A DNA stretch of 39,660 bases from a virus. This document shows positions 1 through 39,660 of the stretch, piece after piece. The translations under genes were made by a program, and so were the position numbers. The notes beneath the pieces are model-generated. The model was given only the letters and a program-made list of their open reading frames with translations. It had not been told where the DNA came from and ran no database searches. The DNA lies in the IMG/VR virus record IMGVR_UViG_3300043536_000055, positions 1-39,660 of that record; one strand, written 5' to 3'. Position 1 is the first letter of the stretch. Each line of letters begins with the position of its first letter.

Positions 1-50
1 CTATTTCATGTTGTGGCTGTCGATAAAAAAGATTGCCCTTTCAAGTAGAT

Positions 51-127
51 GGCGGAGTAGCTCAGCTGGTTAGAGCAGCGGAATCATAATCCGTGTGTCG
101 GGGGTTCGAGTCCCTCCTCCGCTACCA
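51..127 (+). tRNA. tRNA-Met (anticodon CAT)
   Basis: A full cloverleaf can be folded. The acceptor stem pairs 51-57 with 117-123 (first pair G-T). The anticodon stem carries the 7-base loop ATCATAA, giving anticodon CAT. The T arm is 100-104/112-116 with loop TTCGAGT. The discriminator A is at 124 and an encoded CCA at 125-127. It resembles the elongator tRNA-Met of alphaproteobacteria; CAT could also mark a lysidine-modified tRNA-Ile2, which sequence alone does not exclude. It is the only host gene in the window, and the prophage integrase runs convergently into it, which marks it as the integration target. Confidence 0.95.
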
Positions 128-1703
128 GCTCCCCGCCCGAATGGTGCGCCATCTGGAACGGATCGAGCCCGAGCAGGCCGCCGAGTTCCCCGCGCACCAC
201 GATCCGGGGTGCGATCCCTCTTGCCGCCGGCTGGATGGTCACCGTCTCGATCATGGCGCGGATGGCATTGGCGGCCGCATCGACGCCCTGGGTTAACCCG
301 GCGTTAAGCGTCTCCTCGAGGCGCGCCAGGTCGGCAACGTAAGTTTCGACCGCGGCCGGGCGGAGCGCAATGACGGTCGGCGGGATCCCGAGTGCCGCCA
401 GCTCGGCCGCCAGCGCAGCCCTCCGCGCCCGCAGCGCCGGCAGGTGGACAGCCGCCTCGGCTTCCGTGATCCGCCCATCGATAATGGCCCTGACGGCGCG
501 CTCGAGCTGTCGATCGAGGGTAGCGAGCTCGCGCTCGAGCGCTTGGCGTCGGGTTTGCCCGCCGACGTCGCGCTTGCGCCGCTCCTCGTTATAGCAGCGC
601 ACGAAATAGGCCACCGCTTCCCGCGTGCCGAGCTCCTCGCGCAAGCCGCCGACCACCGTGCGCTCGATGTCGTCGAGATAGTAGGACCGGCGATTGGAGC
701 AGCTCGCCGCCTCGCGCATGCGCGTGCAGACGATGCGCGGGCGGCCGTGGTCGACGTCCTTTTTCGACATGCCGGCGCCGCAGGCGCCGCAGCGAAGGAG
801 CCCGGAGAGAATACGCTTCGGCGTCGCGCGCATATTGCGCGGCGCAACTGCCCGCTCTGCGCGCCGTCGCTGCACCTGGTCGAACAGGTCATCGTCGACG
901 ATGCGCAGATGCGGCGCATCGCTACGTTGCCATTCACTCTCCGGCAACGGCCGCGACAGCCGCTTGCCGGTCGCCGGATTCTTCACCATGCGCACGCGGT
1001 TCCAGACAAGCCGCCCGGCATAGAGCTCGTTCTGCAGGATCCCGCTCTTGCGTTTGTTGTGGCCGTTGATGGTCGAGGCGAGCCAGTAACTCTTGCGTGG
1101 AGCGGGGACGCCTTCGGCATTGAGCTGCGCCGCGATCGCGCGCGGTGCCCGGCCGTCGGCATATTCGCGGAAGATGCGGCGCACGATGCCGGCTTCCTGC
1201 GGTTCGATCTCAAGCTCGCCAGGCTTGCCGGCGATCGGCCGGTAGCCATAGGCCAGGCCGCCAGGATGGCGACCGTCGCGGATCACGCCCGCCATGCCGC
1301 GGCGAATCTTGACAACGAGATTTTTCAGAAACAACGCATTCATCGTGCCCTTGAGCCCGACGTGCATCTCGTTGATCAATCCGTCGCCGACCGTCTCGAT
1401 CGCCACGCCGGTGAAAGTCATCTGCTCGTAGAGTTTGGCGACGTCGCCGAGGTTGCGCGACAGGCGATCCAAGTCTTCCGCCACGATGACGTCGCACTCG
1501 CCGGCGGCCGCCAATGCCACCATGCGCAGATAGTCCGGGCGATTGACGATCGAAGCGCCGGAAATGGCGCGATCGGCAAAGATGCGGTCGATCTGATAAT
1601 CCTTCCGCGCGCAATAGGCGCGGTTGCCGGCGTGTTGATCGTCGATCGAGCGATCGTCTTGAAGGTCGCTAGAGAAACGCGCGTACAGGAAAGCGCGGGT
1701 CAT
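84..1703 (-). CDS. Large serine recombinase (phage integrase)
   Basis: This 539-residue protein would integrate and excise the phage. The N-terminal resolvase domain (about residues 4-150) has the motif YARFSS, with Ser11 as the expected nucleophile. The Recombinase domain (about 155-270) contains YGYRP and a basic loop. A zinc ribbon (about 300-345) has CGACG followed by two later Cys, and a coiled coil lies at about 380-435. This order is the usual large serine integrase layout. Oddly, the last 13 residues (VAEEGLEPPTHGL) are encoded by the antisense of the tRNA-Met gene, and the stop lies in the anticodon region. The start shares ATGA with the upstream 53-codon gene, so it is the last gene of the left operon. 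Confidence in the family is very high; the exact attachment core is inferred. Confidence 0.95.
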   Translation of the reverse strand: MTRAFLYARFSSDLQDDRSIDDQHAGNRAYCARKDYQIDRIFADRAISGASIVNRPDYLRMVALAAAGECDVIVAEDLDRLSRNLGDVAKLYEQMTFTGVAIETVGDGLINEMHVGLKGTMNALFLKNLVVKIRRGMAGVIRDGRHPGGLAYGYRPIAGKPGELEIEPQEAGIVRRIFREYADGRAPRAIAAQLNAEGVPAPRKSYWLASTINGHNKRKSGILQNELYAGRLVWNRVRMVKNPATGKRLSRPLPESEWQRSDAPHLRIVDDDLFDQVQRRRAERAVAPRNMRATPKRILSGLLRCGACGAGMSKKDVDHGRPRIVCTRMREAASCSNRRSYYLDDIERTVVGGLREELGTREAVAYFVRCYNEERRKRDVGGQTRRQALERELATLDRQLERAVRAIIDGRITEAEAAVHLPALRARRAALAAELAALGIPPTVIALRPAAVETYVADLARLEETLNAGLTQGVDAAANAIRAMIETVTIQPAARGIAPRIVVRGELGGLLGLDPFQMAHHSGGELVAEEGLEPPTHGL

Positions 1704-1861
1704 GGCCCGGCGGCACGGCGACGTTCTTCACCACGCCGATAGGCCGCATCGTATGCATCCTTCATCTCAGGAAACGGTAAGTCGTTGCGTTTTGGGTGCC
1801 GATGCCAGCCATCATCCTCGCCCCACGTTTCGGCCCACGTTATTTTCTCTGCATCTATCAT
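1700..1861 (-). CDS. Small charged phage protein (53 aa), unknown function
   Basis: The reading frame begins MIDAEKITWAETWGEDDGW and ends in an Arg-rich tail (RRGEERRRAAGP). It is supported by position: its start overlaps the stop of the 51-aa gene upstream (ATGA) and its stop overlaps the integrase start (ATGA), the same coupling seen throughout the operon. The N-terminal half is acidic with four Trp and the C-terminal half basic. I do not recognise a family. The place just before the integrase is where excisionase-type accessory proteins sit in some phages, but nothing in the sequence shows that role. Confidence 0.6.
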   Translation of the reverse strand: MIDAEKITWAETWGEDDGWHRHPKRNDLPFPEMKDAYDAAYRRGEERRRAAGP

Positions 1862-2013
1862 CGTTTAGCCTCTCGATCCCGATCCTCCCGCGCCACGGCG
1901 TCCCTGGCAAGGGCCTCGATGATGCGCTTGATTTCCGGGCGCAAGCCTTGTGGAGAAGCCCATAGCGGCGTATCGGGGCCGATCTGATCGCGTGAGGGCA
2001 GCGAACGGGTCAC
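1858..2013 (-). CDS. Small phage protein (51 aa), unknown function
   Basis: A GTG start at 2013 overlaps the stop of the winged-helix gene (GTGA), and the stop overlaps the start of the 53-aa gene (ATGA). The protein begins MTRSLPSRDQIGPDTPLW and ends in a highly charged helix (ARDAVAREDRDREAKR). No family is recognised. The two-sided overlap is the main evidence that it is translated. Confidence 0.5.
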   Translation of the reverse strand: MTRSLPSRDQIGPDTPLWASPQGLRPEIKRIIEALARDAVAREDRDREAKR

Positions 2014-2249
2014 GATCTTGGCTTCGCCCGCCAACGGAAATTCCGCCTAGTCGCGCCCGGCCGCTTATCGATCACGCCGTAGGCCGCCAGCTTCGAAAGC
2101 TTCGTCGACGTATTGTACGAGGTCATGCCGGTGCGCGTGGCGACCTCGGCGGAAGTAAGACCCTCCGGCTCGCCCGCGAGCGTGGCGAGGATGATGTCAG
2201 TGACCATGCTTATCCGGTTGACTCCCGAGGCTCTACATCTTGTGGTCAT
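2010..2249 (-). CDS. Small winged-helix DNA-binding protein
   Basis: The core (TDIILATLAGEPEGLTSAEV then ATRTGMTSYNTSTKLSKLAAYGVIDKR) reads as helix, helix-turn-helix and wing, like MarR/IclR-type small regulators, followed by a basic tail. The start chosen, 2249, shares ATGA with the stop of the 90-aa gene. A second ATG at 2207 would begin directly with the folded domain and may be the true start, because the first 14 codons lie in a junction repeat that is also found at 2603-2620. It probably regulates part of the left operon or excision; the target is unknown. Confidence 0.65.
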   Translation of the reverse strand: MTTRCRASGVNRISMVTDIILATLAGEPEGLTSAEVATRTGMTSYNTSTKLSKLAAYGVIDKRPGATRRNFRWRAKPRS

Positions 2250-2518
2250 AACGCCTTCGCTCCGGCGCTGTCGCGAAGCGCCTTCCAAGCGCGACCATCG
2301 CGGATCGCCTTAAATATTGGCCGAAGAATATCGAGGTCATAATTATCGACGCCGAGAACCTTCATTTTGGCGCGCGTAGTGAGGCCAGCGGCGCGCAATA
2401 TTTCTTCGGCGGCGACTTCTTCGCCCCAAACGCCAACCATCGTCGAGCACGCCACGGCTATCCCGCTCGCGAAGCCGCGCTCATGCCATAAATCCTGTTC
2501 TTTGGTGCGCCGCGCCAT
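2246..2518 (-). CDS. Phage protein of unknown function (90 aa)
   Basis: The protein begins MARRTKEQDLWHERGFASG and continues with helical, acidic sequence (WGEEVAAEEILRAAGLT, VLGVDNYDLDILRPIF). It looks like a compact, soluble, mostly helical protein of the kind conserved in rhizobial phages, with no catalytic motif that I can see. It sits between the methyltransferase and the winged-helix gene, and its stop overlaps the latter's start. It is separated from the methyltransferase by a 98-base gap holding the junction repeat and a perfect palindrome. Confidence 0.65.
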   Translation of the reverse strand: MARRTKEQDLWHERGFASGIAVACSTMVGVWGEEVAAEEILRAAGLTTRAKMKVLGVDNYDLDILRPIFKAIRDGRAWKALRDSAGAKAL

Positions 2519-2524
2519 TTTCGT

Positions 2525-2620
2525 TAATCCATCAACATCTAGTAGGTCTCAGCGTTTTTGTATGGCAACCGGATAAGCATGTATCCGGTTGTCTCACACA
2601 GCCCTACATCTTGTGGTCAT
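2525..2620. repeat. Junction repeat shared by three gene boundaries of the left operon
   Basis: The same pieces recur at three boundaries. TACATCTTGTGGTCATA occurs at 2233-2249 and 2604-2620. CCGGATAAGCATG occurs at 2569-2581 and 3708-3720, and in reverse at 2205-2217. A block with GGTCTCAGC just upstream of a start is at 2533-2560 and 3678-3705. At 3678-3737 the block can encode a 19-residue peptide (minus strand, MSEVTDMLIRPQMLRPTKC) that overlaps both neighbours; the copy near 2580 is broken by a stop. The copies surround the winged-helix, 90-aa and methyltransferase genes, so they mark module boundaries or regulatory linkers. Confidence 0.75.
2566..2591. promoter_or_regulatory. Perfect 26-bp inverted repeat (possible operator)
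   Basis: CAACCGGATA (2566-2575) and TATCCGGTTG (2582-2591) are perfect 10-bp arms around AGCATG. The site lies in the gap between the methyltransferase stop and the 90-aa gene. The half-site CAACCGGATA also occurs at 2211-2220 (reverse) just upstream of the alternative winged-helix start, and a CCGGATA half-site is at 3708-3714. The two-fold symmetry suits a dimeric regulator, perhaps the nearby winged-helix protein; that link is inference. Confidence 0.45.
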
Positions 2621-3684
2621 AGCCGCTCCGGGTGTGGAAACGGCTTTGTCCACATATCGAGCCAAGATTCCTGCTTTGGCGCGTCCGCGATTTGCAAGCA
2701 CGGCGGCGAATACCAAACGCATTCGCTGTCAGTTGTCTTGCCGCCAGAATAGGTCAGACGGCCACGCGACCATTCGACGGTTTCCCATCCCGGCAAGTCG
2801 TAATCGCCTTTGTGGCCGCATAGAGCGATCCGAAGGTGGCTATTGTCTCCGGCCCATGTTGCAACGGCATCGGCGACAGGCGATGAGGCCCCATAAAGCC
2901 GCTCATATGCCCGGTATGGCGGGTCGAGAAAGACGCCCGTTTCATCGCCGCCGAAGTGGTTATTGAGGCAGCGCGACCAATCGCCATGAACGATCCGAAC
3001 ACGCTCCAGCCGGTCAGCAATTCGCCGCAGCCAAGCCATCGCCGTTCGGCCACAGGAGGTCAGCAATTCGCTTTCGCCCCTCCCGGCGTCAACTGTGGCA
3101 TGGGGGATTTTGCCGATGGCCTGTACGCCCCTCCCGGCGTCACTGGCATGGGGGATTTTGCCGATGGCCTGTACGCCCATCCCGGCGTTACCGGCATGGG
3201 GGATTTGGCCGATGGCCTGTACGCCCATCCCGGCGTTACCGGCATGGGGGATTTGGCCGAACCAATCGCACCAGCCCGAACCTATCCAGCAGCATTGGCC
3301 CCACAGCCACCATCCCGCGACCTTGGCATCGCCGGGCCAATCTGGGTCTTGCATCGCCTCGCCGATGCGCTGGCGCTGCGCCATAAGCCAAACATGCCGC
3401 GCCCCAAGGTCGATGTGCGAGACGGGATAATCGGACCATTCCGCGACGGTCGCGGCTTGATGCTTTACCGCACGCCAGAAGTTTGCGATGAAGCCGCTGC
3501 CGTCGCCAATGACTTCAAGGGACGCCGGGTTCGGCGCGGCGAGTAGGACGGCGGCCGATCCACAAAAAGGTTCGATGTATTGCACCGGGTTGCCAAGCCG
3601 CGACCATATCTCAGTCGCGATTGATCGCTTGCCACCGAAGTAGGGAAATGGCGACAAAAGACATTTGGTTCCGCTCGTCAACAT
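2617..3684 (-). CDS. DNA adenine methyltransferase (D12 class, Dam-like) with internal tandem repeat
   Basis: This 355-residue protein would methylate the N6 of adenine in DNA, probably protecting phage DNA from restriction. Motif I is PFPYFGGKR (about residues 13-21), followed by the FCGS region. The catalytic DPPY is in VFLDPPYRAYERLYG in the second half. Between them, about residues 142-203, lie nearly four copies of a 16-residue unit (QIPHAGNAGMGVQAIG) that a minimal Dam enzyme lacks. The ATG at 3684 overlaps the end of a 19-codon frame in the junction repeat, and the stop overlaps an ATGA. The family call is certain; target site and repeat role are unknown. Confidence 0.93.
   Translation of the reverse strand: MLTSGTKCLLSPFPYFGGKRSIATEIWSRLGNPVQYIEPFCGSAAVLLAAPNPASLEVIGDGSGFIANFWRAVKHQAATVAEWSDYPVSHIDLGARHVWLMAQRQRIGEAMQDPDWPGDAKVAGWWLWGQCCWIGSGWCDWFGQIPHAGNAGMGVQAIGQIPHAGNAGMGVQAIGKIPHASDAGRGVQAIGKIPHATVDAGRGESELLTSCGRTAMAWLRRIADRLERVRIVHGDWSRCLNNHFGGDETGVFLDPPYRAYERLYGASSPVADAVATWAGDNSHLRIALCGHKGDYDLPGWETVEWSRGRLTYSGGKTTDSECVWYSPPCLQIADAPKQESWLDMWTKPFPHPERL
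3076..3260. repeat. 48-bp in-frame tandem repeat inside the methyltransferase gene
   Basis: Unit boundaries at GCCC(C/A)TCCCGGCGT give copies at 3076-3126 (51 bp, one extra codon), 3127-3174, 3175-3222 and a partial copy 3223-3260. Copies differ by a few bases. Each full unit is a multiple of three, so copy changes would lengthen or shorten the target-recognition part of the enzyme without breaking the frame. Confidence 0.92.
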
Positions 3685-3733
3685 TTAGTGGGTCTCAGCA
3701 TTTGTGGCCGGATAAGCATGTCAGTGACTTCGC

Positions 3734-4171
3734 TCATCTGTTTCGTTCCGCAATTGCCGAAAGAATGACCGCCCGCATGGCGACCAGGTCGCCGCGCTGC
3801 GCATAGAGCCGTTCACAGATCAGAAGCGGATTGATGCCGAGCTGATGCCAGAACAGATACTCGCCGCTCCGATGAAGCGCATCGCGATCTGTCTGATGGC
3901 AGCCGCGATCGAGCGGGAGCGCCCATCTATCGTCCGGCTTCTTCCCTATGCCGCCGCGCTTGTGGAAGGCGGCCGACGTGATCCTCACGTGGGCGGCTTC
4001 GCCGCACGGCTCCATCCCGCACTTAACGCACGGAAGCTGCCGCACCATCGCCAGATAGGATGCGTCACCGATCCGTTCCTGATGCGCAAACGGCGCGATG
4101 CTGATCGGATGCTTGAGCAAGCTACCGATCGGCGCGATGCGGGCGATGCGTTTGGGGAGTGGGCGGATCAT
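3734..4171 (-). CDS. DUF968/Ref-like HNH-type nuclease
   Basis: This roughly 145-residue protein carries CVKCGMEPCGEAAHVR, then RGGIGKKPDDRWALPL, then RGCHQTDRDALH. Paired Cys, a central His and a final CHxxxH-like segment are the pattern of the DUF968/YbcO/Ref group of phage HNH nucleases, which cut structured or single-stranded DNA in recombination or lysis-stage processing. The start at 4171 overlaps the stop of the upstream gene (TAATG); a more distal ATG at 4192 would run further into that gene. The family is likely, the exact substrate unknown. Confidence 0.75.
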   Translation of the reverse strand: MIRPLPKRIARIAPIGSLLKHPISIAPFAHQERIGDASYLAMVRQLPCVKCGMEPCGEAAHVRITSAAFHKRGGIGKKPDDRWALPLDRGCHQTDRDALHRSGEYLFWHQLGINPLLICERLYAQRGDLVAMRAVILSAIAERNR

Positions 4172-4551
4172 TATTGTGCCTGATAGGAGCAAATGAAAAT
4201 TGGCCGATCATCTGCGCGCGCTTCCATCGTCCTGGCGAAGGTGACGCGCCAGAGCTTCTCGTAAGGCTGCCCGTTGGCAATCGGCCATACGATCGCGACG
4301 CCATTGAGCGGCAATCCGTAATCGCGAAGCGTGGCAAGCGCGCCGAAACCGATCGCGTCGTCATCCCGCGCGATCAGGTCGATGGTCGGCTCGAAATAGG
4401 CGTGGCCTTTGCCGCCTTGGCATGACTGGCAGGTTTCAAAACCGCCGGCGTGCAGCACGCGCACGGCGAATCTGATGCCAGGATCAAGCTCTTGGTAGAA
4501 TGTTTCTGGCATCATCATATTGCGGAGCGGGGCCGGCTTCTTGGCGCGCAT
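4171..4551 (-). CDS. Phage protein of unknown function (126 aa)
   Basis: The sequence begins MRAKKPAPLRNMMMPETF and contains FETCQSCQGGKGHAYFEP, a CxxC pair that could bind metal or form part of a zinc knuckle, then IVWPIANGQPYEKLWRVTF. The TGATG overlap with the 37-aa membrane gene fixes the start at 4551. No family is recognised with confidence; it resembles small phage proteins found near replication or restriction-evasion genes. Confidence 0.7.
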   Translation of the reverse strand: MRAKKPAPLRNMMMPETFYQELDPGIRFAVRVLHAGGFETCQSCQGGKGHAYFEPTIDLIARDDDAIGFGALATLRDYGLPLNGVAIVWPIANGQPYEKLWRVTFARTMEARADDRPIFICSYQAQ

Positions 4552-4664
4552 CAATGCATCCCCGCTGCGATCGCCAGAATGAAGATGATCGAGCCCACGG
4601 TGGCGATCACGCCAAGCATCGTGAACAGCGAACTATGATTGCGAAGCGGCCTATTGGCGGGCAT
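4551..4664 (-). CDS. Small single-pass membrane protein (37 aa)
   Basis: The protein begins MPANRPLRNHSSLFTML, then has a hydrophobic helix of about 20 residues (GVIATVGSIIFILAIAAG). A basic N-terminus followed by one membrane segment suggests N-in orientation. It overlaps the 48-aa gene by 14 bases and the 126-aa gene by 1 base. Its function is unknown; it is the first of three tiny membrane proteins in a row. Confidence 0.55.
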   Translation of the reverse strand: MPANRPLRNHSSLFTMLGVIATVGSIIFILAIAAGMH

Positions 4665-4797
4665 AGCGTTCCCGGCTGCGATTGAAAGCGTCGTCGAGCT
4701 TGTGATCGGCTCGCGCTCCAGCGGCGACGCAGGCCATGATCACGGCGCCCAGGCAAGCGCCGACCGAAGCGCTGATGATGCAGAAGATAACGGTCAT
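4651..4797 (-). CDS. Small membrane protein with charged tail (48 aa)
   Basis: It starts MTVIFCIISASVGACLGAVI, a membrane helix or uncleaved signal anchor, followed by a soluble tail KLDDAFNRSRERYARQ. The ATG at 4797 overlaps the stop of the 36-aa gene (ATGA). The same frame stays open upstream as far as 5067, but that part lies antisense over other genes and is not needed. It is unknown; a membrane anchor with a short charged cytoplasmic or periplasmic tail. Confidence 0.55.
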   Translation of the reverse strand: MTVIFCIISASVGACLGAVIMACVAAGARADHKLDDAFNRSRERYARQ

Positions 4798-4904
4798 GGC
4801 GTCATTCCTTGCGTCACCAGCACGTGGATGATCTCGATCAGGTTTAGGGATATCGCCAGCATCAGGAAGCCGCCGATCAAGATGTTGGTAACGATCTCGC
4901 CCAT
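4794..4904 (-). CDS. Very small membrane protein (36 aa)
   Basis: MGEIVTNILIGGFLMLAISL then NLIEIIHVLVTQGMTP is almost entirely hydrophobic, one long membrane helix. It lies 3 bases after the stop of the 155-aa gene and overlaps the next gene by ATGA. No family is recognised. Position in the left operon and size would suit an inhibitor or superinfection-exclusion peptide, but this is only a possibility. Confidence 0.5.
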   Translation of the reverse strand: MGEIVTNILIGGFLMLAISLNLIEIIHVLVTQGMTP

Positions 4905-4907
4905 GAC

Positions 4908-5375
4908 CTAGCCCGCCGCCATGATGCGGCCGACGTCGGCGACCGTGCGTTCGAACGCCGCGTCGCGCTTCTCGACATGCAGCCGGTGATAGTGCGCATC
5001 CCGCGACAGCATTCCCATGTAATTGCCGACCGCCCGGGAACGAAACGTCGACCAGCCGCAGGTGCAATAGGCTCTGGCGACGCTGCCCGGCCGGCCGAAA
5101 TTGTAAGTGACGACGTGCATGCCGAGCTTGCGGGCGGTATCGAGTGCCAGCCGATCGGCGGTAAAGCGGCCCTTCGGCGTCAAGACGTGATAGCGGCCGT
5201 TATGATCGGCGTAGCCCATCCGGGCCAGCTCGTAGAAATTGCGTCCCCACGGTCCTGGCGTGCCCCGCTGGCGCAGTTCCGCCCGCACGGCCTCCGATAG
5301 CTCCGAGCGCCGCATCGCCAACAGGGCGAGCTGCTGGGGCTCAGTAAGAAGCTGTTGGTCAGTTAGGCCCATCAT
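4908..5375 (-). CDS. Phage protein with Cys/His C-terminus (155 aa), first gene of left operon
   Basis: The N-terminal part (MGLTDQQLLTEPQQLALLAM) is followed by a region resembling a winged helix (LARMGYADHNGRYHVLTPKG) and a C-terminal AYCTCGW...DAHYHRLHVEKR segment that may bind metal. The start chosen, 5375, has GGGAGAG 7 bases upstream; an ATG at 5381 is too close to it. This SD lies inside a hairpin (5383-5406), and two operator palindromes lie just upstream, so the gene is the promoter-proximal member of the repressed left operon. Function is unknown. Confidence 0.72.
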   Translation of the reverse strand: MMGLTDQQLLTEPQQLALLAMRRSELSEAVRAELRQRGTPGPWGRNFYELARMGYADHNGRYHVLTPKGRFTADRLALDTARKLGMHVVTYNFGRPGSVARAYCTCGWSTFRSRAVGNYMGMLSRDAHYHRLHVEKRDAAFERTVADVGRIMAAG

Positions 5376-5382
5376 GGGCATG

Positions 5383-5406
5383 CTCTCCCGCGTAAAGACG
5401 GGAGAG
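5383..5406 (-). promoter_or_regulatory. Hairpin enclosing the ribosome binding site of the first left-operon gene
   Basis: CTCTCCCG (5383-5390) and CGGGAGAG (5399-5406) form a perfect 8-bp stem with an 8-base loop. On the minus-strand transcript the 3' arm of the stem holds the Shine-Dalgarno GGGAGAG of the gene starting at 5375, so the folded form would block translation. It could also work as a leader hairpin near the start of the transcript. Confidence 0.5.
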
Positions 5407-5408
5407 AT

Positions 5409-5458
5409 GTTGCATATTACGCAACTGCTTTCAAGGACAATGTTGCATATTACGCAAC
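5409..5458 (-). promoter_or_regulatory. Left operator pair with probable leftward promoter
   Basis: Two identical 17-bp palindromes, GTTGCATATTACGCAAC, lie at 5409-5425 and 5442-5458, 33 bp apart (about three helical turns). Read on the minus strand, each centre contains TAATAT, a good -10 hexamer, with TTGTCC 15 bases upstream of the proximal one. A closely related palindrome sits at 6334-6350 by the Cro-like gene. This is the expected arrangement for a phage repressor blocking the leftward promoter by covering the -10 element. Confidence 0.72.
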
Positions 5459-5480
5459 GAAATTCTCGACAAGGGCAAAG

Positions 5481-5924
5481 CTATTTTAAGCCAACAATTC
5501 GCTTGACTGTCTCACATTTCATTGCGAACGCGCTGCATAAATCATTGATTGAAAGCCTATATTTCTTTTGGACTAAAGCCGCATCATCCCGCCATACCGT
5601 TACCCAACCGGCGTGTTCGTTAGGGGCCATTATCCCGGCTTGAGCCAGGGCACCTATTGATAGTCCCAAGACGAATGGATCAGATTTTTTTTGCTTTTGC
5701 TCATTTGCATCAAGAGCGCGGCTGACGCAATCTGTGAAGCCCGAATAGTCGGTGAGGTGGTGCAATCCGCAATCAAACGCGACGGCCTCGCCGCGCTTGA
5801 TCTCTGATCGCATCGTCGGTTGGGTACTTATTGGCGCATCGAGATTCGACGTTTGGGCAACGGCCAAATGCGTTAGTCCCACGCAGACGACGGCGCCGGT
5901 GGCGACGATCCAACAACAGTTCAT
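5481..5924 (-). CDS. Secreted/periplasmic protein, candidate lysogenic-conversion gene
   Basis: This 147-residue protein starts MNCCWIVATGAVVCVGLTHL and reaches VAQ, a typical signal peptide with a probable cleavage near residue 24. The mature part has four Cys (FDCGLHHL, TDCVSRAL, DLCSAF, MKCETV) that could form two disulphides. The start has GGAGAGG about 6 bases upstream. It lies 15 bases after the repressor gene on the same strand, so it can be expressed in the lysogen, as is common for conversion or exclusion genes. No family is recognised. Confidence 0.75.
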   Translation of the reverse strand: MNCCWIVATGAVVCVGLTHLAVAQTSNLDAPISTQPTMRSEIKRGEAVAFDCGLHHLTDYSGFTDCVSRALDANEQKQKKSDPFVLGLSIGALAQAGIMAPNEHAGWVTVWRDDAALVQKKYRLSINDLCSAFAMKCETVKRIVGLK

Positions 5925-5939
5925 TCGTCCTCTCCGTTC

Positions 5940-6266
5940 TTAGGCCGCGCTACGCTGCGGGAACGCCGCCTCAATTGTCCGCCGAATACGTTCCTGCTCA
6001 TCGATGGACCTTCCTCGCAATAGTCTGAACATCCAGTCTTGATCTGGGTGGCGAAAGAGCTCGGCCGGCTCCTCGCATTGAAAGAGTGCCGCTAGCCTGA
6101 GAATATTTTCTTCCGTGGGCAGGTGACCTTTAAACCAGCGTGAAACGTTGCTTTTGTCGATATCGAGTTCCCGCACGATATCGGCCTGCCGCATGCCACG
6201 CTTGGCCGCCCATTCGCGAATATAATGCAGCCTGAACGGCAGGGGCGGCGTGGTTTTTCTCGCCAT
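5940..6266 (-). CDS. Short HTH (XRE-type) phage repressor
   Basis: From the ATG at 6266 the protein has 108 residues (MARKTTPPLPFRLHYIREWA...). The helix-turn-helix is MRQADIVRELDIDKSNVSRWFKG, about residues 27-49, typical of Cro/CI-family domains. The C-terminus (FRLLRGRSIDEQERIRRTIE) is helical and probably dimerises. The LexA-like self-cleavage domain of lambda CI is absent, so induction must work differently. The frame stays open upstream to 6401, but that part crosses the operator and is unlikely to be coding. Divergent Cro-like gene and shared operators support the role. Confidence 0.8.
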   Translation of the reverse strand: MARKTTPPLPFRLHYIREWAAKRGMRQADIVRELDIDKSNVSRWFKGHLPTEENILRLAALFQCEEPAELFRHPDQDWMFRLLRGRSIDEQERIRRTIEAAFPQRSAA

Positions 6267-6324
6267 ACGCAACAGTACGCCCCACGAAGCTTGTGCGTCG
6301 TTAGCGAAGGATGCAACAAGCTGC

Positions 6325-6356
6325 TTGACCGAAGTTGCGCAATACGCAACTAATAC
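6325..6356 (+). promoter_or_regulatory. Right operator and promoter of the Cro-like gene
   Basis: The palindrome GTTGCGCAATACGCAAC (6334-6350) matches the left operators in both half-sites. TTGACC (6325-6330) and TAATAC (6351-6356) flank it, with a long 20-base spacing that a promoter prediction should test. The TAATAC ends 5 bases before the ATG at 6362 and there is no Shine-Dalgarno sequence, so the message may be leaderless. Extra half-sites, ATACGCAAC at 6265-6273 over the repressor start and ATGCAAC at 6311-6317, suggest weaker repressor contacts. Confidence 0.6.
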
Positions 6357-6361
6357 CTTCC

Positions 6362-6568
6362 ATGATTCGCAGCCCCCTCCGAGGATATCGCGACCGCTCA
6401 AATCTCACGCTTGAGCAACTCGGGATGTTGCTGGGCGTGAATAAATCAACCGTCCTGCGCTGGGAAAACGGTCGGGTGCCGGCCGAGAGATTGGCGGAAG
6501 TCGAGGCTATGACCGGCGTTTCTCGACATGATCTCCGCCCAGACCTTTACCCCGCGGCCGCCGAATGA
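6362..6568 (+). CDS. Cro-like HTH regulator
   Basis: This 68-residue protein (MIRSPLRGYRDRSNLTLEQLG...) is a single XRE helix-turn-helix domain: TLEQLGMLLGVNKSTVLRWENG, about residues 16-37. It is divergent from the repressor across the operator, the classic position of Cro. The frame is open upstream from a TTG at 6335, but the ATG at 6362 begins at the domain. There is no clear ribosome binding site. A direct role in the lytic/lysogenic switch is very likely; the order of binding to the operators is unknown. Confidence 0.82.
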   Translation: MIRSPLRGYRDRSNLTLEQLGMLLGVNKSTVLRWENGRVPAERLAEVEAMTGVSRHDLRPDLYPAAAE

Positions 6569-6704
6569 CCGCCTCGCTCATCATTTCCCCTGATGCTCGA
6601 TTGCCCTCCAGCGTCGGGGGACGGCCCGCGCCGGCTTCGAACTTGTCGCCCCCCGCCGGTGCGGGCCTGTCGTTTCCAGTTCTTTGTAAGCGTGGAGTTG
6701 CGTC

Positions 6705-6941
6705 ATGCGCGAATCAGGAATGCGCCGCGTGCGCGCGTCAACAAGTCCCAAAGAACGCCTGTTCTCTAAAAACAGATTTGGAACAGTTGTTCGGGCGCTA
6801 TGGCCGGACAAGCCGGCGCTCAACCTGGCGCAGCGGATCGGTTGCAGCGAGCGCGGGGCGCAATACATCATCGACGGCAAGCGCCGCGGCAAACTGTTTG
6901 CGCGTGCGCTTCACGTCGTCGAGGGCGAAATGCTCGATTAA
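6705..6941 (+). CDS. Small HTH-like DNA-binding protein (78 aa)
   Basis: The core FGTVVRALWPDKPALNLAQRIGCSERGAQYIIDGK has a helix-turn-helix look (LAQRIGCSERGAQYIIDG), with aromatic residues spaced as in small phage regulators. The start at 6705 has GTGGAG 10 bases upstream; a second ATG at 6720 is possible. It is the second DNA-binding protein after Cro, in the position of a CII- or replication-associated regulator; that role is inference. The 136 bases before it (6569-6704) hold an open frame but no recognisable gene. Confidence 0.68.
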   Translation: MRESGMRRVRASTSPKERLFSKNRFGTVVRALWPDKPALNLAQRIGCSERGAQYIIDGKRRGKLFARALHVVEGEMLD

Positions 6942-6955
6942 CTTGGAGAGAAATT

Positions 6956-7216
6956 ATGACGATCAAACTCGGCGACAAGGCGAAGGACACAGTTTCCGGT
7001 TTTGCCGGAATTGTCACAGGCCGTTTCGAATATCTCAACGGCTGCGTGCGGCTTCAAATCGAGCCCGACAAGCTCGACAAGGAAGGCAAGCGGATCGAAG
7101 GCTGCGTATTCGATATCGAACAGCTCGCGTTGGTGAAGGCGGCGAAGCCGCGCGCCGTGACTCCATCCGGCGGTCCGCGCTCCGATCCCGCACCGCGTTC
7201 CGCACCTTCCCGCTGA
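6956..7216 (+). CDS. Conserved phage protein, unknown function (86 aa)
   Basis: The start has GGAGAG 6 bases upstream. The N-terminal 60 residues (MTIKLGDKAKDTVSGFAG, VTGRFEYLNGCVRLQIEP) look like a small beta-barrel, a pattern common in phage early regions. The C-terminus is Pro/Ser/Arg-rich (PSGGPRSDPAPRSAPSR) and probably disordered. No enzyme motif is visible. Confidence 0.75.
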   Translation: MTIKLGDKAKDTVSGFAGIVTGRFEYLNGCVRLQIEPDKLDKEGKRIEGCVFDIEQLALVKAAKPRAVTPSGGPRSDPAPRSAPSR

Positions 7217-7385
7217 CGGCCGAAAGGCGAGATCAGCGGCATCAATTCACTTCGGGCGGCGGCCTTGGCATCCATGAGCCCGGGTCAAATACACGGGGGC
7301 CTGCCTCGCGGCCGCCTCCGTCGGGAAGGGCGCGTAATCGCGCTATGTGCCCCGCCGTCGCCCGATCCGTTTCGCGGTGGGCCGC

Positions 7386-7673
7386 ATGAGCGATCGCTCG
7401 CGCCTCGACCGCTTTCAGATCGCCATCTTGCGATCGCTCCTGGCGTGGGGCGGCTACGGCCGCGCGATAACGCTCAAGACTGGCCAGCGCACATCTGCGC
7501 TTCCGCTTTGGCGCCGCGGCATAGTCGAGATCTGGTATCGGCAATCGCCCGATGAGCAGCCGTCGCTGCAAGGCCCCTATTACGCCCTGACGCTTTCGGG
7601 CGAGCAGCTCGCATCCCGTTTCATCAAATACCCGGCGCCTCGCGGGCTCTCTGGGGCGGAGCAATCAGCATGA
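7386..7673 (+). CDS. Small winged-helix-like phage protein (95 aa)
   Basis: MSDRSRLDRFQIAILRSLLA begins a helical segment; a Lys/Arg-rich loop follows and then YYALTLSGEQLAS, a phrase typical of the wing strand and last helix of small winged-helix proteins. The start 7386 follows a weak GGTGGG. The stop overlaps the next start by 4 bases (ATGA). The 169 bases before it hold no clear gene. Function is unknown, perhaps a regulator. Confidence 0.62.
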   Translation: MSDRSRLDRFQIAILRSLLAWGGYGRAITLKTGQRTSALPLWRRGIVEIWYRQSPDEQPSLQGPYYALTLSGEQLASRFIKYPAPRGLSGAEQSA

Positions 7674-7965
7674 TTAATCATCCTCACCGCAGCAAGCACA
7701 AAGCCGAGAAGGCCGTCCTGGTGACCACGACGCATCGCGGCGTATTTTTTGGCTACGCGACCGATATCGACGGCGAAACGATTGCCCTGCGCGCCGGGCG
7801 CAATTGTCTGTATTGGTCCGCCGACGTGAAAGGCTTCGCCGGCCTTGCGGCGACGGGCCCGAACAAATCCTGCCGCGTCGGTCCAGCGGTCGACATTCAG
7901 CTCCGCAATATCACCAGCGTCTCACTCGTCAGTGACGAGGCGGTGAAGGCGTGGGAGGCGGCGCC

Positions 7966-7975
<10 letters not shown>
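7670..7975 (+). CDS. DUF6948-like phage protein (101 aa)
   Basis: The protein contains VLVTTTHRGVFFGYATD, ALRAGRNCLYWSADVKG and ITSVSLVSDEAVKAW, the order of beta-strands expected of the small DUF6948 family, which is found in phage early genes and has no known function. It shares ATGA with the gene before and overlaps the repeat protein by 10 bases, so the two are probably translated together. Confidence 0.75.
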
Positions 7976-8775
<800 letters not shown>

Positions 8776-8787
<12 letters not shown>

Positions 8788-8802
8788 GGGCGCCTCTTTC
8801 TC
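8776..8802 (+). terminator. Likely rho-independent terminator after the repeat gene
   Basis: GAGGCGC (8776-8782) and GCGCCTC (8790-8796) form a perfect 7-bp GC-rich stem with a 7-base loop, followed by TTTCTC. The left arm overlaps the last codons of the repeat gene. The T tract is short, so termination may be partial. Confidence 0.5.
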
Positions 8803-8885
8803 TCAGTTCCTCTCCGCGTAAGCCAGTTTGTTGTTGTTGCTTTGCGTGTCCCGCGTCCGGTCCGACGCGAGCAATGGGGGATTCT

Positions 8886-8987
8886 ATGACCGTTCTCCTT
8901 CTTATCTTCGCCATCGTCATGCTCGGCGCGTTGTTCGGCGCGTGGCTCGCCTCGATTACGCCGGATGACGCGGAGCTTTGGTCGTGA
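8886..8987 (+). CDS. Small single-pass membrane protein (33 aa)
   Basis: MTVLLLIFAIVMLGALFGAW then LASITPDDAELWS is one membrane helix with a short acidic tail. The start has GGGGGA 6 bases upstream. The stop overlaps the next gene's GTG by GTGA. No family is recognised. Confidence 0.55.
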   Translation: MTVLLLIFAIVMLGALFGAWLASITPDDAELWS

Positions 8988-9175
8988 CGCAATCGCTCGC
9001 CATCTATCTGATTGTCGGCGCCGTCCTGTTTCTGATCGGCGCCGTCGCCAATGGCGTTAATCGCGAACGCCCAGGTTGGCCGGAAGTGCTGCTCGCCGTC
9101 ATAGCGGCGATCATCGGCTGGCCGATCTTTTGGGGTTACGCGATCTGGAGCGCCGAGTGGGAGCGCCGGTCATGA
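8984..9175 (+). CDS. Two-helix membrane protein (63 aa)
   Basis: The sequence has two hydrophobic helices, IYLIVGAVLFLIGAVA and VLLAVIAAIIGWPIFWGYAI, joined by a polar loop (NGVNRERPGWPE) that should lie on one side of the membrane. The GTG start shares GTGA with the upstream stop, and the stop shares ATGA with the DUF1937 gene. Unknown; pairs of small membrane proteins in early operons sometimes serve exclusion or holin-like roles. Confidence 0.6.
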   Translation: MTQSLAIYLIVGAVLFLIGAVANGVNRERPGWPEVLLAVIAAIIGWPIFWGYAIWSAEWERRS

Positions 9176-9573
9176 GCTCGCATACGCTCGCCTATCTCGC
9201 GACGCCCTACACCAAATATTCAGAGGGCATCGAGCGCGCCTTCATTGACGCCTGCAAGCTCGCCGGCCGGCTGATCCAGGCCGGCGTTCACGTCTATTCG
9301 CCGATCGCGCATTCTCATCCGATCGCGGTTCACGCCAACATGGACCCGCTCGATCAAACATTCTGGCTCGATCTTGATGCGGCGATGCTGCACGTCTGCC
9401 GCGTCCTGATCATCGCCCACATGGATGGCTGGGAGCAATCGACCGGCGTCGCCCATGAGATTGATTTTTTCGAGCAACGCCAGCGCCCGATTTTTGATCT
9501 CGATCCGAAGACGCTGCGGATGGTCAAGCGAGAAATGCCCGCGCCTTCAAAATTCGAGCACCTGGGAACATGA
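9172..9573 (+). CDS. DUF1937 nucleoside 2-deoxyribosyltransferase-like protein
   Basis: This 133-residue protein begins LAYLATPYTKYSEGIERAF, a motif of the nucleoside 2-deoxyribosyltransferase fold, and has GVHVYSPIAHSHPIA, DQTFWLDLDAAML and EQSTGVAHEIDFF, where the Glu of VAHEID matches the position of the catalytic acid in the fold. Such phage proteins may work in nucleotide salvage or in making modified DNA bases. The start overlaps the previous stop (ATGA). The family is secure, the substrate unknown. Confidence 0.88.
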   Translation: MSSHTLAYLATPYTKYSEGIERAFIDACKLAGRLIQAGVHVYSPIAHSHPIAVHANMDPLDQTFWLDLDAAMLHVCRVLIIAHMDGWEQSTGVAHEIDFFEQRQRPIFDLDPKTLRMVKREMPAPSKFEHLGT

Positions 9574-9683
9574 CCGCGCAGCTCCTCGATCACATCGCCT
9601 CCGGCGCCGCCGATCTCTACATCCGTGCCGCGTCTTTGATCATCGGGCCGGTGCTCGGCGTTGCCGTCTATGGGCTTGCCTAG
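9570..9683 (+). CDS. Small membrane-type protein (37 aa)
   Basis: MTAQLLDHIASGAADLYIRA is an amphipathic start, followed by a hydrophobic run SLIIGPVLGVAVYGLA. The start overlaps the DUF1937 stop by 4 bases. It may be an accessory peptide; no family is recognised. Confidence 0.48.
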   Translation: MTAQLLDHIASGAADLYIRAASLIIGPVLGVAVYGLA

Positions 9684-9700
9684 ATTGCGGGGGCGCCGCG

Positions 9701-10075
9701 ATGAGCAAAGAAGACGCGATGAGCAAAGAAGAGTTGTCTCAGGATGTTGCGATAGAGCCAATCATATTTCGATCTACGATCAAGGATGAACGCCAGATCA
9801 TTTATGTGGCGCAGCGATGGCCAGAATACGCAAGCATCGATCCATGCGCGCTTCGCTTTCCTGGCATCTCGATTCGCGATGATGGCATGATCGTTCTGAC
9901 GTGCGAGAACGGCTTTGCCATCTATAAGTTAGCAAAAACTCAAATCAGCGAACCAGCGCCCCGATCGTTAGATCGGTGGGTTGTGTGCCGTGCGCCTTAC
10001 GGAATCACCGTCGAATTAGTCGAAAGCGATTTCTCGGCAGCGCCGTTGTTTGATCAGATCGGGGGTGACGGATGA
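9701..10075 (+). CDS. Phage protein of unknown function (124 aa)
   Basis: The protein starts with a doubled phrase MSKEDAMSKEEL, from an 18-bp near-tandem repeat of the start region, then carries IIYVAQRWPEYASIDP, ISIRDDGMIVLTCENGF and RAPYGITVELVESDF. The predicted fold is mixed alpha/beta. Because of the duplication, a start at 9719 would also give a full protein. No family is recognised. Confidence 0.68.
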   Translation: MSKEDAMSKEELSQDVAIEPIIFRSTIKDERQIIYVAQRWPEYASIDPCALRFPGISIRDDGMIVLTCENGFAIYKLAKTQISEPAPRSLDRWVVCRAPYGITVELVESDFSAAPLFDQIGGDG

Positions 10076-10422
10076 CCCCCTTCGAAGCCTCCGGCCTCCT
10101 GCAAGAGATCGTCACGTTCGCCCAGGAAATCCTCTGCCGTCCGCTCGGCGATCTGACGACGCGCCGGCAACGCTGCGAGGCGCTGCAGGGCCGCCTCGAG
10201 GCGGCGATCATCGACAGCGCCGGCATCAGCCATCTGCTCGACAACGGCGCGCCGGCGCTCCTTCACGCCATCGATCGCGTGCTCTATCGCCGGCGTTGCT
10301 ATGACGAACCTGGCGCCGCGGTTTGGGAAGGCGTGGTCGGCCATCTGATGCCGATCGCCCGCAGCGACAGCGGTGCCATCCTGGCCAGGGCGCATGACAA
10401 TGCGCCAGAAAGGGTGACGTGA
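10072..10422 (+). CDS. Helical phage protein of unknown function (116 aa)
   Basis: MTPFEASGLLQEIVTFAQEI, then two more helices (RRQRCEALQGRLEAAII and GISHLLDNGAPALLHAID) suggest a soluble helical bundle. The start shares ATGA with the gene before, and the stop lies against the ParB/MT-A70 start (TGATG). Function is unknown. Confidence 0.68.
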   Translation: MTPFEASGLLQEIVTFAQEILCRPLGDLTTRRQRCEALQGRLEAAIIDSAGISHLLDNGAPALLHAIDRVLYRRRCYDEPGAAVWEGVVGHLMPIARSDSGAILARAHDNAPERVT

Positions 10423-11624
10423 TGAACGCCGACGCGATGCAATCATATCGTCGCATCTCCGAGGTCAAGGTCGGCAACCGCCATCGCAAGGAGATGGGCG
10501 ACATAACGGCGCTCGCCCGCGACATCAACGAGCGCGGGTTGTTGCACCCGATCGTCGTCGATCAAAAGAACAGACTGATCGCCGGCGAGCGCCGGCTCAA
10601 GGCCTGGCAGCTCTCGAACTTCCGCGAGCAGCCGATCCCGGTTCACGTCGTGCCGCTCGAGGACATAGTCGCCGGCGAATGGGCGGAGAACGATCCGACG
10701 CTGCGCAAGAATTTCACGCCGTCGGAAGCGGTCGCCATCGCCCGCGAGCTGCGGCCGCGGCTGGAGGTGGCGTCCAAGAAACGGCAGCAAGAGCACGGTG
10801 GAACTGCGCCCGGTCGCAAGGCCGAACACTCCGCGCAAGTTGCGCCAAGTGTTGAAGCCGAGAAGGGTCGCGCGGTAGCCAAGATCGCCAGGGCGACGGG
10901 CAAGGGCGCGCGCACGCTAGAGAAGGCCGAGGCGATCGTCGAGGCGGCAGAGAAAGAGCCCGCCAAGTTCGGCAAGCTCAAAGCCGACATGGACAAGTCG
11001 GGCCGCGTTGACGGCCCGTTCAAGCGGCTGCAGACAATGAAGGCGGCCGAGCAGATCCGCAAGGAACCGCCGCCGCTGCCCGGCAACGGTCCCTATCGCG
11101 GCATGGTCATTGATTTTCCCTGGGCGGCCGAGCCCGACGACGACGATCCCGAACGCCTGGCGCGCGGCTACTATCCCTATGCGACGATGTCGATGAATGA
11201 GATCGCAGAGTTTTGCGCGCTGTCGATCGTGCCGCTGCTGCACAGAGATTGCACGGTCGCCGTCTGGATCACGAACTATCATCTGGCACTCGGCCATCAA
11301 TTGCATGTGTTCAACGCGCTCGAGTTGAAACCGACGACGATTCTGACCTGGCGCAAGAGCAAACTCGGCCGCGGCCAGGTGGCGCGCGGCACCACCGAAC
11401 ACGTCATCATCGCTCGCCGCGGCAAGTCGGTCATCGAGACGTTCCCGCGCACCGATTACGACTGGCCGTCTGACAAAGTGCACTCCCGCAAGCCGCAAAG
11501 CTTCTTTGATCTGTTCGCTAAGCACGTCCCGGCGCCGCGCTACGCCACGCTCTTCGAGACTGTCGATCGCGGTCCGCTTTGGGATGGGCATGGCGACAAG
11601 ATTACGCTGCGGGAGGCGGCATGA
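10422..11624 (+). CDS. ParB-like domain fused to MT-A70-family methyltransferase
   Basis: This 400-residue protein has a ParB/Spo0J-like N-terminus (about 10-100: ISEVKVGNRHRKEMGDI, then GLLHPIVVDQ and LIAGERRLKAWQ), a helical linker, and a C-terminal MT-A70 domain (about 215-400). The conserved motif reads DFPW (about residues 231-234), where the family has DPPW; the downstream YYPYATMSMNEI, AVWITN and KPTTILTW segments are intact. MT-A70 phage enzymes methylate adenine at N6, and ParB-type modules bind DNA and nucleotide. It probably modifies phage DNA against restriction, but the motif change makes activity uncertain. A GTG at 10419 is an alternative start. Confidence 0.88.
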   Translation: MNADAMQSYRRISEVKVGNRHRKEMGDITALARDINERGLLHPIVVDQKNRLIAGERRLKAWQLSNFREQPIPVHVVPLEDIVAGEWAENDPTLRKNFTPSEAVAIARELRPRLEVASKKRQQEHGGTAPGRKAEHSAQVAPSVEAEKGRAVAKIARATGKGARTLEKAEAIVEAAEKEPAKFGKLKADMDKSGRVDGPFKRLQTMKAAEQIRKEPPPLPGNGPYRGMVIDFPWAAEPDDDDPERLARGYYPYATMSMNEIAEFCALSIVPLLHRDCTVAVWITNYHLALGHQLHVFNALELKPTTILTWRKSKLGRGQVARGTTEHVIIARRGKSVIETFPRTDYDWPSDKVHSRKPQSFFDLFAKHVPAPRYATLFETVDRGPLWDGHGDKITLREAA

Positions 11625-11881
11625 AAAACAAGCTTACAGACCTCAACGATCATCTGTTCGCACAGATGGAGCGGCTGTCCGACGAAGCGTTGACGCCAGA
11701 GCAAATCGAAAAAGAGGTCACACGTGGCGGCGCCATCGTTGCGGTCGCGGATCAAATCATCCGGAACGCGACCGTACAGTTAGCGGCGGCAAAATTGGTT
11801 TCCGAGCGCGGTCACGATCCAATGGAGTATCTGCCGCAGATAGAGGGTCGTCCGCGCCTGATTGCGGGCAAGCGCCAATGA
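11621..11881 (+). CDS. Conserved phage protein preceding HNH gene (86 aa)
   Basis: The sequence KLTDLNDHLFAQMERLSDE, TPEQIEKEVTRGGAIVAVAD and AAAKLVSERGHDPMEYLPQI is typical of a small helical phage protein often paired with an HNH endonuclease. It overlaps the methyltransferase and HNH genes by 4 bases on each side. The role is unknown; tight pairing suggests it may act with the downstream nuclease. Confidence 0.78.
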   Translation: MKNKLTDLNDHLFAQMERLSDEALTPEQIEKEVTRGGAIVAVADQIIRNATVQLAAAKLVSERGHDPMEYLPQIEGRPRLIAGKRQ

Positions 11882-12522
11882 AAGGGAATGATATCCAATA
11901 CACCGCGCGCCAGCTCGCCTTCGTAAGGCGCAATAGAAAAATGCCAAGGGCCGCGCTGCACGCTGCGTTCGTCAAGAGATTTAGGCGCAGGGATGTGTCG
12001 CTCGACAACATCAAATCTCTCTGTTGGCGAAAAGGATGGTTGAATGGACGCGACGGCCGGTTTCAGAAAGGCCTTGTTCCATGGAACACAGGCAAGAAGA
12101 GACCATACAACGCGAACTCTGCCCGCACGCAGTTCAAGAAAGGCGGTCTGCCAGCCAATACGAGGTATCTCGGACACGAGCGCGTTTCGAAAGAAGGCTA
12201 CGTCGAGATCAGCGTCAAGCAGACCAATCCTCACACGGGCTTTGAGCGTCGATATGTTCTTAAGCACCGCTGGCTTTGGGAGCAGAAGCACGGTCCGGTG
12301 CCCGATCGCATGGCCCTTAAATGCAAGGGCGATCGTCTCAACACTGATCCATCGAATTGGGAGCTTATACCGCGCGCTGTGCTACCGCGGCTGAGTGGGC
12401 GTTTCGGTCGCGGCTATGACGACGCGCCGAGCGAACTGAAGCCGACGATCATGGCCGTCGCCAAATTAGAGCATCAGCTTCGCCAGAAGGAATACAATGG
12501 CTTCCCGGAGATCCGATCGTGA
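11878..12522 (+). CDS. HNH endonuclease (homing-type)
   Basis: This 214-residue protein has an N-terminal DNA-binding helical part (YTARQLAFVRRNRKMPRAAL, with a basic stretch FVKRFRRR), a linker with KKGGLP, and the HNH part KHRWLWEQKHGPVPDRM...GDRLNTDPSNWELIPR near residues 123-165. The order H...N matches HNH nucleases of the phage intron-less homing type. The start shares ATGA with the 86-aa gene. It could drive spread of the linked block, but the target is unknown. Confidence 0.85.
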   Translation: MKGNDIQYTARQLAFVRRNRKMPRAALHAAFVKRFRRRDVSLDNIKSLCWRKGWLNGRDGRFQKGLVPWNTGKKRPYNANSARTQFKKGGLPANTRYLGHERVSKEGYVEISVKQTNPHTGFERRYVLKHRWLWEQKHGPVPDRMALKCKGDRLNTDPSNWELIPRAVLPRLSGRFGRGYDDAPSELKPTIMAVAKLEHQLRQKEYNGFPEIRS

Positions 12523-12722
12523 GCACTCCGGAGCAAGACAAGACCATGGCCGAGATGGGCCGCGCGCTGGCGCAAGCACTGTGCGGCTACGCCCGCGAGC
12601 GCGACGACGGCCATAAGAAAAAAATCGCGCAGCTGCACACCGATCTCTGCGCCGCCTGGCGCGTCGAATTGGAAGAGGCATCGGCGGCGGCAGCAAAAAC
12701 GGAAACGGAGGCGGCGGAATGA
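12519..12722 (+). CDS. Small helical phage protein (67 aa)
   Basis: A GTG start at 12519 overlaps the HNH stop. The sequence MSTPEQDKTMAEMGRALAQ continues as a single long helix with many Ala and Glu (VELEEASAAAAKTETEAAE). It is probably a coiled-coil or accessory protein; no family is recognised. Confidence 0.6.
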   Translation: MSTPEQDKTMAEMGRALAQALCGYARERDDGHKKKIAQLHTDLCAAWRVELEEASAAAAKTETEAAE

Positions 12723-12910
12723 GCGTGCCCGTCGATATCGATAAGGCCCGCCGCGAGGCGGCCGCGCGCGAGATCGCGCAACAGGTCGATCCACTCGCCG
12801 GCGGCTTCTTCCGCATGGGCCTGGTCGATGCGGCACTCGCAGGAATGAAATTCGAGCGCGATTGTTCGCCGCCGCTGCCGGCGCCGCGCGAAGCGGAGCC
12901 GCAGCGATGA
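12719..12910 (+). CDS. Small phage protein (63 aa), unknown function
   Basis: MSVPVDIDKARREAAAREIA begins a helical N-terminal half; the C-terminus (CSPPLPAPREAEPQR) is Pro-rich. It shares ATGA with both neighbours. No family is recognised. Confidence 0.55.
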   Translation: MSVPVDIDKARREAAAREIAQQVDPLAGGFFRMGLVDAALAGMKFERDCSPPLPAPREAEPQR

Positions 12911-13185
12911 CCACGGCGCGCTCACCCCTTCGCGTTCTGCGGCAGCAAGCAAATCATATTGCGGAGCTGCTCAAGCGAGCCGAACGAGGCGAGAAAATTG
13001 CCGACGACATGGGCGGCAAAATCGCCGCGGCGCGATCGCGGCCTAAGGTCAAGTTCGCCGTCGCGATGGACGACAAGGTCCTGATAATCGACATGTCGTG
13101 GGCGACCATCCGAGAGATGAGCGAACATGGAATTTCGGAGTATCTGCTTAAGCAGATGAGAGAAGTCCGCGACACTGTCCACTGA
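12907..13185 (+). CDS. Phage protein of unknown function (92 aa)
   Basis: The N-terminal half is a basic helix (SPLRVLRQQANHIAELLKRAE), and the C-terminal half a beta-alpha element (VKFAVAMDDKVLIIDMSW). The start shares ATGA with the preceding stop; 10 bases separate it from the next gene. No family is recognised. Confidence 0.62.
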   Translation: MTTARSPLRVLRQQANHIAELLKRAERGEKIADDMGGKIAAARSRPKVKFAVAMDDKVLIIDMSWATIREMSEHGISEYLLKQMREVRDTVH

Positions 13186-13195
13186 GGAAACAACA

Positions 13196-13720
13196 ATGGG
13201 CCACGGCGACAGTCTTCCCGAGCAATCAACAACCGAGCTCGAGCGAGCGCAGTGGGACTACGATAGGGCAGTCTTGTTGAAAGAACAGGCCAGGATGGCC
13301 TTATACGAAGCAGATAAGATTGTTTCCGTAGCGTATGCAAAATGGGAGATAGCAAAGCGGAAAGCCGCCGAGGCCATCCCGGTTGATCGTTCGGCGCGCG
13401 AGCTAGCGGGCGGGGGTCCTGTGACCGAAGATCATCGCGAGATCAACCCTGCGACCGGCCAACAAAAGGGCTACATCGTTTTGACGCGTGCGGAGCGGGC
13501 CAAGGGTTTCGTGAGGCCAGTACGCGATGCTTATCGGCATTTGAAGTGCGGCAAGATCACCAGAATGAGCCACGATCTCGCCGAGACATACGCCCGCGAT
13601 CCTTATTTCTATAACGGCACATTCTGCACCATCTGCCGCGCCCATTTCCCGATCGGCGAGGATGGCGAGTTTACTTGGTATGAAAACGACGGTTCCGAAG
13701 GGCCGAAGGTCGGCACATGA
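13196..13720 (+). CDS. Phage protein with C-terminal Cys knuckle (174 aa)
   Basis: An N-terminal coiled-coil (LERAQWDYDRAVLLKEQARM) leads to a linker with EINPATGQQKGYIVLTRAE. The C-terminus has YNGTFCTICRAHFPIGEDGE, a CxxC plus His that likely binds zinc, ending in DGSEGPKVGT. The C-terminal part resembles small zinc-knuckle proteins common in phages of unknown function. Start GAAACAACAATG has only weak ribosome-binding signal. The stop overlaps the next start. Confidence 0.72.
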   Translation: MGHGDSLPEQSTTELERAQWDYDRAVLLKEQARMALYEADKIVSVAYAKWEIAKRKAAEAIPVDRSARELAGGGPVTEDHREINPATGQQKGYIVLTRAERAKGFVRPVRDAYRHLKCGKITRMSHDLAETYARDPYFYNGTFCTICRAHFPIGEDGEFTWYENDGSEGPKVGT

Positions 13721-14148
13721 CCACGCATCCCTCGCCCGAATGCTGCGATCTCGCTGAGCTGGAGAATTCCAACTTGCGCAAATGCCTGGCCTGGGCCGGC
13801 GCCAGGCTGTCGATCGACGATCGCCGCATCCTGGTCGAAATGATCAAGCACCCGGTCACCAAGGGCGGCGTGCTCGAGGACGGCCGCGAGGATGACCGCC
13901 GCGACCTGATCGAGTGCGAGAAACTTCTCCACCGCTTTGCCGACCACATCCGAGAAGCATTGGACTCGGAGACAATGGTCCCGAGCTGGTGGCTGATCGC
14001 CGACCAGCTCTGCGGCAGGGCGGCCGAATGGGAGCCGAACAAGCAAGAGCCGACGCTGCACGAATTGCGCCAGCTGTTTCCGGAGGTGCTGAAACTTCCA
14101 TTCGCCCACGGCAAGACGCATCGTGAGCAGGGAGGGTCGAGCGTATGA
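13717..14148 (+). CDS. Helical phage protein (143 aa), unknown function
   Basis: MTTHPSPECCDLAELENSNL and then long helices (AWAGARLSIDDRRILVEMIK, DLIECEKLLHRFADHIREAL) give a soluble, acidic, helical protein. Overlaps by ATGA at both ends. No catalytic motif is visible. Confidence 0.68.
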   Translation: MTTHPSPECCDLAELENSNLRKCLAWAGARLSIDDRRILVEMIKHPVTKGGVLEDGREDDRRDLIECEKLLHRFADHIREALDSETMVPSWWLIADQLCGRAAEWEPNKQEPTLHELRQLFPEVLKLPFAHGKTHREQGGSSV

Positions 14149-14441
14149 CTCCCATCCTCACCTTCACCCGCGGCGAATTCGATCGCGAGCTGGTGCGGCT
14201 CGGCGAGGTGATCGTCGGCGAAGTGTCGGTGCACAACGGCAGCAAGGTGCGGGCGATCTTCTCGCTGCGGCTGCCGGAATGTCACTGGAGCTTTAGGCCG
14301 GCGCTCTCCTTCGAACAGGCACGCAAGACCATCCAGCGCGAGGTCGAAGAGTGGTTCGTCCGCGCCGGCGTCTTCTATCCCGAACAGCCGATCGAGGTTC
14401 ACATCATCGACGGCAATGCCAGAGAGGCGCGCAGCGCATGA
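14145..14441 (+). CDS. Phage protein of unknown function (98 aa)
   Basis: An alternating strand pattern (LTFTRGEF, VSVHNGSKVRAIFSLRLP, VFYPEQPIEVHIIDGNARE) suggests a small alpha/beta fold. Its last 27 codons are duplicated out of frame inside the chimeric gene at 14787 (see the repeat entries). It overlaps neighbours by ATGA on each side. Confidence 0.7.
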   Translation: MTPILTFTRGEFDRELVRLGEVIVGEVSVHNGSKVRAIFSLRLPECHWSFRPALSFEQARKTIQREVEEWFVRAGVFYPEQPIEVHIIDGNAREARSA

Positions 14442-14969
14442 ACCCGAAAAAGGCTTTCCGTAAATTCGGCGATGCCTGCATGAACGCGCCAGAAGGCGCG
14501 AGCCTAACGATTGGTTTGACTTGGATCGAAGCGAAAGGCTGGCGCGTGATGATGAGCATCCACACATCCGTCCTGATGGTTGGGGCGAAGGACGCGCGGG
14601 GCCTCGCTGATGTCTACGACAAGCAGCATCGGTCGCCGGAATATCTCGGCAAGACGACGGGGCTTGAATGGGTCGCGCCCATGTTGCGCGAGCTAGCTGA
14701 CGAAGCCGATCAGAAAAACCGTGATCGAGTAATGCCGCCCGAAATGCTTGAACACGTTTCGGCTGCCAATACCATGAAGGCTTAGGATGTCCGATCAAAC
14801 AACACCGACCGTCGTCTGCGTCGCCCAGCAGCTCGCCTCCGGCTGGGAATGCGAACGCTGCGGGCTCGCCTGGGATGAAGGCGACAAGGCGCCGGCGTCT
14901 TCTATCCCGATCAGCCGATCGAGGTTCACATCATCGACGGCAATGCCAGAGAGGCGCGCAGCGCATGAG
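14362..14969. repeat. Direct duplication of the 98-aa gene's 3' end (14362-14442 and 14889-14969)
   Basis: The 81-base end of the 98-aa gene, including its GCATGA junction, recurs 527 bases downstream with one mismatch. The left edge is exactly the 10 bases GCGCCGGCGT, which also ends the first 37 codons of the zinc-ribbon gene. This points to a recombination at short homology that joined the zinc-ribbon start to the copied 98-aa tail. Confidence 0.93.
14438..14785 (+). CDS. Phage protein of unknown function (115 aa)
   Basis: The protein has KKAFRKFGDACMNAPEGA, LTIGLTWIEAKGWRVMMS and DVYDKQHRSPEYLG segments, a mixed alpha/beta fold without recognisable motifs. The ATGA overlap with the 98-aa gene fixes its start at 14438. 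It is the last gene before the recombined segment. Confidence 0.65.
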   Translation: MNPKKAFRKFGDACMNAPEGASLTIGLTWIEAKGWRVMMSIHTSVLMVGAKDARGLADVYDKQHRSPEYLGKTTGLEWVAPMLRELADEADQKNRDRVMPPEMLEHVSAANTMKA

Positions 14970-14981
14970 CCGAGCAGATGA
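14787..14981 (+). pseudogene. Chimeric/truncated copy of the 15191 zinc-ribbon gene
   Basis: The first 37 codons match the 15191 gene (CVAQQLASGWECERCGLAW). From codon 38 the frame enters the duplicated 98-aa tail out of its own frame (SSIPISRSRFTSSTAMPERR), giving a 64-residue chimera. It keeps a start 1 base after the previous stop and overlaps the following gene by 17 bases. It may still produce a small CxxC protein, but the second half is not the original coding frame. I read it as a relic of recombination. Confidence 0.6.
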
Positions 14982-15299
14982 CGATCGCACATTGCTTGAA
15001 AACCTTTCTGAGCGAGAAGCCAAGATCGCCGACACCGCGACCCGACTAGCTTTTTACCGCGCCGGCGATTGGCTGAGTCAGAAACAGGAGAAGTCAGAGC
15101 AGTTCCCTGGCGCAGATTATGGTGCTGCCAAGGCTCGCGCTGCCGCCTATCAGAATGCCGCGCAAGAGATCTACGGATGGGCAATCGCGTATGAGTGAAG
15201 AGAAACCTGCCGTCGTCTGCGTCGCCCAACAGCTCTCAACGGGCTGGGAATGCGAACGCTGCGGGCTGGCCTGGGATGAAGGCGACAAGGCGCCGGCGT
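14810..15299. repeat. Direct duplication of the zinc-ribbon N-terminal segment (14810-14898 and 15211-15299)
   Basis: 89 bases encoding VVCVAQQL...GWECERCGLAWDEGDKAPA are found twice at roughly 93% identity, ending in GCGCCGGCGT both times. After this point the first copy continues in the duplicated 98-aa tail and the second in the normal gene. The pair records the same event as the 14362/14889 duplication. Confidence 0.92.
14965..15198 (+). CDS. Helical phage protein (77 aa), unknown function
   Basis: MSRADDDRTLLENLSEREAK and FYRAGDWLSQKQEK give a helical soluble protein. Its start ATGAGC is the duplicated end of the 98-aa gene, so the recombination seems to have preserved a working start. 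It overlaps the zinc-ribbon gene at 15191 by 8 bases. Confidence 0.6.
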   Translation: MSRADDDRTLLENLSEREAKIADTATRLAFYRAGDWLSQKQEKSEQFPGADYGAAKARAAAYQNAAQEIYGWAIAYE

Positions 15300-15544
15300 G
15301 CCTGCCGATGACGTTCGCGCGTATGCGCGACGCCGCATTATCAGAAGCCGAGCGCATCGAGTCTTCGCAAGACGCCCTGGTGATGAACACACTGACATCG
15401 CCGCCGCTCCGCACCTATCGCTATCAGCCGCAGCTCAAACGGGCACAGGAACTGCGCGCTTGCGCCAAGCTGATCGATCGCGTCGTTGCCGATCGCGACA
15501 TCCTCGATCGCCTCAAGGGCCGCAAGACGGAGAAAGCCGCATGA
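15191..15544 (+). CDS. Small zinc-ribbon phage protein (117 aa)
   Basis: The N-terminus has VVCVAQQLSTGWECERCGLAW, a CxxC with an upstream Cys, suggesting a small metal-binding head. The rest is helical (FARMRDAALSEAERIE, KRAQELRACAKLIDRV). A diverged duplicate of its first 37 codons is at 14787. The start is fixed by an 8-base overlap with the 77-aa gene, and its stop shares ATGA with the next gene. Role unknown. Confidence 0.7.
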   Translation: MSEEKPAVVCVAQQLSTGWECERCGLAWDEGDKAPACLPMTFARMRDAALSEAERIESSQDALVMNTLTSPPLRTYRYQPQLKRAQELRACAKLIDRVVADRDILDRLKGRKTEKAA

Positions 15545-15624
15545 AGGGCAAATCAAGGCGCTGCAAGCACAAACGTCGTGTCAGGCGATTGCGAAAGAGA
15601 CTGCGGAAGAATTCAAACGCATGA
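15541..15624 (+). CDS. Very basic 27-residue peptide
   Basis: MKGKSRRCKHKRRVRRLRKR then LRKNSNA has 16 Lys/Arg of 27. It is bordered by an ATGA overlap at the start and another at the end, the same junction form as proven-looking neighbours, which is the main evidence for translation. It would bind nucleic acid or the ribosome non-specifically. It could alternatively be a non-functional linker. Confidence 0.45.
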   Translation: MKGKSRRCKHKRRVRRLRKRLRKNSNA

Positions 15625-16001
15625 GACTCACACGCGCCAAGATCTATGCGCTGCTTGCCGACAATCTCGACGGCCTGACGGCGATCGAGATCGCCAAGGC
15701 GCTCGGCGCCAAACGCTGCACGGTCGCGGCAGCGCTCAATAAAGCGGTCGATTGCGGCCGCATCATCCGCAAATCGCCGCCGGCGACGATGATCCCATAT
15801 CGCTATAGGCTGAAACCGCCAGCGGTAGCCAAAGACACCGAAGCCCGCAAGCAATATCCATTGCCGTCTGACTATCAGCCGGTCGTGCTGCCGCCGTCCT
15901 TGTACGATGCAGCCGAGCGGCAGGGATACGACATGCGCTGGTATGCGAAATCACGGCTCATTCCATCGGCAAATTTGATGATGATCGGTGACAAATCATG
16001 A
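15621..16001 (+). CDS. Winged-helix DNA-binding protein (126 aa)
   Basis: Residues 1-55 have the order helix, helix-turn-helix, wing (RAKIYALLADNLDGLTAIEI, AKALGAKRCTVAAALNKAVD, CGRIIRKSPP), typical of small winged-helix proteins. The C-terminal part has VVLPPSLYDAAERQGYDMRW, a different short domain. The ATG at 15621 overlaps the basic-peptide stop, and the stop overlaps the primase start. It is placed as a replication-linked regulator. Confidence 0.72.
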   Translation: MRLTRAKIYALLADNLDGLTAIEIAKALGAKRCTVAAALNKAVDCGRIIRKSPPATMIPYRYRLKPPAVAKDTEARKQYPLPSDYQPVVLPPSLYDAAERQGYDMRWYAKSRLIPSANLMMIGDKS

Positions 16002-17071
16002 TCTCCGAAGCCGCCCTTGCCGATCTGAAAGCCCGCAATCCCTGCGATCAGGTCGCCGGCAAGTGGGTGACGTTGCGAAAGCACGGCAAGAAGCTGATCG
16101 GACCATGTCCAATCTGCTCGACGAATCGCACCTCGAGGAAAGCAACCAAGTTTGAATGCGATGCTGACGGTTTCGCGTGCGCAGGATGCAATCAGGGCGG
16201 AGACGTCATTAAATTGGTGCAGCTCGTCGAGCAGATCGACTTCAAGGCGGCGATCGACTGGCTCGGCGGCGCGCAAGAGATCGATCCGGTCACCGCCGCA
16301 GCGCGCGAGCAGGAACGTGCGGCCGCACGGCAAAAAACCGAACAGGCCAACAATCAATTCCGCGAACGCGAACGCGGGACCATCTATGAGATCTGGAAGC
16401 GCGCGGCCGACATGCCGATCGCGCCGGTCGAGGAGTACCTGCGCCTGAGGGGCCTGCAGCTCCCGCCAGGCTGCCGCCTGCGCTGTATTCCCGACATGCC
16501 CTACTATGCCAGCGGCTCACGCGACGCGGCCGTAGTGCACCGCGGACCGGCCATGCTGGCGCCGATCGTTGACGCTGAAGGCAAGTTCCGCGCGCTGCAC
16601 ACCACCTGGCTCGATCTTTCCCGACCGAACGGCAAGGCGCTGATCAAGGATCCGGAGACCGGCGACGCATTGCCGGCGAAAAAGGTCCGCGGCTCGAAGG
16701 CCGGCAATCGCATCGAGCTCGTGGCCGTCAAGGATCCTGTGCAGCTCTTCATTGGCGAAGGAATCGAGACCGTGCTGTCGGTTTGGCTGGCGCTCGAGCG
16801 CGCCGGCCGGGATCTCACGCGCACCGCATTCTGGTCGGCGGTTGATCTCGGGAACATGGGCGGACGGGCGGCTGAGACAGTGCCGCATCCAAGCCTCAAG
16901 ACTGCAGGCGGCCGCGTGCAGCGCGTGCCCGGGCCTGCCCCGGATCCGGACTCGAGCGCGATCGCCATTCCCGAAAGCGTGACCGATCTAGTGCTCCTTG
17001 GCGACGGCGACAGCGATCGCTTCACTACGCAATGCGCGTTAGCCCGCGCCAGCGCCCGAATGGCAGCGTGA
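15998..17071 (+). CDS. Primase with CHC2 zinc finger and Toprim domain (ends at UGA)
   Basis: This 357-residue protein has a CHC2 zinc finger at about residues 36-65 (CPIC...CAGC), a linker, and a Toprim-type domain from about 245 (LFIGEGIETVLSV, then DLVLLGDGDSDRF with the DxD metal site). This is the primase half of phage P4/D5 systems and makes RNA primers for phage replication. The frame ends in ...ARASARMAA then UGA at 17069-17071. The missing last Toprim strand (RVAWAPDGADFNDL) follows in the same frame in the next gene. ATG at 15998 overlaps the previous stop. The family is certain; whether the stop is real in vivo is open. Confidence 0.93.
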   Translation: MISEAALADLKARNPCDQVAGKWVTLRKHGKKLIGPCPICSTNRTSRKATKFECDADGFACAGCNQGGDVIKLVQLVEQIDFKAAIDWLGGAQEIDPVTAAAREQERAAARQKTEQANNQFRERERGTIYEIWKRAADMPIAPVEEYLRLRGLQLPPGCRLRCIPDMPYYASGSRDAAVVHRGPAMLAPIVDAEGKFRALHTTWLDLSRPNGKALIKDPETGDALPAKKVRGSKAGNRIELVAVKDPVQLFIGEGIETVLSVWLALERAGRDLTRTAFWSAVDLGNMGGRAAETVPHPSLKTAGGRVQRVPGPAPDPDSSAIAIPESVTDLVLLGDGDSDRFTTQCALARASARMAA

Positions 17072-17086
17072 AGGGACGGCGGACCT

Positions 17087-18985
17087 GTGCCCCTCAGAGC
17101 CATTCGCGTCGCTTGGGCACCTGACGGCGCCGACTTCAACGACCTGGTGCGCGTACCAGGCGGTCTCGAACGTGCCGCTGCCATCATCGATGCCGCGGCG
17201 CCGGTCGAGCCTCCGGAGATCCCGCGCGCGGAGCGCGCCGCGAAAAAACCGGCGCGCCGCCAGGCGCGCACCGCTCGATCTTCCTCCTTTTCCGATGAGA
17301 GCAAAAACCCTCCCGCGGTGGCCGCGCCTTTTGTCGCGCCTGTTGGCGCAGAAGCGCTACGAAATAATAGTCAACCCTCCCAAATGGGAGGGTTTTCGAA
17401 AAGCAGTTCTGTCAGAAAGGACAGCGAAGGCGACCGGGACGAAGAGGATCCGGCCGAACTCAATCTGCGGTGTGCCCGCCGGCCGCTCACTGATCTCGGT
17501 AATGCCGAGCGCTTCGTCGAGCGCTACCGCGGCAAGTTCATGTGGTGTTCGGTCATCGGTTGGCTGGCGTGGGACGGCAAACGCTGGTCTCGCGACGGCG
17601 CCGGCAGTTTAGCGGAGGCTGCCGTGCATCGCACGATCCGCGCTATACAGGATGAGGCCGCCGCGATCGCCGAAAGCGATGACGATTTTGAAGTGAAACC
17701 GGCGACCAAAGCCAAGGAAGCCTGGATGTGGTCGGATGCGATCCGCCAATGGGGGCGCGATAGCGAGAGCGCTGGAAAATTGAACTGCATTGCCCGCGAC
17801 AACCGCGAGCGACCAGGCTTGGCTGCGCCATATTTGACCATCCCAGTGCAAGCTCTCGATGCCGACCCGATGCGCATTAACGTGCTCAACGGGACGCTTA
17901 CGGTGCGACGAAATAACGGCGATGGCGATTGCATTGAATTCGGCCCGCACCGCGCGTCCGATCTGATCACCAAGATTTGCCCTGTCGAATACAACCCTGA
18001 CGCTGATTGCCCGCTCTATGACCGTTTTCTCAGCGAAGTGCAGCAAGACGCCATAATGCGTCGGTTTCTCCATCAGTGGGGCGGCATGTCGCTCACCGGC
18101 GAGATCGGCGAGCACAAGATGTGTTTTTGGTGGGGCAAGGGCCGCAACGGTAAATCCACTTTGCTCGAGGCTTGGGCGTTCGTCGCCGGCGGTTATGCCG
18201 GCAATACGCAGATCGAGACTTTCCTCGATCATGGCAGATCACAGAGCGGCGGACAGGCGACGCCTCAGCTGGCCAAGCTTCCTGGCGTGCGCATGCTGCG
18301 CACCTCGGAGCCTGACAAGGGCGCGAAGCTTGCGGAGGCGTTGATTAAGGCGGTCACCGGCGGCGACATGATCGACGCGCGCCATCTCAATCGCGAGTTC
18401 TTTTCCTTCGTGCCGCAGTTCAAGCTCACGATGTTCGGCAACTACCAACCGAAGATCATCGGCACGGATGATGGCATCTGGGCACGAGTCCGAATTGTGC
18501 CATGGATTGTCAAAATCCCGCAGGAACAGCGCGACCAGCTCCTACTTGAAAAGCTGAAGCGAGAAGGTTCCGGCATCTTCAATCGTCTCCTTGATGGTTT
18601 GCGGGATTGGGTCGAGAACGGTCTAATTTGGCCGGAGACGGTTACTGCAGCGACTGAAAAATATCGTGAGGATTCTGATCCGCTCGGCCGCTTTCTTGGC
18701 GTCTGCGTTTGCGCGGCTCCTGGCAAGCGTGTCCAATCGAGCGAGATGCACAAGCTGTTCAATGCCTGGGCGAAAGCGTCCGGCGCAACTGGCGCGCGCG
18801 AGTGGACCGCGACTGGACTCGGCCGCGCGCTCGCGGAGCGAGGCTACGTCTCGAAGCAATCAAACGTGATGTGGTGGCTCGACGTGGAACTGATCAAATC
18901 GGTGAATGACTTCGTCGACCACGATGGCAAACCGCTTCATTTGGCCGAGGCTGAGGACATGGCACACGATCAGGTTTTTGAATGA
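17087..18985 (+). CDS. P4/D5-type replicative helicase-primase (in frame with upstream primase)
   Basis: This 632-residue protein begins with the tail of the Toprim fold (RAIRVAWAPDGADFNDLV), then a linker of low complexity, a D5_N-like region (about 130-250: CSVIGWLAWDGKRW) and a superfamily 3-type helicase with Walker A GKGRNGKST (about 350-358), and FGNYQPKI downstream. P4-family helicases unwind phage DNA at the origin. GTG at 17087 has AAGGGA 10 bases upstream and allows reinitiation after the UGA 15 bases before. Because the frame is the same, a single readthrough product would be about 995 residues long. Confidence 0.93.
   Translation: MPLRAIRVAWAPDGADFNDLVRVPGGLERAAAIIDAAAPVEPPEIPRAERAAKKPARRQARTARSSSFSDESKNPPAVAAPFVAPVGAEALRNNSQPSQMGGFSKSSSVRKDSEGDRDEEDPAELNLRCARRPLTDLGNAERFVERYRGKFMWCSVIGWLAWDGKRWSRDGAGSLAEAAVHRTIRAIQDEAAAIAESDDDFEVKPATKAKEAWMWSDAIRQWGRDSESAGKLNCIARDNRERPGLAAPYLTIPVQALDADPMRINVLNGTLTVRRNNGDGDCIEFGPHRASDLITKICPVEYNPDADCPLYDRFLSEVQQDAIMRRFLHQWGGMSLTGEIGEHKMCFWWGKGRNGKSTLLEAWAFVAGGYAGNTQIETFLDHGRSQSGGQATPQLAKLPGVRMLRTSEPDKGAKLAEALIKAVTGGDMIDARHLNREFFSFVPQFKLTMFGNYQPKIIGTDDGIWARVRIVPWIVKIPQEQRDQLLLEKLKREGSGIFNRLLDGLRDWVENGLIWPETVTAATEKYREDSDPLGRFLGVCVCAAPGKRVQSSEMHKLFNAWAKASGATGAREWTATGLGRALAERGYVSKQSNVMWWLDVELIKSVNDFVDHDGKPLHLAEAEDMAHDQVFE
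17373..17394. repeat. Perfect inverted repeat AACCCTCCCA/TGGGAGGGTT inside the helicase gene
   Basis: 10-bp arms at 17373-17382 and 17385-17394 with 2 bases between, followed by TT. It has the same motif as the array after the gene (18985-19239) but lies in a low-complexity linker of the coding sequence. It can fold as a hairpin or bind the same factor. Confidence 0.85.
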
Positions 18986-19239
18986 ACGCTCCCAACCCTC
19001 CCATAATTGAGCAAATAGGCACTCCATAACCCGTTGAAATTGTTGGCGATGGGAGCGTTGCGTTTTTGGGAGGGTTTGTGCGTATGACGACTCAGGTAGC
19101 GCGCGCGCACATATGCGCGCACGAGAAATCAAGAGGACTAAACTATCCCAACTGTCCCATTTGTATCGTGAAGTTCTTTTGTTTCAAGTGCTTAAGTGTT
19201 GGGAGAGTTGGCTTGGGAGCGTTTCTGTTTGGGAGAGTT
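18985..19239. repeat. TGGGANNGTT iteron-like array, candidate replication origin
   Basis: Nine copies of TGGGANNGTT surround a 261-base gap without a recognisable gene. Two are inverted and overlapping at 18985-18994 and 18994-19003, two direct at 19050-19059 and 19067-19076, two inverted and overlapping at 19141-19150 and 19150-19159, and three direct at 19200-19209, 19214-19223 and 19230-19239. GCGCGC arms (19100-19120) surround ACATAT. The array lies just after the helicase gene, the usual place for an origin that the helicase opens; the last copy overlaps the ribosome binding site region of the next gene, so control of that gene is an alternative. Confidence 0.6.
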
Positions 19240-19246
19240 TGCAAAG

Positions 19247-19969
19247 ATGGCTGCTAAAATGACCTCAGAGGTTATTCGATCCGCTCTTCGCTCGATTTTG
19301 GAGGTCGAGCCAGATCTCTGTGAGCACGGTTACCGCGGCGGCTTCAAAGCGAATTCGCGAGTGCATCCGCCTCTCGAGCAATTTGAGGCATCGCGTGCCG
19401 AATTGCTTGCCGGCGGCCACGAGCATCAGTTTCAGGCGGCAATTTCCTATCTCGATCTAGTTCCGCCATCGCGCGTGAAAAGGATCAAGCAGCGCAATAG
19501 TTACAATTTGAAGCATCTAGCGGAGAGTTGGTCGCGGAGTTCAAATAATCCAAACCGAGATACGGCTTATGTTAGCAATGGCGTTTTCATCCTGGCGGCG
19601 CTCTACCGTGGATTTCTCGTTGAGCCGATTTCACACTCGCTGAATGCGATGGTCGGCAAATCCGGCATTGCCTTTGATTGGCCTCTGCCGGAGTTGGTCG
19701 GATTGCCGCATGGTCCGCAAATCTATTTCATCACGGCGGGCGATGGATTGGTGAAGATCGGCTTCAGCATCGATGTCGAAAAACGCATTCGTTCGTTGGC
19801 AACCGGATCGTCTGCAGAACTGCAGATCCTGCTCACCATTAACGGCACGCGCTCCGACGAGAAAGCGCTGCATCAATCCTTTAAGGCCGACCGCGTCCGG
19901 CGCGAATGGTTTCGGCTTTCGCCTGCAATCCAGGCCTTCATCGCCAAGCACAAGACCGACCCGCCCTAA
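19247..19969 (+). CDS. T5orf172/GIY-YIG-like domain protein
   Basis: The N-terminal part (about 1-130) has PPSRVKRIKQRNSYNLKHLAES, a segment found in phage DNA-metabolism proteins, and a C-terminal T5orf172 domain (about 155-235: IYFITAGDGLVKIGFSIDVE, EKALHQSFKADRVRREWFRL). This fold is related to GIY-YIG nucleases, though its activity is rarely shown. Start 19247 is preceded by GGGAGAG, part of an iteron. The product may process or repair DNA during replication. Confidence 0.75.
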   Translation: MAAKMTSEVIRSALRSILEVEPDLCEHGYRGGFKANSRVHPPLEQFEASRAELLAGGHEHQFQAAISYLDLVPPSRVKRIKQRNSYNLKHLAESWSRSSNNPNRDTAYVSNGVFILAALYRGFLVEPISHSLNAMVGKSGIAFDWPLPELVGLPHGPQIYFITAGDGLVKIGFSIDVEKRIRSLATGSSAELQILLTINGTRSDEKALHQSFKADRVRREWFRLSPAIQAFIAKHKTDPP

Positions 19970-19978
19970 AGCGAAGTC

Positions 19979-19995
19979 GGTGGCAACTTGCCACC
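19979..19995. promoter_or_regulatory. Inverted repeat GGTGGCAA C TTGCCACC
   Basis: 8-bp perfect arms around one base, 57 bases before the next start and just after a stop. The size suits a dimer binding site; AACTTGCC recurs right after it. It may control the 345-residue gene at 20053 or be its autoregulatory site. Confidence 0.35.
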
Positions 19996-20052
19996 AACTT
20001 GCCGATGCGTGGGCGTTCGTCCGAAAAGCGAAGACCAAGAAGGAAACGGCGA

Positions 20053-21090
20053 ATGAGCGAAGCAAAGAAACCAGCAGCGATGGTGGAGATCCATCCGGGT
20101 TCGCCTGAGTGGCAGGCTTGGCTCAAGCATCATCGTGGCACCAAGACCGAGACGCGCATGCTGCTCTGCCTCGGCGGCAAGACCAAAACGGGTGAGATCA
20201 TTCCGCCGCGGCCATGGCTCGCCCGTGCGAAATTTCCGCCTGATGCTCCTAAACCTGAAAACGTGCGGCGAAGCGTTGTGAAAATCTCGCCTGCCTCAAA
20301 GCCGGTTGAGCGAGCGTCGGTTCCGGAGGGCAAGATTGATGAGGTTGCCGCGCGCTTGGACGCTGCGGCGGCGCGCAACGCCTCTGACGCCGATCAGAGA
20401 CGCAAACGCAACAAACAAATACGCCATGCCGAGAAGACGCTGGACAAGGCGCTCGCCGACGTCGTCGAACGCCGTGTGCCTTACGTCAACGGCCGCGATG
20501 ATCTTGGCGTGCATTACGTTCCTGATCCGCATTCCGCCAACGGCGAAGTCCGCGCCAAAATAGTCAATCTGCGTGATGACCCGGTCGGACAGATGGCGCA
20601 GCGTGGCCAACTCGGCGACGCAGCGCAAACGATGTCGCGCTTGCGGGCCGCGCGTCTCTGGCAAGGTTTTTACGAACGCGCGGAGATCGGTTACGCCAGC
20701 GGCATCGATCCCACGGCGCCTGTGATCGATTGTGGTCACCTGCCGATGCAAGACACTGATGCGCGGCTGGCGGCGCAGGACAGGCTCAATCAGATCCGCC
20801 AGGCACTTGGCATCGTCGGCGATCGGATTGTTACCTGGGTGCTCGGTGATAAATATAGCCTCGGCAAGGTGCTGGTGCTACTGGGCCGCGTCGGTCGCAT
20901 CGAGCAGAAGGCGCTTGGCTCTCGTTTCCGCGAATGTCTCGATACGATCGCCGTTGAGCTCGGCATCAGCGCCGAAGCCAAAGGCGCTCGCGGACCGCAG
21001 CGTCGGCGTGACGTATTCGACGAAGCGGCGCGCTATGCCTGGAGCCCGCAGCTGCATCGCGCCATACTTGCGGCAAAATCGCGGCCTTGA
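20053..21090 (+). CDS. Phage protein, possible late regulator (345 aa; weak DUF6456-like C-terminus)
   Basis: The N-terminal half is basic and Pro-rich (IIPPRPWLARAKFPPDAPKP). The C-terminal half (SRLRAARLWQGFYERAEIG, DTDARLAAQDRLNQIRQALG, DRIVTWVLGDKYSLGKVLVL) resembles DUF6456-type helical domains, seen in alphaproteobacterial regulators and phages; the match is by eye and weak. The gene lies just upstream of the packaging genes, the position of Q-type or other late regulators. ATG 20053 follows GGAAACGGCGA. Confidence 0.6.
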   Translation: MSEAKKPAAMVEIHPGSPEWQAWLKHHRGTKTETRMLLCLGGKTKTGEIIPPRPWLARAKFPPDAPKPENVRRSVVKISPASKPVERASVPEGKIDEVAARLDAAAARNASDADQRRKRNKQIRHAEKTLDKALADVVERRVPYVNGRDDLGVHYVPDPHSANGEVRAKIVNLRDDPVGQMAQRGQLGDAAQTMSRLRAARLWQGFYERAEIGYASGIDPTAPVIDCGHLPMQDTDARLAAQDRLNQIRQALGIVGDRIVTWVLGDKYSLGKVLVLLGRVGRIEQKALGSRFRECLDTIAVELGISAEAKGARGPQRRRDVFDEAARYAWSPQLHRAILAAKSRP

Positions 21091-21145
21091 CATGGGGTAC
21101 CCATCAAGGGCAGTAAATCACCACACCGACTTTTGCGATTCGGAC

Positions 21146-21174
21146 GCGCCTCGGAAGAACCACTTCCGGGGCGC
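21146..21174 (+). terminator. Stem-loop between early and late genes
   Basis: GCGCCTCGGAAG (21146-21157) and CTTCCGGGGCGC (21163-21174) pair with one mismatch around AACCA. There is no T tract after it, so it is not a clear terminator; it may still separate the early from the late transcript or mark RNA processing. Confidence 0.4.
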
Positions 21175-21178
21175 AGTG

Positions 21179-21208
21179 TTGTCAAATCCCACGAATTCAG
21201 GCTAGAAT
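21179..21208 (+). promoter_or_regulatory. Probable late promoter
   Basis: TTGTCA (21179-21184) and TAGAAT (21203-21208) with 18 bases between form a good sigma-70-type promoter. It is 33 bases before the AAGGAGG ribosome binding site of the HIRAN gene and follows the stem-loop. It would be the main late promoter if the upstream regulator does not act by antitermination. Confidence 0.55.
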
Positions 21209-21240
21209 CCGCCGGTTCCCCCGTCACAAGGAGGCGGCAA

Positions 21241-21771
21241 GTGGGGTTGTGGCGTTGGCTCTTCGGTCTTGCCCGTAACCGCGGCGTGGTCGTCGGCGAC
21301 GGGCGCTTTGACCTTCGCATTGTCGGAACCGCGTTCCACCAAGCCACGTTGGATCGATTGGGCGGCCGCCGCAGCAGCGACGGCTTTCATCGTCGCTGCG
21401 CGGCGCTGCTGGCGCGCGATCCGAACAATGCGCACGATCGTCGCGCGGTCGCTGTGATCATTCACGGTGAGCCGGTCGGGCATCTCGACCGCGAACAAGC
21501 ACGCGATTTCCTCGTTGCTCTCGAGCATGCCGGCTTTGCCGACGCGGCGTGCGAAGCTGAGATCGTCGGCGGATGGCTGCGCAATGCAGATGATTGGGGC
21601 TACGTCGGCGTTCGCCTCAACGCCTGCCTGCCCTTCAAGCTCATAGCCGCAGATCGATATGAAAAAACGCAGCCAAAAAGCGCGCGGCAAAAAGACCATC
21701 AAGCCAAGGGCGAAGCGTCGCGCCAAGCCGCGCCGATCCGATCAAGCCAGCAACGTATTGGCCGAGGCTGA
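21241..21771 (+). CDS. HIRAN-domain protein
   Basis: GTG start at 21241 with an excellent AAGGAGG 6 bases upstream. Residues about 20-140 form a HIRAN domain (FDLRIVGTAFHQATLD, ARDPNNAHDRRAVAVII, GEPVGHLDREQARDFL), a DNA-end or modified-DNA binding fold from HLTF/Rad5-type proteins. The C-terminus is basic (QPKSARQKDHQAKGEASRQA). Its last 113 bases overlap the small terminase gene in another frame, so the two are likely linked. It may recognise DNA ends during packaging; inferred. Confidence 0.82.
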   Translation: MGLWRWLFGLARNRGVVVGDGRFDLRIVGTAFHQATLDRLGGRRSSDGFHRRCAALLARDPNNAHDRRAVAVIIHGEPVGHLDREQARDFLVALEHAGFADAACEAEIVGGWLRNADDWGYVGVRLNACLPFKLIAADRYEKTQPKSARQKDHQAKGEASRQAAPIRSSQQRIGRG

Positions 21772-22291
21772 AAAGCTTGCCGTCCTGCTCGCCAACGCGC
21801 CGTCGACGGCGGACTTCCCCGTGCCACCGCCGATGTTCCTGACCGGCCCGCTGCTCGCCGCCGCGGCGCGGGTCTGGAAAGACGCCAGCGCACACCTCGA
21901 GAAGCTCAACCTCTTGTCATCGACCGATGGCTGGATGCTTGCGGCGTTCTGCGTTTACGTCGCTGAATTCGTTCAAGCCAACGAAGAGGTGATGGCGAAA
22001 GGCTACTCGGTCGAGGTCAGGACGATCTCGGGCGATAAGATGCCGCGCACCAATCCCGCCGTCAGTCGCCGCGACGACGCTTTCAAATATATGGCCGAGC
22101 TGTCCAAGTGCTTTGGCTTCACGCCTCGGCATATGTACGAACTGACGAAGCTGCAGAAGGGCAGCGACGGTCCCTTGTTCGACATACGGCCAGCGCCGCA
22201 GGTTGCGGAAGCAGAGCAGATCGATCCAGCCACGGCCAAATGGAACCGCCTGCTTGATGATCCTTTGTCTACGCCGCCCAAGCCGAACTGA
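21659..22291 (+). CDS. Terminase small subunit (P27-type)
   Basis: 210 residues with a Lys/Arg-rich N-terminus (MKKRSQKARGKKTIKPRAKR), then SSTDGWMLAAFCVYVAEFVQ and PRTNPAVSRRDDAFKYMAEL, as in P27-family small terminases that bind the packaging start site and recruit the large subunit. The downstream HNH and large terminase support this. It overlaps HIRAN by 113 bases in a different frame and the HNH gene by 1 base. Confidence 0.8.
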   Translation: MKKRSQKARGKKTIKPRAKRRAKPRRSDQASNVLAEAEKLAVLLANAPSTADFPVPPPMFLTGPLLAAAARVWKDASAHLEKLNLLSSTDGWMLAAFCVYVAEFVQANEEVMAKGYSVEVRTISGDKMPRTNPAVSRRDDAFKYMAELSKCFGFTPRHMYELTKLQKGSDGPLFDIRPAPQVAEAEQIDPATAKWNRLLDDPLSTPPKPN

Positions 22292-22614
22292 TGCGAGTCG
22301 CCAAACCTGGCGTAAAGCTCGCCAACATCCAATCTGTCCGCTCGCCTCCGAAACGCGCTGACGAATTCTATTTATCGCCAGAATGGCGGGACTTCAGGCG
22401 GCAAGTCTTTCGTGAACGCGGCCGACGCTGTGGCGATCCTTTTTGCGCGGCGCCTGACGCGCCGGGCCTGCGCTACCTCGATCACATCAAGGAACGCAAG
22501 GACGGCGGCGCCGACTTCGATCGCGCCAACGTTATGATCCGCTGCCCGGCTTGCAACGGCCGCAAGACCGAAGCCGAACGCGCGCGCCGGACTGCCGAAG
22601 CCGCGAGGGGGTAG
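22291..22614 (+). CDS. Packaging-associated HNH endonuclease
   Basis: 107 residues with RGRRCGDPFC, RYLDHIKERKDGGADF and NVMIRCPACNGRK, the C...H...N...CxxC layout of HNH nucleases that stand next to terminases in HK97-type phages, where they help specific cutting. The TGATG overlap with the small terminase fixes the start. The family is secure. Confidence 0.88.
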   Translation: MRVAKPGVKLANIQSVRSPPKRADEFYLSPEWRDFRRQVFRERGRRCGDPFCAAPDAPGLRYLDHIKERKDGGADFDRANVMIRCPACNGRKTEAERARRTAEAARG

Positions 22615-22692
22615 GGGGTGGCGGGTTTAATCATCGCGTGCGGCGCCCCAGGAACCCGGTTGCTTCTCACGGGGAGATTTTTTCACTCCGAA

Positions 22693-22714
22693 AATTCCTG
22701 GAATTATTTTTTTT
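22693..22714 (+). terminator. Short hairpin with T8 upstream of the terminase ATPase copy
   Basis: AATTCCTGGAATT (22693-22705) can form a 5-bp stem with a small loop and is followed by A and eight T (22707-22714). In the second leader the palindrome is eroded (ATCCTGAAATT) but the T-run remains. It may be a weak terminator or pause site in front of the large terminase gene. Confidence 0.35.
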
Positions 22715-22734
22715 GAGAAGGTCTGCGAGGGCCT

Positions 22735-23574
22735 ATGGCTTGGGACTTCTCCTGCATCGATTGGGAAGACCGCATCACGGATGGCCGTTCGCTCATTCCT
22801 AAGCTCGCGCTCGATGAAAAGATCGCAAACCGCGCGCTCGGGGTTTTCAATTCGCTGAAGCTTCCAGACGTGCCCGGCACGCCGGCGCTCGAGGACGCCA
22901 GCGGCGAATGGTTTCGCGACGTCGTTGCGGCGTTGTTCGGGTCCCTGGAAAACGGCGCGCGCATGGTGCGCGAGCTTTTCCTGATGATCCCCAAGAAGAA
23001 CAGCAAGACCACCAACGGTGCGGCGCTTATGCTCGTCGCGCTGATGATGAACCGCCGCCCGCGAGCGGAATTTCTGCTTATCGGTCCGACGCAAGCGATC
23101 TCGGAGCTGGCATTCAACCAGGCGGTCGGCATGATCGCTACCGATCCTGAGTTGTCGCGGCTCTTCAAGATCCAGGATCACATCAAAAAAATCACCTATC
23201 GCGGCAGCGTCGTTTCATCGCTGCAGATCAAGACCTTCGACGCTTCGGTGCTCACCGGCGTCAAGCCGGTCGGCGTGCTGATCGATGAGCTGCATGAGCT
23301 CGGCAAGATTTCCGGCGCTGCCAACGTGATCCGGCAGATCCGTGGCGGCCTGTTGCCGTTCCCGGAGGCCTTTCTGGTATTCATCACGACGCAATCGGAC
23401 AAACCGCCGGCCGGCGCGTTCAAGGCTGAACTGCTCAAGGCGCGAAAGATCCGCGACGGCAAGATTCCGGCGCGCGGTATGTTGCCGGTGCTCTACGAAT
23501 TTCCCAGGGCCCTGATCGACAACGGCGCCTGGCGCGACCTCACGGGGAGATTTTTTTGCTCTGAAAAATCCTGA
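22735..23574 (+). CDS. Truncated large-terminase copy (ATPase domain only)
   Basis: 279 residues, a full ATPase half of a large terminase: Walker A in MIPKKNSKTTNG (about residue 90), Walker B LIDELHEL (about residue 180) and FITTQSDKPPAG. The sequence then enters the next leader (GAWRDLTGRFFCSEKS) and stops, so the nuclease domain is missing. It starts with the same MAWDFSCIDW as the complete gene. It could be an inert relic, a competitor or a separate motor subunit. I call it a CDS because the reading frame is intact and all motor motifs remain. Confidence 0.75.
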   Translation: MAWDFSCIDWEDRITDGRSLIPKLALDEKIANRALGVFNSLKLPDVPGTPALEDASGEWFRDVVAALFGSLENGARMVRELFLMIPKKNSKTTNGAALMLVALMMNRRPRAEFLLIGPTQAISELAFNQAVGMIATDPELSRLFKIQDHIKKITYRGSVVSSLQIKTFDASVLTGVKPVGVLIDELHELGKISGAANVIRQIRGGLLPFPEAFLVFITTQSDKPPAGAFKAELLKARKIRDGKIPARGMLPVLYEFPRALIDNGAWRDLTGRFFCSEKS

Positions 23575-23607
23575 AATTATTTTTTTTGAGAAGGTCTGCG
23601 AGGGCCT

Positions 23608-25299
23608 ATGGCTTGGGACTTCTCCTGCATCGATTGGGAAGACCGCATCACGGATGGCCGATCGCTCGTTCCGCATCTGCCGCTCGATGAAAAGCTGGCG
23701 ATCAGGGCGATCGAGGTCTTCAACTCGCTGAAGCTTCCCGACGTGCCCGGCACGCCGGCGCTCGAGCAGGCCAGCGGCGAATGGTTCCGCGAAATTCTGA
23801 CGGCGCTATTCGGATCGATTGTCGACAGCGCGCGCCTGGTACGCGAGCTGTTCCTGATGATCCCGAAAAAGAACTCGAAGACGACCAACGGCGCGGCGAT
23901 GATGCTGACCGCGCAGATGATGAACCGCCGACCACGGGCTGAGTTTCTGTTGATCGGTCCGACGCAGGCGATCTCGGAGCTGGCGTTCAACCAGGCCGTC
24001 GGGATGATCGGCGCCGACGCCGAGCTGTCTCGGCGGTTCAGGATCCAGGAGCACGTCAAGAAGATCACCTATCGCGGCAGCGTCGTTTCATCGCTGCAGA
24101 TCAAGACGTTCGACGCCTCGGTGCTGACCGGCGTCAAGCCGGTCGGCGTGCTGATCGATGAGCTGCATGAGCTCGGCAAAATCTCCGGCGCTGCCAACGT
24201 GATCCGGCAGATCCGTGGCGGCCTGTTGCCGTTCCCCGAGGCCTTTCTGGCGTTCATCACCACGCAGTCCGACAAGCCGCCGGCGGGCGCATTCAAGGCC
24301 GAGCTGCTCAAGGCCCGCAAGATCCGCGATGGGAAGATCCCGGCGCGCGGCATGCTGCCGGTGCTTTACGAGTTTCCCCGGGTGCTGATCGACAATGGCG
24401 CCTGGCGCGATCCGACCAATTGGCCGATGGTCAATCCGAACGTCGGCCGCTCGATCACGGTGCCGCGGCTGATCGAGGATTACGAGACCGCGCTCGAGAC
24501 CGGCGACGAGGAATTGCGCGGCTGGGCCTCTCAGCATCTCGACATAGAAATCGGCCTGGCGCTGCATACCGACCGCTGGGCCGGCGCCGATTATTGGGAG
24601 GCCTGCGGCGATCCGACCCTGACGTTCGAGTCCTTGATCGAACGATCCGATGTGATCGTGGTCGGGATCGACGGCGGTGGCCTCGATGATCTACTCGGCA
24701 CCATCGTGCTCGGCCGTGATGCCGAAACGCAGGATTGGCTGGTGTGGGCGAAGGCGTGGGCCCATCGCTCGGTATTTGACCGGCGCAAATCCGACGTCGC
24801 GCCGCGGCTTCTGGATTTCCAGAAGGACGGCGATCTTGTCATCGTCAAGGAGGTCGGCGACGACGTTGCCGAGCTCGGCGACCTGGTCGAAAAGATCTGG
24901 CTGACCGGCAAGATGCCGGAAGAGCATTCGATCGGCGTCGATCAATATTGCATCAGCGCCATCGTCGAAGAGATTGCTCGCCGCGACATCGATACCGAGA
25001 AAGCTTTCGTCGGCGTGCCGCAGGGCTGGAAGCTTACCGGTGCCATCACGACGACGGCACGCCAGCTCGCCGGCAAGAAGCTTGTCCACGCCGCCCAGCC
25101 GCTGATGGCCTGGTGTGTCGGCAACGCCAAAGTCGAGCCGAAAGGCAACGCCATCACCATCACCAAGCAGGCGGCGGGAACGGCGAAGATCGATCCCCTG
25201 ATGGCGCTGTTCGATGCCGCCGTGGTGATCGGAATGAATCCGACGGCCACGTCGAGCATCTATGACCGCGAGCCCGGCCGCAGCTTCCTGGTGGTGTAG
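23608..25299 (+). CDS. terL: Terminase large subunit
   Basis: 563 residues with Walker A (MIPKKNSKTTNG), Walker B (VGVLIDELHELG), motif III (FITTQSDKPP) and a C-terminal RNase H-like nuclease with acidic sites in VVVGIDGGGLDDLLG, GVDQYCISAI and DPLMALFDAAVVIG. It packages DNA into the prohead and cuts the concatemer. Start MAWDFSCIDWED is preceded by GAGGG. The upstream copy lacks the nuclease half. The portal starts directly after the stop. Confidence 0.96.
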   Translation: MAWDFSCIDWEDRITDGRSLVPHLPLDEKLAIRAIEVFNSLKLPDVPGTPALEQASGEWFREILTALFGSIVDSARLVRELFLMIPKKNSKTTNGAAMMLTAQMMNRRPRAEFLLIGPTQAISELAFNQAVGMIGADAELSRRFRIQEHVKKITYRGSVVSSLQIKTFDASVLTGVKPVGVLIDELHELGKISGAANVIRQIRGGLLPFPEAFLAFITTQSDKPPAGAFKAELLKARKIRDGKIPARGMLPVLYEFPRVLIDNGAWRDPTNWPMVNPNVGRSITVPRLIEDYETALETGDEELRGWASQHLDIEIGLALHTDRWAGADYWEACGDPTLTFESLIERSDVIVVGIDGGGLDDLLGTIVLGRDAETQDWLVWAKAWAHRSVFDRRKSDVAPRLLDFQKDGDLVIVKEVGDDVAELGDLVEKIWLTGKMPEEHSIGVDQYCISAIVEEIARRDIDTEKAFVGVPQGWKLTGAITTTARQLAGKKLVHAAQPLMAWCVGNAKVEPKGNAITITKQAAGTAKIDPLMALFDAAVVIGMNPTATSSIYDREPGRSFLVV

Positions 25300-26658
25300 A
25301 TGGGCCTGATCTCGCGCATTCGCGCTGCCGGCGCCGCTCTGGTCGCCAAGGATGCCGGCGCCGCGTCCGGCGTGAGCGCGAGCCAAGGCGGCGGCGGCTG
25401 GCTGCCGACGCTCGGTTCGACGCCATCCGCAACAGGACTGTTGATCAGCCAGGGCACGGCGATGGCCGTGTCGGCAGTCTATGCCTGCGTCACTATCCGT
25501 TCCCAGGACGTGGCGCGCTGCACGCCGCGGCTGTTCAAGGAAAAGAAAAGCGGATCGCGCGAGCGTATTTTTGAGCACGATGTCGTCGAGCTATTCAAGA
25601 AGCCGAACGAGCAGCAGACGTGGTTCGAGTTCATCGAACAGACAATGTCGGGCTATTTGCTGCGCGGCAACGGCTACGCGGCGAAGAAGGGCATCACCAA
25701 GCGCGGCCAGGTCGAAGAGCTAATCCCGGTCAATCCAGACGCCGTGCTGGTGATGGAGTCCTGGGACGGTCAGATCTTCTACAACGTCAACAGGCTTGGG
25801 CTCTGGCAGATCGCGATGCTGCGGGAATTCCCGCCGACGCTCGCGTCCGAGGATATGTTCCACCTGCGCGGGCTATCGTTCAATGCGCTGGTTGGTCTCT
25901 CGACGATCGGCAATGCGCGCGATGCGATCGGCGTCGCCATGGGGTTGGAGCAACAAGCAGCGCGCTGGATGAAAAACGGCGCTCGGCCGTCGATGATCTT
26001 GGAGTCGAAGAAGCCGCTGCAGAAGCAAACTGCGGAACGCCTGAAACAGCAATTCGACGAACTTAAATCCGGTCTCGAAAACACCGGGCAGACCGTGGTG
26101 CTCGAGGACGGCATCGAAGCAAAGCCGTTGCAACTCACATCGGTCGATGTAGAGTTCATGGCGCAGCGGAATTTCTCGGTGGCGGACATCGCGCGGTTCT
26201 ATCGCGTGCCGCCGTTCAAGCTCGGCGCGACAGAACTTCGCGGCATCGACATCGAGGCGATCACCAACGATTACGTGACGTCGGCGATCATGCCCGATCT
26301 GCATCGGCTCGAGCAGCGCATCGAGCAGAGCTTCGATCTGACGTCTCAAGACATCAAAGTCAGTTTCGATGAGCGCATTTTGTTGCGCAGCGACGCCAAG
26401 ACGCGGTTCGCAAACAATCGCATCGCGCTCGGCGGCGCGGCCTGGGCGGCAGTGAACGAGGTTCGCGCCGGCGAGCAATTACCGCCGGTCGAGGAACTCC
26501 CGGAAGGGCCGGGCTGGCAGATCAATCAGCCGGTCAATCTCGCGGCGATCGGTTCGGATCGTACCGGCACCGCGCCTGATGGCGCCGGCCGTCCGGAAGA
26601 CGGTCGCATGCCGGAGCCGGGCGTGGCGTCGCCAAAACCGAACGGCGCAGCGCATTAA
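25300..26658 (+). CDS. HK97-type portal protein
   Basis: 452 residues with SAVYACVTIRSQDVARC, PNEQQTWFEFIEQTMSGYLL, RGNGYAAKKG, DMFHLRG and GATELRGIDIEAITNDYV. These are the phrases of the HK97 gp3 portal family, forming the 12-mer ring at one capsid vertex. The Pro/Gly-rich tail (GTAPDGAGRPEDGRMPEPG) is probably disordered inside the shell. It starts right after the terminase stop. Confidence 0.95.
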   Translation: MGLISRIRAAGAALVAKDAGAASGVSASQGGGGWLPTLGSTPSATGLLISQGTAMAVSAVYACVTIRSQDVARCTPRLFKEKKSGSRERIFEHDVVELFKKPNEQQTWFEFIEQTMSGYLLRGNGYAAKKGITKRGQVEELIPVNPDAVLVMESWDGQIFYNVNRLGLWQIAMLREFPPTLASEDMFHLRGLSFNALVGLSTIGNARDAIGVAMGLEQQAARWMKNGARPSMILESKKPLQKQTAERLKQQFDELKSGLENTGQTVVLEDGIEAKPLQLTSVDVEFMAQRNFSVADIARFYRVPPFKLGATELRGIDIEAITNDYVTSAIMPDLHRLEQRIEQSFDLTSQDIKVSFDERILLRSDAKTRFANNRIALGGAAWAAVNEVRAGEQLPPVEELPEGPGWQINQPVNLAAIGSDRTGTAPDGAGRPEDGRMPEPGVASPKPNGAAH

Positions 26659-26659
26659 G

Positions 26660-29074
26660 ATGTCGGCGGGTCACCATGCGCACCGGAACAATGTTCCGGC
26701 AATCGACGATGCGTTCTTTGCTCGCATCAAACTTTTGGTCGACACTTGTCGCATCGATCGCGACCACACCATTCCATGGCTCGCCAATCGCTCGATCGAC
26801 GGCCGCGGCGTCTATATCGATGTGAGTGTGCCGACGATCCTGCCGAAGACGCAGATCAACACAGGATTGACGTTGCCCTATCACGAGCTCGGCGAATGGC
26901 TCGGGATGAACGAGGGCAAGGAGTATAACGAAGCGCACCAAAGCTGCGGCAATCCTTGCGAGAAACGCCGCGTTGAAGAGCTCGGCGGCGACTGGCAAGC
27001 GTACCAAGAAGAAATGCAAGCCTATGTCCGCGAAGTCGACGACGAGGCGATGACCAGAGTCCCCGCCGATATCGACAAGCGGGTGTTTATTGATGACGAC
27101 GATAAGGCGGCACTGGAAGCGATCATTGCTGACAACCAGGGAAACCCGCCGGTCAACTCAGCGGAGGATGATCTTGCTGGCGATGCGGACGAGATAATTC
27201 TCGGCGTCTATGTTGGAAGTGCTAAGGCGTGCCGACCGGCTAAAAACCTCGGCTTCGAATGTTTGAATGTGTTTGATGTCCCGTGGTGTAAGACCGATGG
27301 TTGCGTTCATATCCCTATTATGGCGACCGACAAATCCGTCGATCCTGTGGCTCTCGCTAAGGCCGTCGATCAAATAGAAGCATGGGACGCTGCCGGAAAG
27401 ACTTTATTGGTCCACTGTCGTAAGGGCATCGAGCGAGCTCCGCTGGTCGTGGCCGTTTGGTTGAGTGAGCATCGGGGTCTTTCTCTGGACGAGGCCTTCG
27501 ATCTTGTTGCCGCTGGTCGCCCGCAGATTGAAGACCGCCGCGACTGGCTTACGAAGAAGGGGCCTCGGATGCAGCTCAAATACGTCTCCGGCAGCGTGCT
27601 GGCGGACAATATGCTTGGCGAGCGGCAGATCCGCGTGATCGCCTCCGATCCGACTGTCGATCGGGTCAAGGACATCATGGTGCCGGAAGGGTGCGTGCTC
27701 GACAGCTACAAGGCCAATCCGATTGTGCTATTCAATCACGATCCGTCAGCGCCGATCGGCAATGCTGCGGTCGCCGTGCAGAACGGTCGCGTCGAGGCGC
27801 TGATCGATTTCGCCCCGAAGGGCATCTCCACCAAGGCCGATGAGATCTGTGCGCTCTACAAGACCGGCGTGCTGCGCGCCGTCTCAGTCGGGTTCCAGCC
27901 GATCGAATACGAGCAGATCAAAGACGGCGGCGTGCGTTACAACAAATGGGCGCTGATGGAATTGTCCGGCGTCAGCGTGCCGGCAAATTCCAACGCCGTA
28001 ACCATCGAGCGATCCATGGCAACGTCAACCAAAGCTGCATCGTGGAAAGTCGGAGCTTCGCGCAACCTGCCGATCGACAAGGATTCGTCCTGGGACGGCC
28101 CGGCGGCGGAAAAGAGCATCTTCGATCATTGCGGCTTCGATGGTGATAAGCCGAACACTGCGCTCGCGCGCAAGGGCTTCCTGTTTTACGATGCGAGCAA
28201 GCCGAAGCTGAAGGGCTCCTACAAGGAACCGTTCGCCAAGATGAGCAGCGGCCGGCTGACCGCAGTTGCCGCCGGCATTCGCGCCGCGGCGTCGCGGCTT
28301 CCGGGGACCGACGTGCCCGACGATCTGAAAAAGTCGGCGCGCGCCGTCATCGATCACTACGAGGCCAAGATGAAAGACGACGGCAAGGGCCTCCTGGTCC
28401 CGGTGACCAAACTAATCGAATACGGCAAGAACGGCAAGATCAAGATCAAGGGCCTCTACGAATGCGCCGAGCTCGCTCATGTGCTCTGGCAGCTCGACTT
28501 CATCCACGATCACGCGGTATTTGAGCAGCAGGTCGAGAGGGACGCGAGCAAGCTTCCTGAAATGCTCGCCGGAATTTTGACGGACGCCGCCGCGGCGCTT
28601 GTCGCTATGACGCAAGAAGAAACCGCGGAGCTGCTAGCCGGGCATGGCATCGACGTCATGCCGCCCGACGAGGATTATGTCGAGGCTGCAGCGACGCCGC
28701 AGGTCAAGGCGCTGCGCGCCGCTTTCCGCAAGGCCGGCCGCGTGCTGAGCCAGGAGAATATGGAGCACCTGGCCGAGATCGGCAAATGCCTCAAGGGAAT
28801 GACTGCCTGCCACGAAAAAGCGGCGGAGCTGCACGATTTCCTGCACGACAACCTCGTCGACATGATGGATCACGGCACTTCGCTCGGCGAGCATCTGAAA
28901 GCGATGCGCAAGGCGGCGAAGAAGAAGCCGGCCGAGAACGGCAACGACGCTGACGAGGATGGCGAGGAGGGTGAGGACGTCGCCGACCCGAGCAACGCTG
29001 ACCAGGAGCTCGCCGCCGAGGTCGAGGCGCGCAAGCGTGTGACCGAGGTCATGGAGCGCGCGGTCACTCTCTGA
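26660..29074 (+). CDS. Multi-domain polyprotein: phage N-domain, Cys-dependent phosphatase, HK97 prohead protease, helical C-domain
   Basis: One frame of 804 residues. Residues 1-140 have DHTIPWLANRSIDGRGVYID and LPYHELGEWLGMNE, a phage domain of unknown role. Residues about 176-302 form a dual-specificity-phosphatase-like domain with catalytic Cys253 and Arg259 in VHCRKGIERAPL (CX5R). Residues about 304-445 are a prohead protease (peptidase U35): His360 in FNHDPSAPIG, Ser409 in AVSVGFQP and Glu434 in ELSGVSVPAN. The remainder is a helical, acidic-tailed region that may scaffold. An internal ATG at 27569 (MQLKYVSG, GAAGGGG upstream) could give a separate protease. The start ATG 26660 follows the portal stop. 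Confidence 0.88.
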   Translation: MSAGHHAHRNNVPAIDDAFFARIKLLVDTCRIDRDHTIPWLANRSIDGRGVYIDVSVPTILPKTQINTGLTLPYHELGEWLGMNEGKEYNEAHQSCGNPCEKRRVEELGGDWQAYQEEMQAYVREVDDEAMTRVPADIDKRVFIDDDDKAALEAIIADNQGNPPVNSAEDDLAGDADEIILGVYVGSAKACRPAKNLGFECLNVFDVPWCKTDGCVHIPIMATDKSVDPVALAKAVDQIEAWDAAGKTLLVHCRKGIERAPLVVAVWLSEHRGLSLDEAFDLVAAGRPQIEDRRDWLTKKGPRMQLKYVSGSVLADNMLGERQIRVIASDPTVDRVKDIMVPEGCVLDSYKANPIVLFNHDPSAPIGNAAVAVQNGRVEALIDFAPKGISTKADEICALYKTGVLRAVSVGFQPIEYEQIKDGGVRYNKWALMELSGVSVPANSNAVTIERSMATSTKAASWKVGASRNLPIDKDSSWDGPAAEKSIFDHCGFDGDKPNTALARKGFLFYDASKPKLKGSYKEPFAKMSSGRLTAVAAGIRAAASRLPGTDVPDDLKKSARAVIDHYEAKMKDDGKGLLVPVTKLIEYGKNGKIKIKGLYECAELAHVLWQLDFIHDHAVFEQQVERDASKLPEMLAGILTDAAAALVAMTQEETAELLAGHGIDVMPPDEDYVEAAATPQVKALRAAFRKAGRVLSQENMEHLAEIGKCLKGMTACHEKAAELHDFLHDNLVDMMDHGTSLGEHLKAMRKAAKKKPAENGNDADEDGEEGEDVADPSNADQELAAEVEARKRVTEVMERAVTL

Positions 29075-29208
29075 AATTCCGGCGACACGCCGGGAATGCC
29101 CTAACGGCCTTGGGCAAGCCAACGACCTGAAAATCTCCCGCACCGAGCGGTCGCATCGCGACACGCCCGATCCGCAATGGTGCTTTTCCAAAAAATTGGA
29201 GAACTGTC

Positions 29209-30723
29209 ATGACGATCGCGGCAGTGCGCGCCAAGCGCGCAGCGGCCCTCGATGCGCTTGCCACAAAGCGCACTACGACTTTCGACGCCTTCAAGGCCTT
29301 CGCTGAGAAGAAAGACTTCAAGAAGAGCGACCAACCGGAATACGACCGGCTGAAGAAGGCGTTTGATGATGTCATCACCGAGATGAAGGCGACGACCGAA
29401 GAGTACGACGCCGAGATCAAGCGTCTCGAGGATGTCGAAAACGCCGGCCGATTGAACGCCAGGGCGGTCGATGGCCAGGAACTGCCGGTGCGGACGGTTG
29501 CAGCAGAGGCCGAGAACGATCCATACACCAGCGACGCAGCGGCGAAGGCTGCCGGCTTGACTACCAACAAGGGCCTGATCGCCATCGGCATGTCGAAGGC
29601 GATGTATATGGGCAGTTACATGCCGTCGACCGGCATGGAAATGGCGAAGATGAACTATGGCGAGCGCCATCCGGTGACGGAAGCGCTGTGCCGTGGCTTT
29701 GCCACCGGGACTCGTAAGGCGTTGCAGGCCGGCATCGGCCCGTCGGGCGGCTTCATTGTTCCGCCAGAATACGTCAACGAGATCATCGAGCTCCTTCGTC
29801 CGCGCGTCGTGGTGCGAGCGGCCAATCCGCGCACCATGCCGATGCCGCGCGGCACGATGACCTTGCCGGGGCAGACCGCGGCCGCAACCGCGACCTACGG
29901 CTCCGAGACCGGCCAGATCAATGCCTCGCAGCAGGGCCTCGGTCAGATCGTTGCAACCTACAAGAAGCTCACGGCTCTTGTTCCAGTCACCAACGACCTG
30001 ATGCGCTATGCCTCGCCGGCCGCCGACGCCTTCGTGCGCGACGATTTGGTGAAGGTCACGGCATTGCGCGAGGATCTCGCCTTCCTCACCGGCGACGGTA
30101 CGTCCGACACTCCGAAAGGTTTCCTCGGCTTTGCCAACAACTATGTGGCAAACCAGGGCGGCACCGTCGGCGTCTGGTTATCAACTGCGGATTCCACGTA
30201 TGCGGTGGGCGGCCAGTTCATCACCTCGAACGAGAGCTACACGCTCACCACGGTGGCGAACGAACTGGCTGGTTTGGTCGAGAAGCTCGACGCCGCCAAC
30301 GTGTCGGATATCCGCCGGCGTTGGTTCTTCCATCCGCGCATCTTCAACTACCTCAACAACCTGCTCAACTCGCTCGGCGTCTATGTGTACCGCGACGAAT
30401 TGAGCCGCGGCACGCTGCTCGGCTATCCATTCTCGAAGTCGACGCAGATTCCAACGAATCTGTGGGACACCAACGCGGCGTCCAAGATCGGCACGTTCAT
30501 CTTCCTCGTTGAGATGGACGATGCACTGATCCTCGACTCCATGCAGCTTGAGCTCGCGGTCTCCCGCGAGGGCACCTACTACGATGCCAACAACAATCTG
30601 CAGTCGGCGTTCCAGAAGGATCAGACCTTGATCCGCGCCATCGCCGAGCACGACTTCCAGATGCGCCACTTGCCGTCGATCGCGGTCAACCAGGGCGTGA
30701 TCTGGGCGCCGGCGCTGTCGTAA
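29209..30723 (+). CDS. HK97-type major capsid protein
   Basis: 504 residues. The N-terminal 85 are a helical delta (scaffold) domain (AVRAKRAAALDALATKRT, FKAFAEKKDFKK) that the protease would remove. The shell fold begins near GGFIVPPEYVNEIIELL and includes TYKKLTALVPVTNDLM, LTGDGTSDTPKGF and AIAEHDFQMRHLP. The family is certain. SD TTGGAGAAC is 5 bases before ATG 29209. The 134 bases before it hold an inverted repeat (29078-29097) and no gene. Confidence 0.97.
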   Translation: MTIAAVRAKRAAALDALATKRTTTFDAFKAFAEKKDFKKSDQPEYDRLKKAFDDVITEMKATTEEYDAEIKRLEDVENAGRLNARAVDGQELPVRTVAAEAENDPYTSDAAAKAAGLTTNKGLIAIGMSKAMYMGSYMPSTGMEMAKMNYGERHPVTEALCRGFATGTRKALQAGIGPSGGFIVPPEYVNEIIELLRPRVVVRAANPRTMPMPRGTMTLPGQTAAATATYGSETGQINASQQGLGQIVATYKKLTALVPVTNDLMRYASPAADAFVRDDLVKVTALREDLAFLTGDGTSDTPKGFLGFANNYVANQGGTVGVWLSTADSTYAVGGQFITSNESYTLTTVANELAGLVEKLDAANVSDIRRRWFFHPRIFNYLNNLLNSLGVYVYRDELSRGTLLGYPFSKSTQIPTNLWDTNAASKIGTFIFLVEMDDALILDSMQLELAVSREGTYYDANNNLQSAFQKDQTLIRAIAEHDFQMRHLPSIAVNQGVIWAPALS

Positions 30724-30742
30724 GCGCTCCAACAGTGATCGC

Positions 30743-30767
30743 GGGTGCCGGCTAAACACCGGCACCC
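30743..30767 (+). terminator. Strong hairpin after the capsid gene
   Basis: GGGTGCCGG (30743-30751) and CCGGCACCC (30759-30767) are a perfect 9-bp stem with loop CTAAACA, 20 bases after the capsid stop. The T content downstream is low, so it may work as a partial terminator or RNA-stabilising element that gives capsid more message than later genes. Confidence 0.6.
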
Positions 30768-30803
30768 TTCACCCTCATTCCCCTCTCGCTGGAGAATACT
30801 TTC

Positions 30804-31328
30804 ATGTCGGACATCGTCCTGCAGAAAAACATGGCCGCGCTGATCGATCCCAAATCGATCTTGTCGCCTGCCTATTCGTGGACCGCCGGCGGCGGTTCGG
30901 ATTCCATCACCTTCACATCGTCTTCTGTCGATCGTGAAGGTCTCTCGACCGGCTCTATGCCGCGCTCGATGGACGTCGAGATTTATTACTCGGCAAAACT
31001 CGGGTCCGGGAACACGCTGTCGCTCTATCTGGAAGTCGACAGCTCACCGGACAACTCGACGTGGACCGCCTATGCAACCGAAGCTTCGGCAGTGATTGCA
31101 ACCGGGCCCTCCGGCGGTGGTACGGTCGCCGGCATCTACCGAATGACGGTGCAGACCACGGCGGACGATCCGGTGCCGCAGCCCGGCATCAATCTCGGCA
31201 GCGCGCAGCGTTATCTGCGTGTGCTCGGCCTGCCGCATCTGTCGGCAGCCGGCACCGATACCGCACAGATCCAGGCAGTCGGCCTGGTGCTCGGCGGCTT
31301 CGATCAGTTGGCGGCGCCAGTCAGCTGA
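30804..31328 (+). CDS. Virion (head-associated) protein, possible decoration protein
   Basis: 174 residues, beta-rich: YSWTAGGGSDSITFTSSS, DVEIYYSAKLGSGNTLSLYL, RYLRVLGLPHLSAAG. The place directly after the major capsid gene and a fold with long strands suit a head decoration or stabilising protein, though no family is recognised with confidence. SD CTGGAGAA is upstream of ATG 30804. Confidence 0.65.
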   Translation: MSDIVLQKNMAALIDPKSILSPAYSWTAGGGSDSITFTSSSVDREGLSTGSMPRSMDVEIYYSAKLGSGNTLSLYLEVDSSPDNSTWTAYATEASAVIATGPSGGGTVAGIYRMTVQTTADDPVPQPGINLGSAQRYLRVLGLPHLSAAGTDTAQIQAVGLVLGGFDQLAAPVS

Positions 31329-31334
31329 TCCGCC

Positions 31335-32747
31335 ATGTGGGTGTTAGCCAGCCTTAATCGTGTGGCGCGCGTCATCTCATTGCTTGAGGCGATGCGCGCT
31401 ACCGGAGTGTCGACGCCAGGCGTCGTCATTCTCGGCCCCGACCAGGCCGGCGATCTTGCGTCGCTGCCGCTACCTGAAGGCTGGACGGCACAGTGTCAGC
31501 ACCCCGACGATCATTGTCTCACGCAGGTGCTTAATCGCTTTCTGCGTGAGCATCCCGATCATGAGTGGTACGGCCAAATCTGCGACGACAACATTCCAGT
31601 CACGTTCGGCTGGGATACACGGTTGATCGAGCAGGCGCTGAAATCCGGGATCGCGTCCTGCGACGACGGCTGGCAGGCGCCGCGGCGCATGCACAGCGCC
31701 ACGGTTTGGCGCGGCGATGTGCTCCGCTGCGCGGAATTCTGGCAACCGCCGATGGTGCGGCATTCTTGCGCCGATGATTTTTGGGAAGAGATCGGGCGGC
31801 GGTTCGGGATTTGGACTTGTTTGATGGACGTCCGTGTCGAGCACCATCATCCGCTCAAACATGGTGATGTGCTTGATGCGACCTACGCCCGGCAGATGAA
31901 ATGGCTCGCCGAGGACGTGGCCGAGTTCAAGGCGTGGCGAGCTGGCTCCGATTACGCCGCATTGATCTGCCGCTTTGCGAAGCTCTTTACGCCCACGGAA
32001 GCCCAAGCCGCGCAGGCACGCCTCGATCGTGCGCGCTCTCGTCGCCCGATGATCTGCACGCCTGTGGCGCGATCTCCGGCGCTGGAATATACGATCTCCT
32101 ATGCCGATACCGGCGTGCATCTGGAGCGGACCGGCATCCAGCTGTGGTCGCATTTTGTCATCGGATCATCCAACCTGCCGCGCGCGCGCAACGAGCTGGT
32201 CGCCAGGTTCCTTGCTTCGCAATGCAGCGACCTGATCTTCGTCGACGACGATATGGGCTGGCGCCCCGAAGCCGTAGTGCGGTTGCTGGCATCAGAAAAG
32301 CCGGTGATCGCCGGCGTCGGGCGCAAGCGGGTCGACAAGCCGAACTCGGATCGCGACGTCTGGTGCGTCAGCTTTCTGGAAGACGCGCAGTCGATGCTCA
32401 ATCAAGACGCTATGGGCGCGATCGAGGTCGAGGCCGTCGGCACTGCGTTCATGAAGATCGAACGCGGCGTATTCGAAACGCTGATCGCCGCGCATCCGGA
32501 ATGGAAGCGTGACGGCCACGACGGCATGTCGGCGGCAGTCAAGGAAAAATACTACCGCTTTTTCAAGTTCAATGACGAGACCGAAGGCGGCGAGGATTTT
32601 TTGTTCTGCCACAACTGGCGCGCGCTCGGCGGCAAGGTCTTCATCGATCCGATGATCTGGCTGTCGCATGCCGGCGGCAAGGCGTGGTCGGGCTGCATCG
32701 CCGAAATGCTCCAGCCCGTCGCACAAAGATTAGAGGCCGCGGAATGA
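31335..32747 (+). CDS. Two-domain glycosyltransferase in the head gene cluster
   Basis: 470 residues made of two GT-A-type halves. The first (about 1-230) has GVVILGPDQAG and an acidic ICDDNIP (about residue 81). The second (about 250-465) has SNLPRARNELVARFLAS and a clear DxD motif in LIFVDDDMGWRPEAV (about residue 301), with a later GVGRKRV. DxD glycosyltransferases bind nucleotide-sugar by metal. The gene sits between head and neck genes, suggesting glycosylation of virion proteins. The fusion could also be a two-step sugar transferase. Confidence 0.82.
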   Translation: MWVLASLNRVARVISLLEAMRATGVSTPGVVILGPDQAGDLASLPLPEGWTAQCQHPDDHCLTQVLNRFLREHPDHEWYGQICDDNIPVTFGWDTRLIEQALKSGIASCDDGWQAPRRMHSATVWRGDVLRCAEFWQPPMVRHSCADDFWEEIGRRFGIWTCLMDVRVEHHHPLKHGDVLDATYARQMKWLAEDVAEFKAWRAGSDYAALICRFAKLFTPTEAQAAQARLDRARSRRPMICTPVARSPALEYTISYADTGVHLERTGIQLWSHFVIGSSNLPRARNELVARFLASQCSDLIFVDDDMGWRPEAVVRLLASEKPVIAGVGRKRVDKPNSDRDVWCVSFLEDAQSMLNQDAMGAIEVEAVGTAFMKIERGVFETLIAAHPEWKRDGHDGMSAAVKEKYYRFFKFNDETEGGEDFLFCHNWRALGGKVFIDPMIWLSHAGGKAWSGCIAEMLQPVAQRLEAAE

Positions 32748-32977
32748 AACACGTGACGTTTACCCGCGACATGCGCCCGTATAGCGCCGGCAGTCGCGCC
32801 TTGCTGCCCGACGACGTCGCCGTGCGGCTGGAGGCCGAAGGCGCGATCCAGGCCAATCCGCCGGCGTGGCCGGCGGGAGGCGAAGCAAAGCCCGCGCTGG
32901 CGCATAAGCCGCAGACCTATCTCACCAAGGCGGCGCGCAAGCTCAAGAACGCGGTTGCACCAGGCGGTCTAGTCTGA
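32744..32977 (+). CDS. Small phage protein next to glycosyltransferase (77 aa)
   Basis: KHVTFTRDMRPYSAGSRALL, then DVAVRLEAEGAI and a basic C-terminus (AARKLKNAVAPGG). The beginning resembles the small beta-hairpin proteins found in phage head clusters. Start shares ATGA with the glycosyltransferase stop; stop overlaps the next start (TGATG). Role unknown. Confidence 0.65.
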   Translation: MKHVTFTRDMRPYSAGSRALLPDDVAVRLEAEGAIQANPPAWPAGGEAKPALAHKPQTYLTKAARKLKNAVAPGGLV

Positions 32978-33171
32978 TGCCCCTCGATCGCAACATGCGG
33001 CTCCTTGTCATCGAGGCGCGCGGCACACAACCCACCGATCTGACGATCGGGGCGCTGGTCGACGGCGTGCGCGATATGGTGATGGCGGATCTGAAAAACG
33101 ACACGCCGTTGACGACGGCGCTGGCGACCGCGATCGCCAACCACCTGACAGCGACGGTCCGCCCTACGTGA
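32977..33171 (+). CDS. Small phage protein (64 aa), unknown function
   Basis: MPLDRNMRLLVIEARGTQPT then GALVDGVRDMVMADLKND looks like one strand plus a helix. The start shares one base with the upstream stop, and its stop overlaps the next GTG start. No family is recognised. Confidence 0.55.
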   Translation: MPLDRNMRLLVIEARGTQPTDLTIGALVDGVRDMVMADLKNDTPLTTALATAIANHLTATVRPT

Positions 33172-33491
33172 CGCCTGCGGGCGCCCAACTCGATCGCATG
33201 CTTGGAGATGCGATCAAACAATTCAGCGGCGCGAAGCCGCGTGAGGTTCCTATGCCGGAAATCGGTGGCAAGTCATTGGCCGCGCAGGTCCGCGTCGGCC
33301 TCGCCGGATTGAAGAAAGAGATCGATGATCTCAAGCTCGACGCTGCCGCCGCGCTGACCGAGCTCTCGACCGAGGTCAGAAACGGCAAGGAAGGCGTCAA
33401 GCGCATCCGCGCCGAAACGGCCGAGGTCAAAGCTGCATTCGGCGAAATTCTCGGCAATGAGCAGGCTGGTACAACAGAAGGGAACGGCTGA
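33168..33491 (+). CDS. Coiled-coil phage protein (107 aa)
   Basis: GTG start at 33168 overlaps the upstream stop. The middle is a long helix (VRVGLAGLKKEIDDLKLDAA, TELSTEVRNGKEGVKRIRAE), consistent with a coiled coil; the ends are short and polar. It lies between head and connector genes, so a scaffold or connector accessory role is possible. Confidence 0.6.
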   Translation: MTPAGAQLDRMLGDAIKQFSGAKPREVPMPEIGGKSLAAQVRVGLAGLKKEIDDLKLDAAAALTELSTEVRNGKEGVKRIRAETAEVKAAFGEILGNEQAGTTEGNG

Positions 33492-33754
33492 TGGGCGATC
33501 CTTTTGCCGGCACTGGCAACGACCTTCTCGGTCCGGCGCAGTATGCCGCCGCTGTTACTCCGAGCGATACGGCGAACCTGCCGACCTGCTGCAAGCGGCT
33601 CTGGGTCGGCGGCGCCGGCAATGTCAAGCTCACGACGGTAGGCGGATCGACCGTGATCTATACAGCGGTGCCGGCCGGCACTTATCTGCAGGTCCGCGCG
33701 CTTCAGGTGTTTGCCACGCTCACCACTGCCACCAATATCGTCGCCGAATACTGA
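33491..33754 (+). CDS. Small virion protein resembling RCAP_rcc01079 spike-base family
   Basis: 87 residues: AAAVTPSDTANLPTCCKRLW, GGAGNVKLTTVGGSTVIY and AGTYLQVRALQVFATLTTAT. This short beta-strand pattern is that of small phage/gene-transfer-agent head-spike-base proteins. TGATG overlap fixes the start. The fold identification is by eye, not by search. Confidence 0.7.
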   Translation: MGDPFAGTGNDLLGPAQYAAAVTPSDTANLPTCCKRLWVGGAGNVKLTTVGGSTVIYTAVPAGTYLQVRALQVFATLTTATNIVAEY

Positions 33755-33763
33755 GGTGCGGCG

Positions 33764-34813
33764 ATGGCGCCGACGATCATTTCAGCCGTCAAGATGGCGG
33801 CGGAGACGCAATTCTCCGGCCAGCAGCCGCTCGACCTGATCGATCTTGCCGATGTCAAGCAAGAGATCATGATCGAGTCGACGACGCATGATCCTTGGCT
33901 GCTGAAGGCGATCACGCGCTCATCGAAGCTGATCTCGCGCTATTGCGACCGGGTTTTCCAGCCGCAGACCTATCAGGAAAAGTTCTGGGCATACCGCGAT
34001 CCCTATCCCTGGCAACTGCCGACCGGCTTCTTTCCGCTGCAGCTTTCGGGCTGGCCGCTTGCTTCGCAACCTTCGACTGCCGGGGCGACGCCGCCGCAGC
34101 AGCCGACACTTTCTGCAGTGGGCGGTGGCTCGCTTGCCGCCGCGATCTATTACGTCAAGCTCACCTATGTGACGCCGACGGGAGAGACCGCAGCCTCGAT
34201 CGAGGCGTTCCTTCCAGTCGCGGCAAACAATCTCATTTCGATCGCGGCGCCGGGGCCGGACTTCTATCAGGTCGCCACGGGTTACAACGTCTACATCGGC
34301 ACAACGACTTTCGGCGAGACGCTGCAGAATGCGATACCGATCCCGATCGAAGAGGCTTGGACGCTGCCCACGTCGGGGCTTACGACGACAGGCGCGGCGC
34401 TGCCGCCCTATATCCTCGCCGTGGAGAATTTTCCGCTGACACCGCAGCCGTTGGCGGAAGGCATCGATTTTCTGTCCGACTACAACAGCGAGGGCAATCC
34501 GGAGTTTTCCAAAGGCTGGCTGACGCGGCTCTTTCAGATCGATCAGATGCCACGGCGCTGGAACGCGCTGCCGATCTGGATCGAGTATCAAGCCGGCTAC
34601 GAAGAGATCCCCGACGATCTCTCGGATGCCGCGATGCAGCTGATCAAGGCACGCTGGTTTGCGCGAACCCGCGATCCCGGCTTGCGTTCCGAGAATATTT
34701 CCGGCGGCTATGAGGCGCAATATTGGTTCGGCAGTGGCCCCGGATCGGAGGGCGATCTGCCGCCCAATATCATGGCGATGCTTGACCGCTATCGCGTGCC
34801 GGTGATCGCATGA
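33764..34813 (+). CDS. gp6-like head-tail connector with inserted Ig-like domain
   Basis: 349 residues. The ends are a gp6/connector fold (KQEIMIESTTHDPWLLKAI, RYCDRVFQPQTYQEKFW, and the C-terminal SDAAMQLIKARWFARTRDPG), while about residues 108-210 are a beta-sandwich-like insertion (AAAIYYVKLTYVTPTGETAA, YNVYIGTTTFGE) of the Ig/FN3 kind often displayed on phage surfaces. Plain connectors of this family are commonly 100-200 residues. It joins portal to neck, and the extra domain may project from the neck. Confidence 0.8.
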   Translation: MAPTIISAVKMAAETQFSGQQPLDLIDLADVKQEIMIESTTHDPWLLKAITRSSKLISRYCDRVFQPQTYQEKFWAYRDPYPWQLPTGFFPLQLSGWPLASQPSTAGATPPQQPTLSAVGGGSLAAAIYYVKLTYVTPTGETAASIEAFLPVAANNLISIAAPGPDFYQVATGYNVYIGTTTFGETLQNAIPIPIEEAWTLPTSGLTTTGAALPPYILAVENFPLTPQPLAEGIDFLSDYNSEGNPEFSKGWLTRLFQIDQMPRRWNALPIWIEYQAGYEEIPDDLSDAAMQLIKARWFARTRDPGLRSENISGGYEAQYWFGSGPGSEGDLPPNIMAMLDRYRVPVIA

Positions 34814-35211
34814 CGGTGCTCGAGCTGAATGCCGTTGCCGGCTATCGCCGGATGCTCGATCGCATCGGGCAGCGGATCCTGTTTCGCCGCGTCAACGGCC
34901 AGGCGCCGAATGTCACGACGCAGGACGCCGTGGTCAAGGCGGTGTTTCGCGCCTATCAGCCGACGACGCCGATCGGCGCCGGCGACAAGGGCGCCGCCAT
35001 CAGCGAAGGCCTGCGCGAATTCATCGTTCTGAAAGCGGACCTTGCCAGAGAAGGCTTTCCGTTGCCGCTGCAGAAGAACGATCGGATCATCCTTGGCACT
35101 TCCGAAGATGGCCCGTTCATTCCTGGCGTGGAGCTTTACAACATCGTTGAAGTTGATCCTGGCACTCGCATTGTTGCGGGCGCTATTGCGGGCAAGGCGG
35201 AAGGCGTCTGA
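34810..35211 (+). CDS. Head-closure/stopper protein
   Basis: 133 residues, with LDRIGQRILFRRVNGQAPN and KNDRIILGTSEDGPFIPG; small beta-barrel-like strands typical of the head-closure (gp7/SPP1 gp16-like) group that seals the connector channel. Start shares ATGA with the connector; the order connector, closure, neck, terminator matches HK97-type phages. Confidence 0.72.
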   Translation: MTVLELNAVAGYRRMLDRIGQRILFRRVNGQAPNVTTQDAVVKAVFRAYQPTTPIGAGDKGAAISEGLREFIVLKADLAREGFPLPLQKNDRIILGTSEDGPFIPGVELYNIVEVDPGTRIVAGAIAGKAEGV

Positions 35212-35714
35212 TGCTCCGCGTCACAGTCAACACGGGTGATCTATCAGGTAAGCTCGATCGATTGCCCGATGTCGTCAAAGATGCGCTGGTCGGCGAGGTG
35301 ACGCTCCTGACCGAGCTGCTTTATGGAGCGGTCAAGGAAAAAGCCGGCGGCGACGTCCTGAAAGTCATCACCGGAACGTATCTCGAAAGCTTCCAGGAAA
35401 AGGTAAAGGTCAATCCGAAGAGCGTCGTCGGCCAGGTCTTCACCAAGGATCCGCGGGCGGGCGTTCTGGAATGGGGCGGCCACACGCCGCCGCGGGTCAT
35501 CGCTGCAAAGAACGTCAGGGCGCTGCATTTTCTGGCCACCAGCGGCGAACTGTTCGCGGCCGTCGTGCATCATCCCGGCGCGAACATCAAACCGCATTCG
35601 GTGCTCAATGCGACGCTGCAGGAACAAAAAGACGATATCCAGGCAAGGTTGACGGCAGCGGGAACCATGGCGGCGTCGGGTGCCATCGATCAGTCGGAAG
35701 CCGGGAATGATTGA
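35211..35714 (+). CDS. HK97 gp10-like neck/tail protein
   Basis: 167 residues. TGDLSGKLDRLPDVVKDALV begins with the helix found in gp10-type neck proteins; YGAVKEKAGGDVLKVITGTY and GVLEWGGHTPPRVIAAKN follow the family's strand pattern. The neck position after head closure supports it. The stop overlaps the tail-terminator start (TGATG). Confidence 0.78.
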   Translation: MLRVTVNTGDLSGKLDRLPDVVKDALVGEVTLLTELLYGAVKEKAGGDVLKVITGTYLESFQEKVKVNPKSVVGQVFTKDPRAGVLEWGGHTPPRVIAAKNVRALHFLATSGELFAAVVHHPGANIKPHSVLNATLQEQKDDIQARLTAAGTMAASGAIDQSEAGND

Positions 35715-36163
35715 TGGGCGCGACCCGCGAAGCGATCATGGATGCGCTGGTGGCGCAGCTCGCGAGTATTACGGCACAGGGCGTGCCGCTGGTCTCTTGC
35801 GCACGGCGGCTGCGTGATCCTGAAAACGTTCCCGGCAACGATCGGCCGGCGTTGTTTCTGGTCGAAGACGACGACGAATGGGAGCGACCGTCGCCAAGCG
35901 TGCCGGCGGTTCGCAAGCTCATCGTCTGGGCGATCCTCTACACCGACGTCGGCACCGACGAGAATCTGATCCCGTCGACGCAGGTCAATTTTTTCATCGA
36001 ATCGATCGAGGCGGCGTTGGCGCCCGACAATCCCATCGTCAATCGTTTTACGCTCGGCGGCCTGCTCTATTCCTGCATGCTCAAGGGAAAAGGCCGTCGC
36101 GCCGCCGGCGATACGACCGGCAAGAGCGTGAGCGTCATGCCGATCGAGATCATCCTGCCATAG
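35714..36163 (+). CDS. Tail terminator-like protein
   Basis: 149 residues from ATG 35714 (MGATREAIMDALVAQLASIT). VRKLIVWAILYTDVGTDENL and NFFIESIEAALAPDNP resemble minor tail protein U/tail-terminator proteins that cap the tail tube at its head end. It is directly upstream of the major tail protein, as expected. Confidence 0.75.
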   Translation: MGATREAIMDALVAQLASITAQGVPLVSCARRLRDPENVPGNDRPALFLVEDDDEWERPSPSVPAVRKLIVWAILYTDVGTDENLIPSTQVNFFIESIEAALAPDNPIVNRFTLGGLLYSCMLKGKGRRAAGDTTGKSVSVMPIEIILP

Positions 36164-36176
36164 AGGATAGACGTTC

Positions 36177-36359
36177 ATGGCCGACGAAATAGCACCCGCA
36201 GCCGAAACTGCGCCCGCAGCCGGAAAGTATGATGCGGTGATCAATCAATGGGTCGCCGCGAACTTCGTCAACACACCCATGTCGCGCAACACCGAGTGCT
36301 GGAACGTGCTGCAGAAGGCGCTCGAGGATCTCAAGGCGCGTCTCAACAAGGCCGGCTGA
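36177..36359 (+). CDS. Small acidic/Ala-rich phage protein (60 aa)
   Basis: The N-terminus (MADEIAPAAETAPAAGKYDA) is low complexity, and the C-terminus (MSRNTECWNVLQKALEDLKA) is a helix. It is placed between the tail-terminator and major tail genes, after a short gap. No family is recognised; a tail assembly accessory is possible. Confidence 0.55.
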   Translation: MADEIAPAAETAPAAGKYDAVINQWVAANFVNTPMSRNTECWNVLQKALEDLKARLNKAG

Positions 36360-36408
36360 AGCGTCACCTTTTGCTTGTTTCCCCTTGGCTCTTTAGGAGG
36401 GCTCGACC

Positions 36409-37155
36409 ATGTATTCATTCGGCTCCGGCGTTTTGATCGGCACTCCGTCGGGAGCAAATCCGACGCCGACGAATTTCGGTCTGGTGCAAGAGGTGACCTA
36501 CGACGAAGCGGGCACGCTCAAGTCGTTGTTTGGTCAGAACCGCCGTGCCTTGGCGGTCGGCGCCGGCACGGTCAAGACCACGCTGAAGGCCAAGACCGCG
36601 CGCATCAGCGGCCTGGTGCTGGCCTCGCTCTATTACGGCACGTCGCTGACTTCCGGCCAGACCACGACGGCTGTCGGCGAAGCCGGTACGGTGCCGGCGG
36701 TTTCGACTTACACGGTCACGGTGTCCAACGCCGCGGCCTACGTACAGGACCAGGGCGTCGTTTACGCCGCGACCGGATTGCCGCTGACGCGGGTTGCTTT
36801 GGTTTCGGCGAAGGGGCAATACAGCGTCGTTATAGCGACCGGCGTCTATACCTTCTATTCTGGCGACGCTTCCGCCAAAGTGCTGATCTCCTACAACTAC
36901 ACGATCAGCACGTCGGGGCAGAGCATCGCCATTCCCAATCCCTTGATCGGTCCGACGATCAGCTTTGGGGCCAATCTTTACACCGTCGACCCGACCACGA
37001 ATCTGGGCTTGACGCTGCAGCTCTACAACGTAGTGAGCGCCAAGCTTTCGTTCGGCACCAAGCTCGAGGACTTCGCGCTGCCGGATTTCGAGGCCGAATG
37101 CTTCGTCAATGCCGCCGGCCTCATGGGCCAGTGGTCACTGCCGGATACGTTCTGA
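36409..37155 (+). CDS. Major tail protein
   Basis: 248 residues, mainly beta strands, with NPTPTNFGLVQEVTYDEAGT and AGTVKTTLKAKTARISGL at the start (the tail-tube pattern) and TISFGANLYTVDPTTNLG and FGTKLEDFALPDFEAECF near the end. A middle segment (about residues 100-165) may be an added beta domain. SD AGGAGG is 9 bases upstream. Position upstream of the frameshifted chaperone matches siphoviruses. Confidence 0.87.
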   Translation: MYSFGSGVLIGTPSGANPTPTNFGLVQEVTYDEAGTLKSLFGQNRRALAVGAGTVKTTLKAKTARISGLVLASLYYGTSLTSGQTTTAVGEAGTVPAVSTYTVTVSNAAAYVQDQGVVYAATGLPLTRVALVSAKGQYSVVIATGVYTFYSGDASAKVLISYNYTISTSGQSIAIPNPLIGPTISFGANLYTVDPTTNLGLTLQLYNVVSAKLSFGTKLEDFALPDFEAECFVNAAGLMGQWSLPDTF

Positions 37156-37157
37156 TC

Positions 37158-37448
37158 ATGGCCAGCATCACAGTGACGCTGGGCGGTATCGATTATTCCG
37201 TCCCCAAGCTCAACCTCGGGCAGATGCGCGAGGTCACCAAGACATTCTCCGGCGACAAGGATGATATTTCGTTCTCGATCCTGGCGATTGCGCTCAAGCG
37301 CGCGGATCCGAAGCCGATCGACACAATGGCGATCGAGGCGGAGGTCAACGAGATCGGCGCCGCCGTCTCCGCCATCCTTGAATTCGCCGGCTTCAAGAAA
37401 GCCGAGGCGGAAAACCCTCCGGCGCCCGCGGCGGAGGCAACTGGTTAG
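37158..37448 (+). CDS. Tail assembly chaperone, short form (G-like)
   Basis: 96 residues: ITVTLGGIDYSVPKLNLGQM, FSILAIALKRADPKPID and VSAILEFAGFKKAEAEN. This is the first half of a lambda G/GT-type pair that wraps the tape measure during tail assembly. A second segment is open in the -1 frame from 37382 to 37702, so a fraction of ribosomes should shift before the stop at 37446-37448. Confidence 0.82.
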   Translation: MASITVTLGGIDYSVPKLNLGQMREVTKTFSGDKDDISFSILAIALKRADPKPIDTMAIEAEVNEIGAAVSAILEFAGFKKAEAENPPAPAAEATG

Positions 37449-37702
37449 AGTTCTGGGAAAATCTGTTTGGGCGTCTGATCTCCAACACCAATTGGACGCC
37501 GGCGCAGATCGAGGACATGGTCTTCGATGATGTGATGGCGTTGCTCAACTATTGGCGCAAGCATCCGCCGTTGCGCGATCTAGTCGCCGGTTTCATCGGC
37601 TACAAGCCGCCGCCTGAGATAAGTTCCGACGACGATAAGCCGCGTGCTCCGACCGCAGCGGAGATCAAGATGCTCTATCCAGACGGCTTCATTCGAGGTT
37701 GA
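37382..37702 (+). CDS. Tail chaperone frameshift extension (T part of GT, -1 frame)
   Basis: The -1 frame is open from 37382 (previous stop TGA 37379-37381) and reads GGNWLEFWENLFGRLISNTN, then MVFDDVMALLNYWRKHPPLR and DLVAGFIGYKPPPE to a stop at 37700-37702. It is a compact, Trp-rich coding domain and has no good ribosome binding site of its own except an internal ATG at 37517. A possible slip site is GGAAAAC (37409-37415, codons GCG GAA AAC), which is not a perfect XXXYYYZ heptamer. The exact shift site is uncertain. Confidence 0.72.
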   Translation: MRRLQESRGGKPSGARGGGNWLEFWENLFGRLISNTNWTPAQIEDMVFDDVMALLNYWRKHPPLRDLVAGFIGYKPPPEISSDDDKPRAPTAAEIKMLYPDGFIRG

Positions 37703-37709
37703 AGAGTCA

Positions 37710-37943
37710 ATGCAATATTATCGATGCAGGTGCGGCAAATGTGAAGCCTGGGGGTCGATGCCTCCTTACGCCTGCTCGCGTTGCGCCGAATGCGGATCCG
37801 ATCTCGCGACGCATCCTGATTTCCATCGTGAGCCGAAGCCGCACGATTTTTCTTTCATCGAAAAAGTCAGGACTGATCAAGGCGAGGCGACAATCACCTG
37901 CTGTCGGTATTGCATGCGCCGCCGCGATGAGATCGAGGGCTGA
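37710..37943 (+). CDS. Zinc-ribbon protein between tail chaperone and tape measure (77 aa)
   Basis: MQYYRCRCGKCEAWGSMPPY, CSRCAECGSDLATHP and ITCCRYCMRRRDEIEG give four CxxC pairs, so it probably holds two zinc ions. It starts 7 bases after the chaperone stop and ends 3 bases before the tape measure. Rubredoxin- or zinc-finger-like folds are not usual tail components, so its role in this spot is unclear. Confidence 0.75.
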   Translation: MQYYRCRCGKCEAWGSMPPYACSRCAECGSDLATHPDFHREPKPHDFSFIEKVRTDQGEATITCCRYCMRRRDEIEG

Positions 37944-37946
37944 TCG

Positions 37947-39660
37947 ATGGCCGACACTGTCCGCGTGCAATTCTCCGCCTCGATCGGCGCGCTGATCAAG
38001 GGCGTCGAGGACGCCAAGTCGGCGATCGAGTCGGTCAAGGAATCGACCGATAAAGTCACCGAGGGAGCAAAGAACCTGCTCGCCACCTTCGGGCTGGCGT
38101 TTTCGGCCGAAAAGATTTTGGCGTTCGCCGGGCAGATGGCCGACATGGGCGAGCAGATCGAGCGCTCCTCCGCCATCCTCGGTGTCTCGACCAAAAGCGT
38201 ACAGGAGCTCGGCTTCATTGCCAAGGCGACCGGCGGCGATGCGCAAAGTCTGACGAATGCGATGGACCGGCTGCAGGTCAATCTGCAGTCGGCGCAGAAT
38301 CCGACTTCGCGCCAGGCATTGGCGCTCAAAGCGCTCGGGCTGTCAGCGAAGGAGCTGCTCGGCGTTCCGCTCGACGAGCAGCTCAACCGCATCGCCGATG
38401 CGGCGTCCAAATTTGCGCCGGGGGGCAATCTGACCGCCGCCGTGCTGACGCTGATGGGCCGCGGTGCCGCCGGCATGCTGCCGGCGCTGGAGAAAGGCCG
38501 CGCCGGCATCGAAGAACTGCGCCAGAGCGCGGAGAACGCCGGCGCGATCATGTCGCACGACACCGTCGAGGCGCTGTCGCGCATGCACCTCGAGATGGTA
38601 ACGCTGGAAGCGAGCGCCACGGCGCTGGGCGGCACGCTGGTCGCCAAGCTCGGCGGCGCGCTCACTAGCGTCGGCAGCGACATCACCACCTTGCTCGGCG
38701 ACTTCACGGCCATCATTTCGGCCGGCCATTTGTGGGACGAGGAGATCGAGGGAATCCGTTACGCGGTGCTGTCGTTGGCAAGCTCCTTGATCAATATGGG
38801 ATTGATCGCCAAGGACGTGTTCACGCTGAATTGGAGCGAGATCGGCGCGCAGTGGAAGGCCGGCGCCGACTCGCAGGAAACTCTGATGCGCGAGCATCTG
38901 TTGAATCTCGGCAAGCTCATTCTCGCCTCGAAGATGCAGATCCAGGATCAGCTCGCCGGCGTCGTCAGCGGCAAGCCGCAGGCGCCGGCGCTGGCAGTAC
39001 CGAACACCTCCGCCATCACCGCGCAAATGGAGCAGTACCAAACACAGATCAAGCTTTATGATGCTGCCTACAAACAAACGCAGGAAATCCTTGCGGGTGA
39101 AGTCAAGCTGCATCAGATCACCTACGATCAGGAGACGCAGGAACTCCTTGCGGCGCTCAATCGCCGTCACACTGAGGAGCTGCTGGCGCTCGCTGCGGAA
39201 TCGCAGATCCACGGCTTATCGGAGGCGCAGTATCAGAAGCTTATTGATCAGAAGCTTTTGCTTGATCAGAAATATCGAGCTGAACATGATAAGCTCGTCA
39301 TTGCGCAGGCCGAAAGAGACGCCCAGGAGTGGCAGGCTGCGCTGACATCGATCACGTCCTCCTTCAATTCTCAGCTGAGGAGCCTACTTTCTGGCACGGA
39401 GACCTTTGCAACGGCGTGGAAACACATTCTCGGCGATATGGTGATCAAGTTTATAGAATCTGTAGAACAGATGGCAGTAAAGTGGCTAGCGGTGGAAGCC
39501 GCTAAAACTGCGGCGACGCTGGTTGGCAATGCCACTCGAAGCGCGTCGGACGCCACCGCCGGTACGGCTGGCGTTGCCACGTCGATAGCTAACGCTCTTA
39601 AATCAATTTTTGCCTCGGTGGGCATCACGACGGCTGGGGTGACGGCGAACGTCGCCCCGG
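37947..39660 (+). CDS. Tape measure protein (5' part; runs off the window)
   Basis: From ATG 37947, 571 codons are open to the end with no stop. SIGALIKGVEDAKSAIESVK is a helical head; SSAILGVSTKSVQELGFIAK and LGLSAKELLGVPLDEQLNRI match the start of phage tape measures, and the rest is helical with coiled coil (AQMEQYQTQIKLYDAAYKQT, LDQKYRAEHDKLVIAQAERD) and Ala-rich hydrophobic parts. It sets tail length and passes through the membrane at DNA injection. Start has GATCG only; 3 bases after the zinc-ribbon stop. Confidence 0.92.
   Translation, partial: MADTVRVQFSASIGALIKGVEDAKSAIESVKESTDKVTEGAKNLLATFGLAFSAEKILAFAGQMADMGEQIERSSAILGVSTKSVQELGFIAKATGGDAQSLTNAMDRLQVNLQSAQNPTSRQALALKALGLSAKELLGVPLDEQLNRIADAASKFAPGGNLTAAVLTLMGRGAAGMLPALEKGRAGIEELRQSAENAGAIMSHDTVEALSRMHLEMVTLEASATALGGTLVAKLGGALTSVGSDITTLLGDFTAIISAGHLWDEEIEGIRYAVLSLASSLINMGLIAKDVFTLNWSEIGAQWKAGADSQETLMREHLLNLGKLILASKMQIQDQLAGVVSGKPQAPALAVPNTSAITAQMEQYQTQIKLYDAAYKQTQEILAGEVKLHQITYDQETQELLAALNRRHTEELLALAAESQIHGLSEAQYQKLIDQKLLLDQKYRAEHDKLVIAQAERDAQEWQAALTSITSSFNSQLRSLLSGTETFATAWKHILGDMVIKFIESVEQMAVKWLAVEAAKTAATLVGNATRSASDATAGTAGVATSIANALKSIFASVGITTAGVTANVAP

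Follow-up and report, generated by a model that had tools for sequence, protein, structure and literature searches.

A single reading frame of a phage genome joins a dual-specificity phosphatase (DSP) domain to an HK97-family prohead protease. The window, i.e. the whole stretch of DNA that was analysed, is a virus record with a length of 39,660 bases. Translation of its plus strand gives one stop-free frame of 804 residues at 26660-29074, in which an N-terminal domain (N-domain), the DSP, the protease and a C-terminal region follow one another (Table 1). A sequence-only reading of the window had placed a phosphatase and a complete prohead protease in one frame of this length, and translation together with profile searches locates the fusion at exactly these positions. 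Its ATG at 26660 is one base past the stop codon of the portal gene, and the major capsid gene lies 3' of it. The frame stays open further 5', to an ATG at 26579, and the start at 26660 is the one conserved in relatives. Downstream of the protease, a conserved domain (aa 456-578, WKVGASRNLP...) is followed by a helical, charged C-terminal part.

Table 1. Features of the fusion gene and its neighbours, in window coordinates
Feature	Position	Strand	Evidence
Portal protein	25300..26658	+	Pfam Phage_portal 5e-73
Fusion gene: N-domain, DSP, HK97 prohead protease and C-terminal region, 804 aa	26660..29074	+	Translation
N-domain (aa 1-161)	26660..27142	+	
Inserted segment (aa 162-303)	27143..27568	+	Absent from all relatives; GC3 0.56
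DSPc core match (aa 196-293)	27245..27538	+	Pfam PF00782 2.7e-11
Asp224, candidate general acid	27329..27331	+	HMMER alignment with DUSP28
Phosphate-binding loop V-H-C253-R-K-G-I-E-R259-A260	27410..27439	+	
Internal Shine-Dalgarno-like GAAGGGG and ATG (27569, Met304)	27556..27571	+	Equivalents in L010, L024 and L007
HK97-family prohead protease domain (aa 304-455)	27569..28024	+	PF04586, TIGR01543 2.5e-10
Domain after the protease and helical, charged C-terminal region	28025..29071	+	
HK97-type major capsid protein	29209..30723	+	Pfam PF05065 8.9e-40, TIGR01554

Judged by sequence profile, and not by fold, the inserted segment is a genuine DSP-family domain. Residues 196-293 match the Pfam family DSPc (PF00782) with an E-value of 2.7e-11 and 43.9 bits, compared with a curated cut-off of 33.5. 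The segment also matches PHROG 32716 'dual specificity phosphatase' (4.3e-5), and its best solved-structure match in the PDB, found by sequence, is human DUSP28 (1.7e-7). On its own a CX5R motif says little, since it often occurs by chance. Here the loop (C253-RKGIE-R259), from which a phosphatase had been proposed, lies within a whole domain above the Pfam DSPc cut-off, and the profile search suggested at that time thus returned a strong match.

In DSPs the general-acid Asp sits about 30 residues before the Cys. Asp224, the candidate here, is located 29 residues before Cys253 and is aligned with an acid-loop Asp of DUSP28 in the HMMER alignment. The catalytic Arg259 is followed by Ala260, where most DSPs have Ser/Thr; a hydroxyl residue at this position is usual, not universal, and does not define the family. 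As Ser/Thr after the Arg speeds phosphoenzyme breakdown in VHR-type DSPs, a slow turnover is possible with Ala260. The same Ala is found in PF00782-matched alphaproteobacterial proteins, namely L074 and L083 (above the cut-off) and L062 (below it). With the DSPc/VH1-like DSPs (PF00782; DUSP28, DUSP10, Tk-PTP, ShufPTP) the phage domain shares the HCxxGxxR loop, the acid-loop Asp and the profile match, while it differs in the Ala after the catalytic Arg and in its location within a phage head protease. Alignments with alphaproteobacterial DSPs cover only part of it, in short stretches that mostly have 25-50% identity. The AF2 model of the DSP alone has a pLDDT of 46, and this part is of low confidence in the full-protein model too, because no homologs could be aligned. 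A Foldseek search with the full low-confidence model returned PTP/DSP structures in nearly all of the best 50 matches, none of them with E <0.001, a weak signal, though a specific one.

The protease is matched by Peptidase_S78 (PF04586) over residues 336-455 with 27.5 bits compared with a cut-off of 21, while its TIGR01543 match (2.5e-10, 40.7) stays below the equivalog cut-off of 59. His360, Ser409 and Glu434, the residues by which a complete HK97 prohead protease had been recognized in the sequence-only reading, are invariant in 23 aligned sequences, in support of that assignment. The AF2 pLDDT of the domain is about 90. Both the His/Ser/Glu residues and the position between the portal and major capsid genes are those of HK97-family prohead proteases (Peptidase S78, PF04586, TIGR01543), from which the fusion differs by the N-domain and DSP upstream and by the conserved domain and helical region downstream.

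No match to the N-domain was found in Pfam, PHROG or NCBIfam, and a PDB search with an N-domain profile gave a single marginal match, YeaZ (E 0.001). The domain carries a conserved HExxE...H pattern (His75, Glu76, Glu79, His93) and is predicted to be mostly helical, with an AF2 pLDDT of about 86-94 over aa 61-120. Its dN/dS is about 0.14 compared with L010 and L024 and 0.41 compared with L007. These values indicate purifying selection and thus that the upstream frame is translated. In L010, L024 and L007 the same N-domain is joined to the protease at the same place between portal and protease, and in alphaproteobacterial genomes it occurs as a stand-alone protein. In L066 a 919-aa frame (1670-4429) combines a portal, a MuF-like region and, at the C-terminus, the same N-domain, and lies shortly before another head protease-like gene; the labels portal, MuF and XkdF-like used for L066 are a reading of the sequence and not the outcome of a profile search. 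None of these N-domain fusions contains a DSP. As the N-domain shuttles between a portal-MuF-like protein and the head protease, it resembles a module associated with the head or packaged in it, and MuF fusions have been interpreted likewise in the literature (PMC5512222, PMC9503650).

The same protein is encoded in five more IMG/VR contigs, four of them full length and one ending at residue 485, with 100% amino acid identity over the part present. A chimera of metagenome assembly might be considered since the window is itself an IMG/VR-type virus record, but we regard it as extremely improbable: these five contigs, which come from differently numbered metagenomes, cross the junction at 99.98-100% DNA identity, demonstrating that the fusion is not an assembly error. 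All six fusion-bearing contigs represent one phage species. The assembly is thus correct, but conservation of the fusion is not thereby shown.

Besides terminase, portal, capsid and head-tail genes the window encodes a serine recombinase (84-1703, minus strand), a Cro/C1-type HTH protein, a ParB/methyltransferase and primases, a gene content that points to a temperate tailed phage. All five protease relatives in sequenced genomes belong to Alphaproteobacteria, four of them named as Rhizobiales/Hyphomicrobiales or members of these, and the host is thus probably an alphaproteobacterium. Several other features of the genome were recorded. A tandem duplication of 872 bp (22666-23537 and 23539-24410, 87% DNA identity) repeats the large terminase gene over its 5' half: the complete gene (23608-25299) is directly preceded by a truncated copy of 279 aa (22735-23574) that includes the ATPase domain. 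Contigs L002, L004 and L006 likewise have the two copies, and the dN/dS between the copies is about 0.14. A 470-aa protein encoded between the capsid and connector genes (31335-32747) has glycosyltransferase-type matches in its N-terminal half and a weak Anp1 match in its C-terminal half; relatives, some of them partial, occur in five of six related records. The ParB/methyltransferase gene (10419-11624) fuses a ParB N-terminal domain to an MT-A70-type methyltransferase domain. Two 46-bp inverted repeats, 96% identical, are located 23 kb apart at 9952-9997 and 33014-33059.

Comparison with relatives reveals how the fusion may have arisen. The nearest distinct relatives, L010 (65-70% identical) and L024 (67-69%), have the N-domain and protease in frame without a DSP, as do L007 and L008 (about 54%) in one frame. 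In remoter relatives (L009, L011, L025, L028 and others) the protease stands alone and starts at the equivalent of Met304. In the window protein about 142 additional residues lie precisely where the N-domain meets the protease start; at this junction L024 carries about 25 residues, which are unrelated. The insert of the window has a GC3 of 0.56 and the N-domain one of 0.70, while the protease and capsid genes reach about 0.80, a shift consistent with recent acquisition. While the window N-domain is closest to that of L010 (84%), the portal and the C-terminal region are closer to L024, which places the junction in a mosaic region. Taken together, the DSP was apparently acquired by horizontal transfer, apparently recently, and inserted in frame at a pre-existing N-domain/protease junction.

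When viral contigs were searched with the whole protein, with the DSP by itself and with DSP alignments, no phage species other than this one was found to carry the DSP; one of these alignments included a hand-made generic DSP-like probe, on which no result rests. Neither the 50,697 phage records nor the 72,556 plasmids that were searched gave a tblastn match to the DSP. A search of 385 alphaproteobacterial genomes gave a single weak match of 27% identity and no close relative, nor did the DSP turn up at another place in the records of the relatives. The DNA pattern for VHCxxGxxRAP matched one contig, where it proved to lie opposite a large terminase-like ORF and to be due to chance. The same fusion, which the sequence-only reading had suggested looking for in homologs, was not recovered there: no distinct relative that was found has the DSP, which we consider a lineage-specific insertion. 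As it is seen in one phage species, selection on the DSP cannot be measured, and its CX5R loop is without a conservation record.

The possible start of the protease alone that had been proposed at an internal ATG (27569) is present, with GAAGGGG at 27556-27562, and corresponds to Met304. This ATG and a purine-rich sequence upstream of it are kept in four fused types, i.e. the window, L010, L024 and L007, for which the calculated anti-Shine-Dalgarno pairing amounts to -6.4, -7.1, -5.8 and -10.3 kcal/mol, respectively, values that are not independent of each other. The background mean over 2,646 codons of the window is -2.5, and the internal site of the window is in the best 5%. At the first start (26660) Shine-Dalgarno pairing is weak in both the window and L010, and the portal stop directly precedes it, as expected for translational coupling. 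The kept internal start with its Shine-Dalgarno-like site, the weak first start and the translated N-domain favour two products, likely the protease as a short form and the fusion as a long form that is perhaps the scarcer one. Given the internal Shine-Dalgarno sequence, most of the protein could be protease alone.

The explanation that we favour, and that we judge to be evenly balanced between right and wrong, is that a horizontally acquired DSP within the prohead protease gene, expressed as part of one of two products, enters the prohead and serves as virion cargo or as an enzyme of late infection. The ordinary protease would be made from the internal ATG, and a scarcer long form comprising N-domain, DSP and protease would arise by translational coupling to the portal gene. 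This long form would enter the prohead via its protease and C-terminal part. The DSP would either be freed by the protease and reach the next host inside the virion, or be active in late infection before lysis, and would take phosphate off host or phage phosphoproteins. Prohead entry and delivery, as proposed in the sequence-only reading, would agree with what published surveys infer for other enzymes joined to MuF, to the portal or to the capsid protease (PMC9503650, PMC5512222). The two products, prohead entry, release, phosphatase activity and target are what we infer within this explanation, and Ala260, the confinement to one species, the unconfident AF2 fold of the DSP and the internal Shine-Dalgarno sequence, with its possible excess of protease alone, were counted against it. 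That the DSP is packed via the maturation protease, released by it and injected, and that it resets host kinase signalling or a kinase-based phage defence at the start of infection, is a proposal we consider unlikely.

Packaging would be dispensable if an active DSP worked in the cytoplasm in late infection, with substrates such as phage or host phosphoproteins or RNA or nucleotide phosphates, and if the link to the protease gene merely provided late expression. The DSP family match and the late head-gene position between portal and capsid fit such a role, and the internal start makes the fusion unnecessary for the protease; however, a separate gene would do the same, the frame stays open across the whole junction, and the repeated joining of the N-domain to head proteins (L010, L024, L007 and L066) argues for head targeting, so that we regard this alternative as possible but doubtful. 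The single phage species, the unrelated insert of L024 at the same junction and the atypical Ala260 would also be accounted for by a recent, near-neutral insertion into a linker that tolerates inserts, the DSP being a passenger without a selected role. The intact frame, the full Cys/Arg/Asp set and the identity in five more contigs speak against this, but since a young insertion would show these too, they only weaken a reading that we consider rather unlikely.

A role in head assembly, in which the DSP acts on phosphorylated capsid, portal or scaffold or delays the protease as an N-terminal pro-region, appears improbable to us. It would be in line with the direct covalent link to the protease and with the dormancy of HK97-type proteases until assembly. 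In contrast, no relative needs a DSP, the internal start would yield unfused protease, and we know of no phosphorylation of HK97-type head proteins.

In-frame joining of an enzyme to a head protein is a feature of fusions that have been described as probable effectors packaged in the head (Nudix, ART, 2H or PBECR on MuF, portal or capsid peptidase; PMC9503650, PMC5512222). Nudix domains are fused to MuF, to portal and to a capsid-processing serine peptidase, with packaging and injection inferred (PMC9503650), and assemblin-like peptidases are found at the C-termini of polyvalent proteins (PMC5512222), the peptidase being C-terminal as in the fusion described here. The enzyme is different, in our case a DSP. 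The word phosphatase has no occurrence in the 2017 paper on polyvalent proteins (PMC5512222), and in the open-access papers searched we found none on a prohead protease with a dual specificity phosphatase in a phage, which is weak evidence of absence. In our best reading, drawn by analogy, the fusion fits the known head-effector plan with a different enzyme, and a DSP on this protease is a combination that we have not found reported. Should the DSP be packaged, phages would have in the head protease one more vehicle, beside MuF and portal, for taking a signalling enzyme into the bacterium, and they could interfere with bacterial protein phosphorylation before expressing any gene of their own. 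That a phage can place cargo on an essential protease and still retain that protease would be explained by the conserved internal start.
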